Positions 1 through 41,720 of a DNA stretch of 41,720 bases are shown here, in pieces. Below the pieces are notes generated by a model. It searched no databases. It had not been told where the DNA came from and worked only from the letters and a program-made list of their open reading frames with translations. Both the position numbers and the translations under genes were made by a program. Origin of the DNA: an uncultured Prevotellaceae bacterium. Its GTDB lineage: Bacteria > Bacteroidota > Bacteroidia > Bacteroidales > Muribaculaceae. Where the stretch lies: NCBI GenBank assembly GCA_900318065.1, contig ONIY01000004.1, forward strand, positions 1 to 41,720, in the 5' to 3' direction. The number at the start of each line of letters is the position of its first letter. Within the stretch, counting starts at the first letter, position 1.

Positions 1-207
1 TTCTTGCCACTGGGGGGATTCCTCTACGGCACGCACTTTTTCTCAATAGCCGAGCGGGGGTATTACTGGAGTTCGTCGTTGTCGCCAGCCGAGATAAACG
101 ACCCAAAGGAATGGGCACTCGTCTTCGACCAGTTCATGGTGCAAATGGAACCACATAGCCGCCTCAACAGCTTCTTTGTCAGGCCAGTTCTTGACAAGAA
201 GCGTTAA
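1..207 (+). CDS. C-terminal end of a FISUMP/DUF1566-like secreted protein (partial)
   Basis: The reading frame is open from base 1, so this is the tail of a gene that begins before the window. The 68 visible residues start FLPLGGFLYGT and contain GYYWSSS and a final FFVRPV. These match the end of the Fibrobacter succinogenes major paralogous (FISUMP) domain. The complete protein at 25747-26583 ends the same way (LFLPAAGYYFGT, YYWTRD, YTVRPV), which supports the call. FISUMP domains are found on secreted or surface proteins and have no agreed biochemical role. The stop is TAA at 205-207. The gene converges on the CapA-like gene, and no strong terminator hairpin is visible between them. Confidence 0.75.
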   Translation, partial: FLPLGGFLYGTHFFSIAERGYYWSSSLSPAEINDPKEWALVFDQFMVQMEPHSRLNSFFVRPVLDKKR

Positions 208-272
208 GCCAAATAGGTCACAAGGCGAGTAGATGTGTTTCTTTATTGGTGCCAGCGCCAGCCCTACGGGCT

Positions 273-1256
273 TCAAAGTCCCCCTACTTCTTCGACCGTG
301 GTGAGCATGTGGCTCTTGGTGCTCACTACGTGAGGCGTGCAGTTGATGATTCTCACTGGGATGGTGGTGGGGGTGACAGTGGTGGGCGTGATAGTGAGCT
401 TGACGATGCATGCCTGCGAGTTGATGTCCCTTTTCTGGTCGAAGATAAAGTTGCCCAGGCTGTAGTAGATGGATTTTCCACGGTAGGTCTCAATTGACTG
501 CCTGGTGTGGGTGTGGTGGCAGATGAGGCAGTCGGCGCCAGCGTCGATGAGATGGTGGGCCTGCATCACCTGCTGCGCAGCAGGTCGCAGCACATGCTCG
601 GTGCCCCAGTGCAGCGACACGATGACGCAGCAGCCCGGGTCGTCGTGCTTGAGCTGAGCGATGCGGCGCAGTATGTTCTCGAAGCTCTCCTGGCTCACGC
701 TGGGCTTTGCGGGCAGGTAGGCCGTGTTCTCCAGCGCCATCCTGAGCGAGGCAATGACGTAGACGTTGCGCGGCGACGAGGCAATCTTTACCGGTTTCGC
801 CGCCTCGTCCATGTTCTCACCCGCGCCAATGGGCACCATTCCCGCCTTGATGATATTGTTGCGCGTGTCGATGAGTCCCTCTCTGCCCTGGTCGATGCTG
901 TGGTTGTTGGCGAGGTTGAGGTGTGTGATGCCATGCTGCTTGAGCACGTCGAGCCATTCAGGCTCGCCCCTGAAGATAAACTTCTTGTAGACAGGACTTT
1001 TGATTTTAGTTGCCGGACATTCCAGATTAGCCACAACAAGATTAGAGGCGGCAAAAACCGAGTCAATCGACGGCGAGAACAGACAGCTGGCGTCGCCATT
1101 GTTCTTCTCAATCACTTGCCGCACGCCACGGTCGAGCAACACGTCGCCGGTAAAAGTCACCGTCAACGTGTCGCTCGCCTGCGTTGCAGTGGCGACCATC
1201 GCCGCCATTGTCAATAGCAAGACCTTAGCAGCCTGTGCTATAGAAGAAATGTTCAT
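273..1256 (-). CDS. CapA-family (PGA_cap) metallophosphoesterase-like protein, exported
   Basis: About 327 residues starting MNISSIAQAAKVLLL, with a signal peptide ending near ATQAS. Blocks typical of the CapA/PgsA calcineurin-like fold are visible in order: FTGDVLLDRG, ANLECP, LNLANNHSIDQGREGL, SLHWGTEH, CHHTHTRQSIE and YYSLGNFIF. In this family these supply Asp, Asn and His metal ligands. CapA proteins take part in poly-gamma-glutamate or capsule synthesis, but single-copy homologues in Bacteroidales are of uncertain role, and no PgsB/C-like partner lies here. I chose the ATG at 1256. A TTG at 1286 would also be in frame but only adds residues before the signal peptide. The start lies inside the 3' end of the DUF3160 gene (32-bp overlap), so the two are probably co-transcribed and translationally coupled. 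Confidence 0.82.
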   Translation of the reverse strand: MNISSIAQAAKVLLLTMAAMVATATQASDTLTVTFTGDVLLDRGVRQVIEKNNGDASCLFSPSIDSVFAASNLVVANLECPATKIKSPVYKKFIFRGEPEWLDVLKQHGITHLNLANNHSIDQGREGLIDTRNNIIKAGMVPIGAGENMDEAAKPVKIASSPRNVYVIASLRMALENTAYLPAKPSVSQESFENILRRIAQLKHDDPGCCVIVSLHWGTEHVLRPAAQQVMQAHHLIDAGADCLICHHTHTRQSIETYRGKSIYYSLGNFIFDQKRDINSQACIVKLTITPTTVTPTTIPVRIINCTPHVVSTKSHMLTTVEEVGGL

Positions 1257-3642
1257 TGTCGAGATTCTTGTTGTCGAGAGGAACAATAATCTCCTTCATC
1301 CAGTTGGGGATGCCCTTGTTGGGCTGCTTCTTGAGGTCTTGCTGCCACTCCTCGTCGGTGGTGCGAGGTGCAGCGATATCCTCCTGGAACTCACGATAAG
1401 ACAGCACAGCGCCACGGGTGAGATAGAGGTAACCCTCAATCTCTACGAGCACATAGATCTCGTGAGCTGGTCCCACAGCCTCATAGAGGACACTCTTATT
1501 GGGGTTGTTGTCGGCATTGGCGGTGTAGACGTCGGCAATCACAGCGATGCTCCTGTCGGTACCGCTCACTGCCTGCTCCCAGGTGGCACCAGGCTCAGCG
1601 CCCACGATTTGCAGAGTGAGATACTCAAAAGTGGAGCCCATCACCTTAATGTGGTCATATTCCTCCTTGGTGAGCCTCTGTCCGGCGAGTTCCTTGTTGC
1701 TGGTGTTGAGCAGGAATTCGGCTTCCTCGCGCATCTGTCCGGTGAGGTCTTTCATCTCGTCGGTCATCATGCCGGCGCCGCTCAGCACCTTAGAGGTGGC
1801 ATCGAGCAGTTCGATGGCCTTAGTCCAGTAGGCTACATTAGGCTCAACATATCCCACCACGTAGGGGTCGGGCATGTCGCCGCCGCCACCACACTCAGCG
1901 CCCATGGGCTGCTTGGCATAGAGAATAGCGTCGTGCTTGAGTTCGGCCCACGAAGCCAGGGCAGCGTTGAGGCTCTTCTTGTCCCATTGCTCATTCTTCA
2001 TGAAATAGGGCATGTTGGGAGTCTTCTCGGTGAGTGCCTTGAGAGTCATCATCCACTTGTTAGAGACAGTAGAGTTCCAGTCAATCTCGTTCATGCGCGC
2101 GCGCATTCGGTCCATGTTGGCGGTGTATTTATCCCACTTCATGCTCTCCTTGAGTTCGTCAACGAGGATGCGCATGGCGCCGTTGGCACCCATAGCGGCA
2201 AAGATGTCGAGCCCCTTGGGCGCGTCGCGCTTGGTGACGTGGCTGTCATAGTCGACCATTTCCTGCAGTACCTCGCCGTCGGGCATGTAGCGCTGAGGCA
2301 TGAGGTTGATTTTGCAGTGGCTTGTGCGCTCAAACTTGGGACGGATGCGAGTCTTCTCCTCGTCCTTCTTCTCGATAACCTTCTTCACGCGGTTGAGGTC
2401 GACATCGCTGGTCATTAGTTTATTGATGGTAGCGCCGTCTTCCTTCATGATGCTGTAGATGTCGAGCATGCTCAGGTTGTCGGAGTTGCCCAAGAGGTAG
2501 GTGATGGGCTCGTCGATGGTGCGGTAGGACTTAGTGTGCTTGGCACTGCTGCCAATGGCGTTGGCGATGAGCAGAGCGGCACGCAGCTGGCCTGGTTTGT
2601 CGGAGCCAAATGGCGCGTTCTGCAGCCACATCATGCCCATGAAATAGCGCTCGAGGGCTTTGCTGCGGGTGTAGTGACCGCGAGGGCGGTAGATGTCGTA
2701 GCCAAACCTCACGGTCTTGTAGTCCAAGAAATCAGAAAATTCGTTTGAAGCCGCTTTGACGTGTGCGATTTCTTCCTTAGCCATAGTGGCATACTTAGCC
2801 GGCACCCGTAGCGACTGCTTTCCGGTGAAGAGGGCGTTGGCAATGGCAAAATAGGTGGCGCTGCGTTGTGCTGCCTCGCGCATGTTGCCCTTGGCGGTCT
2901 TAGCCTTTGCCATCATCTCGGTGTAGAGTTGCTTGGTGAAGGTGGTCATCACGCCAAGCATCTTCTCTTCCTCCATCTTGCGGAGCATGTAGTCGAAATA
3001 CATGTGGTAGGTCTGCAGATACAGGTCGGTGGTGATGAAGTTGGGGAACTGGTGGTAGTCGTTGTTCTCATAGATGTGGAACAGTTGCTCCTTGGTTCCC
3101 GGCACGATGGCAAAGCCGTTTCTTGCCAGCGCGTCGGCAAGTGGCTTGGGCATCTCGGTCATCTGCATGGGGTTGGCAATGTTGTCCAGGTTAGGGCACA
3201 GGCGTGGCTGGCTCTTGGTGCCAAGCATGAGCATGTTGTTGGCGAGAAGGTTTTTCTCGGCCTGTTCCAGCTTGTTGAGGAACTCCCTTTCCTGAGGTGT
3301 GTAGTCGTCCACCTTCTTGATAACCACTCCATCCTCGGTATATTCCCATCCTTCCCTTTCTATGGCCCTTTGGGTATACCATGACGTGGCGTTGAGCAGC
3401 GACCTGAGTTCCGAGACGAGGACACATTCGCCTTTTCTTGCCGCGAGGGCAGTTTTCAGTACCCTAATCTCATAGAGGCTGAGGTTAGAGATGTCCATGT
3501 TGAGGTCGAGCGACTTGTCGAGCTTCTCAACGTCGATACCTCCCTTGCCAGGGACGATCACAGCCTTGGGAGTGCTTGATTGAGCCATAAGAGCAGTGAT
3601 GGCGAGTCCCAATGCAAAAACTACAGAAAAAATTCGTTTCAT
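1225..3642 (-). CDS. YARHG and DUF3160 domain protein, exported
   Basis: 805 residues beginning MKRIFSVVFALGLAITALMAQ, a clear signal peptide. Residues of roughly 50-130 look like a YARHG domain (LSLYEIRVLKTALAARKG, then SWYTQRA, then YTPQEREFLNKLE). The rest matches DUF3160, with the block HIYENNDYHQFPNFITTD followed by LYLQTYHMYFDYML. DUF3160 proteins are large, mostly helical secreted proteins of unknown function, frequently found with YARHG in Bacteroidota. It is 6 bp downstream of the FG-GAP-like gene and overlaps the CapA-like gene, so the three form one operon on the minus strand. The domain calls are from recognised motifs; the role is not known. Confidence 0.8.
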   Translation of the reverse strand: MKRIFSVVFALGLAITALMAQSSTPKAVIVPGKGGIDVEKLDKSLDLNMDISNLSLYEIRVLKTALAARKGECVLVSELRSLLNATSWYTQRAIEREGWEYTEDGVVIKKVDDYTPQEREFLNKLEQAEKNLLANNMLMLGTKSQPRLCPNLDNIANPMQMTEMPKPLADALARNGFAIVPGTKEQLFHIYENNDYHQFPNFITTDLYLQTYHMYFDYMLRKMEEEKMLGVMTTFTKQLYTEMMAKAKTAKGNMREAAQRSATYFAIANALFTGKQSLRVPAKYATMAKEEIAHVKAASNEFSDFLDYKTVRFGYDIYRPRGHYTRSKALERYFMGMMWLQNAPFGSDKPGQLRAALLIANAIGSSAKHTKSYRTIDEPITYLLGNSDNLSMLDIYSIMKEDGATINKLMTSDVDLNRVKKVIEKKDEEKTRIRPKFERTSHCKINLMPQRYMPDGEVLQEMVDYDSHVTKRDAPKGLDIFAAMGANGAMRILVDELKESMKWDKYTANMDRMRARMNEIDWNSTVSNKWMMTLKALTEKTPNMPYFMKNEQWDKKSLNAALASWAELKHDAILYAKQPMGAECGGGGDMPDPYVVGYVEPNVAYWTKAIELLDATSKVLSGAGMMTDEMKDLTGQMREEAEFLLNTSNKELAGQRLTKEEYDHIKVMGSTFEYLTLQIVGAEPGATWEQAVSGTDRSIAVIADVYTANADNNPNKSVLYEAVGPAHEIYVLVEIEGYLYLTRGAVLSYREFQEDIAAPRTTDEEWQQDLKKQPNKGIPNWMKEIIVPLDNKNLDNEHFFYSTGC

Positions 3643-3648
3643 AGTTGC

Positions 3649-4200
3649 TTATTGTTTTATTATACCTAAATAATTATAGCATTCATCAATAGAATTGCAT
3701 GAGGCAATTTTTGTTTCAAATCCCATGCCAAAGCCCTTCCAGGCGTAGTCGCTCACCACATAGTGGTCTTGTGCTGCCTCAATGGCGCGAATCTTGTTGC
3801 CCACGACTGTGAAGTCGATTAGTTCGCCTCCCAGTCGGCTGCCCAGCCACAAAGGCCTGATGTCGCCCTCAAAGTTCTTGAAAATGAACACCCGTCGGCT
3901 GGGAGTGAGGAAGTAGCGTGAACCCTTGAATACCCCCACCACGGCGTCGGTTGAGCCGTCGCCGTCGATGTCGGCGGTAGCAAAGCGGTAGACGGGGTAG
4001 TCGAGTTGCCAGGTGCAGGTGAGAAGGTTACTGTCGTTGTAAAGGCCAATGACCCATAGTGAGTCGTTCCTTTGTGTTATATTAAAGTGTTGTGCGATAG
4101 TGCTTTGTGGGGTGATAAAAAATATGGCAATTGCCATGAGTGAGCCTCGCGAGAGGCCCCAGCAGGCACATTGCCATAATATTTTCAATAGCCAGTTCAT
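3649..4200 (-). CDS. Secreted FG-GAP/VCBS-like protein of unknown function
   Basis: 183 residues. The N-terminus has a hydrophobic segment ending near STIAQ, consistent with export; a second in-frame ATG at residue 22 (MAIAIFFI) would give a more usual signal peptide length. The segment ATADIDGDGSTDAVVGVF is an FG-GAP/VCBS-type calcium-binding loop (DxDGDG) as found in integrin-like beta-propeller blades. At this length it can only hold about two blades, so it may be a small fragment-like propeller or an adaptor. It is the first gene of the operon with the DUF3160 and CapA-like genes. The region just upstream is a GGGGATC-type repeat rather than a recognisable promoter. Confidence 0.7.
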   Translation of the reverse strand: MNWLLKILWQCACWGLSRGSLMAIAIFFITPQSTIAQHFNITQRNDSLWVIGLYNDSNLLTCTWQLDYPVYRFATADIDGDGSTDAVVGVFKGSRYFLTPSRRVFIFKNFEGDIRPLWLGSRLGGELIDFTVVGNKIRAIEAAQDHYVVSDYAWKGFGMGFETKIASCNSIDECYNYLGIIKQ

Positions 4201-4309
4201 GGGGGATGGTGGATGGGGGATCGAGGATCGGAGATCGGGGATGGGGGATCGGAGATCGGGGATGAGTGATTAAAATAATGTAGTGGGAATTGGCTATTTC
4301 GAACTGTGT
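4201..4309. repeat. GGGGATC/GAGGATC heptamer-like array
   Basis: The gap between queA and the FG-GAP-like gene is mostly imperfect repeats of GGGGATC, GAGGATCG, GAGATCGG and GGGGATGG, from 4201 to about 4266. The same words recur at 6297-6325, 13984-14030, 34810-34880, 37165-37198 and (reverse complement) 37977-38025. No coding sequence is supported here. Confidence 0.85.
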
Positions 4310-5362
4310 TTAGTCGATGATGAGCATAGCGTCGCCGTAGGCGCCAAACTGATACTTCTCGTCGATAGCAACCTTGTAGGCATCCATAACCCTCTCATAT
4401 CCACCAAATGCGCAGGCAATCATCAGCATTACCGAGTAAGGCAAGTGGAAGTTGGTCACCAGAGCGTCGGCAGTAGTGAAGTCATAGGGAGGGAAGATGA
4501 ACTTGTTGGTCCACCCGTTAAACGGCTTGATGTGTCCGTTCATGCTCACCGAGCTCTCCATGGCACGCAGTGTGGAGGCACCAATGGCGCACACCTTGTG
4601 TCCCTGCTCACGGCGCGCGTTCACTCGCTCGGTAACATCCTCGGGAATAATCATTTGCTCGCTGTCCATGCGGTGCTTGGTGAGGTCTTCCACGTCGATG
4701 TTGCGGAAGCTTCCCAGTCCCAGGTGTACGGTGATATACTCATCGTGAATGCCCTTGATTTCCATGCGCTTGAGCAACTCTCGTGAGAAGTGCATACTTG
4801 CGGCTGGCGCCACTACGGCACCCTCGTTGCGAGCGAAGATGGTTTGGTACCGCTCTTCGTCCTCGGGTTCCACTTCCCGCTTGATGTAGTAGGGCAGTGG
4901 AGTGTGTCCCAGAGCATAGAGGTTGCGCTTGAACTCGTCGTGGTCTCCGTCGTAGAGGAACCTGAGCGTGCGTCCTCTCGAGGTGGTGTTGTCGATCACC
5001 TCGGCCACCATTCCCTCATCGAGCCCGAAGTAGAGCTTGTTGCCAATGCGGATTTTCCTTGCCGGTTCCACCAGCACGTCCCATAGCTTGTGCTCCTCGT
5101 TGAGTTCCCTGAGCAGGAACACCTCAATCTTGGCACCAGTTTTCTCCTTGTTGCCGTTGAGCTTGGCGGGGAACACCTTGGTGTCGTTGAAGATGAATGT
5201 GTCCTGGTCGTCGAAGTAGTGGATAATGTCCTTGAAGGTGCGGTGTTCAATCTCACCCGTAGTGCGGTGCAGGACCATCATGCGTGCCTCATCGCGATTG
5301 TCGGCAGGGTGCAAGGCGATGAGTTCGCTGGGCATTTTGTTATCAAATTCCGATAATTTCAT
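4310..5362 (-). CDS. queA: S-adenosylmethionine:tRNA ribosyltransferase-isomerase
   Basis: 350 residues, the usual QueA length. QueA transfers and isomerises the ribosyl part of SAM onto 7-aminomethyl-7-deazaguanine in tRNA to give epoxyqueuosine, acting in the cytoplasm. Family blocks visible are the N-terminal ALHPADNRDEARMMVLHR, DTFIFNDTKVFPAKL, GAVVAPAASMHFSRELL, YITVHLGLGSFRNIDVEDL, and the C-terminal ALVTNFHLPYSVMLMIACAF. The family usually has GAVAAPTAGLHFT at the third block; the version here is a mild variant. It is the last gene of the DUF3098-uppP-truB-queA series, with a 65-bp gap after truB. Confidence 0.95.
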   Translation of the reverse strand: MKLSEFDNKMPSELIALHPADNRDEARMMVLHRTTGEIEHRTFKDIIHYFDDQDTFIFNDTKVFPAKLNGNKEKTGAKIEVFLLRELNEEHKLWDVLVEPARKIRIGNKLYFGLDEGMVAEVIDNTTSRGRTLRFLYDGDHDEFKRNLYALGHTPLPYYIKREVEPEDEERYQTIFARNEGAVVAPAASMHFSRELLKRMEIKGIHDEYITVHLGLGSFRNIDVEDLTKHRMDSEQMIIPEDVTERVNARREQGHKVCAIGASTLRAMESSVSMNGHIKPFNGWTNKFIFPPYDFTTADALVTNFHLPYSVMLMIACAFGGYERVMDAYKVAIDEKYQFGAYGDAMLIID

Positions 5363-5427
5363 AAGTATATCTCAATTTTGATGAATATTAGACTATAAAA
5401 TAAGTGAAAAGTTACATGACAGAGCCA

Positions 5428-6258
5428 TTAAATTTGCGACTGTCGCGCAAGTTTTGCTCGCCGCTGTGCTTCGCGTTGCGCTTTGAGCTCCCGAGCGCGT
5501 GCCCGGTTGAGCTCCCGCTCGCGTTCCAGGCGTTCTTGCTCGGCTCGGTCGGGCGACACCATGTCCTCGGTTTCCAGTCGCTCGAGCAGGGCATCCACAC
5601 TCTCGCACTGGTCCACAGTGATCTCTCCCACTCGTGTGCGCCTGAGCGCCGTGAGATGTGCTCCGCTACCCAGCGCCTCGCCAATGTCTCTTGCCAGCGC
5701 CCTGATGTAGGTGCCCTTGCTGCACACCACCCTGATGACGATGGTGGGCTCTTGCGGCAGGTTGCATTCCTGCAGCTCTATCTCGTCGATGACGAGAGTC
5801 TTGGCTCTTATCTCCACCTGCTTGCCTTTTCGCGCTAGTTTGTAGGCAGGCTTACCATCGATTTTGCAAGCCGAGAAAGCCGGTGGCACCTGCTCGATGG
5901 TTCCGGTGAACTGCCGTTGGAGCGTTTGCTCCACCAGTTCTCGCGTGATGTGCTGCCAGGGATAGGTGGCATCGACTTGCGTCTCGAGGTCGAAGGATGG
6001 TGTGGTCTCGCCCAGCCGTATGTGGGCGATGTATTCCTTCACTCCAGCCTGCAGTTGCTCTATGAGCTTGGTGGCACGGCCGGTGCAGATGGTGAGCACT
6101 CCCGTGGCGAGCGGGTCGAGCGTGCCAGCATGACCCACTCGCAGCGACTTGATGTCGAGTCGCTTGCGCAGTCGTGCCCGCACTTTCTTGACAACCTCAA
6201 AGGAAGTCCACTTCAAGGGTTTGTCGATGTAGAATATTTCGCCGTCTATGGGATTCAA
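5428..6258 (-). CDS. truB: tRNA pseudouridine(55) synthase
   Basis: 276 residues. TruB converts U55 in the T-loop of tRNAs to pseudouridine. The catalytic block VGHAGTLDPLATGVL places the nucleophilic Asp at residue 48; FYIDKPLKWTSFEVV at the start and VVCSKGTYIRALARDIG later are also typical. The last 45 or so residues are a highly charged tail (ERLERERELNRARARELKAQ) not needed in the family and probably disordered or coiled coil. The start codon appears to be TTG at 6258: an in-frame stop lies 7 codons upstream, and no ATG precedes the conserved N-terminus. Directly upstream is a repeat block, so translation control may be unusual. Confidence 0.93.
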   Translation of the reverse strand: MNPIDGEIFYIDKPLKWTSFEVVKKVRARLRKRLDIKSLRVGHAGTLDPLATGVLTICTGRATKLIEQLQAGVKEYIAHIRLGETTPSFDLETQVDATYPWQHITRELVEQTLQRQFTGTIEQVPPAFSACKIDGKPAYKLARKGKQVEIRAKTLVIDEIELQECNLPQEPTIVIRVVCSKGTYIRALARDIGEALGSGAHLTALRRTRVGEITVDQCESVDALLERLETEDMVSPDRAEQERLERERELNRARARELKAQREAQRRAKLARQSQI

Positions 6259-6363
6259 CGCTGTAAGTGTAAAGTGTTAAGTTGCGCCTTCGGCGCGGGG
6301 ATCGGGGATGGGGGATGGGGGATCGGATTCGCTTGATTCGCTTGACTCACCTGACTCAGTTCA
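6259..6363. repeat. Repeat block: TTAAG word, GCGCC hairpin, GGGGATC array
   Basis: Between truB and uppP the sequence reads as GTGTTAAG, then the hairpin GCGCC-TTC-GGCGC (6284-6296), then GGGGATC/GGGGATGG words to about 6325, then GATTCGCTTGATTCGCTTGA and CACCTGACTCA words. The same components occur elsewhere in the window in other orders. No gene is visible. Confidence 0.8.
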
Positions 6364-7161
6364 TTAAATGAGTGAGCAGATTATTGTGACAACTCCCACG
6401 ATGGCGCAGTAGATGCCAAAGTAGATGAGTTTGCCGCGTTTCACAATGCTGATCATCCACTTGCAAGCGATGCATCCCGAGATGAATGCTGCAAGGAATC
6501 CCACCACGAGTGGCAGGGTGGAGATGCTCCCGAAGACGTCCTCGCCCTTCGTCATCTTCATCACGTCGAGCAATGCCTCGCCCAGGATGGGAGGGATTAC
6601 CATGAGGAATGAGAACTGCGCCAGCGACTCCTTCTTGTTGCCCAGCAGCAGACCCGTGGCGATGGTGCTGCCCGAGCGCGACAGTCCTGGCATGACAGCA
6701 CATGCCTGCGCTACGCCAATGATAAGGGCGTCCTTCCACGAGATGTTCTGCTTGATGCGTGGCTTGGCATAGTAGGAGAAGGTGAGCAACGCCGCCGTTA
6801 CCAGCAACATGATGCCCACGATGAGCAGTCCCGAGCCAAAGACCTCCTCGACGTAGTCCTTGAAGAACACGCCCACGATACCCACCGGTATCATCGAGAT
6901 GAGGATGTTGATGAAATACTTGGTTTCGTCGTTCATTTTAAACTTGAAGAGCCCTTTCAAAATCCAGTCGATTTCACTCCACAAGATGACGAAAGTGCTC
7001 AAGACAGTAGCCACATGCACCAGGACGGTGAACATGAGGTTGTCACTGTCTTGAAGACCAAAGAGATAAGAGCCAATAGCGAGATGGCCGCTACTGCTCA
7101 CGGGCAAATATTCGGTCAATCCTTGAATAATGCCTAATATTAAAGCTTGTAACCAATCCAT
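6364..7161 (-). CDS. uppP: Undecaprenyl-diphosphatase
   Basis: 265 residues, a multi-pass inner-membrane protein. UppP (BacA) dephosphorylates undecaprenyl pyrophosphate so the lipid carrier can be reused in peptidoglycan and surface glycan synthesis; over-supply gives bacitracin tolerance. The two signature blocks are present: [15 protein letters not shown] near residue 15 and [17 protein letters not shown] in the second half. Hydrophobic spans fill most of the protein. In many Bacteroidota it is found between DUF3098 and truB, as here, but both flanking gaps are filled by repeats. Confidence 0.96.
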
Positions 7162-7316
7162 TGTTAATGTTTAATTAATGCACAATTCATAATGCATAAC
7201 GCGCAATTGGGCTGCGCCTTCTTTTTAATGCACAATTCATAATGCATAACGCGCAGTTGGGTTGCGCTTTCTTTTAATGCATAATTCATAATGCACGATG
7301 CGCGGGTGTGTGTTTA
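7162..7316. repeat. Tandem copies of an AATGCACAATTCATAATGCATAA unit
   Basis: Three imperfect units of about 55-60 bp lie in tandem between DUF3098 and uppP. Each begins TTTAATGCAYAATTCATAAT, continues GCATAACGCGCA and ends TTGGGCTGCGCC or TTGGGTTGCGCT followed by TTCTTT. The third unit is shorter and diverged. The GCGC pieces could pair to form a small hairpin. Related TGCATTA/TGCACAA words occur at 15805, 31502-31600, 34922-34950, 37834-37857 and 38508-38530. Confidence 0.85.
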
Positions 7317-7607
7317 TTATTGCTCGCTGGTTGAGTTTTTCTTGCCTCGGTAGATGATGGCGGGCACCATGAGAATGAAGCCCAGGAAGGTGATGAAAGG
7401 AGCCACGACGATGCGAGTAGAGCTGAATACCTCGTTGTTGAAGGTGTCGCCCTGGTTGCTGCTTCCCGCCATCAGTGCAAAGCCTAATGCAATGAGCACG
7501 ATGCACACAGCAATCATTATATAATTCATCTTAGTGAGTGGCATAGCTTCCTTGTTGCTGCCGGTAGTTTTCTTGTCAATTTTTTCAGCCGTCTGTTTCT
7601 GAGCCAT
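7317..7607 (-). CDS. DUF3098 family small membrane protein
   Basis: 96 residues: a polar N-terminus of about 25 residues, then two transmembrane segments (MNYIMIAVCIVLIALGFALM and VAPFITFLGFILMVPAIIY) separated by a short polar loop, then a basic tail. This matches DUF3098, a Bacteroidota family of unknown function commonly encoded between ftsX and uppP. Here ftsX is not next to it; instead a promoter and the divergent pckA gene follow. The association with ftsX and uppP suggests a role in the cell envelope, which is inference. Confidence 0.85.
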   Translation of the reverse strand: MAQKQTAEKIDKKTTGSNKEAMPLTKMNYIMIAVCIVLIALGFALMAGSSNQGDTFNNEVFSSTRIVVAPFITFLGFILMVPAIIYRGKKNSTSEQ

Positions 7608-7671
7608 AATTAGTAGAAATTAAGTTTGTAAAGGAGGGTAATACACTTCATACCCCCAAATTAGTATGAGT

Positions 7672-7701
7672 CCTCGAGCGAGAAAAACCATCGCTCGGGG
7701 C
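7672..7701 (-). other. Leader hairpin upstream of DUF3098
   Basis: In the minus-strand direction the sequence CCCCGAGCGA, a 9-base loop, then TCGCTCGAGG forms a strong stem-loop. It lies about 65-95 bases before the DUF3098 start and just downstream of the predicted promoter at 7713-7743, so it would be in the 5' leader. It could be a leader stability element or an attenuator; there is no long T-run after it. Confidence 0.5.
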
Positions 7702-7712
7702 TAAATTCTTTG

Positions 7713-7743
7713 CAAAAATACAATATGAAACAGCCTTTGTCAA
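7713..7743 (-). promoter_or_regulatory. Bacteroidota-type promoter for DUF3098-uppP-truB-queA
   Basis: On the minus strand a -7 box TATTTTTG (7720-7713) is preceded by TTG (7743-7741) with a 20-bp spacer, fitting the Bacteroidota -33/-7 pattern. The predicted start of transcription would be near 7706, giving a leader of about 100 bases. Confidence 0.65.
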
Positions 7744-7859
7744 TAATTTGGGGTGTTTTTTTGAGAAAAAAGAGCGATAGACGCAATGTGAGGTATAAAA
7801 AAACTTAATATTGTGTGCCTTTTTTCTCAAATTATGGAAATTATTCCATAATTGTGTTA

Positions 7860-7887
7860 TTGATATAAAAATAAATGCTTAATTTTG
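7860..7887 (+). promoter_or_regulatory. Probable pckA promoter
   Basis: TAATTTTG at 7880-7887 fits the TAnnTTTG -7 box. The nearest TTG is at 7860-7862 with a 17-bp spacer, shorter than usual. The remainder of the 339-bp divergent gap (7608-7946) is AT-rich with no coding sequence I can support. Confidence 0.5.
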
Positions 7888-7946
7888 CGTTCTTAAATCA
7901 ATAGGTAAAAAATCGAGAAATCAACAATAAAACATTTATTACAGCT

Positions 7947-9560
7947 ATGGCAAAATTTGATAAGTCAGTATTAGCGAAGTATGGCATCACCGATGTACAG
8001 GAGGTGCTTTACAATCCCACCTATGAGGTATTGTTCAACGAAGAGACAAAAGACGGTCTTGAGGGCTTTGACGTGGGTCAGGAGACCGAGCTTGGCGCCA
8101 TCAACGTGATGACCGGCATCTACACTGGTCGCTCGCCCAAGGACAAATTCATCGTTATGGACGAGAACAGCAAGGACACCGTGTGGTGGACTACTCCAGA
8201 GTATCCCAACGATAACCACCCCGCAAGCCTTGAGACTTGGGAGGCCGTTAAGAGCCTTGCCAAGAAGCAGCTGAGCGGCAAGCGCCTCTTTGTGGTTGAC
8301 GGTTTTTGCGGTACCCACAAGGACACCCGCATGAAAGTGCGCTTCATCATGGAGGTTGCATGGCAAGCCCACTTCGTTACCAATATGTTCATCCGTCCTC
8401 AAAACGAGGCAGAGTTTGACCAGGAGCCCGACTTCATCGTTTACACCGCCAGCAAGGCAAAGGTGGAGAACTACAAGGAGTTGGGTCTCAACAGCGAGAC
8501 TGCTGTAGTGTTCAACGTGACCAGCAAGGAGCAAGTGATCCTCAACACCTGGTATGGTGGCGAGATGAAGAAAGGCTTGTTCTCGATGATGAACTATTAC
8601 CTTCCCTTGAAGGGCATCGCCGCAATGCACTGCAGCGCCAACACCGACATGAACGGCGAGAACACCGCCATCTTCTTTGGTTTGAGCGGCACCGGCAAGA
8701 CCACCTTGTCGACCGACCCCAAGCGCAAGCTCATTGGTGACGACGAGCACGGCTGGGACGACGAGGGCGTATTCAACTTTGAGGGTGGTTGCTATGCTAA
8801 GGTTATCAACCTTGACAAGGAGAGCGAGCCCGACATCTACAACGCCATCCACCGCGACGCGCTGCTGGAGAACGTTACCGTTGACGCCGAGGGCAAGATT
8901 GACTTTGCCGACAAGAGCGTTACCGAGAACACCCGCGTGAGCTACCCCATCTACCACATCAAGAACATCGTTCGCCCCCAGAGCCATGGTCCCGCTGCCA
9001 AGCAGGTGATCTTCTTGAGTGCCGACGCCTTTGGCGTGCTGCCTCCAGTATCTATCCTGACTCCCGAGCAGACCAAGTACTACTTCCTGAGCGGCTTTAC
9101 CGCAAAATTGGCAGGTACCGAGCGTGGCATCACCGAGCCCACTCCCACCTTCAGCGCATGCTTTGGCCAGGCATTCCTTGAGTTGCACCCAACCAAGTAT
9201 GCCGAGGAGCTCGTTAAGCGCATGCAGGAGAGTGGCGCAAAGGCCTATCTCGTGAACACTGGCTGGAACGGAACTGGCAAGCGCATCTCGATTCGCGACA
9301 CCCGCGGTATCATCGACGCTATCCTGAACCACAGCATCGACAATGCTCCCACCAAGGAGATCCCATTCTTCAACTTCACCGTTCCCACTCAGCTCGAGGG
9401 CGTAGATCCCGCAATCCTTGACCCACGCGACACCTACGCTAACCCCGCCGAATGGGAAGAGAAGGCTAAGGACTTGGCAAGCCGCTTCATCAAGAACTTT
9501 GTGAAGTATGAGAGCAACGAGGCTGGTAAGGCCCTCGTAGCCGCTGGTCCACAGCTCTAA
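7947..9560 (+). CDS. pckA: Phosphoenolpyruvate carboxykinase (ATP)
   Basis: 537 residues, typical length. The enzyme interconverts oxaloacetate plus ATP with phosphoenolpyruvate, CO2 and ADP. In gut Bacteroidales it commonly runs in the carboxylating direction to feed the fumarate/succinate branch. Visible motifs are TGRSPKDKF (Arg62, substrate binding), WYGGEMKKG (around 202), the kinase-1a P-loop GLSGTGKTT at 245-253 with Lys251, and the kinase-2 segment GDDEHGW at about 264-270. It stands alone, with its own promoter and a strong terminator. Its strongly biased codon use, typical of highly expressed genes, produces a 533-residue open frame on the opposite strand that is not a gene. Confidence 0.97.
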
Positions 9561-9605
9561 GCCCCCTTTCAATGCGGAATTCCCCCCGAGGAATTCCTTG
9601 AGAAA

Positions 9606-9650
9606 ACAATTAATCGCCGCATGGTCGCAAGACCACGCGGCGATTGTTGT
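9606..9650 (+). terminator. Strong stem-loop terminator after pckA
   Basis: AATCGCCGC pairs with GCGGCGATT, with an inner GGTC/GACC pairing and outer ACAA/TTGT pairs. The hairpin begins about 45 bp after the pckA stop. Just before it, GGAATTCC occurs twice (about 9575-9596). Confidence 0.75.
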
Positions 9651-9663
9651 ATAGTATTAGGAT

Positions 9664-9808
9664 GGTGCTGCAAAGCCCCACAAAAATAAAAACCACTAAT
9701 TAAACAGATTAATCAGATTGTTTAATCGTCTGAAATACAGAATAATAAAAATTCTATAATCTGTTTAATCTGAAAAAACTGTGGTTTATTTAGTCTTGCA
9801 ACACCCAT
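9664..9808. repeat. MITE-like long imperfect inverted repeat
   Basis: The gap after pckA holds an imperfect palindrome of about 145 bp. The left arm reads GGTGCTGCAAAGC, then AATAAAAACCAC, then TAAACAGATTAATCAGATT. The right arm reads AATCTGTTTAATCTGA, then GTGGTTTATTT, then TCTTGCAACACC. Arms of about 45 bp match with small gaps around a centre of roughly 45 bases. No open frame inside. It has the form of a miniature inverted-repeat element. Confidence 0.6.
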
Positions 9809-9922
9809 TGATGAGGGAATAACCAGCCTTTTACGACAGCTTGTTCTTGTGTGACTGGCGGTGCATTATTGTGCCGTTTTCAAGTTTTAGCACAAATGAA
9901 TAATAGATTTTTGAGGATTTTG

Positions 9923-9953
9923 TTGATTATTATTCAAATAATTCCTACCTTTG
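9923..9953 (+). promoter_or_regulatory. Promoter of the TPR gene pair
   Basis: TTG at 9923-9925, 20-bp spacer, and a perfect TAnnTTTG box (TACCTTTG) at 9946-9953. The ATG of the first TPR gene is at 9996, so the leader is about 35 bases. Confidence 0.7.
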
Positions 9954-9995
9954 GAGGTTTTAGGATTCACATTACCTTATACAATACTGTTAGCA

Positions 9996-11897
9996 ATGAG
10001 ATTTAAACTACTAATACTGCTCCTGCTGGGCACTGCCGTGAGTTCGCTGGCATTGACCAGGGAATTCAAGAAACTCATCCCTGTAGTCGAGAGCAAGCAA
10101 TACAACCAGTGGAGCGACAGCGAGCTGTTCAGGCTAGGCGTTGAGACGCTAAACAGTTATGACGCAGACAATAGGCATGACAACGTTGAATTGCTCGACG
10201 CCGCCATTAGCTGCCTCGAGCAAGAGGTGGCACAGCACCCCGGTAATGGCTATGCCGCCTGCAACCTCGCCATTGCCAAGTTGCGCTCGATGGATGCTGG
10301 CGAAAGTTCGGGCGACTACGACTATGTTGACTACGTTGACTCGGTCGAGACAGCCGAGGTCTTGGAATTGAAAGCAAAAATCCAGGAGCTGAAAGCCCGT
10401 GAAGAGGCGCTGCGCAACGAGGCTTGCCAGTTGTTCAAGCGCAGCATCAGTCTCATTCCTGCTGGCGATGCCTCGGGCCTGTGTGTTGCCCATCGCGGGC
10501 TGGCGGTTGCGCTCGTGGAGCAGGAAGCCGACAGCGCTCTGATTATCAATACCATCAACAAGGCGATAGCGCTGCACCCTTGCAAGGCCGCTTACGTCAC
10601 CCGCATCTTCCTTCACATAACCATAGCCGAGAACATCGAGCGTCAGCTCCCTGAGGAAGATCAGGGCGAATACCACAAGGACCAACTTGGCCAGGTTATA
10701 ATAGCCGACATAGAGGATTTCTATAATCATTTCCCCAATGACCCCGAGGCTTGTGCATTCATGATCTTGCGTGCGCAAGAGAGCCGCGACCCACAAGGCG
10801 TTGTTGACTATTGCGACATGTTTTTCGAGAATGTGAAGAATGTTGATGCCGAGAACCTCATCTTTGACGAGATGACCACCGAGATTTCCACAATGTTCAA
10901 GAAAGAACGCGGCAGGGCGCTCATGGAGCTGGGTCGCAACGCCGATGCTGTTGACGACCTTCTTGAGGCTGGTGCTAAAGATGAACTTAATATTATAGCC
11001 AGCGAGAATCCCTCGATGGTGATGGATAAAATCAAGCAGCGCATGGCTGCTGGCGGTGACGAGTTGAGCCAGCTTGCCGCCCGAATAGCGCAAGACTACC
11101 TGCATGACTACAAGGAGGCCTTGCAATATTATGAGATGCAGCTCAAAGATAGCCCCGCCGATGCCAACACCCTGCATTCCATCGCCCAGTGCTACTACAT
11201 GCTTGGCGATGTGGACAATGCATTGCTCTATGCCGAGGCCACCGACCGCACGGGAGGTTACAACACCATACTCGACAAGGCGCTCCTGGGGCTGGGCAGG
11301 GTAGACGAGGTTATCAAGAGGCATGAGGACCGCGTGGCAATGGCCGACATGATAGAGATTGACGCCCGCGAATACATGGAACTGGGCTACTGCTACCTGC
11401 TCAAGCGCGACTGGCAGCGCGCCGAGTCATGCCTGGGCAAGAGCGTGGCGATGGGCGATGAGTACCATGTAATTCCTGCCCTGTACTATCGCGGCATTGC
11501 GCTCAAGGCAATGGGCAAGAAAGCCGAGGCGAGGAAAGCCTTTGACGAAGCACTTGAGCATGAGAACATTGTGTTTGAGTATGAGCACCTGCATGCCCTG
11601 GCACTTGGCGAGGTGGGCAAGGTGCAAGAGGCTCGCGAAGTGATGGAGAGTGTGATTGAGCACCAGGATTTTGTTTCAACAAGCAACTACGACATAGCTT
11701 GCGACTATGCCACCCTGGGCGACAAGGACAAGATGCTCCAGTTCATGCAACTGCACTTTGAGAAAGAGCCCCACAATCTGGGCCTCATCGACAAGGACTG
11801 GCGGCTCGACGGCGTGCGCAACCTGCCCGAGTTCAAGCGCCTTATTGCCCAGCAGAAGGAAAAGTTTAACTTCACAACACCAGCAAGAAAGAAATGA
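9996..11897 (+). CDS. Secreted tetratricopeptide-repeat protein (first of a tandem pair)
   Basis: About 633 residues starting MRFKLLILLLLGTAVSSLA, a signal peptide. An upstream in-frame TTG at 9951 lies within the -7 promoter box and is rejected as start. TPR-type helical repeats are visible along the chain, for example AACNLAIAKL, ALQYYEMQLKDSPADANTLH, SIAQCYYMLGDVDNALLYAE and YYRGIALKAMGKKAEARKAF. It probably acts as a periplasmic or surface scaffold; no enzymatic motif is seen. Its N-terminal block (QWSDSELFRLGVETL, then QHPGNGYAACNLAIAK) closely parallels the next gene (PWSDSAPFQQGVKEL, LHPSNGYAMCNLAMSK), so the two are diverged duplicates. The stop overlaps the start of the next gene as ATGA. 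Confidence 0.8.
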   Translation: MRFKLLILLLLGTAVSSLALTREFKKLIPVVESKQYNQWSDSELFRLGVETLNSYDADNRHDNVELLDAAISCLEQEVAQHPGNGYAACNLAIAKLRSMDAGESSGDYDYVDYVDSVETAEVLELKAKIQELKAREEALRNEACQLFKRSISLIPAGDASGLCVAHRGLAVALVEQEADSALIINTINKAIALHPCKAAYVTRIFLHITIAENIERQLPEEDQGEYHKDQLGQVIIADIEDFYNHFPNDPEACAFMILRAQESRDPQGVVDYCDMFFENVKNVDAENLIFDEMTTEISTMFKKERGRALMELGRNADAVDDLLEAGAKDELNIIASENPSMVMDKIKQRMAAGGDELSQLAARIAQDYLHDYKEALQYYEMQLKDSPADANTLHSIAQCYYMLGDVDNALLYAEATDRTGGYNTILDKALLGLGRVDEVIKRHEDRVAMADMIEIDAREYMELGYCYLLKRDWQRAESCLGKSVAMGDEYHVIPALYYRGIALKAMGKKAEARKAFDEALEHENIVFEYEHLHALALGEVGKVQEAREVMESVIEHQDFVSTSNYDIACDYATLGDKDKMLQFMQLHFEKEPHNLGLIDKDWRLDGVRNLPEFKRLIAQQKEKFNFTTPARKK

Positions 11898-13486
11898 AAG
11901 CATTCCTGAAATACAGCCTGTGCCTTGCTGTGCTCATGGGAGCATGGCAGGCGGCGTGGGCGCAAGACGATATTGCCGAGGAAGTCGACTCGGTTTTCAC
12001 CCAAGAGGCCCTCACCGGTGAGGGGTTCAACCCGTGGAGTGACAGTGCGCCATTCCAGCAAGGAGTTAAGGAGCTTGACTTGAGCCTCGACTACGACAAG
12101 GCCGCCAGCTGCTTTAGCCAGGAGCTCAAGCTTCACCCCTCTAACGGCTATGCCATGTGCAACCTTGCCATGAGCAAGAGCCACCAGGCCGAGGTCACGT
12201 TGAACAAGAGCACCTACGACATCCTGAACATCCCCGGCATCGACCGTGATGCGGCACAAGAGCTTTATCTTACCGCCCGCATCCAGTATTTTGCTTCACT
12301 GAACGAAGCAATCGACCTGATGAAAGACGGCATAGCATTGCTGCCCAGCGACGACGAGGAGTCGCAGTGCCGCGCCACTGTGCGGCTTGCCGAGTTCCTC
12401 ACCGCTGCCGAGGCCGATGTCGACGATGTGATCAAGACCTACAAGAAAGCCATCGACTTGCATCCCTGCGACGGCTGCATAACGCCGTTTCTCGCCTATG
12501 CCAAGCAGCAAGACCGCAAAGCCGACGCTCTTGAGGTGATTAGCAACCTCAAGGAACTGCCCAGCGACATAGATGTGAAATGGTTACTTGCCATAAATGC
12601 TTACAACAGCGGCGATTACCACCAAGCCCTTGAACTGACAAGAGAAGAGCTCGCTGCCGAGCATGATGTCAACAACGCATCCTTTGCCGCCGAGATATAT
12701 TACATGCTGGGCGATGTGGACAAGGCCCTGGTAATGCTCGACGAGGCACAGAGGCTGAATGCCGCCTCCAAGGAGACCGGCCCTGACTATTACATCAACC
12801 GCAGGATAGCCATTGAGATGAATTGTGGCATGGTGGATGAGGTGATACACGATGCTAAGGTGAGCGAGATAGTGTGCAGTGGCAACCCCGAAGCACTGCC
12901 CAACGCCTACTCGGCGCTGGGATGGGCTTATAGCGCTAAGCGCCAGTGGAGCGAAGCGATAGCCGCCTACGACAAGTGGGCTCAGTTGAACCCCAATGAC
13001 TACGGTCCCGCCTACTGGGCCGCCAGGGCCAAGGTGCTGGCGGGCAACACCGCTCAAGGACGCAAGGAGCTGGAAGAACTGCTTAACGTTGTTGACTTTA
13101 GCGGCAATCAGGAACTAAAGATGAACATGCTCTACTACCTGGGCCGCACCAGCGAGTCGCGAGCCATCCTCGACGCGCTTGCCCAGAACAGCGAGCTGGT
13201 GATGTGGATGAACAAGCAAGGTGAGGAAATAAAAGGTGAGTTGCCCGAGGTGATGTCGCTCTACAACCTTGCCTGCGCCTATTCGCTCCATGGCGAGAGC
13301 AGCACAGCACTCGACTACCTCAAGCGCTGCTTTGAGTCGGCTGAGGCTGAGCCAAACTTTGACTATGCCGTTCTTGACTACGACTTCGACAACATCAGGA
13401 AAAATCCCAAGTTCATGGAACTGATCAACACCTATAAGACTAAGTGGCTCAACGGCACTTTAAAAAAGGTGGGTTCTATAAATTGA
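11894..13486 (+). CDS. Secreted tetratricopeptide-repeat protein (second of a tandem pair)
   Basis: 530 residues beginning MKAFLKYSLCLAVLMGAWQ, with signal cleavage likely after AAWAQ. TPR-like repeats include AEIYYMLGDVDKALVMLDEA, SALGWAYSAKRQWSEAIAAY and YNLACAYSLHGESSTALDYL. It shares an N-terminal block and a C-terminal block (LDYDFDNIRKNPKFMELI, compared with LIDKDWRLDGVRNLPEFKRLI) with the preceding gene, indicating duplication then divergence. The ATG overlaps the upstream stop, so translation is coupled. Both are likely periplasmic partners of unknown function. Confidence 0.8.
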   Translation: MKAFLKYSLCLAVLMGAWQAAWAQDDIAEEVDSVFTQEALTGEGFNPWSDSAPFQQGVKELDLSLDYDKAASCFSQELKLHPSNGYAMCNLAMSKSHQAEVTLNKSTYDILNIPGIDRDAAQELYLTARIQYFASLNEAIDLMKDGIALLPSDDEESQCRATVRLAEFLTAAEADVDDVIKTYKKAIDLHPCDGCITPFLAYAKQQDRKADALEVISNLKELPSDIDVKWLLAINAYNSGDYHQALELTREELAAEHDVNNASFAAEIYYMLGDVDKALVMLDEAQRLNAASKETGPDYYINRRIAIEMNCGMVDEVIHDAKVSEIVCSGNPEALPNAYSALGWAYSAKRQWSEAIAAYDKWAQLNPNDYGPAYWAARAKVLAGNTAQGRKELEELLNVVDFSGNQELKMNMLYYLGRTSESRAILDALAQNSELVMWMNKQGEEIKGELPEVMSLYNLACAYSLHGESSTALDYLKRCFESAEAEPNFDYAVLDYDFDNIRKNPKFMELINTYKTKWLNGTLKKVGSIN

Positions 13487-13498
13487 TTTGAGTTTTAT

Positions 13499-13662
13499 AG
13501 TAATTATGCGATTCCAATCTGCTAAATATCAGGCGACAAACTCCCCCTCTAAGATAGAGGGGGCGGGGGGGAGTATGATGTTGTCGACAATTATTTCCTT
13601 ATTGTTGCATCGTTGCTATGTGGTCATACTCCCCCTAACCCCCTCTATCTTAGAGGGGGAAC
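13499..13662 (+). repeat. C-rich MITE-like element, copy A (uninterrupted)
   Basis: The core (13539-13662) has long terminal inverted repeats. The left end is ACTCCCCCTCTAAGATAG then AGGGGGCGGGGGGGAGTATG. The right end is CATACTCCCCCTAACCCC then CTCTATCTTAGAGGGGGAAC. Each end is itself a palindrome (CCCCCTCTA/TAGAGGGGG). A 5' flank from AGTAATTATGCGATTCC to CTAAATATCAGGCGAC is shared with copy B. The centre of about 45 bases is diverged from copies B and C. No coding capacity. Confidence 0.85.
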
Positions 13663-13687
13663 GTCTTTTGAAAAATAAATTAAGTTA

Positions 13688-13966
13688 ATGACAATGAGTG
13701 AGAAAGAACACACCCCGCGCTGGAAGAAACTGCTGATGCTGCTGTCGCTGCTGCCACTGTTGTGGTGGCCCGTGTCGCTGTTGCACGACACTGGCTACAT
13801 CTTCAACAAGACGGAGCGACTGCTCATGATACTGTTCCCGTTTTATGCGTTGATATCGGTGGCGCTGGCATGGTACTGCCGCAACGAGCGCCCCGAGGTG
13901 ATGTGGATTCTCATCATCCTGCTATGGCTGAGCTATGCAGCAGTATTTGCTATGGCAGCGATGTGA
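13688..13966 (+). CDS. Small three-helix membrane protein of unknown function
   Basis: 92 residues (or 90 from a second ATG at 13694). After a charged N-terminus (MTMSEKEHTPRWKK) there are three hydrophobic spans at about 15-32, 44-64 and 71-92, with a polar NERPE turn between the last two. The arrangement is consistent with a small inner-membrane protein. I do not recognise the family. It lies between repeat copy A and a GGGGATC/AACTGAT repeat block, on the same strand as its neighbours. Confidence 0.6.
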   Translation: MTMSEKEHTPRWKKLLMLLSLLPLLWWPVSLLHDTGYIFNKTERLLMILFPFYALISVALAWYCRNERPEVMWILIILLWLSYAAVFAMAAM

Positions 13967-14129
13967 AGTTGCGCCTGCGGCGCGTGGATCGAGGATCGGG
14001 GATCGAGGATCGGGGATCGGGAATCGAGGGGCACAGTCCGGAAAATCCGGAAGAACCGGAGAACTGATAACTGAGAACTGAAAACTGATAACTGACTACT
14101 GATAACTTAAAACTGATAACTATAAAGAT
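13967..14129. repeat. Repeat mosaic: GCGCC hairpin, GGATCG words, CCGGA words, AACTGAT words
   Basis: In order: GTTGCGCC-TGC-GGCGCG hairpin (13971-13983), GGGGATCG/GAGGATCG words to about 14030, a short CCGGAAAATCCGGAAGAACC stretch, then AACTGATAACTGAGAACTGA type words (14053-14122). The words end 7 bases before the ATG of the nucleoside kinase, so they make up its leader. Confidence 0.85.
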
Positions 14130-15803
14130 ATGATTGACGACTTAAAGATTTTTTGCAAGAACACGCAAGAGTACATCGACATTGACGGTGGCGACACGCT
14201 GCAGCAGATATATGAGACCATCGAGAAACGCATTCCGTTCAGGCCCATCTGCGCATTGGTAAACAACAAGGTGGAAGGACTGGGATATCCAGTCTTTGGA
14301 CCCAAGATGGTGGAGTATTTAGAGCCCACCTCGTCGCAAGGCTCCAGGGTGTATGTCCACTCGCTGTGTATGATCCTGTACAAAGCCATCGAGGACCTCT
14401 TCTCTGGCAAGCGGCTGCGCATTGAGCACAGCATCTCGGGCGGCTACTACTGCAAGATAAAGCATAACGAGGAACTGCTCACCCCCGAGAACATAGAGCG
14501 CATCAAGACTCGCATGCAGGAGATTATTGACCAGGACATCAAGTTCGTGCGCCGTGAGCGCCTCACCACCGACGTGGTGGAGATGTTCCGCAAGCAGGGC
14601 CTCAACGACAAGGTGCGCCTGCTCGAGTCGAGCAACGACCTCTACACCGTGTACTACAAGCTCGACAACATCGTCGACAGCTACTATGAGCCCCTGGCAC
14701 CATCCACTGGCTATATAACGGCCTTCAACCTCGAGCCCTACAAGGACGGCATGCTACTGCTGGGCTGTGACAGGAACAACCCCAGCGAGCCACGCAAGTC
14801 CTATCCCATGGAGAAGATGTTCAAGGCGTTTACCGACTATGTGAAGTTTAACGACATCGTGGGACTCAACGACGTGGGAACCTTGAACATAGGTGTGGAG
14901 AGAGGTCTGGCGCCCGACCTTATCAACGTTGCCGAGGCGCTGCACGACAAGATGTTTGCCCGCATTGCCGACGATATCACTCGCCGCTACAACGACGGTG
15001 GCGCCCGCGTGGTGCTCATTGCCGGGCCCTCGTCGAGTGGCAAGACCACCTCGAGCAAGCGATTGGCCATCCAGCTGCTCACCAACTATATCGTGCCCAA
15101 GGTAATCTCGCTCGACAACTACTTTGTGGATCGTGCCCACACGCCACGCGACGAGAGTGGCGAGTATGACTACGAGTCGCTCTATGCCCTCGACCTGGAG
15201 CAGTTCAACAAAGACCTCAAGGCGCTCATCAACGGCGAGGAGGTGCGCATACCCACCTACAACTTCCAGACTGGCGAGCGCGAGTATCGTGGCGACACAC
15301 TCAAACTCAAGGAGAACAACATCCTGCTCATGGAAGGCATCCATGGCCTTAACCCCGAGCTTACCAAGGACATCCCCGAGGAGATGAAATATCGCGTGTA
15401 TGTGAGCGCCCTCACCACCCTGAGCATCGACGACCATAACTGGGTGTCTACCAGCGACAACCGCTTGCTGCGGCGCATCGTGCGCGACTACAAGTACCGT
15501 GGCGCCAGTGCTAAAGACAGCATCGCGCGGTGGCCCAGTGTGCGCCGTGGTGAGGAGAAATGGATCTTCCCCTATCAGGAGAATGCCGACGCCATGCTCA
15601 ACTCGTCGCTGCTCTTTGAGCTCGCAGTGATGAAGGAGCAAGCCGAGCCCATTCTCAGGCAAGTGCCCACCAACGTTCCCGAGCACGCCGAGGCAAGCCG
15701 CCTGCTGCGCTTCCTGCGCTACTTCAAGGCAATCAACGACAGCACAATCCCCAGCACCAGTCTCATTCGCGAGTTCCTGGGCGGCAGCAGCTTTAGGGAT
15801 TAA
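14130..15803 (+). CDS. Nucleoside (uridine kinase-like) kinase with N-terminal TGS-like region
   Basis: 557 residues. The C-terminal half is a phosphoribulokinase/uridine kinase P-loop domain: VVLIAGPSSSGKTTSSKRLA (P-loop GPSSSGKTT at 299-307), then VISLDNYFVDRAHTPRD, IPTYNFQTGEREYRGDTL and NILLMEGIHGLN. The N-terminus (LKIFCKNTQEYIDIDGGDTL, and ALVNNKVEGLGYPV) resembles the TGS/threonyl-tRNA synthetase-like region fused to this kinase in many Bacteroidota and Firmicutes. It probably phosphorylates a nucleoside in the cytoplasm; the exact substrate cannot be read from sequence. Repeat-derived DNA occupies its leader, and no Bacteroidota promoter box is clear nearby. Confidence 0.88.
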   Translation: MIDDLKIFCKNTQEYIDIDGGDTLQQIYETIEKRIPFRPICALVNNKVEGLGYPVFGPKMVEYLEPTSSQGSRVYVHSLCMILYKAIEDLFSGKRLRIEHSISGGYYCKIKHNEELLTPENIERIKTRMQEIIDQDIKFVRRERLTTDVVEMFRKQGLNDKVRLLESSNDLYTVYYKLDNIVDSYYEPLAPSTGYITAFNLEPYKDGMLLLGCDRNNPSEPRKSYPMEKMFKAFTDYVKFNDIVGLNDVGTLNIGVERGLAPDLINVAEALHDKMFARIADDITRRYNDGGARVVLIAGPSSSGKTTSSKRLAIQLLTNYIVPKVISLDNYFVDRAHTPRDESGEYDYESLYALDLEQFNKDLKALINGEEVRIPTYNFQTGEREYRGDTLKLKENNILLMEGIHGLNPELTKDIPEEMKYRVYVSALTTLSIDDHNWVSTSDNRLLRRIVRDYKYRGASAKDSIARWPSVRRGEEKWIFPYQENADAMLNSSLLFELAVMKEQAEPILRQVPTNVPEHAEASRLLRFLRYFKAINDSTIPSTSLIREFLGGSSFRD

Positions 15804-16060
15804 TTAATGCACAATGCACAATTGGGCTGCGCCCTATACCATCTTGTGAGCTAACATAATTATCTTCTTTTGGGTCAGCCTTCGGCTGAGAGAATGGTTG
15901 GAGACGCCGCACCCCCAGTGCCGCTATTTCCATTCGCTGGCGCTCATTCCGATAGCGGTACTGGGGGTTATACATGGGTTCAGCCTCCGGCTGATTAGCT
16001 GGCGGAAATTTTGCTGAATAGTTACACTACCGATGGAAGTGGTGGAAAAGTGTTAAAATT
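15804..16060. repeat. Structured repeat element with CCCCCAGT palindrome
   Basis: After a short TAATGCACAATGCACAATTG word, the sequence GGGTCAGCCTTCGGCTGA (15872-15889) and GGGTTCAGCCTCCGGCTGA (15976-15994) are two hairpin-forming direct repeats. They flank an inverted repeat ACCCCCAGTGCCGCTAT (15911-15927) and ATAGCGGTACTGGGGGT (15952-15968). The element looks like a non-coding dispersed repeat. No gene is seen. Confidence 0.65.
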
Positions 16061-16075
16061 GGAATAAAAATGGCT

Positions 16076-16121
16076 TTATTCCGCTAAATGAGGTCTGAAA
16101 TGGCTGTGTTTAGCGGAATAA
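16076..16121. repeat. Perfect 13-bp inverted repeat upstream of the efflux operon
   Basis: TTATTCCGCTAAA (16076-16088) and TTTAGCGGAATAA (16109-16121) are perfect reverse complements separated by 20 bases. It lies about 170 bp upstream of the probable efflux promoter. It may be an operator, a remnant terminator or a small repeat. Confidence 0.6.
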
Positions 16122-16290
16122 GTGCGATTTTATACTTGGCGTGGGTGGTCAATAGGTGTCGGTTTTTTAGAGTGAGAGAGTGTCCACCAGCCCCCAGCGC
16201 TTTGTTGATAACGGGACCAACGTGATGGGAAAAAAGCTCTCTAATGTATAATAATTCCCCCAAAGTGGTGGTTTTTTCAGATTTTATGCT

Positions 16291-16298
16291 TATCTTTG
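16291..16298 (+). promoter_or_regulatory. Probable -7 box for the RND efflux operon
   Basis: TATCTTTG is a perfect TAnnTTTG match. No clear TTG is found at the expected -33 position, so it may need an activator. The leader to the ATG at 16445 would be about 140 bases. Confidence 0.5.
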
Positions 16299-16444
16299 CG
16301 ATGTCATCAGATATTTTTGCCTGGTTTGATTTGCGGCACTGAACTGGATGAGAAATCTGTCATGGCAAAATTCTTGGCAACTTTCTTTGTTGGCCTGGAA
16401 GTTATAAAGTTTGTTGAATAAAAGTGCTGCATGATTTAGGCTAT

Positions 16445-17788
16445 ATGCAAGTTTCAGTTCGATTTTTGAAATGCTCTGTTTTGTCGCTCATGACATTGTT
16501 GCTGTGTGCATGCGCAATTGATATGCCCCAAGAGACCGAGTCTTCGTTTGAAACGATGACCGTGAAGAAGAGCGACATAGAGATACCCATTAAGTTCAGT
16601 GCAACGATGAAAGGCCAGTCGGATGTGGCGATTTCGCCACAGGTTAGTGGCCAGTTGACACAAATATGCGTGAGCGAAGGACAGCGTGTATCTAGAGGTC
16701 AGGTTCTTTTTGTTGTTGACTCACGCAATGCCCAGCATGAAGTGGAGTCGGCTCAAGCCAATCTGGATGCCACCCGAGCCAGTTCTCAATCGTCACGAGC
16801 AAGTATAGAATCGTCTCAAGCCAACTTAGCCTCAATGCAGGCCAATCTCCAGTCGGCACAGGCCAATCTCCAGTCGGCACAGGCTAAAGCCAACAGCGCC
16901 AAGCTGGAATACGATAGCAACAAGAGCCTCTTCGAAAAGAAAATCGTGAGCAATTACACCCTTGAGACCGCCAAGAACAACTATCAGCAAGCACTGGCCG
17001 CAGTGGGCCAAGCCAAGGCAGCGGTAGAACAAGCCAAAGCGTCGGTGTCGCAAGCCAGGGCTAATGTTGAGCAGGCAAGGGCAACGTCCGATCAATCGAG
17101 GGCCTCGGTAAGCCAGGCCCAAACGGCTGTTAACCGCGCCAAGGTGAACTTGGGTTTTTGCACCATTACTTCTCCAGTATCGGGCGTGGTTGGCGAGATC
17201 AAGGTGCGTGAAGGCGACCAAGTTTCTCCTATGACACAACTCACAATAGTGAGTAGCAACCAGCAGATGGAAGCCGAGTTCTCGGTTTCGGAAGCCATCC
17301 TTGAAGAGGCCATATCGTCGGGAGTATCGGGAGAAAAATCCAAGTATCTAGCAGAGTTGCCTGACGTGACTTTCGTGATGAAAAATGGCACACAGTATCC
17401 CCACAAGGGTCGTGTCGTTAGCATGACTGGTATGGTGAACGCCACCACAGGAACATTATCATGCAAGGCCAAGTTCCCCAATCCCGATGGTCTTCTCTAT
17501 TCGGGTATCCAGGGTACAGTGCTGCTGCCCATTAGTCAGGATGATGTGATGGTGATACCTCAAAACGCTGTGGTTCGCCTGCAAGACAAGTCATTAGTGT
17601 ATAAAGTGAAGTCGGACAGCACAGCCACCGCAGTCACTGTAATGATTGCCGATGCCTACAATGGCAAGGATGTGATTGTTACTGATGGTCTTAAGGTGGG
17701 TGATCGCATTGTTACAGTGGGCGCCAACAATCTAGAGGAAGGTCAGCGTGTCTTATTCCCTGCCGAAGCGAAAAAAGAATCTAAGTAA
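16445..17788 (+). CDS. RND efflux periplasmic adaptor (membrane fusion lipoprotein)
   Basis: About 447 residues from the ATG at 16445 (an upstream GTG at 16424 is less likely). The N-terminus MQVSVRFLKCSVLSLMTLLL leads to a lipobox LCAC with Cys23 as the probable lipidated residue. A lipoyl-like half (VAISPQVSGQLTQICVSEGQ) is followed by an unusually long Ala/Gln-rich helical hairpin from about 85 to 230. The second lipoyl half (CTITSPVSGVVGEIKVREGD) and beta-barrel/membrane-proximal domains follow. It bridges the inner-membrane pump and the outer-membrane channel encoded next. The helical hairpin contains exact 21-bp DNA repeats (16838-16879) encoding QANLQSA. Its stop overlaps the pump start (TAATG). 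Confidence 0.93.
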   Translation: MQVSVRFLKCSVLSLMTLLLCACAIDMPQETESSFETMTVKKSDIEIPIKFSATMKGQSDVAISPQVSGQLTQICVSEGQRVSRGQVLFVVDSRNAQHEVESAQANLDATRASSQSSRASIESSQANLASMQANLQSAQANLQSAQAKANSAKLEYDSNKSLFEKKIVSNYTLETAKNNYQQALAAVGQAKAAVEQAKASVSQARANVEQARATSDQSRASVSQAQTAVNRAKVNLGFCTITSPVSGVVGEIKVREGDQVSPMTQLTIVSSNQQMEAEFSVSEAILEEAISSGVSGEKSKYLAELPDVTFVMKNGTQYPHKGRVVSMTGMVNATTGTLSCKAKFPNPDGLLYSGIQGTVLLPISQDDVMVIPQNAVVRLQDKSLVYKVKSDSTATAVTVMIADAYNGKDVIVTDGLKVGDRIVTVGANNLEEGQRVLFPAEAKKESK

Positions 17789-20700
17789 TGAAGAATAATA
17801 TATTCATCAACAAATATGTGATGGCATGCGCAATTGCGATTGTCATCACTCTGGTGGGATTCATTTGTATGACCACGCTGCCCATTGAGCAGTATCCTAA
17901 TATTGCCCCGCCAACGGTTCGCGTCTCGACATCCTATACCGGTGCCGACGCCAACACTATCATGAAATCGGTAGTCCAACCGCTTGAAGAGAACATCAAC
18001 GGTGTGCCAGGCATGACCTATATCACCAGTTCGGCCTCGTCTTCGGGCGATGTGTCGATTCAGGTGTATTTTGAGCAGGGCACTGACCCCGACCTTGCCG
18101 CTGTGAATGTTCAGAACCGCGTGAGCCGTGCCACCGCACTGTTGCCCTCGGAGGTGACAAAGGTGGGTGTGCAGGTTATGAAGCAGCAGAGCAACATCCT
18201 GCACATTGGCGCTCTAAAGAGCGTGGACGGCAAGTATGACGCCGATTTTATTGCCAACTATATTGACATCAACGTTCGTCCCCGACTGATGCGTATCACG
18301 GGTGTGGGCGATGTAGTTTCCCTGGGTAACACTTATGCCCTTCGCATCTGGCTCAAGCCCGATGTGATGGCGCAATATGGGTTGGAGCCTAACGATGTGT
18401 TTGCGGCCATAGGCGGACAAAGTTTCGTCGCCGCCACTGGCTCGCTTGGCGAGCAGTCGGAGAACGCCTATCAGTACTCAATGGAGTACAAGGGCACATT
18501 GAAGTCCGTTGAGGAGTTTAACGATATTGTGCTCCGCACGAGCGAAGGCGGTCACCTGCTGCACCTGAGAGATGTTGCCGAGGTGGAGATTGGAGCGGTG
18601 AGTTACAATTACTCCTCCAACATCGACGGTAAGCCAGGTACCATCTACATGGTGTTCCAGGCTCCTGGCGCCAACGCTACCGATGTGAACGCCCGCATCA
18701 ACAAGCTCTATGAGGATATGAAACCGTCGATGCCCGCTGGTCTGGAGTTTGAGATTTTGGAAACCAGCGACGACTTCCTCTTTGCCGCCATCCACAACGT
18801 GGTTGAGACACTAGTTATCGCCATTATCCTTGTGATACTTGTTGTATATTTCTTCCTTCAGAGTTTCAAGGCAACCGTCATCCCATCGCTGTCGATTATC
18901 GTGTCGCTGATGGGAACATTTGCAATAGTGTTGCTGGCAGGATTCTCACTGAATATTCTAACGCTGTTCGCGCTAGTGCTGGCCATTGGTACGGTGGTAG
19001 ATGATGCTATTGTCGTAGTCGAGGCGGTGATGGCCAAGATGGAAGGCGGCGTCACCGATGCCCGCGAGGCCACCCGTCAAGCCATGAGCGATGTGTCGGT
19101 TGCCGTTATCTCGTGTACACTGGTGTTTATGGCAGTGTTTATTCCAGTGGCATTCATGCCAGGCACCTCGGGCTCGTTCTTCACGCAGTTTGGTGTGACA
19201 CTGGCCTCGTCAGTGGGCTTGTCGTGCGTGTCGGCCCTGACGCTGTGTCCAGCCTTGTGTGCCATCATGATGCGCTATTCCAAGGACGGCAAGGAAAAGA
19301 AAAACCTGAACTATTATGTCACTAAGGCCTACACAGCCAGTTATAACGCCATCCTCAAGAAATACAAGAAGAGCGTTGGCGGTTTCATCAAGCGTCCGTG
19401 GATTTCGGGTGCGTTGCTTGCTGGCGCAGCAGTGCTGCTTGTTATCTTCATGCGTGGACTGCCATCGGGTCTTGTGCCTCAGGAAGACCAGGGTGTGTTC
19501 TTTGCCGAGGTTCGTGCCCCTGAGGGCTGCACCCTGCATGAGACACAAGAGATTGTAAAGAAAGTTGAGGCAAAGATTAAGAAGATACCCGAATTGGAGA
19601 GTTATGCTGTTGTTAGCGGTTACGGCATGATGGCCAATAGCTCGGGCAGTTGCTATGCCACACTCATTATTCGCCTTAAGAACTGGGACGACCGCCCAGG
19701 AATGAATCATAACATCATGCTCGTTTATGGTCGTTTTGCCATGGACTGCAAGGATATCAAGAATGCCAAGGTCATACCATTCCAAATGCCGCAGGTGCCT
19801 GGCTATGGTTCCAATAGTAGCGTGAACCTCGTTTTGCAGGACATGCAGGACCGTCCAATGACGGAATTCAATGCCGACGCTACCAAGTTCCTTGCCAAAC
19901 TTAACGAACGTCCTGAGATTATGATGGCAATGTCGTCCTATTCAGAACGTTTCCCGAAATATCAGGTAGATGTAGATGCTACCCAGTGCGACCGTGCCGG
20001 TGTAACACCCGCCGTGGTGCTGAACACTCTGGGCGCTTACTGTGGAGGTGCCTATGTGGGTAACTTCAACCAGTTTGGTAAGGTGTATCGCATCATGGCC
20101 AACGCTGCTCCTGAATATCGTCTAGACCCCTCGTCGCTCAACAATATCTTTGTGCGTGTGCAAGGTGGCAGTATGGCTCCTATCTCAGAGTTTGTCAGAC
20201 TCAAGGAAATAGTGGGTTCGGCATCGGTTGAGCATTTCAACCTGTTCCAGAGCATCACCTGCGGTGTTATGGCAGCCAACGGATATTCGGAGGGTGCCGC
20301 TCACAAAGCCATCGCCGAGGTGTTTGAAGCCGAGATGCCTAAGGGTTACAGTTATGAGTACGGCGGTATGTCGCGTGAGGTGGAAGAGACCTCTGGTTCT
20401 AACGCTACAGCACTCATCTATTGCATTTGCGCCATTCTCATCTACCTTATCTTGGCATCGCTCTACAACTCGTGGTTCACGCCAATGGCTGTGCTGCTGA
20501 GTGTGCCATTTGGATTGATGGGCTCGTTTGGCGCAGTGTGGTTAGTCTCACTGCTTCACCTGCCAGGCATGGAGAACAACATCTACTTGCAGACGGGTGT
20601 CATCATGCTTATAGGTCTGCTTGCCAAGACAGCGATCCTCATCACCGAGTATGCGTCGGAGCGCCGCGAGCAAGGCCTGTCGATACGGGATGCGGCGTTT

Positions 20701-21039
20701 GCCGCCTGCGAGGAGCGTCTGCGCCCCATCTTGATGACAGTTGTGACCATGATAGCGGGTATGATTCCACTTATCATCGCTGGCGGTGCCGGTGCCAATG
20801 GTAACCGCGTGCTCGCGCTCGGCGTCACTGCCGGTATGGCGGTGGGTACACTGGCGTTGCTCTTTGTGGTGCCTGCCTTCTTCATCGTGTTCCAGAAGTT
20901 GCATGAGAGATTCCAGGGGAATAAAGTGGCAGTGCCAGTTGAAGAGGCAGTTGCCACTGCCGCCCCTCAAAAAGAGGCTATTGCACCTTCAAAGGAGGAG
21001 AATAATAATATTGATGACGTGAAAACTACCGAAGAATAA
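17788..21039 (+). CDS. RND (HAE1 family) multidrug efflux pump, inner-membrane subunit
   Basis: 1083 residues, slightly longer than AcrB because of a polar C-terminal tail. It is the proton-driven pump of a tripartite exporter. Visible features are the first transmembrane segment followed by LPIEQYPNIAPPTVRVST, and the TM4 motif VVDDAIVVVE carrying the paired Asp of the proton relay. Also present are TM-region GLLAKTAILITEYASE with the conserved Lys, and LVPQEDQGVFFAEV at the start of the second porter half. The two-fold repeat of 6 transmembrane helices plus a large periplasmic loop is intact. It lies between its adaptor and outer-membrane factor in one operon. Substrates are probably lipophilic toxins or bile salts, which is inference. 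Confidence 0.96.
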   Translation: MKNNIFINKYVMACAIAIVITLVGFICMTTLPIEQYPNIAPPTVRVSTSYTGADANTIMKSVVQPLEENINGVPGMTYITSSASSSGDVSIQVYFEQGTDPDLAAVNVQNRVSRATALLPSEVTKVGVQVMKQQSNILHIGALKSVDGKYDADFIANYIDINVRPRLMRITGVGDVVSLGNTYALRIWLKPDVMAQYGLEPNDVFAAIGGQSFVAATGSLGEQSENAYQYSMEYKGTLKSVEEFNDIVLRTSEGGHLLHLRDVAEVEIGAVSYNYSSNIDGKPGTIYMVFQAPGANATDVNARINKLYEDMKPSMPAGLEFEILETSDDFLFAAIHNVVETLVIAIILVILVVYFFLQSFKATVIPSLSIIVSLMGTFAIVLLAGFSLNILTLFALVLAIGTVVDDAIVVVEAVMAKMEGGVTDAREATRQAMSDVSVAVISCTLVFMAVFIPVAFMPGTSGSFFTQFGVTLASSVGLSCVSALTLCPALCAIMMRYSKDGKEKKNLNYYVTKAYTASYNAILKKYKKSVGGFIKRPWISGALLAGAAVLLVIFMRGLPSGLVPQEDQGVFFAEVRAPEGCTLHETQEIVKKVEAKIKKIPELESYAVVSGYGMMANSSGSCYATLIIRLKNWDDRPGMNHNIMLVYGRFAMDCKDIKNAKVIPFQMPQVPGYGSNSSVNLVLQDMQDRPMTEFNADATKFLAKLNERPEIMMAMSSYSERFPKYQVDVDATQCDRAGVTPAVVLNTLGAYCGGAYVGNFNQFGKVYRIMANAAPEYRLDPSSLNNIFVRVQGGSMAPISEFVRLKEIVGSASVEHFNLFQSITCGVMAANGYSEGAAHKAIAEVFEAEMPKGYSYEYGGMSREVEETSGSNATALIYCICAILIYLILASLYNSWFTPMAVLLSVPFGLMGSFGAVWLVSLLHLPGMENNIYLQTGVIMLIGLLAKTAILITEYASERREQGLSIRDAAFAACEERLRPILMTVVTMIAGMIPLIIAGGAGANGNRVLALGVTAGMAVGTLALLFVVPAFFIVFQKLHERFQGNKVAVPVEEAVATAAPQKEAIAPSKEENNNIDDVKTTEE

Positions 21040-21040
21040 T

Positions 21041-22429
21041 ATGGAAAAAAGAACAACATTAATATTGAGTGTGGTTTTATTGGGATTAATGGTCGCCAGT
21101 TGCGGCTCGTATAAAGGCTTGTATGACAAATATGAGTCAAACGCGCAAATACCTGAAAATGTTATAGGTGTAACCATTCCCGACTCGATTGCCCAGAGAG
21201 ATCCTATACCCATGTCGTGGCGTGACTTTTTTGTCGACCCACTGCTGCAAAATCTCATCGACTCGGCACTGGTGCGCAACACCGACTTAAACTCAGCAAG
21301 AATTGCCGTAGAGCAGAGCGAGGTGTCGTTGCAAATGGCAAAGAAGGCCATCTTGCCGTCGCTATATTTCTCGCCCCAGGCTTCTTTCTCCAGCTTTGGC
21401 AGCAACACGTCTAAAACTTATAATGTGCCGTTGCAGGCTAATTGGGACATGGGTTCGCTGGGCTCATTCACCAACAAGAAACGTGCTGCCCAAGCCGTGA
21501 AGCTTCAGGCTCAAGCGCGTGAAGAAGCAGTGAGGGCCAATCTCGTGTCGGCAGTGGCGCAGCAGTATTGCCTGCTTCAGGTGCTTGACCGTCAGCTCGA
21601 GATCCTCATCCTCACCGACAGCTTGTGGAACAAGTCATTGGAAACCCAAAAAGTGCTTTGGGAGTATGGCAAGGTATATTCCACTGCCGTGAATCAGCTG
21701 GAGTCATCTTACTTAAATGTAAAGACACAGCTTGTGGATGTGCATCGAAACATACGCAGCATCGAGAATTCATTATGCAGTATCCTGGCTATACCACCAC
21801 AACACATTGAACGCAACCCCTGGGGAAGCCAGATATTTCCCGAGCAGTTGATTAAAAGGGGCATTTCGGCACAGATGCTGCAATTGCGTCCCGACATTCG
21901 CATGGCCAACTTTGCCATGGAAGAAGCCTACTACAACATGCAGACTGCCCGCTCGGCGTTCTTCCCCAGCCTCTCGCTGTCGGGAGTTCTGGGATGGACC
22001 AACAGTGGCGGCGGCGCTGTTGTCAACCCCGGTAAGATATTGACCAATATCATAGCTTCCATCACGCAACCCATCTTTGCCCGCGGACAAATAAAAGGCA
22101 ATCTGGAAATGGCTAAACTGCGTCAAGAAGACGTTGCACAACAATATGTGCAAACCGTTATTGATGCGGGAAATCAGGTGAACGATGCATTATATGACCT
22201 TCAAGCAGCCCATGATAAGCATGGTTATTATGAACGTCAAGTGGCAGTTCTTAAAGATGCTTATACTGGAACACATGAGCTGATGGAAAACGGCAAAGCA
22301 ACCTACCTGGAGGTGCTCACCGCTCAAGAGACACTGCTTAGTGCTCAGCTGAGCGAGGCAATGAACATGTATGACGCTGCCAGTGCCGTTATCGAGCTCT
22401 ACATCGCCCTTGGCGGTGCAACAAGATAG
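21041..22429 (+). CDS. Outer-membrane efflux factor (TolC/OprM/NodT-type lipoprotein)
   Basis: 462 residues. The N-terminus MEKRTTLILSVVLLGLMVAS ends in a lipobox VASC with Cys21. Two repeated long helical stretches of the outer-membrane efflux protein fold are visible, for example DSALVRNTDLNSARIAVEQS and RPDIRMANFAMEEAYYNMQT, and the C-terminal TYLEVLTAQETLLSAQLSEA. It forms the trimeric outer-membrane channel for the pump encoded immediately upstream (1-bp gap), completing the tripartite system. No terminator is obvious after it. Confidence 0.95.
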   Translation: MEKRTTLILSVVLLGLMVASCGSYKGLYDKYESNAQIPENVIGVTIPDSIAQRDPIPMSWRDFFVDPLLQNLIDSALVRNTDLNSARIAVEQSEVSLQMAKKAILPSLYFSPQASFSSFGSNTSKTYNVPLQANWDMGSLGSFTNKKRAAQAVKLQAQAREEAVRANLVSAVAQQYCLLQVLDRQLEILILTDSLWNKSLETQKVLWEYGKVYSTAVNQLESSYLNVKTQLVDVHRNIRSIENSLCSILAIPPQHIERNPWGSQIFPEQLIKRGISAQMLQLRPDIRMANFAMEEAYYNMQTARSAFFPSLSLSGVLGWTNSGGGAVVNPGKILTNIIASITQPIFARGQIKGNLEMAKLRQEDVAQQYVQTVIDAGNQVNDALYDLQAAHDKHGYYERQVAVLKDAYTGTHELMENGKATYLEVLTAQETLLSAQLSEAMNMYDAASAVIELYIALGGATR

Positions 22430-22508
22430 GAATAAACATAAATACAGCGCTACAACCACAAGAACACAACAGATAGACAAACTTTTTGTCAAGGAACTTG
22501 GTCAATAA

Positions 22509-22538
22509 TTGCCAAATTGCATTTTTTTTGTAACTTTG
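22509..22538 (+). promoter_or_regulatory. Promoter of the envelope lipoprotein-pldA cluster
   Basis: TTG at 22509-22511, a 19-bp spacer and a perfect TAnnTTTG box (TAACTTTG) at 22531-22538, 24 bp before the ATG at 22562. This separates the cluster from the upstream efflux operon. Confidence 0.7.
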
Positions 22539-22561
22539 CCGCAAAATTTTTTTTGAGTGAT

Positions 22562-23611
22562 ATGCGAACCTTTAAGATTCAATTACTGCTGGCAATAAGC
22601 GTGTTGACATTGATGGCATCGTGCGATAAAGACGAGGTCACCGTCAAGCGCCGTGGTGAGCGACAGGTCTATGTGCTCACCAGCGAGGGTCACATCTATG
22701 ACCTGATGGGCGACAGGATTATGGAGTTGCCCAACTGTGAGTATGCCAGCGAGATCATCAGCGATGGTGACGACTATTTTGTCTCGGGCAAGAGCACAAA
22801 GGACAAGGTGGGCTACTGGAAAAACGGCAAGTGGAACACGCTGCACGTTGATTTTATCGAGAATGTGAGCCATGAGACGCAGGGCATTGCCAAGTGGGAC
22901 TATTACATCTACCTCTTTGACTATCCCTACATATTGAAAAACAGCGGTATATTCCCCCTTGACGACTATGAGAATTTCAGTCCTTCGGGCAAGTGCCTTA
23001 CCGTGAGCAATGGCAAGTGCTACCTTGCTGGAGGGGAGTTTTATGATGAAGAGCCTAGCAATGCCGTGCTCTACTATGAGCATAAGGGCCGCTATGCCAA
23101 GAGAATCCTTCCCAAGCCCAGTGAGGACGTGAGCGGTCACGCCACGTGCATCTATGCCTACGACACCGACCACACTATCGTGGGCGGTCATGTGGGAACC
23201 GAGCCTTGCATCTGGGTTGACACGGTGCTTCAAGTTCTTCCACGCACTTTTAATCCGCCACTGCCTGAGTATGACCTTCCGCTTGGTCATGTGAGTTCGG
23301 TGGTCAGACTTAATGGCCACATCTATGCCGTGGGTTATGAGACCGATGAAGAAGGCCACGACAAGGCAATAATGTGGGTAGATGGTGTACCACAGCCCAT
23401 AGTCTCGGGACGTCAGGAAAGAATCATTTTTTCCATTGCCGAGGAGTTGATTGCCTATGGTGAAGATTTGTATATGCTCACTTTTGAGTGTTACGAGAAG
23501 CGACTGGCTAATGGCGAGACCGATACCGGCCTTGACATCTTTATTTGGATGAACGACAGGATAATCGCCAAGTACAATAATATTGATATTGTGAATTTCA
23601 CCGTGGTATAA
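22562..23611 (+). CDS. Beta-propeller-like lipoprotein of unknown function
   Basis: About 349 residues from the ATG at 22562; the upstream in-frame start at 22517 lies within the promoter. The N-terminus MRTFKIQLLLAISVLTLMAS has lipobox MASC at Cys21, followed by DKDE. Acidic residues just after the Cys resemble the Bacteroidota surface-export signal for lipoproteins, so surface display is likely. The chain has repeated blade-like units of about 45-50 residues with G-(I/H)-Y and W-x-(N/D)-G patterns (GYWKNGKW, SNGKCYLAGGEFYDE, RLNGHIYAVGYETDEEG, IMWVDGVPQ), like kelch/propeller repeats. No family was recognised with certainty. It leads the pldA/DUF4421 cluster. Confidence 0.68.
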   Translation: MRTFKIQLLLAISVLTLMASCDKDEVTVKRRGERQVYVLTSEGHIYDLMGDRIMELPNCEYASEIISDGDDYFVSGKSTKDKVGYWKNGKWNTLHVDFIENVSHETQGIAKWDYYIYLFDYPYILKNSGIFPLDDYENFSPSGKCLTVSNGKCYLAGGEFYDEEPSNAVLYYEHKGRYAKRILPKPSEDVSGHATCIYAYDTDHTIVGGHVGTEPCIWVDTVLQVLPRTFNPPLPEYDLPLGHVSSVVRLNGHIYAVGYETDEEGHDKAIMWVDGVPQPIVSGRQERIIFSIAEELIAYGEDLYMLTFECYEKRLANGETDTGLDIFIWMNDRIIAKYNNIDIVNFTVV

Positions 23612-23634
23612 CACAAGCAAAAACTAATAAAAAG

Positions 23635-24486
23635 ATGAAATTTCATAAAATACTAATTCTATTTGTCCTTGCCAGTGTGGTAAGCACTGCTCCGGCGCAG
23701 ATTCTCACAAAAGTGCTGGGCAAGGAGGAACAGAAATTTAATGTCGACAGCATCATCAAAGACTTCGACAGCCGCCCGTCTTTTGGCATTTTCAAGGACA
23801 ACTATTTCGCCCTGGGTACTTCGCTCAACCAAAAGCCTAACGAGTATAACAGCGACGTTAAGTTCCAGATCAGTTTCCGTCAGCGAGTAACCAAGTCGAT
23901 ATTGCCTTTTCACAGCCACCTCTTCCTGAGCTACTCGCAAAAGGCGATGTGGAACATCTTTGAGGAGTCGCTGCCATTCCATGACCTGAACTTCAATCCA
24001 GGACTTGGTATTCAAACTCCTATCTTCATCAAGGGCAGGCTCGTGGGAAGCACCTTGATCATGGTTGAGCATGAGTCTAATGGCCGCGATGGTGAGGCGT
24101 CACGCAGCTGGAACAAGATTTCGTTTGCCGCCTCGGCATTCATGAACCGCAACCTCATGCTGCATGCCAAGGCATGGATCCCCATCATCGACGGTCAGCA
24201 GAACAAGGATATCCTCAAGTACAGCGGAATCTTCCAGGGTGGTGCACAGTTTATCTCCAACAACCGCCGCTGGGTTGCCGATGTGACCTTCGTCAAGCGC
24301 CAGGGCTGGAACTTCAGTTTCAACACCATCATCAATGTGGGCTTCCGCATTCGTGAGAAAGACAACCAGTTCCTGATGCTGCACTTCTATGACGGCTATG
24401 GCGAGAACATGCTCGACTACAACAAGTATCACTGCCGCTTGCGCCTGGGATTGCTCATCAGGCCTACTTTCTTCAGCGACTTCTAA
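23635..24486 (+). CDS. pldA: Outer-membrane phospholipase A
   Basis: 283 residues with a signal peptide (MKFHKILILFVLASVVSTAP). It matches OMPLA: FQISFRQRV and LFLSYSQKAMWNIF strands, and the active-site segment EHESNGRDGEASRSWN. His146, Ser148 and Asn160 have the same spacing as the catalytic His142-Ser144-Asn156 of the E. coli enzyme, and Ser158 matches the calcium-site Ser152. The enzyme is a 12-strand outer-membrane barrel that hydrolyses phospholipids mislocalised to the outer leaflet. The final Phe (FFSDF) fits a barrel C-terminus. It follows the lipoprotein gene by 23 bp and precedes the DUF4421 barrel by 15 bp. Confidence 0.92.
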   Translation: MKFHKILILFVLASVVSTAPAQILTKVLGKEEQKFNVDSIIKDFDSRPSFGIFKDNYFALGTSLNQKPNEYNSDVKFQISFRQRVTKSILPFHSHLFLSYSQKAMWNIFEESLPFHDLNFNPGLGIQTPIFIKGRLVGSTLIMVEHESNGRDGEASRSWNKISFAASAFMNRNLMLHAKAWIPIIDGQQNKDILKYSGIFQGGAQFISNNRRWVADVTFVKRQGWNFSFNTIINVGFRIREKDNQFLMLHFYDGYGENMLDYNKYHCRLRLGLLIRPTFFSDF

Positions 24487-24501
24487 AAAAATGCAATTGA
24501 G

Positions 24502-25698
24502 ATGAAACGGTTTTACTTGATATTGATGCTTGTAGCGTGCTTGCCGGCTCTGTCGTGGAGTCAGGACATTGCTCGTGACACAGTGCCCGCGGCAGTGGAT
24601 TCGGTACAGAAACTGAGCAAGTTTCAGCAGATTAAATCTAATATCACCAAGCGCATCGAGGACAAACTCAACGAGCCCTACGACACCACACGCGACAACC
24701 GCTACTGGTGGCGCGCCATGAAGCATGGCAAGGTCAACTTCAAGGACAGCACAATGGGCTATCCCAAATTCCTGATGTTCTGCTACAAGACCTACAAGTG
24801 GGGCGACAAGGCGTTCAACAGCTATGACAGTGCCTATGTGAAGCCCACAGGCAAGAACTGGAAACTCATTCTCAAAAGCAATAACTGGTTGGACTCCTAC
24901 ATTGGCACTCCATATGAGAATGTGAAGGTGATAATGAACAGCAACTTGGTGTCGAATATTGGTGTGTCGCTGTCGTTCATGGCAGTGAGCTTGGGCTACT
25001 CGGTTAGTATAAGCAACCTCATTCATGGCGGTAAAATTTCAAACAAGGTCGACTTCTCGTTCACCTGCGCTCGATTTACCGCCGATGCCTATTACTGGGA
25101 GAATCAGAACGATATCAACGTCACCTATGTTGATAAGAGTTTGGACAACAAGCGTCATGAGTATAGACAGTCGGGAATCAGCCGCAAGGCGATGGGGCTC
25201 ACTGCCTACTATTTCTTCAACAACCGCCGCTATGCGCAAGCGGCAGCCTACTGCTTCTCAAAGTATCAGAAGCGCAGCGCTGGTTCATTCTTGGCGGGAA
25301 TCAGCCTTCAGCATTTTGACGTGAAGTTTGATCCAGAAAAGATGCCTCAGGAGTCCCACGACTATATCCCCGTGGACACCGAAATGCCACGCATCCTTTA
25401 TAACGATTATTGCGTGCTTGTGGGCTATGGCTACAACTGGGTGCTTGGGCGTAAGTGGTTGCTGAATTTCACTCTAACCCCCTATCTCGGTTACCGTTAC
25501 AATATCAAGCCGCAGCCTGGGGATAAGCAAAGCGATTTCTCGCTCAACATAAGAGCTCGCATTGGTGCAGTGTATAACCACAAGAACTTCTTCATGGGCC
25601 TTCAGGCCTGTGGTGATCATCATCGTTACAAGAAGCAAGATAGCTGGCTAGTGTTCTCCATGCTGGAGTTCACGGCTTTGGCAGGTATAAGATTTTAA
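24502..25698 (+). CDS. DUF4421 family outer-membrane beta-barrel protein
   Basis: 398 residues with a signal peptide (MKRFYLILMLVACLPALSWS). The body has alternating strands typical of a barrel, for example NIGVSLSFMAVSLGYSVSIS, KAMGLTAYYFFNNRRYAQAA and NFTLTPYLGYRYNIKP, and ends AGIRF with terminal Phe. The pattern and length match DUF4421, a Bacteroidota family of unknown function. Its position after pldA suggests a shared outer-membrane maintenance role, which is inference. Confidence 0.82.
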   Translation: MKRFYLILMLVACLPALSWSQDIARDTVPAAVDSVQKLSKFQQIKSNITKRIEDKLNEPYDTTRDNRYWWRAMKHGKVNFKDSTMGYPKFLMFCYKTYKWGDKAFNSYDSAYVKPTGKNWKLILKSNNWLDSYIGTPYENVKVIMNSNLVSNIGVSLSFMAVSLGYSVSISNLIHGGKISNKVDFSFTCARFTADAYYWENQNDINVTYVDKSLDNKRHEYRQSGISRKAMGLTAYYFFNNRRYAQAAAYCFSKYQKRSAGSFLAGISLQHFDVKFDPEKMPQESHDYIPVDTEMPRILYNDYCVLVGYGYNWVLGRKWLLNFTLTPYLGYRYNIKPQPGDKQSDFSLNIRARIGAVYNHKNFFMGLQACGDHHRYKKQDSWLVFSMLEFTALAGIRF

Positions 25699-25746
25699 AA
25701 ATGAACTTATCATCAAAATTAATAACAAAAAGAAACAATATCAATC

Positions 25747-26583
25747 ATGAAAAAAGCTTTGGCAATTTTACTTGTGATGGCCTCATCACAGGCAGCTTTT
25801 GCCTTTAATGGCGACGTGAACGGTGACGGGAGTGTTACCTCGGTCGATGTAACTTGTCTTTACAATTATCTGCTCTCGGGCGACACCTCTAACCTTGTTC
25901 ATGGCGATGTGAACGAAGATGGCAACATCACCAGTGCCGACATTACGGTAGTCTACAACATCTTGCTTGGCACTCCCAGCGAGACGCATGACTATGTAGA
26001 CCTGGGATTGCCCAGTGGAACACTGTGGGCGACCACCAACGTGGGAGCCGCCACTCCCGAGGAATGTGGCTACTACTTTGCTTGGGGCGAGACCGAGCAA
26101 AAAGACGACTATGACTGGGACACCTACCAGTGGAGTAATGGCACAAGATACAACGTGCTCACCAAGTATTGCAACAAAAGCAATTATGGCTACAACGGCT
26201 TTGTCGACAACTTGACCGAGCTTGAGCCCGAGGACGATGCCGCTACAGCCAACTGGGGCTCGGACTGGCGCATGCCATCGCTGGAGCAAGCCAATGAGCT
26301 CATTACCGAGTGCACTTGGCAGTGGACAACAAGTAATGGCGTGAATGGCCAGCTCTTGACCAGCAAGCACAATGGTGCGACGCTGTTCTTGCCAGCGGCG
26401 GGCTACTACTTCGGCACTCAGATCTATAGCGTGGGGAATATAGCCTACTACTGGACGCGCGACGTTTACGCTACTCGTTGCTATTATGCCAGCTACTTCT
26501 GGTTCCACTCCTCGGGCACCTATGAGACGTACTACGGCGACCGCAACACTGGCTATACAGTGCGCCCAGTGCGTGCTCAGTAA
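25747..26583 (+). CDS. Secreted dockerin-like and FISUMP domain protein
   Basis: 278 residues. After a signal peptide (to about AAFA) come two dockerin type I-like calcium-binding repeats: GDVNGDGSVTSVDVTCLYNY and GDVNEDGNITSADITVVYNI, each with the D-x-N-x-D-G calcium loop and following helix. The rest is a FISUMP domain (YVDLGLPSGTLWATTNVGA, then CGYYFAWGET, then SDWRMPSLEQANELI, and the final YTVRPV). Dockerins normally bind cohesins in cellulosomes. No cohesin is visible here, and such modules in Bacteroidales often serve other protein-protein contacts. A strong terminator follows. Confidence 0.85.
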   Translation: MKKALAILLVMASSQAAFAFNGDVNGDGSVTSVDVTCLYNYLLSGDTSNLVHGDVNEDGNITSADITVVYNILLGTPSETHDYVDLGLPSGTLWATTNVGAATPEECGYYFAWGETEQKDDYDWDTYQWSNGTRYNVLTKYCNKSNYGYNGFVDNLTELEPEDDAATANWGSDWRMPSLEQANELITECTWQWTTSNGVNGQLLTSKHNGATLFLPAAGYYFGTQIYSVGNIAYYWTRDVYATRCYYASYFWFHSSGTYETYYGDRNTGYTVRPVRAQ

Positions 26584-26600
26584 TGAAGTGTAAAGAAACA

Positions 26601-26642
26601 CACAAAGCCCCCTTAAGTCACGCGACTTAAGGGGGCTTTGTG
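26601..26642. terminator. Bidirectional terminator between convergent genes
   Basis: CACAAAGCCCCCTTAAGTC and GACTTAAGGGGGCTTTGTG are perfect reverse complements around a 4-base loop. It lies 18 bp after the FISUMP gene and 15 bp before the stop of the convergent gene, so it can serve both strands. Confidence 0.85.
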
Positions 26643-26656
26643 TTGTGTTGAGCGCC

Positions 26657-27775
26657 TCACTTGAGTTTCTTCATGAGCCACTGCTGGGCTGCTTTGCTTG
26701 GGGAGCAGTTTTCGATAGTGTGAGCAAGGCACATGTCATACTGTGCCCCTGTGCCTTTGTAGGCCTTGGCGCGCTTGAGCAGTTGCAGGAGCGACGTCTT
26801 GGCGCGGTTCTCGTAGGCATACTCGAGGAACGCCTTTGGGTCGCGGTTGTAGACCATCATTCCCAGGTGCATGAGTCGCTCTCCCACCGCCTCGTTGTTG
26901 AGCAGTGCAGCGCAACACTTATCGAGGCGCGGCAGCATCTGTGGGTCGCTCATGGGGGTGAGCATCATCTCCAGCATGTCGACGGCAGCAGGACTAGCGA
27001 CCTCCTCGATGGGTGCTCCAGGCTTGTCGTTTTTCTTGCTGTGGTTCTCGCTGTTGTTGGTCACCTTGTCGAGGCGAATCTTGCCCTCGGGGGTGATGGT
27101 GTAGTAGCGCATCATCTCCACCATTTCGGGCACTCCCTCGCCATGGTCCTTGAGATAGGTGTAGCGGCGAATGGTGAAATGCTCGCCTGTTTCGTCAAAC
27201 TGCATGTCGTGCGAGCCCATGTTGACGGGAGGCGTGTACTGCTTGTGCGGCTCAATGCTCAGGATTTGTGTCAAGTCGCCGTCATATCCCATCATCATGG
27301 CGTCGGTGAGACGGGCATTCTCGTCATAGACGGCAATGAACTGCTCCAGGTTGTCGCTCTGGACGTTGGTGTAGCGGTAGTTGTTAAAGGCTCGATACAC
27401 CACCACGGCTCCACATCCATGATGCACTCTCACGCAGAACTTGAGAGGTTCCTGCAATTGTGGGGTGAGGTGCTCGTCAAAGAACAAGCCCATCACCTGT
27501 GGCATGGCGGCCTTCTCTTGCTGGCACAGCGAGAGCTTGGGGGCATAGTGCCACTCGCTGCTGAATCCCACATAGCGAGAGGTGTAGGCCTCGCCATCGT
27601 TCATGTTTATTCCTGCACCGCGCACGCGGCCTGCCGGGTTCATGCGACTGGGCATGGTGAAGATGGGGTTGGTGCAGTCTTGCGGCAGTCCCACCTTAGA
27701 GCGCCAGTTGTCGCTGGCGCATGCGCTTGAGACAATTGCCATGGTGAGAAGTGAAAACAGTATCTTTCTCATCAT
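26657..27775 (-). CDS. Secreted protein of unknown function
   Basis: 372 residues starting MMRKILFSLLTMAIVSSACA; the segment could be a signal peptide or, with SSAC, a lipobox. The middle contains strand-rich sequence around PLKFCVRVHHGCGAVVVYRA and DENARLTDAMMMGYDGDL. The C-terminal third is helical (LPRLDKCCAALLNNEAVGER, AFLEYAYENRAKTSLLQLLK). I do not recognise a family. It is 15 bp downstream of the SPOR-like gene on the same strand and is likely its operon partner. Confidence 0.65.
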   Translation of the reverse strand: MMRKILFSLLTMAIVSSACASDNWRSKVGLPQDCTNPIFTMPSRMNPAGRVRGAGINMNDGEAYTSRYVGFSSEWHYAPKLSLCQQEKAAMPQVMGLFFDEHLTPQLQEPLKFCVRVHHGCGAVVVYRAFNNYRYTNVQSDNLEQFIAVYDENARLTDAMMMGYDGDLTQILSIEPHKQYTPPVNMGSHDMQFDETGEHFTIRRYTYLKDHGEGVPEMVEMMRYYTITPEGKIRLDKVTNNSENHSKKNDKPGAPIEEVASPAAVDMLEMMLTPMSDPQMLPRLDKCCAALLNNEAVGERLMHLGMMVYNRDPKAFLEYAYENRAKTSLLQLLKRAKAYKGTGAQYDMCLAHTIENCSPSKAAQQWLMKKLK

Positions 27776-27790
27776 TGTGGAAGTTGATTA

Positions 27791-28219
27791 TTAGTCAAAA
27801 GCCGTGCGGCGTGGCTGGAACACAGGAATGGGTTTGCCATCACGCGGTGAGGCAGGGCGATAGACACACTTGGCGAGCCCCTTTGAGGGCCATATCCACC
27901 AGTCATCGCCGCCAAAGTTGCTGTAGATGCCGCGCAGGTCCTTCTTGGCATCGTCGAGGTTGTAGTAGCAGTCGCAGCACACGCGGTAGACTGTCTTGCC
28001 ATTGGCCTTAGCCTCGAAGACCTCGTAGAACACCACCTCGCTCATTTGCTCGGCAAAATTAGAAGCCTCCTGGAGCGATGAGTAACTGCCGCACACGATG
28101 TAATAGATGGTGCGGCTTTTCGACTTTGCTTTAGTTTTGCCTTGCGCCACAGTGGTTCCCATTGCCACACACAGCAGCAACAGCACGAGTGACAAGGCAT
28201 GTTTTGAAATTCTGTTCAT
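27791..28219 (-). CDS. Small exported SPOR-like protein
   Basis: 142 residues with a signal peptide (MNRISKHALSLVLLLLCVAM, cleavage near TTVAQG). Residues of about 38-110 resemble a SPOR fold: YYIVCGSYSSLQEASNFAEQ, then GKTVYRVCCDCYYNLDDAKK. SPOR domains bind denuded glycan strands of peptidoglycan at division sites; whether this divergent copy does so is unproven. Cysteine is unusually frequent (VCGSY, RVCCDCYY), which suggests disulphides. It precedes the unknown secreted protein gene in an operon. Confidence 0.65.
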   Translation of the reverse strand: MNRISKHALSLVLLLLCVAMGTTVAQGKTKAKSKSRTIYYIVCGSYSSLQEASNFAEQMSEVVFYEVFEAKANGKTVYRVCCDCYYNLDDAKKDLRGIYSNFGGDDWWIWPSKGLAKCVYRPASPRDGKPIPVFQPRRTAFD

Positions 28220-28269
28220 AATGCAATGGTATTTAATGAATAATGTAAGTATCTCAAGTTTAGGAAGCT

Positions 28270-28500
28270 AGTTCCCCCTCTAAGATAGAGGGGGTTAGGG
28301 GGAGTATGAACATCAGCGACACAGCGAAAGATGAGGGGAAATTCGACGAAATCATCATACTCCCCCCCGCCCCCTCTATCTTAGAGGGGGAGTTTGTCGC
28401 CTGATATTTAGATAAAATGCTCACGCTCGGAAAGCATTGAGCAAGCTCGGCTTTCACTCGCTTAATCGCATTGTTAGAAGTTCGGAATCTCATGATTACT
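28270..28500 (-). repeat. C-rich MITE-like element, copy B, with a nested hairpin insertion
   Basis: Reverse-oriented copy of the element at 13499-13662. The core is 28270-28394 with the same palindromic ends. Its centre (TTCGTCGAATTTCCCCTCAT read on the minus strand) closely matches copy C. The flank shared with copy A (TAATCATGAGATTCCGAA on the minus strand) is split by a 62-bp insertion between two TTAG copies (28408-28411 and 28474-28477). The rest of the 347-bp gap up to ribH shows no gene. Confidence 0.85.
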
Positions 28501-28566
28501 TTAGAAATTTGTGTGAGTTTCTTTATTTGACAAGAATGACGGCCGCAAGTTTAATGACAAGGAGTG

Positions 28567-29112
28567 TTATTCGCCAGTTCTTACTGTGTGGACTTTAACC
28601 CTGCTCAGAGGGTTGTCGTGGTAACTGGTTGCTCCATACTGGCGTGCCAGTGCTGCCATCTCGATGGCTGCCTCGGCTGCCTCGGTGCCCTTGTTGCACA
28701 GTGCTCCGCCGGCGCGGTCGAGAGCCTGCTGCTCGTCGTCGGTAGTTAGCACGCAGAAGATGATGGGCACCTCTTGCGTGGCATTGAGCATGGCGCATCC
28801 CTGGGTGGCGTTGTCGCACACGTAGTCGAAGTGTGGCGTGCCGCCTCTAATCACGCAGCCTATCATGATGATGGCATCAAAATTTTTGCTTCGTGCCATT
28901 TGAGCGGCGGCATAGGTGAGTTCGACAGTTCCTGGCACTCTCACGACGGTGATGTCGTCACGGCTGTATCCTGCCTCAACAATGCGGTCGATGGCTCCGT
29001 TGAGCAATGGGTCGGTTACTTGGTTGTTCCACCTGGCGGCCACGATGCCCACCTTGAGACCCTCTACATGTGGAAGGTCGATTGAAATTGAGTTGTGTAG
29101 CTGGGTTGACAT
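28567..29112 (-). CDS. ribH: 6,7-dimethyl-8-ribityllumazine synthase
   Basis: 181 residues. It condenses 5-amino-6-ribitylaminouracil with 3,4-dihydroxybutanone phosphate, the penultimate riboflavin step, and forms icosahedral or pentameric shells in the cytoplasm. Blocks seen: VGIVAARWNNQVTDPLLNGA, VVRVPGTVELTYAAAQMARS, IGCVIRGGTPHFDYVCD (with the active-site His) and FCVLTTDDEQQALDRAG followed by NKGTEAAEAAIEMAALARQY. It stands without other rib genes. An N-terminal extension of about 18 residues precedes the core. Confidence 0.95.
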   Translation of the reverse strand: MSTQLHNSISIDLPHVEGLKVGIVAARWNNQVTDPLLNGAIDRIVEAGYSRDDITVVRVPGTVELTYAAAQMARSKNFDAIIMIGCVIRGGTPHFDYVCDNATQGCAMLNATQEVPIIFCVLTTDDEQQALDRAGGALCNKGTEAAEAAIEMAALARQYGATSYHDNPLSRVKVHTVRTGE

Positions 29113-29360
29113 ATCAGTATTCAGTTATCAGTTATCAGTATTCAGTTTTTTAGTAGAATAGTTGAATAGTAGAGTAGTTGTCGGTTCTCAGTAGTCAGTT
29201 TTCAGTAGAGCAGTAGAGCAGTAGAATAGTAGAGTAGTTGAGTACTCTTCCCTCTCACCTCTCACCTCTCACCTAATCTCGCCACTGTCTTCCATAACAA
29301 TAAACTATAAACCATAAACCAAGAAAACCATAAACAAAGCAACCATCAACCAAGAAAGTG
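29113..29360. repeat. Repeat mosaic: TCAGT, AGTAG, CTCTCACC and ATAAACC words
   Basis: In order: CAGTTATCAGTATTCAGT words (29115-29147), TAGTAGAATAGTTGAATAG words, a second TCAGT block (29188-29206), AGAGCAGTAGAATAGTAG words, CTCTCACCTCTCACC words (about 29252-29274), then ACCATAAACCAAGAAAACC words (29300-29345). The same series recurs in part at 33711-33860 and 38520-38600. Confidence 0.85.
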
Positions 29361-30356
29361 CTAGAAGATGCTCTTGAGTAGCGACATGATGTTGGTGTTC
29401 TTGTTTTTGTTGTTGAGCAGGTTTTCGATTTCTATCATCTCGTTGGTGGCATTGAGTTTTCTTGCCAGCGGTTGCAGCGACTGCAGCAGCTGGTCGGCCG
29501 AGTCGCGTCGGTTGGCAACCTTGCTCAGCGCCTTGGCGAGCCTGATGGAGAGAGTGAGTTCCTTGTGGCCCATGTGGGTGCTCACCTTCTTCTGGTATCG
29601 CAGCGCCTTAGTGTAATACTTAGCGGCATTGCGACCGTTGCCCAGTTCGAGCATGATGTCGCCCTCTTTCTTGAGCGAGTTCACCAGGTTGATGAGCGCT
29701 TCGCGAGTCTTCTTGCTGTCGCCGTTGTTGAGCATGCTGGTGTAGAGTTTCACCTCGTCGTCGTAGTGCTTGAGCACCTCCATTTGCTGTGCCTTGGAAG
29801 AGATGATGCTCGTGGATGCCTCGATGGCATAGAGTAGCATGGGCGAGAATCGGCGCTCGTTCTTCTTCACCAGTCGCTCAAAGAGTTTTTGGCACTTGGT
29901 GAGTTCCTTCTTGGCTCGTGCATTGTCGCCCAGGCTGTTGTGCACTGCGGCGAGGTTGTAGAGCAGCGATGCGAGAATGGCGAGGAAGTCCTCTTTCTTC
30001 TTGCTGGTGATGTCGACCATCTGTGTGAGAGCATTCTCGGCAGCACCCAGTGCAAGCATGAAGTCGTCGTTGCCAATGAAAATGCTCATGCGTGCGAGCC
30101 ACAGCCAGCTCACGTAGAGAGGCGGCATGTCGCTATAGCTCTCGTCGAAGACTAGAGTGTCGATTGCTGGCGCTGCATCGCTTGTCTTGCCCGTGGTCAT
30201 GAGGTTGAGAACCATCCACAGCTTCAACTCCAGCATCATCGTGCGGCTCATGTTCTCGAAGTCGGCCCTGAAGTCGCTGGAATCGAGTTGCGCCTTCAAG
30301 GCGTCGATGTCGCAAGTGAGTTTTGGGAACGAGGCGTCAATGAGTAATGGCTTCAT
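29361..30356 (-). CDS. Cytoplasmic TPR-like helical repeat protein
   Basis: 331 residues without a signal peptide. It is almost entirely helical, with TPR-type pairs such as LASLLYNLAAVHNSLGDNAR (followed by AKKELTKCQKLF) and EGDIMLELGNGRNAAKYYTK. It lies upstream of ribH on the same strand. A TPR protein next to ribH is a recurrent arrangement in Bacteroidales as I recall it; the functional link is unknown. The 38-bp gap from the PfkB-like gene upstream suggests co-transcription with it. Confidence 0.75.
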   Translation of the reverse strand: MKPLLIDASFPKLTCDIDALKAQLDSSDFRADFENMSRTMMLELKLWMVLNLMTTGKTSDAAPAIDTLVFDESYSDMPPLYVSWLWLARMSIFIGNDDFMLALGAAENALTQMVDITSKKKEDFLAILASLLYNLAAVHNSLGDNARAKKELTKCQKLFERLVKKNERRFSPMLLYAIEASTSIISSKAQQMEVLKHYDDEVKLYTSMLNNGDSKKTREALINLVNSLKKEGDIMLELGNGRNAAKYYTKALRYQKKVSTHMGHKELTLSIRLAKALSKVANRRDSADQLLQSLQPLARKLNATNEMIEIENLLNNKNKNTNIMSLLKSIF

Positions 30357-30394
30357 TTCTTGAAATTAGTCGAGTGCTTAGTGGTGTGTTATGC

Positions 30395-31330
30395 TTATTG
30401 CTGCTGGATTTTGCCTTTTTGCTCGATAAAAGCAGGAGTCACACAGTTGTTGTCGCTGGTAGCGCAGCATTGTGCGAAGTCGAAAGCCTGCTTCATCAGG
30501 CCTTGCCAAGTGGCAGGGGCGAGGGTGTCGATGTCGCTGCTCTTGATGTCCTGCGCAATGATCTCATAGATGAGCCCGGCAATGAACCCTGCCTGCCAGC
30601 CCAGGTGGTTGGTAGTGTGCTGGTCGTCGAAGCTGCACACCGTCTTGTCCATTCCCTTGTAGATGGTGGCGTTCTCGCCTGGGGTGATGTGGATGTAGGT
30701 GGGTCCGTAGAACTTGATGTGGTTGTTGTACACCTTGTCGCTGTCCTGATTGGGGAACATGGTGTTGATGTCCTTGTCGTGGTCGATGACAAGTTTCGAC
30801 ACCTCGAAGTTCTCGAGGATATTGGGCATCACCTTGGTGAGGTTGAATTGCGTGCCGTGCTGGAAGCCTGGCAGGTAGATGACGATGGCTTTGCGCTCGG
30901 CGGCATAGCTCAGCAGGTCGAACAGTCGCTCTCGCTGAGGCTCGTCGATGGCGTAGTAGGAGCCAAAGAGCACGATGTCGTTCTCATCGATGCGTGGCCA
31001 TATCACGTTGAACCTGCTGGCGGGATACACGCCATAGTTCACTATCTTGTCGTCTTCGCTGTCTTGCTCAAAGATTGCCGCCATGGGTGTGGAGCCGTCG
31101 GTGTAACGGTCAATCGACTTGGTGTCGACGTGGTGGTTCTCAAAGAAGTTGACAACCCAGTCGCCCACCTTGTCGGTGCAGCACTCGCTCACCATCGACA
31201 CGGGTAGTCCCATGTCGCCAAGTGATGCCGCAGCATTGCTCACTCTGCCGCCCACAAACGACCTCTCAGGCTTGTAATCACGATATACGGTGTCTAGAAT
31301 AGACTCTCCTATTGCTATTATCTTGCGCAT
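30395..31330 (-). CDS. PfkB/ribokinase-fold protein, possible pseudokinase
   Basis: 311 residues from the ATG at 31330 (a TTG at 31351 is in frame but less likely). N-terminal signature GGRVSNAAASLGDMGLPVSM and the opening IIAIGESILDTVYRD identify the PfkB sugar/nucleoside kinase fold. The second signature normally reads DTTGAGDxFxAGL and carries the catalytic base Asp and the anion hole. Here it reads HTTNHLGWQAGFIAGLI, so the GAGD residues and the catalytic Asp are absent. The protein may be inactive as a kinase, regulatory, or use another residue. Its promoter at 31356-31386 is embedded in a hairpin repeat. Confidence 0.8.
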   Translation of the reverse strand: MRKIIAIGESILDTVYRDYKPERSFVGGRVSNAAASLGDMGLPVSMVSECCTDKVGDWVVNFFENHHVDTKSIDRYTDGSTPMAAIFEQDSEDDKIVNYGVYPASRFNVIWPRIDENDIVLFGSYYAIDEPQRERLFDLLSYAAERKAIVIYLPGFQHGTQFNLTKVMPNILENFEVSKLVIDHDKDINTMFPNQDSDKVYNNHIKFYGPTYIHITPGENATIYKGMDKTVCSFDDQHTTNHLGWQAGFIAGLIYEIIAQDIKSSDIDTLAPATWQGLMKQAFDFAQCCATSDNNCVTPAFIEQKGKIQQQ

Positions 31331-31355
31331 AGTTTTATGAATGTTTTTCAATATG

Positions 31356-31386
31356 CAAAATTAGTGCAAGCCGAGTGAAAAACCAA
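31356..31386 (-). promoter_or_regulatory. Promoter of the PfkB-like gene, overlapping a hairpin repeat
   Basis: Minus-strand -7 box TAATTTTG (31363-31356), 20-bp spacer, and TTG (31386-31384). The spacer and -33 box lie inside the repeat GTGCAAGCCGAG plus hairpin that starts at 31363. Leader length is about 20 bases. Confidence 0.65.
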
Positions 31387-31503
31387 ATTTATTTGGATTT
31401 TTCAAGAGGCGCCGCCTAATTTCGATGCCGCAGGCGTCAACATAGTGCAAGCCGAGAGAAAAACCAAATTTATTTGGATTTTTCAAGAGGCGCAGCCTAA
31501 TTA
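31363..31503. repeat. Two copies of the GTGCAAGCCGAG hairpin repeat
   Basis: Copies at about 31363-31421 and 31444-31502 share GTGCAAGCCGAGNGAAAAAC, then a hairpin (AAAAACCAAAT/ATTTGGATTTTT with one bulged A), then CAAGAGGCGCNGCCTAATT. Between them lies GATGCCGCAGGCGTC. A related copy is inserted in repeat element C at 37266. The remainder of the gap to 31634 is TGCATTATGCATTGTTGCAT type words and one more GGCGCCGCCTAATTATGCA segment. Confidence 0.85.
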
Positions 31504-31634
31504 TGCATTGTGCATTTTGCATTGAAAGAAGGCGCCGCCTAATTATGCATTGTTGCATTATGCATTGTTGTTGTGCATTGAAATAAGTTTTTTCTAAAAA
31601 GGATGAAAAGGGCACTCAATTTCAAAAAAATGAT

Positions 31635-31642
31635 TATATTTG
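31635..31642 (+). promoter_or_regulatory. Probable -7 box for the zinc-ribbon gene
   Basis: TATATTTG is a perfect TAnnTTTG match 93 bp upstream of the ATG at 31735. No good TTG is found at -33. Confidence 0.45.
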
Positions 31643-31734
31643 CACCTTGAAAGCGAGGAATTGTGAGTTGTGCCGTGCTGTTTCCAAGCATTGGCAAGAG
31701 CCTCGACATAAATAGGTAATAATTGTTTTGAGAG

Positions 31735-32322
31735 ATGCTATTTGAATGTCCACAATGCAGTAAGATTATCGATATGACGCTCGAGGAACTTGCCTTGAGC
31801 AAGAAGGTTGTGGTGTGCCCTCAGTGCTTGAACGAGTTTCTGGCACAGGGTGTTGACATTCCCGCATCGATGCTCAGGACCAATGTTGCCTCCACCAGTG
31901 GCCAGCGTCACATCTATTGCCACAACTGTGGCGAATCGCTGCCCGTGGCAGGCTTGAAATTCTGCCCCTACTGTGGCTCGTCGCAAAACTTTGCCGCCAA
32001 GCAGGCCGACGCTGCCGCCGAGCAAGACGCCTCGACTGCCGAGTCGGCTGCCAGCACGCAAGCGATGGGCGACAGCACTATCAAGACCAATGAGGACCGT
32101 GCCGTGGTAGAGGACGATGCCTACGACATCATGTCGCGGCTGCCGCTCATCAGGCCTCTGCCACGCCTGCGCAGCAAGCGCGAGGTGATGGGGAGCCCGC
32201 TCACGCGATTTGTGTGCTATGTGCTCATCGCCATCCTGATAGCCATCTTCCTGTTTATCCTTTACCTTTCCAACTTTGACGAGGACGGTCACGTGGCACG
32301 CATGATAGGGCTGAACATGTGA
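31735..32322 (+). CDS. Zinc-ribbon protein with a C-terminal membrane anchor
   Basis: 195 residues. The N-terminus has one CPQC pair at 5-8 and a second at 28-31 (ECPQC and VCPQC), forming a first zinc ribbon like the MJ0042/zinc-finger type. A second ribbon has YCHNCGESLP and FCPYCGSS. Then comes an Ala/Glu/Ser-rich linker (QADAAAEQDASTAESAASTQ), a basic patch, and one transmembrane span (FVCYVLIAILIAIFLFILYL) near 160-182. The layout places the ribbons in the cytoplasm or attached to the inner membrane. Function is unknown; such proteins sometimes sense or scaffold. Confidence 0.75.
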   Translation: MLFECPQCSKIIDMTLEELALSKKVVVCPQCLNEFLAQGVDIPASMLRTNVASTSGQRHIYCHNCGESLPVAGLKFCPYCGSSQNFAAKQADAAAEQDASTAESAASTQAMGDSTIKTNEDRAVVEDDAYDIMSRLPLIRPLPRLRSKREVMGSPLTRFVCYVLIAILIAIFLFILYLSNFDEDGHVARMIGLNM

Positions 32323-32342
32323 TGTCAGACAATTGAAATAAC

Positions 32343-32381
32343 AAAAAGAGACTCGTGGGATGCGTCCCTGAGTCTCTTTTT
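32343..32381. terminator. Bidirectional terminator between the zinc-ribbon gene and der
   Basis: AAAAAGAGACTC and GAGTCTCTTTTT pair around an inner GGGA/TCCC stem. A/T runs on both sides let it work in both directions; it lies 20 bp after one stop and 12 bp before the other. Confidence 0.8.
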
Positions 32382-32392
32382 CTCATTGTCCT

Positions 32393-33706
32393 TTACTTCT
32401 GGCGGAAGTAGAGGTTGATGGGTGTGCCACAGAAGTCCCACTTCTCGCGAATCTTGTTCTCGAGATAGCGCTTGTAGGGGTCTTTGATCCACTGCGGCAG
32501 GTTGCAGAAGAACACAAACGATGGCACCCTTGCCTCCTTGAGCATGGTGATGTACTTGATTTTCACATACTTGCCCTTGATTGCTGGGGGTGGCACGGCG
32601 CCGATGGCCTCGAGCAGAACGTTGTTGACCTGCGAAGTGGAAATCACCGTCTTGCGCTTGTTGTAGACGCTAATAGCCTCCTCGAGCACACGCAGGATGC
32701 GCTGCTTGGTGAGCGCCGAGCCAAAGATGATGGGGAAGTCGGTGAACGGCGCGAATCGCTCGCGGATGGTGTTCTCCATGTAGGTGATGGCCTGCTGCGA
32801 CTTTTGCTGCGCTACGTCCCACTTGTTGACGAGCACCACAAGTCCCTTGCGGTTCTTCTCGATGATGGAGAAGATGTTCACGTCCTGCGACTCGATGCCG
32901 CGGGTGGCGTCGATCAAGAGGATGCACACGTCGCTGTTCTCTATCGCGCGGATGCTTCGCAGCACCGAGTAGTACTCGATGTCCTCGTTCACCTTGTTCT
33001 TCTTGCGAATGCCAGCGGTGTCGACGAGGTAGAAGTCGAAGCCAAACTTGTTGTAGCGCGAGTAGATGCTGTCGCGGGTGGTGCCGGCGATGTCGGTCAC
33101 GATGTTGCGCTCCTCGTCCATGAGGGAGTTCACCAGCGACGACTTGCCAGCATTGGGCCTGCCCACGATGGCAAAGCGTGGCAGTTCCTCCTCGGGTTGG
33201 TCGTTGCTCTTCTTGGGCATGAGGCGGTACACCTCGTCGAGCAGGTCGCCCGTGCCGGTGCCGTTGATTGCCGAGATGGCAAAGGGCTGCCCCAGTCCCA
33301 GCGCGTAGAACTCGCTCTCGCTGTAGTAGCCCTGGTTGTTGTCGTCCTTGTTGACGACGACCACCACTGGCTTCTTGCCACGTCGCAGGATTTGTGCCAC
33401 ATGGTCGTCGAGGTCGGTGATGCCGGTCTTGATGTCGACCATGAAGAGAATCACGTCGGCCTCCTCGATGGCGAGGTAGACCTGCTTGTTGATTTCGCTC
33501 TCAAACACGTCGTCGCTGCCTTCGACCCATCCGCCGGTGTCGACCACGCTCATCTCCAGTCCGTTCCACTCCATGATGCCATACTGGCGGTCGCGAGTGG
33601 TGCCGCTGGTGTCGTTGACGATGGCGGCTCGTGTCTTTGTCAAGCGGTTAAATAGCGTTGACTTGCCCACATTGGGCCGTCCCACAATTGCTAATAATCG
33701 TCCCAT
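32393..33706 (-). CDS. der: Ribosome-assembly GTPase Der (EngA)
   Basis: 437 residues. It has the double GTPase arrangement unique to Der: P-loops GRPNVGKST (9-17) and GRPNAGKSS (182-190), each followed by DTxG motifs (VVDTGGW, LVDTAGI) and NKxD motifs (VVNKDD, LVNKWD), then a C-terminal KH-like domain (about 350-437). It acts in maturation of the 50S subunit and is usually essential. In many Bacteroidota it directly follows era; here a 167-bp repeat block intervenes. Confidence 0.97.
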
Positions 33707-33873
33707 ATAAGTAGTCAGTTATCAGTAGTCAGTTATCAGTAGTCAGTAATCAGTAGTCAGTAGTCAGTTTTTTTAGTGGAGCAGTTGAGTAGTAAAATAG
33801 TTGAGTAGTTCTTTTCTAGAATTTCTAGTTCTTCTAGTTTTTCTAGATTAACTAGAGTTTCTAGGCTGATTTT
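33707..33873. repeat. Repeat mosaic: TCAGT, GTTGAGTAG and TTCTAGT words
   Basis: AGTAGTCAGTTATCAGTAGT words (33711-33766), GAGCAGTTGAGTAGTAAAAT words (33779-33810), and TTCTAGTTCTTCTAGTTTTT words (33813-33865). It separates era from der and contains no gene. Confidence 0.85.
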
Positions 33874-34758
33874 TTACTCAATATATCCAAATTGCCGGAG
33901 TTTGTTCTCCTGGTTGCGCCAGTCTTTTTCCACCTTGACATAAAGCTCGAGGAACACTTTTTTCTCGAAGAATTTCTCGATGTCTTTGCGCGCCTCGATG
34001 CCCACGTGCTTGAGTTTGCGGCCCTGGTGCCCAATGATGATGCCCTTCTGGCTGTCGCGCTCCACATAGATCACCGCCATGATGTGGATGGACGTGTCGT
34101 CCTCGGTGAACTTCTCCACGATGACCTGTGTGGCATAGGGCACCTCTTTGTCGTAGGTGAGAAGGATTTTCTCGCGCACAATCTCGGTGACAAAGAAGCG
34201 GGAGTTGCGGTCGGTGAGGGCGTCTTTGCCAAAGTAGGGCGGGCTCTCGGGCAGCAGCTCCACGATGCGCTTCATGATGTTGTCGACGTTGAAGTTGTGC
34301 AGCGCGCTGGTGGGGTAGACCTCGGCTTGTGGCAGCAGCTGCTTCCACTGCTCCACCAGCGACTCCAGCTCCTGCTGGCCGCCAGTGAGCAGGTCTATCT
34401 TGTTGATTACCAGCAGCACGGGGATTTTCTCCCGAGCCACCTTGTCGAGGAAGTCCTGGTTCTTGGTGGGGGTCTCCACCACGTCGGTGACGTAGAGCAG
34501 CACGTCGGCGTCGACCAGGGCGCTGCGCGAGAAGTCGAGCATCGACTCCTGCAGTTTGAACTTGGGCTTGAGCACGCCAGGTGTGTCGCTGAACACGATT
34601 TGGTAGTCGTCACCGTTGACGATGCCCATGATGCGGTGACGGGTAGTCTGCGACTTACTCGTGATGATCGACAGTTTCTCGCCCACCAGCAGGTTGCTGA
34701 GGGTGGACTTTCCCACATTGGGGTTTCCTACTATATTTACAAATCCAGCTCGATGCAT
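33874..34758 (-). CDS. era: GTPase Era
   Basis: 294 residues. P-loop GNPNVGKST at 11-19, the switch/G3 segment FSDTPGVLKPKF, and the G4 motif VINKIDLL are present. A C-terminal KH domain contains GIIIGHQGRKLKHVGIEARK, which binds the 3' end of 16S rRNA. Era is needed for 30S maturation. It lies between fabH and der, as is common in the phylum, but is separated from fabH by a terminator plus repeats and from der by repeats. Confidence 0.97.
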   Translation of the reverse strand: MHRAGFVNIVGNPNVGKSTLSNLLVGEKLSIITSKSQTTRHRIMGIVNGDDYQIVFSDTPGVLKPKFKLQESMLDFSRSALVDADVLLYVTDVVETPTKNQDFLDKVAREKIPVLLVINKIDLLTGGQQELESLVEQWKQLLPQAEVYPTSALHNFNVDNIMKRIVELLPESPPYFGKDALTDRNSRFFVTEIVREKILLTYDKEVPYATQVIVEKFTEDDTSIHIMAVIYVERDSQKGIIIGHQGRKLKHVGIEARKDIEKFFEKKVFLELYVKVEKDWRNQENKLRQFGYIE

Positions 34759-35009
34759 AGGGGGGAGATAAGTGTTAAGTGTTGAGTGTTAAGTGAGCGC
34801 CTGCGGCGCGGGGAACGGGGATCGGGGATCGAGGATCGAGGATCGAGGATCGAGGATCGAGGATCGAGGATCGAGGATGGGGGATCGGGGTCGAGCAATC
34901 GAGCGGTCGAGGGGGCTCAATTGTGCATTGTGCATTATGCATTGTGCATTACCCTTTGTCCTTCGTCCTTTGTCCTTTGTCCTTCGTCCTTCGTCCTTTG
35001 TCCTTCATT
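34759..35009. repeat. Repeat mosaic upstream of era
   Basis: In order: GTTAAGTGTTGAGTGTTAAG, the GCGCC-TGC-GGCGC hairpin (34797-34809), a GGGGATCGAGGATCGAGG array of about ten heptamers (34811-34885), TCGAGCAATCGAGCGGTCGA (34892-34912), TTGTGCATTGTGCATTATGC words, then CCTTTGTCCTTCGTCC words (34952-35005). No gene is visible. Confidence 0.9.
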
Positions 35010-35068
35010 AAAAAATGCCCCTCTACACTCTCTTGTGTGATGCTCAAGAGTGTACAGGCGCATTTTTT
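35010..35068. terminator. Terminator after fabH
   Basis: AAAAAATGC with CCT and TACACTCT pairs with AGAGTGTA, AGG and GCATTTTTT around a 15-base loop. It begins 17 bp past the fabH stop on the minus strand and has a T-run in that direction. Confidence 0.75.
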
Positions 35069-35085
35069 CGTTATCACCCTGTGGC

Positions 35086-36081
35086 TTAGATTGCCCAGAT
35101 GAGATACTCGGCTCCCCAAGTGAAACCCGCTCCAAAGGCGGTGAGCACAATCTTGTCACCCTTCTTGAGGCGGTGCTTGTTCTCGTCGAGACACAGTGGA
35201 ATAGAGGCAGCACTGGTGTTGCCGCGATGCTGGATGTTGACAAGAACCTTGCTCTCGTCAATGCCCAGACGGCTGCCCACGGCCTCAATGATGCGCAGGT
35301 TGGCCTGATGAGGCACAAACCAGTCGATGTCGTCGTTGGTCAAGTTGTTGCGCTTCATCACCTCGCGGGTAGATGTGAGCATGTCGACCACCGCATGGCG
35401 GTACACTGCGCGGCCCTCTTGATACACAAAGTGCTCGCGGGCGTCGACTGTCTCGTGCGAGGCGGGCCTTGCCGAGCCACCAGCCTTGTAAACCAGGTGC
35501 TCAAGTCCGCTGCCGTCTATGTGGTAGATGCCGTCGATAATGCCTTCCTCCAGGTTCTCGGTGGGCTCAAGAAGCACTGCTCCGGCAGCGTCGCCAAAGA
35601 GTGGACAAGTGGCGCGGTCCTGATAGTCGGTCATGCTTGTCATCTTCTCGGCGCACACCACGATAACCTTCTTGTAGAGTCCCGACTTGATGAGCGAGTT
35701 GCCCAGATAGGTGCCCACAACAAAACCGGCGCATGCGGCCTGAATGTCGAAGCCGTAGCACTTCTTGCTTGCCCCGTCCATCGCCAGGTTGTGCATTATT
35801 ATCGAGGCGGTAGATGGGAAACGGTAGTCGGGATTGGAGGTGACGCAAATCATAACATCCACATCGTCGGGGCTGGTGCCAGTGTCCTCGAGCAGCTTCT
35901 TCACTGCCTGAGTGCCTAGAAACGATGAGCCCTTGCCGTTCTTGAGAACTCGACGCTCCTTGATGCCCACGCGAGTAGTGATCCACTCGTCGCTGGTGTC
36001 AACTATCTGCGACAGTTGCTCGTTGTCAAGAATGTCGTCGGGAACATAGGAAGCTATGCCTGTAATCTTTGCGTTAAGCAT
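35086..36081 (-). CDS. fabH: 3-oxoacyl-ACP synthase III (FabH)
   Basis: 331 residues. FabH starts fatty-acid synthesis by condensing an acyl-CoA with malonyl-ACP. The catalytic triad is visible: Cys117 in FDIQAACAGF, His258 in DWFVPHQANLR and Asn288 in HRGNTSAASIPL. The N-terminal block EWITTRVGIKERR is also typical. It sits downstream of rpmF in the DUF177-rpmF-fabH order shared by many bacteria, linking lipid synthesis with ribosome genes. Confidence 0.97.
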   Translation of the reverse strand: MLNAKITGIASYVPDDILDNEQLSQIVDTSDEWITTRVGIKERRVLKNGKGSSFLGTQAVKKLLEDTGTSPDDVDVMICVTSNPDYRFPSTASIIMHNLAMDGASKKCYGFDIQAACAGFVVGTYLGNSLIKSGLYKKVIVVCAEKMTSMTDYQDRATCPLFGDAAGAVLLEPTENLEEGIIDGIYHIDGSGLEHLVYKAGGSARPASHETVDAREHFVYQEGRAVYRHAVVDMLTSTREVMKRNNLTNDDIDWFVPHQANLRIIEAVGSRLGIDESKVLVNIQHRGNTSAASIPLCLDENKHRLKKGDKIVLTAFGAGFTWGAEYLIWAI

Positions 36082-36118
36082 AATGAATATTTATTCAATA
36101 GTTGAATCGTTGAAAAAT

Positions 36119-36190
36119 GTCAAGAAAGAATCCTAAATATACACGTCGCGATGCTCTTTTAAGCAAGAGTATATATTTAGGATTGTCTTG
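36119..36190. other. Long stem-loop between rpmF and fabH
   Basis: AATCCTAAATATA (36129-36141) and TATATTTAGGATT (36172-36184) are perfect 13-bp arms. Flanking CAAGA/TCTTG extends the stem, and the loop holds a second hairpin (CTCTT/AAGAG). It lies in the transcribed gap between the two genes and could be a processing, attenuation or termination element. Confidence 0.65.
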
Positions 36191-36221
36191 TCACGGGGTT
36201 TGATAAATGAGTACTTAAAGA

Positions 36222-36407
36222 TTATACAGCAGCCTCATCTTCAAACACCTTCCTGCCGCGATAGTAACCGCACTCAGGGCAAACGGTGTGATAAACATGC
36301 CATGCGCCGCAGTTGCTGCAACGGGCAATAGTGGGTGCAACAGCCTTGTCGTGAGTTCTTCTCTTGGCTGTGCGAGTCTTTGATTGTCTACGTTTAGGAT
36401 GTGCCAT
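36222..36407 (-). CDS. rpmF: 50S ribosomal protein L32
   Basis: 61 residues: MAHPKRRQSKTRTAKRRTHD, then CSNCGAWHVYHTVCPECGYY. This is the zinc-binding (four-Cys, CxxC...CxxC) form of L32, so no zinc-independent paralogue is implied here. It follows DUF177 by 9 bp. Confidence 0.97.
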   Translation of the reverse strand: MAHPKRRQSKTRTAKRRTHDKAVAPTIARCSNCGAWHVYHTVCPECGYYRGRKVFEDEAAV

Positions 36408-36416
36408 TTTTTAAAT

Positions 36417-36986
36417 CTATTTTTTATTGTTTTTATTTTCTACTAACTGCTGCAGGGCTGCCCAGCGCGGGTCGATGGCACCTGCCGCGTCTTCATTGTC
36501 TTCTCTCTCTTGCGGTGGCTCGGCAAAGTCCTCGTCGCTCTCGTAGCCGCGAGCAGCATGCCTCTCAAGCTGGCCAAGCATCTCCTGGTTGCACTCTCCT
36601 GGGGAATGAGTGTGCATCATGGGGATAGTGAGAAGCACAGTGTCGCGCACCACTGGCGCCAGGTCCAGAGTCCGCCACGACGACGGTATCACGAGCACGT
36701 TGTCAACGCTCTCGTCAAGGGCGTCGCCCATCTTAACGGTCAGTTGGTAGCTGGTGTCTACATGATGCTCCATGTCGTCGAGGCAACGGTCGCATGGAAT
36801 AGTGATAACACCGTTGCAGGCGAAGTCGAGTTCGTAGATGCCCTCCTGGCGATGAGTCACGCTTAAGGCGACATCAACACTTCCGGAGCGCACTTCGGAA
36901 TCCTCGATTTCGTTGAAAAACTCGCCGTCCAGGTGATAGCTAAAGCGTTGTGTCCCAAACGGTAAGCTCGAAATGGATAACTTCAT
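36417..36986 (-). CDS. DUF177 (YceD-like) protein
   Basis: About 189 residues from the ATG at 36986; the longer frame to 37004 would use TTG. The block VITIPCDRCLDDMEHHVDTS matches the C-x-x-C region of DUF177/YceD. The acidic C-terminal tail (EDFAEPPQEREDNEDAAGAI) is typical. YceD-like proteins are tied to 23S rRNA accumulation and are nearly always next to rpmF. The gene starts the rpmF-fabH operon, with a good promoter 41 bp upstream. Confidence 0.9.
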   Translation of the reverse strand: MKLSISSLPFGTQRFSYHLDGEFFNEIEDSEVRSGSVDVALSVTHRQEGIYELDFACNGVITIPCDRCLDDMEHHVDTSYQLTVKMGDALDESVDNVLVIPSSWRTLDLAPVVRDTVLLTIPMMHTHSPGECNQEMLGQLERHAARGYESDEDFAEPPQEREDNEDAAGAIDPRWAALQQLVENKNNKK

Positions 36987-37026
36987 TTCAGCCACTGTTT
37001 CCAACTAATTGTCGTTAAAATCGGCG

Positions 37027-37057
37027 CAAAGATAACAACATTCTCGCTAATAATCAA
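37027..37057 (-). promoter_or_regulatory. Promoter of the DUF177-rpmF-fabH operon
   Basis: Minus-strand -7 box TATCTTTG (37034-37027), 20-bp spacer, and TTG (37057-37055), a near-ideal Bacteroidota promoter. Confidence 0.75.
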
Positions 37058-37090
37058 CGATTTTACGATGTTTTTCACTTTTTTTAGGCA

Positions 37091-37240
37091 AAAAGGCGCC
37101 TGCGGCGCGGGGAAATACAGGGGAGAGGTGAGAGGGGAGAGGTGAGTGGGGAGCGCCTGCGGCGCGGGGGATCGGGGATGGGAAATCGGGGATGGGGGGC
37201 TTTGTAGGGACAAGGCGTGCCTTGTCCGCCTGCGGCGACA
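37091..37240. repeat. Repeat mosaic with two GCGCC hairpins and a GGACAAGG palindrome
   Basis: GCGCC-TGC-GGCGC at 37096-37108 and 37153-37165, with GGGGAGAGGTGAGAGGGGAG words between them. GGGGATCGGGGATGGG words follow (37165-37198). Then comes the palindrome GGACAAGGCGTGCCTTGTCC (37208-37227), which recurs inverted at 37924-37943. Confidence 0.85.
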
Positions 37241-37470
37241 AACTCCCCCTCTAAGATAGACCAATGGTGCAAGCCGAAGCCAGCGGCAAAACTTGTTTTG
37301 ACATTGGTGAGGCGCAGCCCATTGATGCTGAAAGAGCGGGTGAGGCGCAGCCCATTGATGCTGAAAGAGCGGGCGGGGGGAGTATGATTTCGTCGAATTT
37401 CCCCCTCATCGTTAGCTGTGTCGATGGTATTCATACTCCCCCTAACCCCCTCTATCTTAGAGGGGGAACT
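37240..37470 (+). repeat. C-rich MITE-like element, copy C, with a nested insertion
   Basis: Same orientation as copy A. The left terminal repeat is broken after CTCCCCCTCTAAGATAGA (37260) by about 105-110 bp. The inserted DNA starts CCAATGGTGCAAGCCGA (the hairpin repeat seen at 31363) and ends in two exact 33-bp units beginning GGTGAGGCGCAGCCCATTGA (37306-37338 and 37339-37371). The element then resumes GCGGGGGGAGTATGA. Its centre matches copy B closely. The right end at 37435-37470 is intact. Confidence 0.85.
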
Positions 37471-37650
37471 GACTTCCGAAACTTGAACCCTTAAACTCCC
37501 CATCCTCGACCAGCGCGCCGCAGGCGCAACGTTCAACCTTCCACTTTCCACCTTCCACGCGCCGCAGGCGCCTCGTTCCACGTTTCCTGCGCCGCAGGCG
37601 CCACGTCCCACTTTCCACGCTCACGCAGGCGCTCAAATCCATTTTTTTTG
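37471..37650. repeat. GCGCCGCAGGCGC hairpins with CCACTTTCCA/CGTTCCA words
   Basis: Three exact copies of GCGCCGCAGGCGC (37515-37527, 37559-37571, 37589-37601) separate blocks of CCTTCCACTTTCCACC, CTCGTTCCACGTTTCC and CACGTCCCACTTTCCACG words. A frame through this DNA exists but is judged non-coding. Confidence 0.85.
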
Positions 37651-37681
37651 CCTAAATGTCATGTGTTATTAAAAAAATCAC

Positions 37682-37689
37682 TACCTTTG
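37682..37689 (+). promoter_or_regulatory. -7 box for the tRNA-Pro gene
   Basis: TACCTTTG is a perfect TAnnTTTG box, 17 bp before the tRNA 5' end. The upstream region is T/A-rich without a clear TTG at -33. Confidence 0.6.
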
Positions 37690-37705
37690 CACCCGCGTTT
37701 ATCGC

Positions 37706-37778
37706 CGGGGTGTAGCACAGTTGGCAGCGCGCCACGTTCGGGACGTGGAGGTCGGAAGTTCGAGTCTTCTCACCCCGA
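37706..37778 (+). tRNA. tRNA-Pro (anticodon CGG)
   Basis: Acceptor CGGGGTG (37706-37712) pairs with CACCCCG (37771-37777), discriminator A. The D-arm has the GG of AGTTGGCA. The anticodon stem CCACG/CGTGG encloses loop TTCGGGA, giving anticodon CGG. The T-arm GGAAG-TTCGAGT-CTTCT is complete. CCA is not encoded. A strong terminator follows. Confidence 0.95.
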
Positions 37779-37785
37779 CACAAGT

Positions 37786-37833
37786 AGCGGCAAGCGAGTT
37801 TCTTATCTCGCTTGCCGCTGATTTCTTCTTTTC
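37786..37833 (+). terminator. Terminator after tRNA-Pro
   Basis: AGCGGCAAGCGAG (37786-37798) and CTCGCTTGCCGCT (37807-37819) form a perfect 13-bp stem followed by a T-rich run (GATTTCTTCTTTTC). Confidence 0.85.
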
Positions 37834-38024
37834 AATGCATAATGCACAATGCACAATTGGCCTCGGGAATTTCGAGCGCTCGAACGGTCGACCGCTCGAG
37901 TGCTCGACGCGCACGTCGCTGGCGGACAAGGCACGCCTTGTCCCTACAGGGAGGGTGCAGTCGCCTCGCGGTCGCCCGATCCCCGATCCCCGACCTCCGA
38001 CCTCCGATCTTCGATCCCCGGCTA
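37834..38024. repeat. Repeat mosaic downstream of tRNA-Pro
   Basis: TGCATAATGCACAATGCACA words, TCGAGCGCTCGAACGGTCGA words (37873-37910), the palindrome GGACAAGGCACGCCTTGTCC (37924-37943, inverted relative to 37208), then GATCCCCGATCCCCGACC words, the reverse complement of the GGGGATC array. It ends at the stop of the SemiSWEET gene. Confidence 0.85.
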
Positions 38025-38339
38025 TTATTTCTTCTTGAAATAGTCGTTATACATCTTGATGCCGAAGATGATGACGCTGCACACTGTGGTGATGAGGTTG
38101 GTCCAGAAGATTGCAAAGCCCTCGCCAAAGATGCCAAGCATAATACCTTGCAGCATAAAGGCGATGCCGCCAATGCCAATCATTAGGAAAGTGGGCAATG
38201 CGATGTCGTCGGTCTTGCGGGTTCGGATGGTTTGGATGGCTTGGGGCACATAGCCCAAAACCAGTCCTAACGAGGCAACAATGCCGCAAATCCAAAAGAA
38301 TGTCCCAGTTGGGTCAAAAAAGCTATTTAAAAGTAACAT
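38025..38339 (-). CDS. SemiSWEET family sugar transporter
   Basis: 104 residues with three transmembrane helices: about 15-36, 48-70 and 74-97. The PQ-loop motif is visible as GYVPQAIQTIRTRKTDD with Pro32-Gln33, matching bacterial SemiSWEETs (MtN3/PQ-loop), which dimerise to move sugars by facilitated diffusion. The spacing and length agree with the family. It stands alone between repeat blocks. Confidence 0.9.
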   Translation of the reverse strand: MLLLNSFFDPTGTFFWICGIVASLGLVLGYVPQAIQTIRTRKTDDIALPTFLMIGIGGIAFMLQGIMLGIFGEGFAIFWTNLITTVCSVIIFGIKMYNDYFKKK

Positions 38340-38601
38340 TGCTGTTAAGTGTTAAGTGTTAAGTTGCGCCTGTGGCGCGTGGAATGTGGAATGTGGAATG
38401 TGGAACGTGGCGCCTGCGGCGCGGGGGGTAGGGGAGAGGGGAGAGGGGAGAGGACGTCGAGCGGTCGAGTGTTCGAGCAATCGAGCGGTCGATGGGGGGA
38501 GATTTGTGCATTATGCATTGTGCATTCTCCTCTTCCCTCTTCCCTCTCACCTCTCACCTTACTTCCATAAACTATAAACAATAAACCATAAACTAGAAGG
38601 T
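38340..38601. repeat. Most complete repeat mosaic in the window
   Basis: In order: GTTAAGTGTTAAGTGTTAAG; hairpin GCGCC-TGT-GGCGC (38366-38378); GGAATGTGGAATGTGGAA words; hairpin GCGCC-TGC-GGCGC (38410-38422); GGGGAGAGGGGAGAGG words; GTCGAGCGGTCGAGTGTTCG words (38457-38492); GTGCATTATGCATTGTGC words (38506-38527); CTCTTCCCTCTCACC words; CCATAAACTATAAACAATAA words (38563-38594). It lies between the protease and SemiSWEET genes. Confidence 0.9.
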
Positions 38602-41600
38602 TTACTTAATCTGTTTCATGAGTTCTTGTGTGGCGGTGATGAGCTGCTGGTCGACTCCATTGACCACTGTTGCTGGGTCGTTGAACACTTTGATGTCGGG
38701 CTCGAGCTGGGTGTTCTCCAGGTAGGAACCGTCGGGCAGGCGGTAGCCAATGATGGGCATACCGTAGATGAGCGATGGGTCTTGCAGAGTCTCCCACGAC
38801 ACGCTGCTCATGGTTCCTGGCACTGGCATTCCCACCAGCTTGCCTATGCCGGTGTGCTTGTACACCCATGGTGTGCCGTGCGCGTTGCTGTAGCATGCCT
38901 CACACTGCACCATGATGCTGGGCTTGTTCCAGCGTCGGCTGGGCATGTCGCAAGCTTCGCGTCCGCGAATCACCTGCGTGAAGTACTTCTTGCCGCTGAA
39001 GAGCACCTCGATGTCCTCGTGCAGACGTCCGCCACCGTTGAAACGGATGTCGATGACGATGCCGTCCTTCTTGTAGTACTTACCCATTACCTGGCTGTAG
39101 ACCTCGCGGTAGCTCTCGTCGTTCATCGACTGGATGTGGACATATCCCAGTCGTCCTCCCGAGATGCTGTCGACCAGATGCGCGTTGCGCTTCACCCATC
39201 GCTTGTAGAGCAGGTTGTTCATGGCTCCGCTGGTGATGGGCAGGATCACCTCTTCAAAAGTGTTGCCGCCCTTGTCGCGAATGGTCACCAGAGTCTTCTT
39301 TCCCGCCAGTCCGTTGAGCAGCTGGGTGTAGTCGTTCTCTTCGTTGATCTCGATGCCGTTGATTTTCTCCACAATCATGCCTGGACGCACCTTGCTGGTG
39401 GAGCGTGCAAACGGCCCTTTCTCTACCACCTCGTCGATCTTGAGGCCCTTGCCGGTGTAGGTCCAGTCGAAGAGCAGACCCATATTGGCAGTTGCCTCGC
39501 TGGCACCGCTGGGATAGTAGCGGCCACCCGAGTGCGACACGTTGAGTTCGCCCAGTAGCTCGCTCAGCAGGTTGGCGTAGTCGTAGTTGTTGTTGATGTG
39601 TGGCAGGAACTTGCGGTAGGCGTCGCACATCATGTCCCACTTGCACCCGTTGAGGTCGGTGCGGAAGAACCGCTTGTTGACCTGGTGCTGCACGTGGTTG
39701 AACATGTACTCACGCTCGGCTGCAAGGTCCATCTTCACGTCGGCCTTGTAGGTGATGGGAGTGATCTTGTCGCTGGCGACGGTGAGCTTGTTCATTGCCG
39801 ACCCCAGGACGAACATGTCCTTGCCGTCCTTGCCCATTTGGATGTTGGCCCAACCGGAGTTCATCTTGTTGACGAGCTTGGTTGAGTGCTTGCGCATGTC
39901 GAGCTTCCACAGGTCGTAGCCGCTCTCAAACTTCGACAGGTAATAGAGGTTGTCGCCGTTGTTGGTGACCATTGCGCTGGCAATGCTGCTGGAGTTGGGC
40001 GTGAGTCGCACCACTCGGTCCTCGATGCCGTCGAGCTCAACGACGATAGCCTTGACCTCGTCCTTCTTGTCGCCAGCATCCTTGTCGTCCTTCTTTTTGT
40101 TTTTCTTGTCCTTCTCCTCCTCGGCCTTCTTCTTGTCGGCCTCTTTCTTTGCCTCCTTCTCGGCTTCCTTCACGAGCTCGTAGTCCTCCTTGCTCATGCG
40201 GTATTTGTCGTAGGCGTCCTGGTTGACAAAAGCCAGGAGCACATCGTCCTGCGAGCCCCACGAGCCGTGGGCGCGCATGCCGTAGCGGTTGCTGGTGAAG
40301 AGAATGGCGTTGCCTTCCATGACCCACTTGGGCGCCTCGCTGAAGTAGCCACTGCCGGTGATGTTGGTGATATTGCCACCGTCGGCACTCACGATGCCCA
40401 CGTCGGTGTAGGGGTCGCGCTGGTTGGCGATGTAGGTGAGCGTGAACCACTTGCTGTCGGGCGACCAGGAGTAGTCAAAGCCGCCGTTGGTCTCATACCA
40501 AGTGGAGCCATCGGTGACCTGATGCACCTTGCCGCTCTCAATGTCCATTACCATGAGGCGGTTGCGGTTCTCGATGAAAGCCAGCTTCTTGCCGTCGGGG
40601 CTAACATCGGGAGCTGCCCGCTCAACGGTTGTCGACGGCAACAGGATTTCCTCCTTGATGGTGGTGGCATTGGGGAAGTTGGGGTCCTCCTTGCGCTCAA
40701 TGGAAGCCTTGACAAGCTGCCAGTTGCCATTGCGCTCGGTGGCGTAGTAGAGAGTGCGGTTGTCGCTGCCCCACGAGAGTCCTGCCTCGGCCTCGGGGGT
40801 GGTGGTGATTCGCTTGGTGGTGGTATACTCTACCGATGTGACAAAGACCTCGCCACGGGCAATGAAAGCCACCTGCTTGCCGTCGGGCGACGCCACTGCG
40901 GCTGTTGCGCCTTTGGTCATTGAGGTGCGCAGCACATCCTCCGAGTCGTCGTGGAAGAGCGACACCTTCACCTTGCTGGGCTTGCCCTGAGGGGCCTGTG
41001 TGTAGAGCTCGCCGTCGTAGGTGTAGCACAAAGTGCCATCGCCGGCTATCGAGAGGAATCGCACGGGGTGAGTCTTGAACGATGTCACCGCCTTGATGGC
41101 GCTGGGCTGGTCGATGGGGAACTGATATACGTTCATCGAACCGCCATTGCGCTCGCTCAGGATATACACGGTGCGGCCATCGGCGCTGAGCACTGGGCTG
41201 CGGTCCTCGCCGGCATGGTTGGTGAGATTAGTGTGGCGGCCAGTGCTTGTGTCATATTTCCATATTTCACGTGTCACACTGCTGGTGTGATGCTTGCGCC
41301 AGGCATCCTCCATGCCCTTCTGGTCCTGATAGACCATAAACTTGCCCTTGCTGTCCCAGGTGAGCTCCTCGGCTGGTGTGCCCAGCACCTGAGTGGTGCG
41401 TCCACCAGCCACTGGCACCTTGTAGACCTCGGTGAGACGTGAGCTTGGGAACAGAGCACTGCTGGCAGGATCCTGGATTGCCGCCGAGAAGTAGATGTAC
41501 TGTCCGTCGGGGCTGAAGGCCCAGGGCATCTCGCTGGCAGAGTTGGTGGTAAGCCGCACAGGTGCTCCACCTGCCGCTGGCATGACGAAGACGTCGAAGT

Positions 41601-41720
41601 TGCCCTTTCGGTCGCTGGCAAAGGCGATGTAGCGACTGTCGGCACTCCACACGGGGTTGGTTTCATAACTGGGTTGTGTGGTGAGTTGCACAGCCTGTCC
41701 GCCACTGGCTGCAACCTTGT
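38602..41720 (-). CDS. Tricorn-like S41 family peptidase (5' end outside the window)
   Basis: At least 1038 residues; the frame is still open at 41720 (KVAASGGQAVQLTT), so the start lies beyond the edge. The N-terminal half is a tricorn-type WD40/PD40 beta-propeller with repeated WSPDSKW- and FSPDGQY-type blades. A highly charged Lys/Glu/Asp linker (about EAEKEAKKEADKKKAEEE) is followed by the tricorn C1-like region, a PDZ domain (VRPGMIVEKINGIEINEEND) and an S41 catalytic domain (GIVIDIRFNGGGRLHEDIEV, ACYSNAHGTPWVYKHTGIGK). The Ser of YSNAHG is the probable nucleophile. It is likely an exported protease that degrades peptides. Confidence 0.9.
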   Translation of the reverse strand, partial: KVAASGGQAVQLTTQPSYETNPVWSADSRYIAFASDRKGNFDVFVMPAAGGAPVRLTTNSASEMPWAFSPDGQYIYFSAAIQDPASSALFPSSRLTEVYKVPVAGGRTTQVLGTPAEELTWDSKGKFMVYQDQKGMEDAWRKHHTSSVTREIWKYDTSTGRHTNLTNHAGEDRSPVLSADGRTVYILSERNGGSMNVYQFPIDQPSAIKAVTSFKTHPVRFLSIAGDGTLCYTYDGELYTQAPQGKPSKVKVSLFHDDSEDVLRTSMTKGATAAVASPDGKQVAFIARGEVFVTSVEYTTTKRITTTPEAEAGLSWGSDNRTLYYATERNGNWQLVKASIERKEDPNFPNATTIKEEILLPSTTVERAAPDVSPDGKKLAFIENRNRLMVMDIESGKVHQVTDGSTWYETNGGFDYSWSPDSKWFTLTYIANQRDPYTDVGIVSADGGNITNITGSGYFSEAPKWVMEGNAILFTSNRYGMRAHGSWGSQDDVLLAFVNQDAYDKYRMSKEDYELVKEAEKEAKKEADKKKAEEEKDKKNKKKDDKDAGDKKDEVKAIVVELDGIEDRVVRLTPNSSSIASAMVTNNGDNLYYLSKFESGYDLWKLDMRKHSTKLVNKMNSGWANIQMGKDGKDMFVLGSAMNKLTVASDKITPITYKADVKMDLAAEREYMFNHVQHQVNKRFFRTDLNGCKWDMMCDAYRKFLPHINNNYDYANLLSELLGELNVSHSGGRYYPSGASEATANMGLLFDWTYTGKGLKIDEVVEKGPFARSTSKVRPGMIVEKINGIEINEENDYTQLLNGLAGKKTLVTIRDKGGNTFEEVILPITSGAMNNLLYKRWVKRNAHLVDSISGGRLGYVHIQSMNDESYREVYSQVMGKYYKKDGIVIDIRFNGGGRLHEDIEVLFSGKKYFTQVIRGREACDMPSRRWNKPSIMVQCEACYSNAHGTPWVYKHTGIGKLVGMPVPGTMSSVSWETLQDPSLIYGMPIIGYRLPDGSYLENTQLEPDIKVFNDPATVVNGVDQQLITATQELMKQIK

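Follow-up and report, generated by a model that had tools for sequence, protein, structure and literature searches.

Heptamer repeats in the spacers between genes have been seen in scattered bacteria, and there is no agreement on their origin. In cyanobacteria, STRR sequences are short tandem heptamers dispersed through intergenic DNA that resemble the words described here; to our knowledge, none of them forms an ordered series of several words with a hairpin seam. REP elements and REPINs are dispersed short hairpins amplified in particular lineages together with RAYT transposases, and they are recognised by a GTAG or GGAG foot on the hairpin and by the presence of the same hairpin on either side of the RAYT gene. 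Direct repeats of TAACTGA are described from marine Beggiatoaceae, Cyanobacteria and five Bacteroidetes (MacGregor 2015, PMC4679880), and the available text of that paper also remarks on intergenic regions with long arrays, including those of Gramella forsetii. G-rich heptamers, GGGAATC in Xanthomonas and GGGGA(T/C)T in Nostoc, vary in length and sequence between close relatives, according to the accessible sections of a second study (Rehm 2015, PMC4692102). An initial sequence-only reading of the locus treated here had likened it to cyanobacterial STRRs, which proved apt, and had considered it an undescribed system. The latter view was too broad, given that heptamer intergenic arrays already appear in the accessible parts of both papers; it holds for the word set and for the ordered multi-word series with a hairpin seam, of which we found no description in open-access text.

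The window, by which we mean the whole stretch of 41,720 bp analysed, is G000:C25:1-41720 of an assembly (G000, hereafter the own genome) of 2,985,043 bp in 97 contigs, 93.85% complete, from a bacterium whose family is probably the Muribaculaceae. A word mosaic occupies the gap at 38340..38601 (minus strand) between the stop codon, at 38602, of a tricorn-like protease gene (38602-41691, minus strand) and the ATG, at 38339, of a PQ-loop gene (38025-38339, minus strand). Read in the sense of transcription, the gap runs C, H, B, P, G, hairpin, F, hairpin, A and then ATG; the seven word arrays have 7- or 8-bp units, and two of the seams carry the hairpin GCGCC-TGY-GGCGC. Word C (GTTTATN, or ATAAACN on the plus strand; 38567..38598, minus) begins 3 nt past the stop codon of the upstream gene and is followed by H (GGGAAGA/GGTGAGA, plus-strand CCTCTTC and CCTCTCA; 38529..38559, minus), B (TGCATTR; 38504..38526, plus), P (4.6 units of the 8-mer TCGAGNNN; 38456..38492, plus) and G (AGGGGAG; 38424..38453, plus). 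The first hairpin, with loop TGC (38410..38422, plus), joins G to F (4.6 units of GTGGAAN, near-tandem GTGGAAT; 38379..38410, plus), and the second, with loop TGT (38366..38378, plus), joins F to three units of A (ACTTAAC, plus-strand TTAAGTG; 38343..38364, minus), which end 3 nt before the start codon. With its terminal arrays 3 nt from a stop codon and 3 nt from a start codon, the gap is filled by words. The sequence-only reading had reported at least seven near-tandem words of 6-13 bp, single-base variation between units, and the hairpin at two junctions; the seven words in series, the variation and both junctions were recovered, whereas the unit lengths had to be corrected.

Beyond this gap, we sampled 40 stretches of 20 kb from the own genome, which together with the window amount to 841,720 bp (441,720 bp in a first part) and contain 419 non-coding gaps totalling 151,325 bp. 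The sampled contigs were picked for carrying hairpins, as all 20 contigs of the first sample do, with the stretches placed at contig starts or at fixed steps. Gene calling relied on a simple codon-usage script, which leaves some gaps overlong (one of 6,575 bp, L044) and some starts misplaced, and arrays were detected and assigned to families from hand-chosen seeds. Within the 441,720 bp, self-matching of non-coding DNA covers 17.15 positions/kb at lag 7. Lags 6 and 8 give 0.24 and 3.46, and the lag-7 value is 0.04 for the 282 called coding sequences and 0.01 for shuffled gaps, a difference that excludes chance as the source of the mosaic. The non-coding peaks fall at lags 7, 14, 21 and 28, with period 7 dominant among the repeats. 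Lag-7 matching is likewise raised in non-coding DNA elsewhere: it reaches 8.74 in 15 near-relative loci, where lag 6 gives 0.1, and 6.53 in 20 loci of other genera, where lag 6 gives 0.37. The near-relative loci are L001-L012 and L032-L034, grouped by a FabH identity of 86-91% (79% over a truncated match in L034), and also include L077-L096 from same-genus genomes.

The dictionary centres on eleven main families, each represented by 11-40 arrays in the 841,720 bp. The main 7-mers are A (ACTTAAC), B (TGCATTR), C (GTTTATN), D (GATCGGG), E (CCTTYGT), F (GTGGAAN), G (AGGGGAG), H (GGTGAGA) and I (ACTGANN), the main 8-mers are P (TCGAGCRN) and Q (AGTWRARY), and K, R and S are minor 9-mer families. 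Dictionary elements were found in 112 of the 419 gaps (82/300 co-directional, 16/55 convergent, 14/64 divergent), where they account for 11,317 bp, or 7.5% of the non-coding DNA, and cover more than 60% of 27 gaps. The words are common across the sample rather than rare outside the window, in keeping with the sequence-only reading, and, as tandem 7-bp units in non-coding DNA with the same word at many dispersed sites, they show two of the features of heptamer simple repeats (STRR/LSSR); between species, the arrays differ. A scan of the window against Rfam at gathering thresholds returned one tRNA and no other known structured RNA, and a search of a plasmid collection yielded 36 records with short, weak matches, none spanning 80% of the query.

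Six further blocks in the window had been listed as containing the same words; all six do contain words, and five have words or the hairpin in common with the reported gap. On the plus strand, a hairpin-D-R-I block (13967..14129) brings I to about 10 nt from the next start codon, and a hairpin-G-hairpin-D block (37091..37240) is followed by a REP-like hairpin, GTAGGGACA. On the minus strand, C-linker-H-Q-I-Q-I (29113..29360; series 2, as defined below) lies upstream of a lumazine-synthase gene, E-B-P-D-hairpin-A (34759..35009; series 1) ends ahead of an era-like start, and D-P-B (37834..38024) has the same internal order as the reported gap with the opposite polarity. The remaining block (33707..33873, minus), upstream of a der-like GTPase gene, is instead built of K (the 9-mer TCTAGANNN), Q and I and has no word in common with the reported gap. 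Three blocks were absent from that list: a word D array (GATCGGG/GATGGGG; 4199..4264, plus), an S-D-hairpin-A block whose hairpin has a GAA loop (6259..6363, minus), and three hairpins alternating with F units (37500..37640, minus).

Across the genome sample, the order and polarity of these modules are strongly fixed. Dominant order and strand hold in 152 of 177 adjacencies between different families (77 chains), with 25 departing, whereas shuffling order and strand gave a mean of 101 (maximum 113) and shuffling strand alone a mean of 93 (maximum 105), with 152 reached in 0/2000 shuffles of either kind. Series 1 reads (C)(E or B) P (D, F or G) hairpin A; series 2 reads C linker (H or G) Q I and mostly lacks the hairpin. 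The seams recur at many sites, often without extra bases, and the unique linker beside C (CAGTGGCGAGATTAG, at most 3 mismatches) turns up 15 times, in 14 gaps, with one occurrence perhaps due to chance. The hairpin 13-mer with a TGY loop has 85 copies genome-wide, compared with 0 for a mirror control. Of 82 exact hairpins genome-wide, 47 show GCGCCGCAGGCGC followed by CTTAA within 3 nt, and the opposite polarity occurs 0 times; in the sample, a word stands directly 3' of 24 of 39 hairpins, 20 of these words being A, against 13.8% under random placement. The description of the blocks as modular, genome-wide and joined at a hairpin is therefore borne out, with joins far from chance (47 versus 0; 24/39 versus 13.8%), whereas the proposal that modules are shuffled among sites into other orders is mostly unsupported (152/177; seam 47 versus 0). 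We also considered the hairpin-then-A join as a rule of the whole genus and rejected it: under a strict test it applies to 16 of 25 A arrays here and to 1 of 18 in near-relative loci, over a background of 40/2460.

Individual units consist of a constant core (such as ACTGA, ACTTA or GTTTAT) and free positions. Adjacent units of word I mismatch at the last two positions in 74% and 40% of cases versus 0-6% within ACTGA (chi-square 332), those of word C in 60% at one position and 0-18% elsewhere, and those of word E in 51% at one Y and 0-6% elsewhere. This concentration by position is significant throughout the eleven main families (p 7e-7 to 1e-68, with unit pairs taken as independent); it is not significant in K, R and S (p 0.07, 0.44 and 0.30), which are too small for the test. 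A seed-free measure, the share of mismatches at the top position, gave 0.54 versus 0.35 expected in the own genome (151 arrays), 0.54 versus 0.36 in near-relative loci (46 arrays), 0.46 versus 0.36 in loci of other genera (20 arrays) and 0.50 versus 0.30 in g84, a genus of the phylum (7 arrays), but 0.44 versus 0.37 in four genomes from other orders of the class (5 arrays). In these last four genomes, 5 of 10 arrays of at least 4 units carry no more than one mismatch. Neighbouring units of A, B, D, F, G and P are more alike than units from different arrays, whereas adjacent units of C, E, H, I and Q are not. In 10 of the 11 main families, C being the exception, a unit resembles its second neighbour more closely than its first. 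The effect is clearest in A, B, I and Q and points to 14-bp steps, and these patterns are not what pure slippage produces. Four-unit ACTGANN runs have 342 placements in the own genome, with TA as the commonest free pair (54/164 units). In genus g84 (L101, L102; G379), TCAGTNN arrays run straight into ACTGANN, forming inverted repeats that nearly fill whole gaps.

Spelling differs between species. Exact runs were counted in 37 genomes (1 own, 22 of the same genus, 14 of other families), and word A was the family for which dialect was compared: ACTTAACACTTAACACTTA, an ACTTAAC run, occurs 57 times in the own genome, 3 times in relative G001 and 0 times in the remaining 35, while ACTTACAACTTAAAACTTA is absent from the own genome and G001 and occurs 43 times across seven other same-genus genomes. 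Those seven relatives spell the word ACTTACA or ACTTAAA and never carry ACTTAAC runs. The hairpin, with 82 copies here, has 1-5 copies in 6 of 36 same-genus genomes and none in 24 genomes of other families. Four-unit ACTTANN runs as such appear in 12 of 37 genomes including the own one, and runs of a mirror control word in 7 of 37, so heptamer runs in themselves are not special to ACTTANN; four-unit ACTGANN runs appear in 57 of 395 Bacteroidota genomes, against 29 for the mirror word (hand count). The dialects may simply follow clades.

We consider it probable, if only narrowly so, that the mosaics are dispersed composite heptamer repeats with 7- and 14-bp turnover, homogenised genome-wide and under some constraint on their cores. 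Tandem arrays would lengthen and shorten in 7- and 14-bp steps through replication slippage or unequal exchange. Arrays built of one word are homologous DNA wherever they lie, so that module seams could spread among them by ectopic recombination or gene conversion, which would keep the free letters alike within a genome and different between species; words, seams and spelling common to unlinked sites, with a different spelling in relatives, point to such concerted evolution. Conversion is the homogenising step that we infer, the hairpin-A seam would have been amplified in this lineage, and a constraint acting through binding, translation or an end-recognition step may keep the cores.

Exact sharing between sites bears on how such homogenisation could proceed. 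Sites have 148 28-mers in common, versus a mean of 103 (maximum 134) in within-array shuffles and of 74 (maximum 104) when units are redrawn from the pool (30 shuffles each); the figures are 32 versus 22 (maximum 41) for 35-mers and 0 versus 3.3 for 42-mers (30 shuffles each). This weak long exact sharing implies that the arrays are mostly not recent whole copies and that any conversion acts on short tracts; whole-array copying between sites was accordingly set aside as the main source, being weak beyond the shuffles. Two observations strain the account. Slippage and conversion alone would not predict variation concentrated at fixed positions, and the adjacent units of C, E, H, I and Q, being no closer than those of other arrays, count against it. 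Judging from the leaders compared below, selection on the core at start-adjacent arrays would be the best supplement to the conversion model; the word classes seen in the leaders of era, der and the PQ-loop gene point to it, and the leaders of fabH, gene c and most lumazine-synthase genes do not.

In a doubtful alternative, the arrays are multi-site binding platforms whose cores are read by a protein (S1-, KH-, CsrA-like or nucleoid) or by the ribosome. Under this tentative view, start-adjacent ACTTANN and ACTGANN arrays would be translational leaders, comparable to the proposal made for TAACTGA in Beggiatoa. Near-invariant cores beside near-random free positions, as in word I, speak for it. 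Across four orthologous gaps, moreover, the interior is mostly replaced and the start-adjacent word class tends to stay: A stands ahead of era in 10/15 leaders (I in 2/15, neither in 3/15) and ahead of the PQ-loop gene in 4/4, and der leaders carry I in 5/15 and AACTNNN only in 7/15 (neither in 3/15). Rows for the tricorn-like protease gene were left out of this comparison. Against this, orthologous leaders of fabH (0/15) and gene c (0/6) have no such array, and those of the lumazine-synthase gene carry I in 1/6, AACTNNN only in 1/6 and neither in 4/6.

Orientation is similarly divided. Toward the nearest gene edge, A (35/40), I (22/30) and E (14/14) point outward and C (35/39) points inward. 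Word I lies with rather than against transcription in a ratio of 18:5 (p 0.011) and Q in a ratio of 9:1 (p 0.021), so that I abuts the next start, and 10 of the 12 non-coding I arrays in near-relative loci end within 40 nt of a start codon, as expected of a leader. However, outward A arrays meet stops as often as starts (18 versus 17), and I arrays end within 40 nt of stops too: 9/36 in the own genome (13/36 near starts), 6 of 21 in genus g84 (3 near starts) and 4 of 6 in four other genomes of the class (2 near starts). Convergent gaps carry arrays as often as others, and the G/C-rich words and the hairpin are left unexplained. Series 1 shows no significant transcriptional bias (A 18:11, hairpin 15:14), which, together with the similar use of gap types, argues for a process at the DNA level. 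That similar use (82/300, 16/55, 14/64) also led us to reject a terminator or promoter role. Plotted by distance from start and stop codons, the 7-period signal had no clear peak under a strict threshold.

Two of the orthologous gaps have features of their own. Between fabH and era (window ~35009-35072; L001-L012, L032 and L033), a terminator-like hairpin with a T run lies behind fabH, and L003 has about 42 nt, partly word A, between the T run and the era start; if the terminator works, the signals for era must lie in or around the array. The gap between the era-like and der-like genes of L001 measures 574 bp and seems to contain a small open frame, possibly GxxExxY-like, of which L009 seems to retain a remnant.

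The genome-wide hairpin invites a further explanation, REP/RAYT-type mobilisation, in which a Y1 (RAYT-like) transposase moves the hairpins and carries the flanking words along; we regard this as unlikely. The own genome does yield six PF01797 matches, two of them in open frames of 202 and 219 aa, which we take to be RAYT size; separate GTAGGGACA hairpins, some in inverted pairs, lie inside or beside the mosaics; and the polarity of the hairpin-A seam is fixed. Yet inspection by eye showed CAGCC..GGCTG and CCCC..GGGG hairpins, instead of GCGCC-TGC-GGCGC, around the two RAYT-size genes, and no GTAG or GGAG foot ahead of GCGCC-TGY-GGCGC, whose flanks are words D/F/G and A. In addition, 19 of 39 sampled hairpins are without A on the expected side, 15 of 39 are without any word there, and series 2 is mostly free of hairpins.

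Elements closer to the REP kind are present alongside the mosaics. GTAG-footed REP-like hairpins, for example GTAGGGACAAGGCGTGCCTTGTCC at ~37205-37232 of the window, have compensatory stem variants AAGGC/GCCTT, AACGC/GCGTT and ACAGC/GCTGT, and GTAGGGACA has 32 matches in the sampled stretches, some as inverted pairs and a few not forming hairpins. A CAGCC..GGCTG hairpin pair surrounds a CCCCCAGTGCCGC / GCGGTACTGGGGG unit at 15879-15995, and this hairpin type flanks the 202-aa PF01797 (RAYT-like) gene at L097 (G000:C9 start). A dispersed inverted element, CTCCCCCTCTAAGATAGAGGGGG ... GGGGGAGTATGA, occurs in the window at 13546-13660, 28270-28400 and 37233-37470 as well as at other loci, with up to 101 identical bases between sites, and looks like a small non-autonomous mobile element; it contains a 33-bp exact tandem duplication (GGTGAGGCGCAGCCCATTGATGCTGAAAGAGCG) at 37306-37373.

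That each gap's arrays arose in place from chance heptamers by plain local slippage is very unlikely as a full account, and the sequence-only reading was right that simple slippage of one repeat does not suffice. In an earlier survey, as cited in the available text of PMC4679880, most repeat-rich genomes had heptanucleotides as their commonest class; the near-purity of 5/10 arrays of at least 4 units in the four genomes from other orders of the class fits slippage, and so does local similarity within F and B. Slippage does not place the same words at unlinked sites in a fixed order with fixed seams, and A's free letters are common across sites and not across species. Order, seam polarity and the A dialect therefore rule it out on its own, and it remains a component of the preferred account of turnover with homogenisation.

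A dedicated activity that writes, or rewrites, the spacers of this genus is in our view highly improbable, although a fixed core, loose letters, a set order and genome-specific spelling could be so read. Such a writer would be compatible with the independence of neighbouring units in C, E, H, I and Q, with cores that leave some positions free, with the fixed order and with the A dialect; its action would resemble template-guided terminal synthesis, with the order set relative to gene edges. As a separate observation, the own genome encodes two reverse transcriptases, one (L121; G000:C20:67187-67864) scoring best with retron-type models and the other (L122; G000:C29:52239-52835) with a group II maturase model, both below cut-offs. 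Finally, it is barely conceivable that folding into a large RNA or DNA hairpin accounts for the order: by RNA energies, the reported gap is stabler than its dinucleotide shuffles (z -6.96 on the plus strand, -4.75 on the minus strand), as are 58 chains (mean z -1.75; one chain with unresolved bases gave zero), but against module-keeping shuffles of order and strand the mean z is +0.31, with z < -2 in 5 of 116 strands, so RNA folding is rejected as the cause of the order.

Dispersed heptamer repeats with genome-wide homogenisation thus remain our preferred reading, and the genus, with many words per genome, measurable order and polarity, cores with free letters and species spellings, makes slippage, conversion, core selection and an active writer directly testable against one another. 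Set beside REP elements and REPINs, and with REP-like elements also present in the genome, the GCGCC-TGY-GGCGC hairpin is footless by eye and serves as a seam between tandem arrays. The TAACTGA repeats, as far as the available text of PMC4679880 goes, agree with the present ones in the word itself (I = ACTGANN), in period 7, in their intergenic position and, for some arrays but with mixed counts between genomes, in a forward orientation just upstream of start codons; the work on them covers one exact word, whose single-base variants are rarely repeated, unlike the eleven main families with degenerate positions, fixed order and hairpin seam found here. In the accessible sections of PMC4692102, the G-rich heptamers share period 7, intergenic position, a degenerate position (in the Nostoc word) and an orientation that follows the nearest gene edge whatever the gene direction; there, each genome is studied for one G-rich word type, no ordered series is described, and sites in a Xanthomonas pair lie mostly between the same genes, whereas in the few orthologous gaps compared here the array is mostly replaced. 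On this comparison, the mosaic belongs to a known kind of spacer repeat in bacteria and stands out within it by its unusual regularity.
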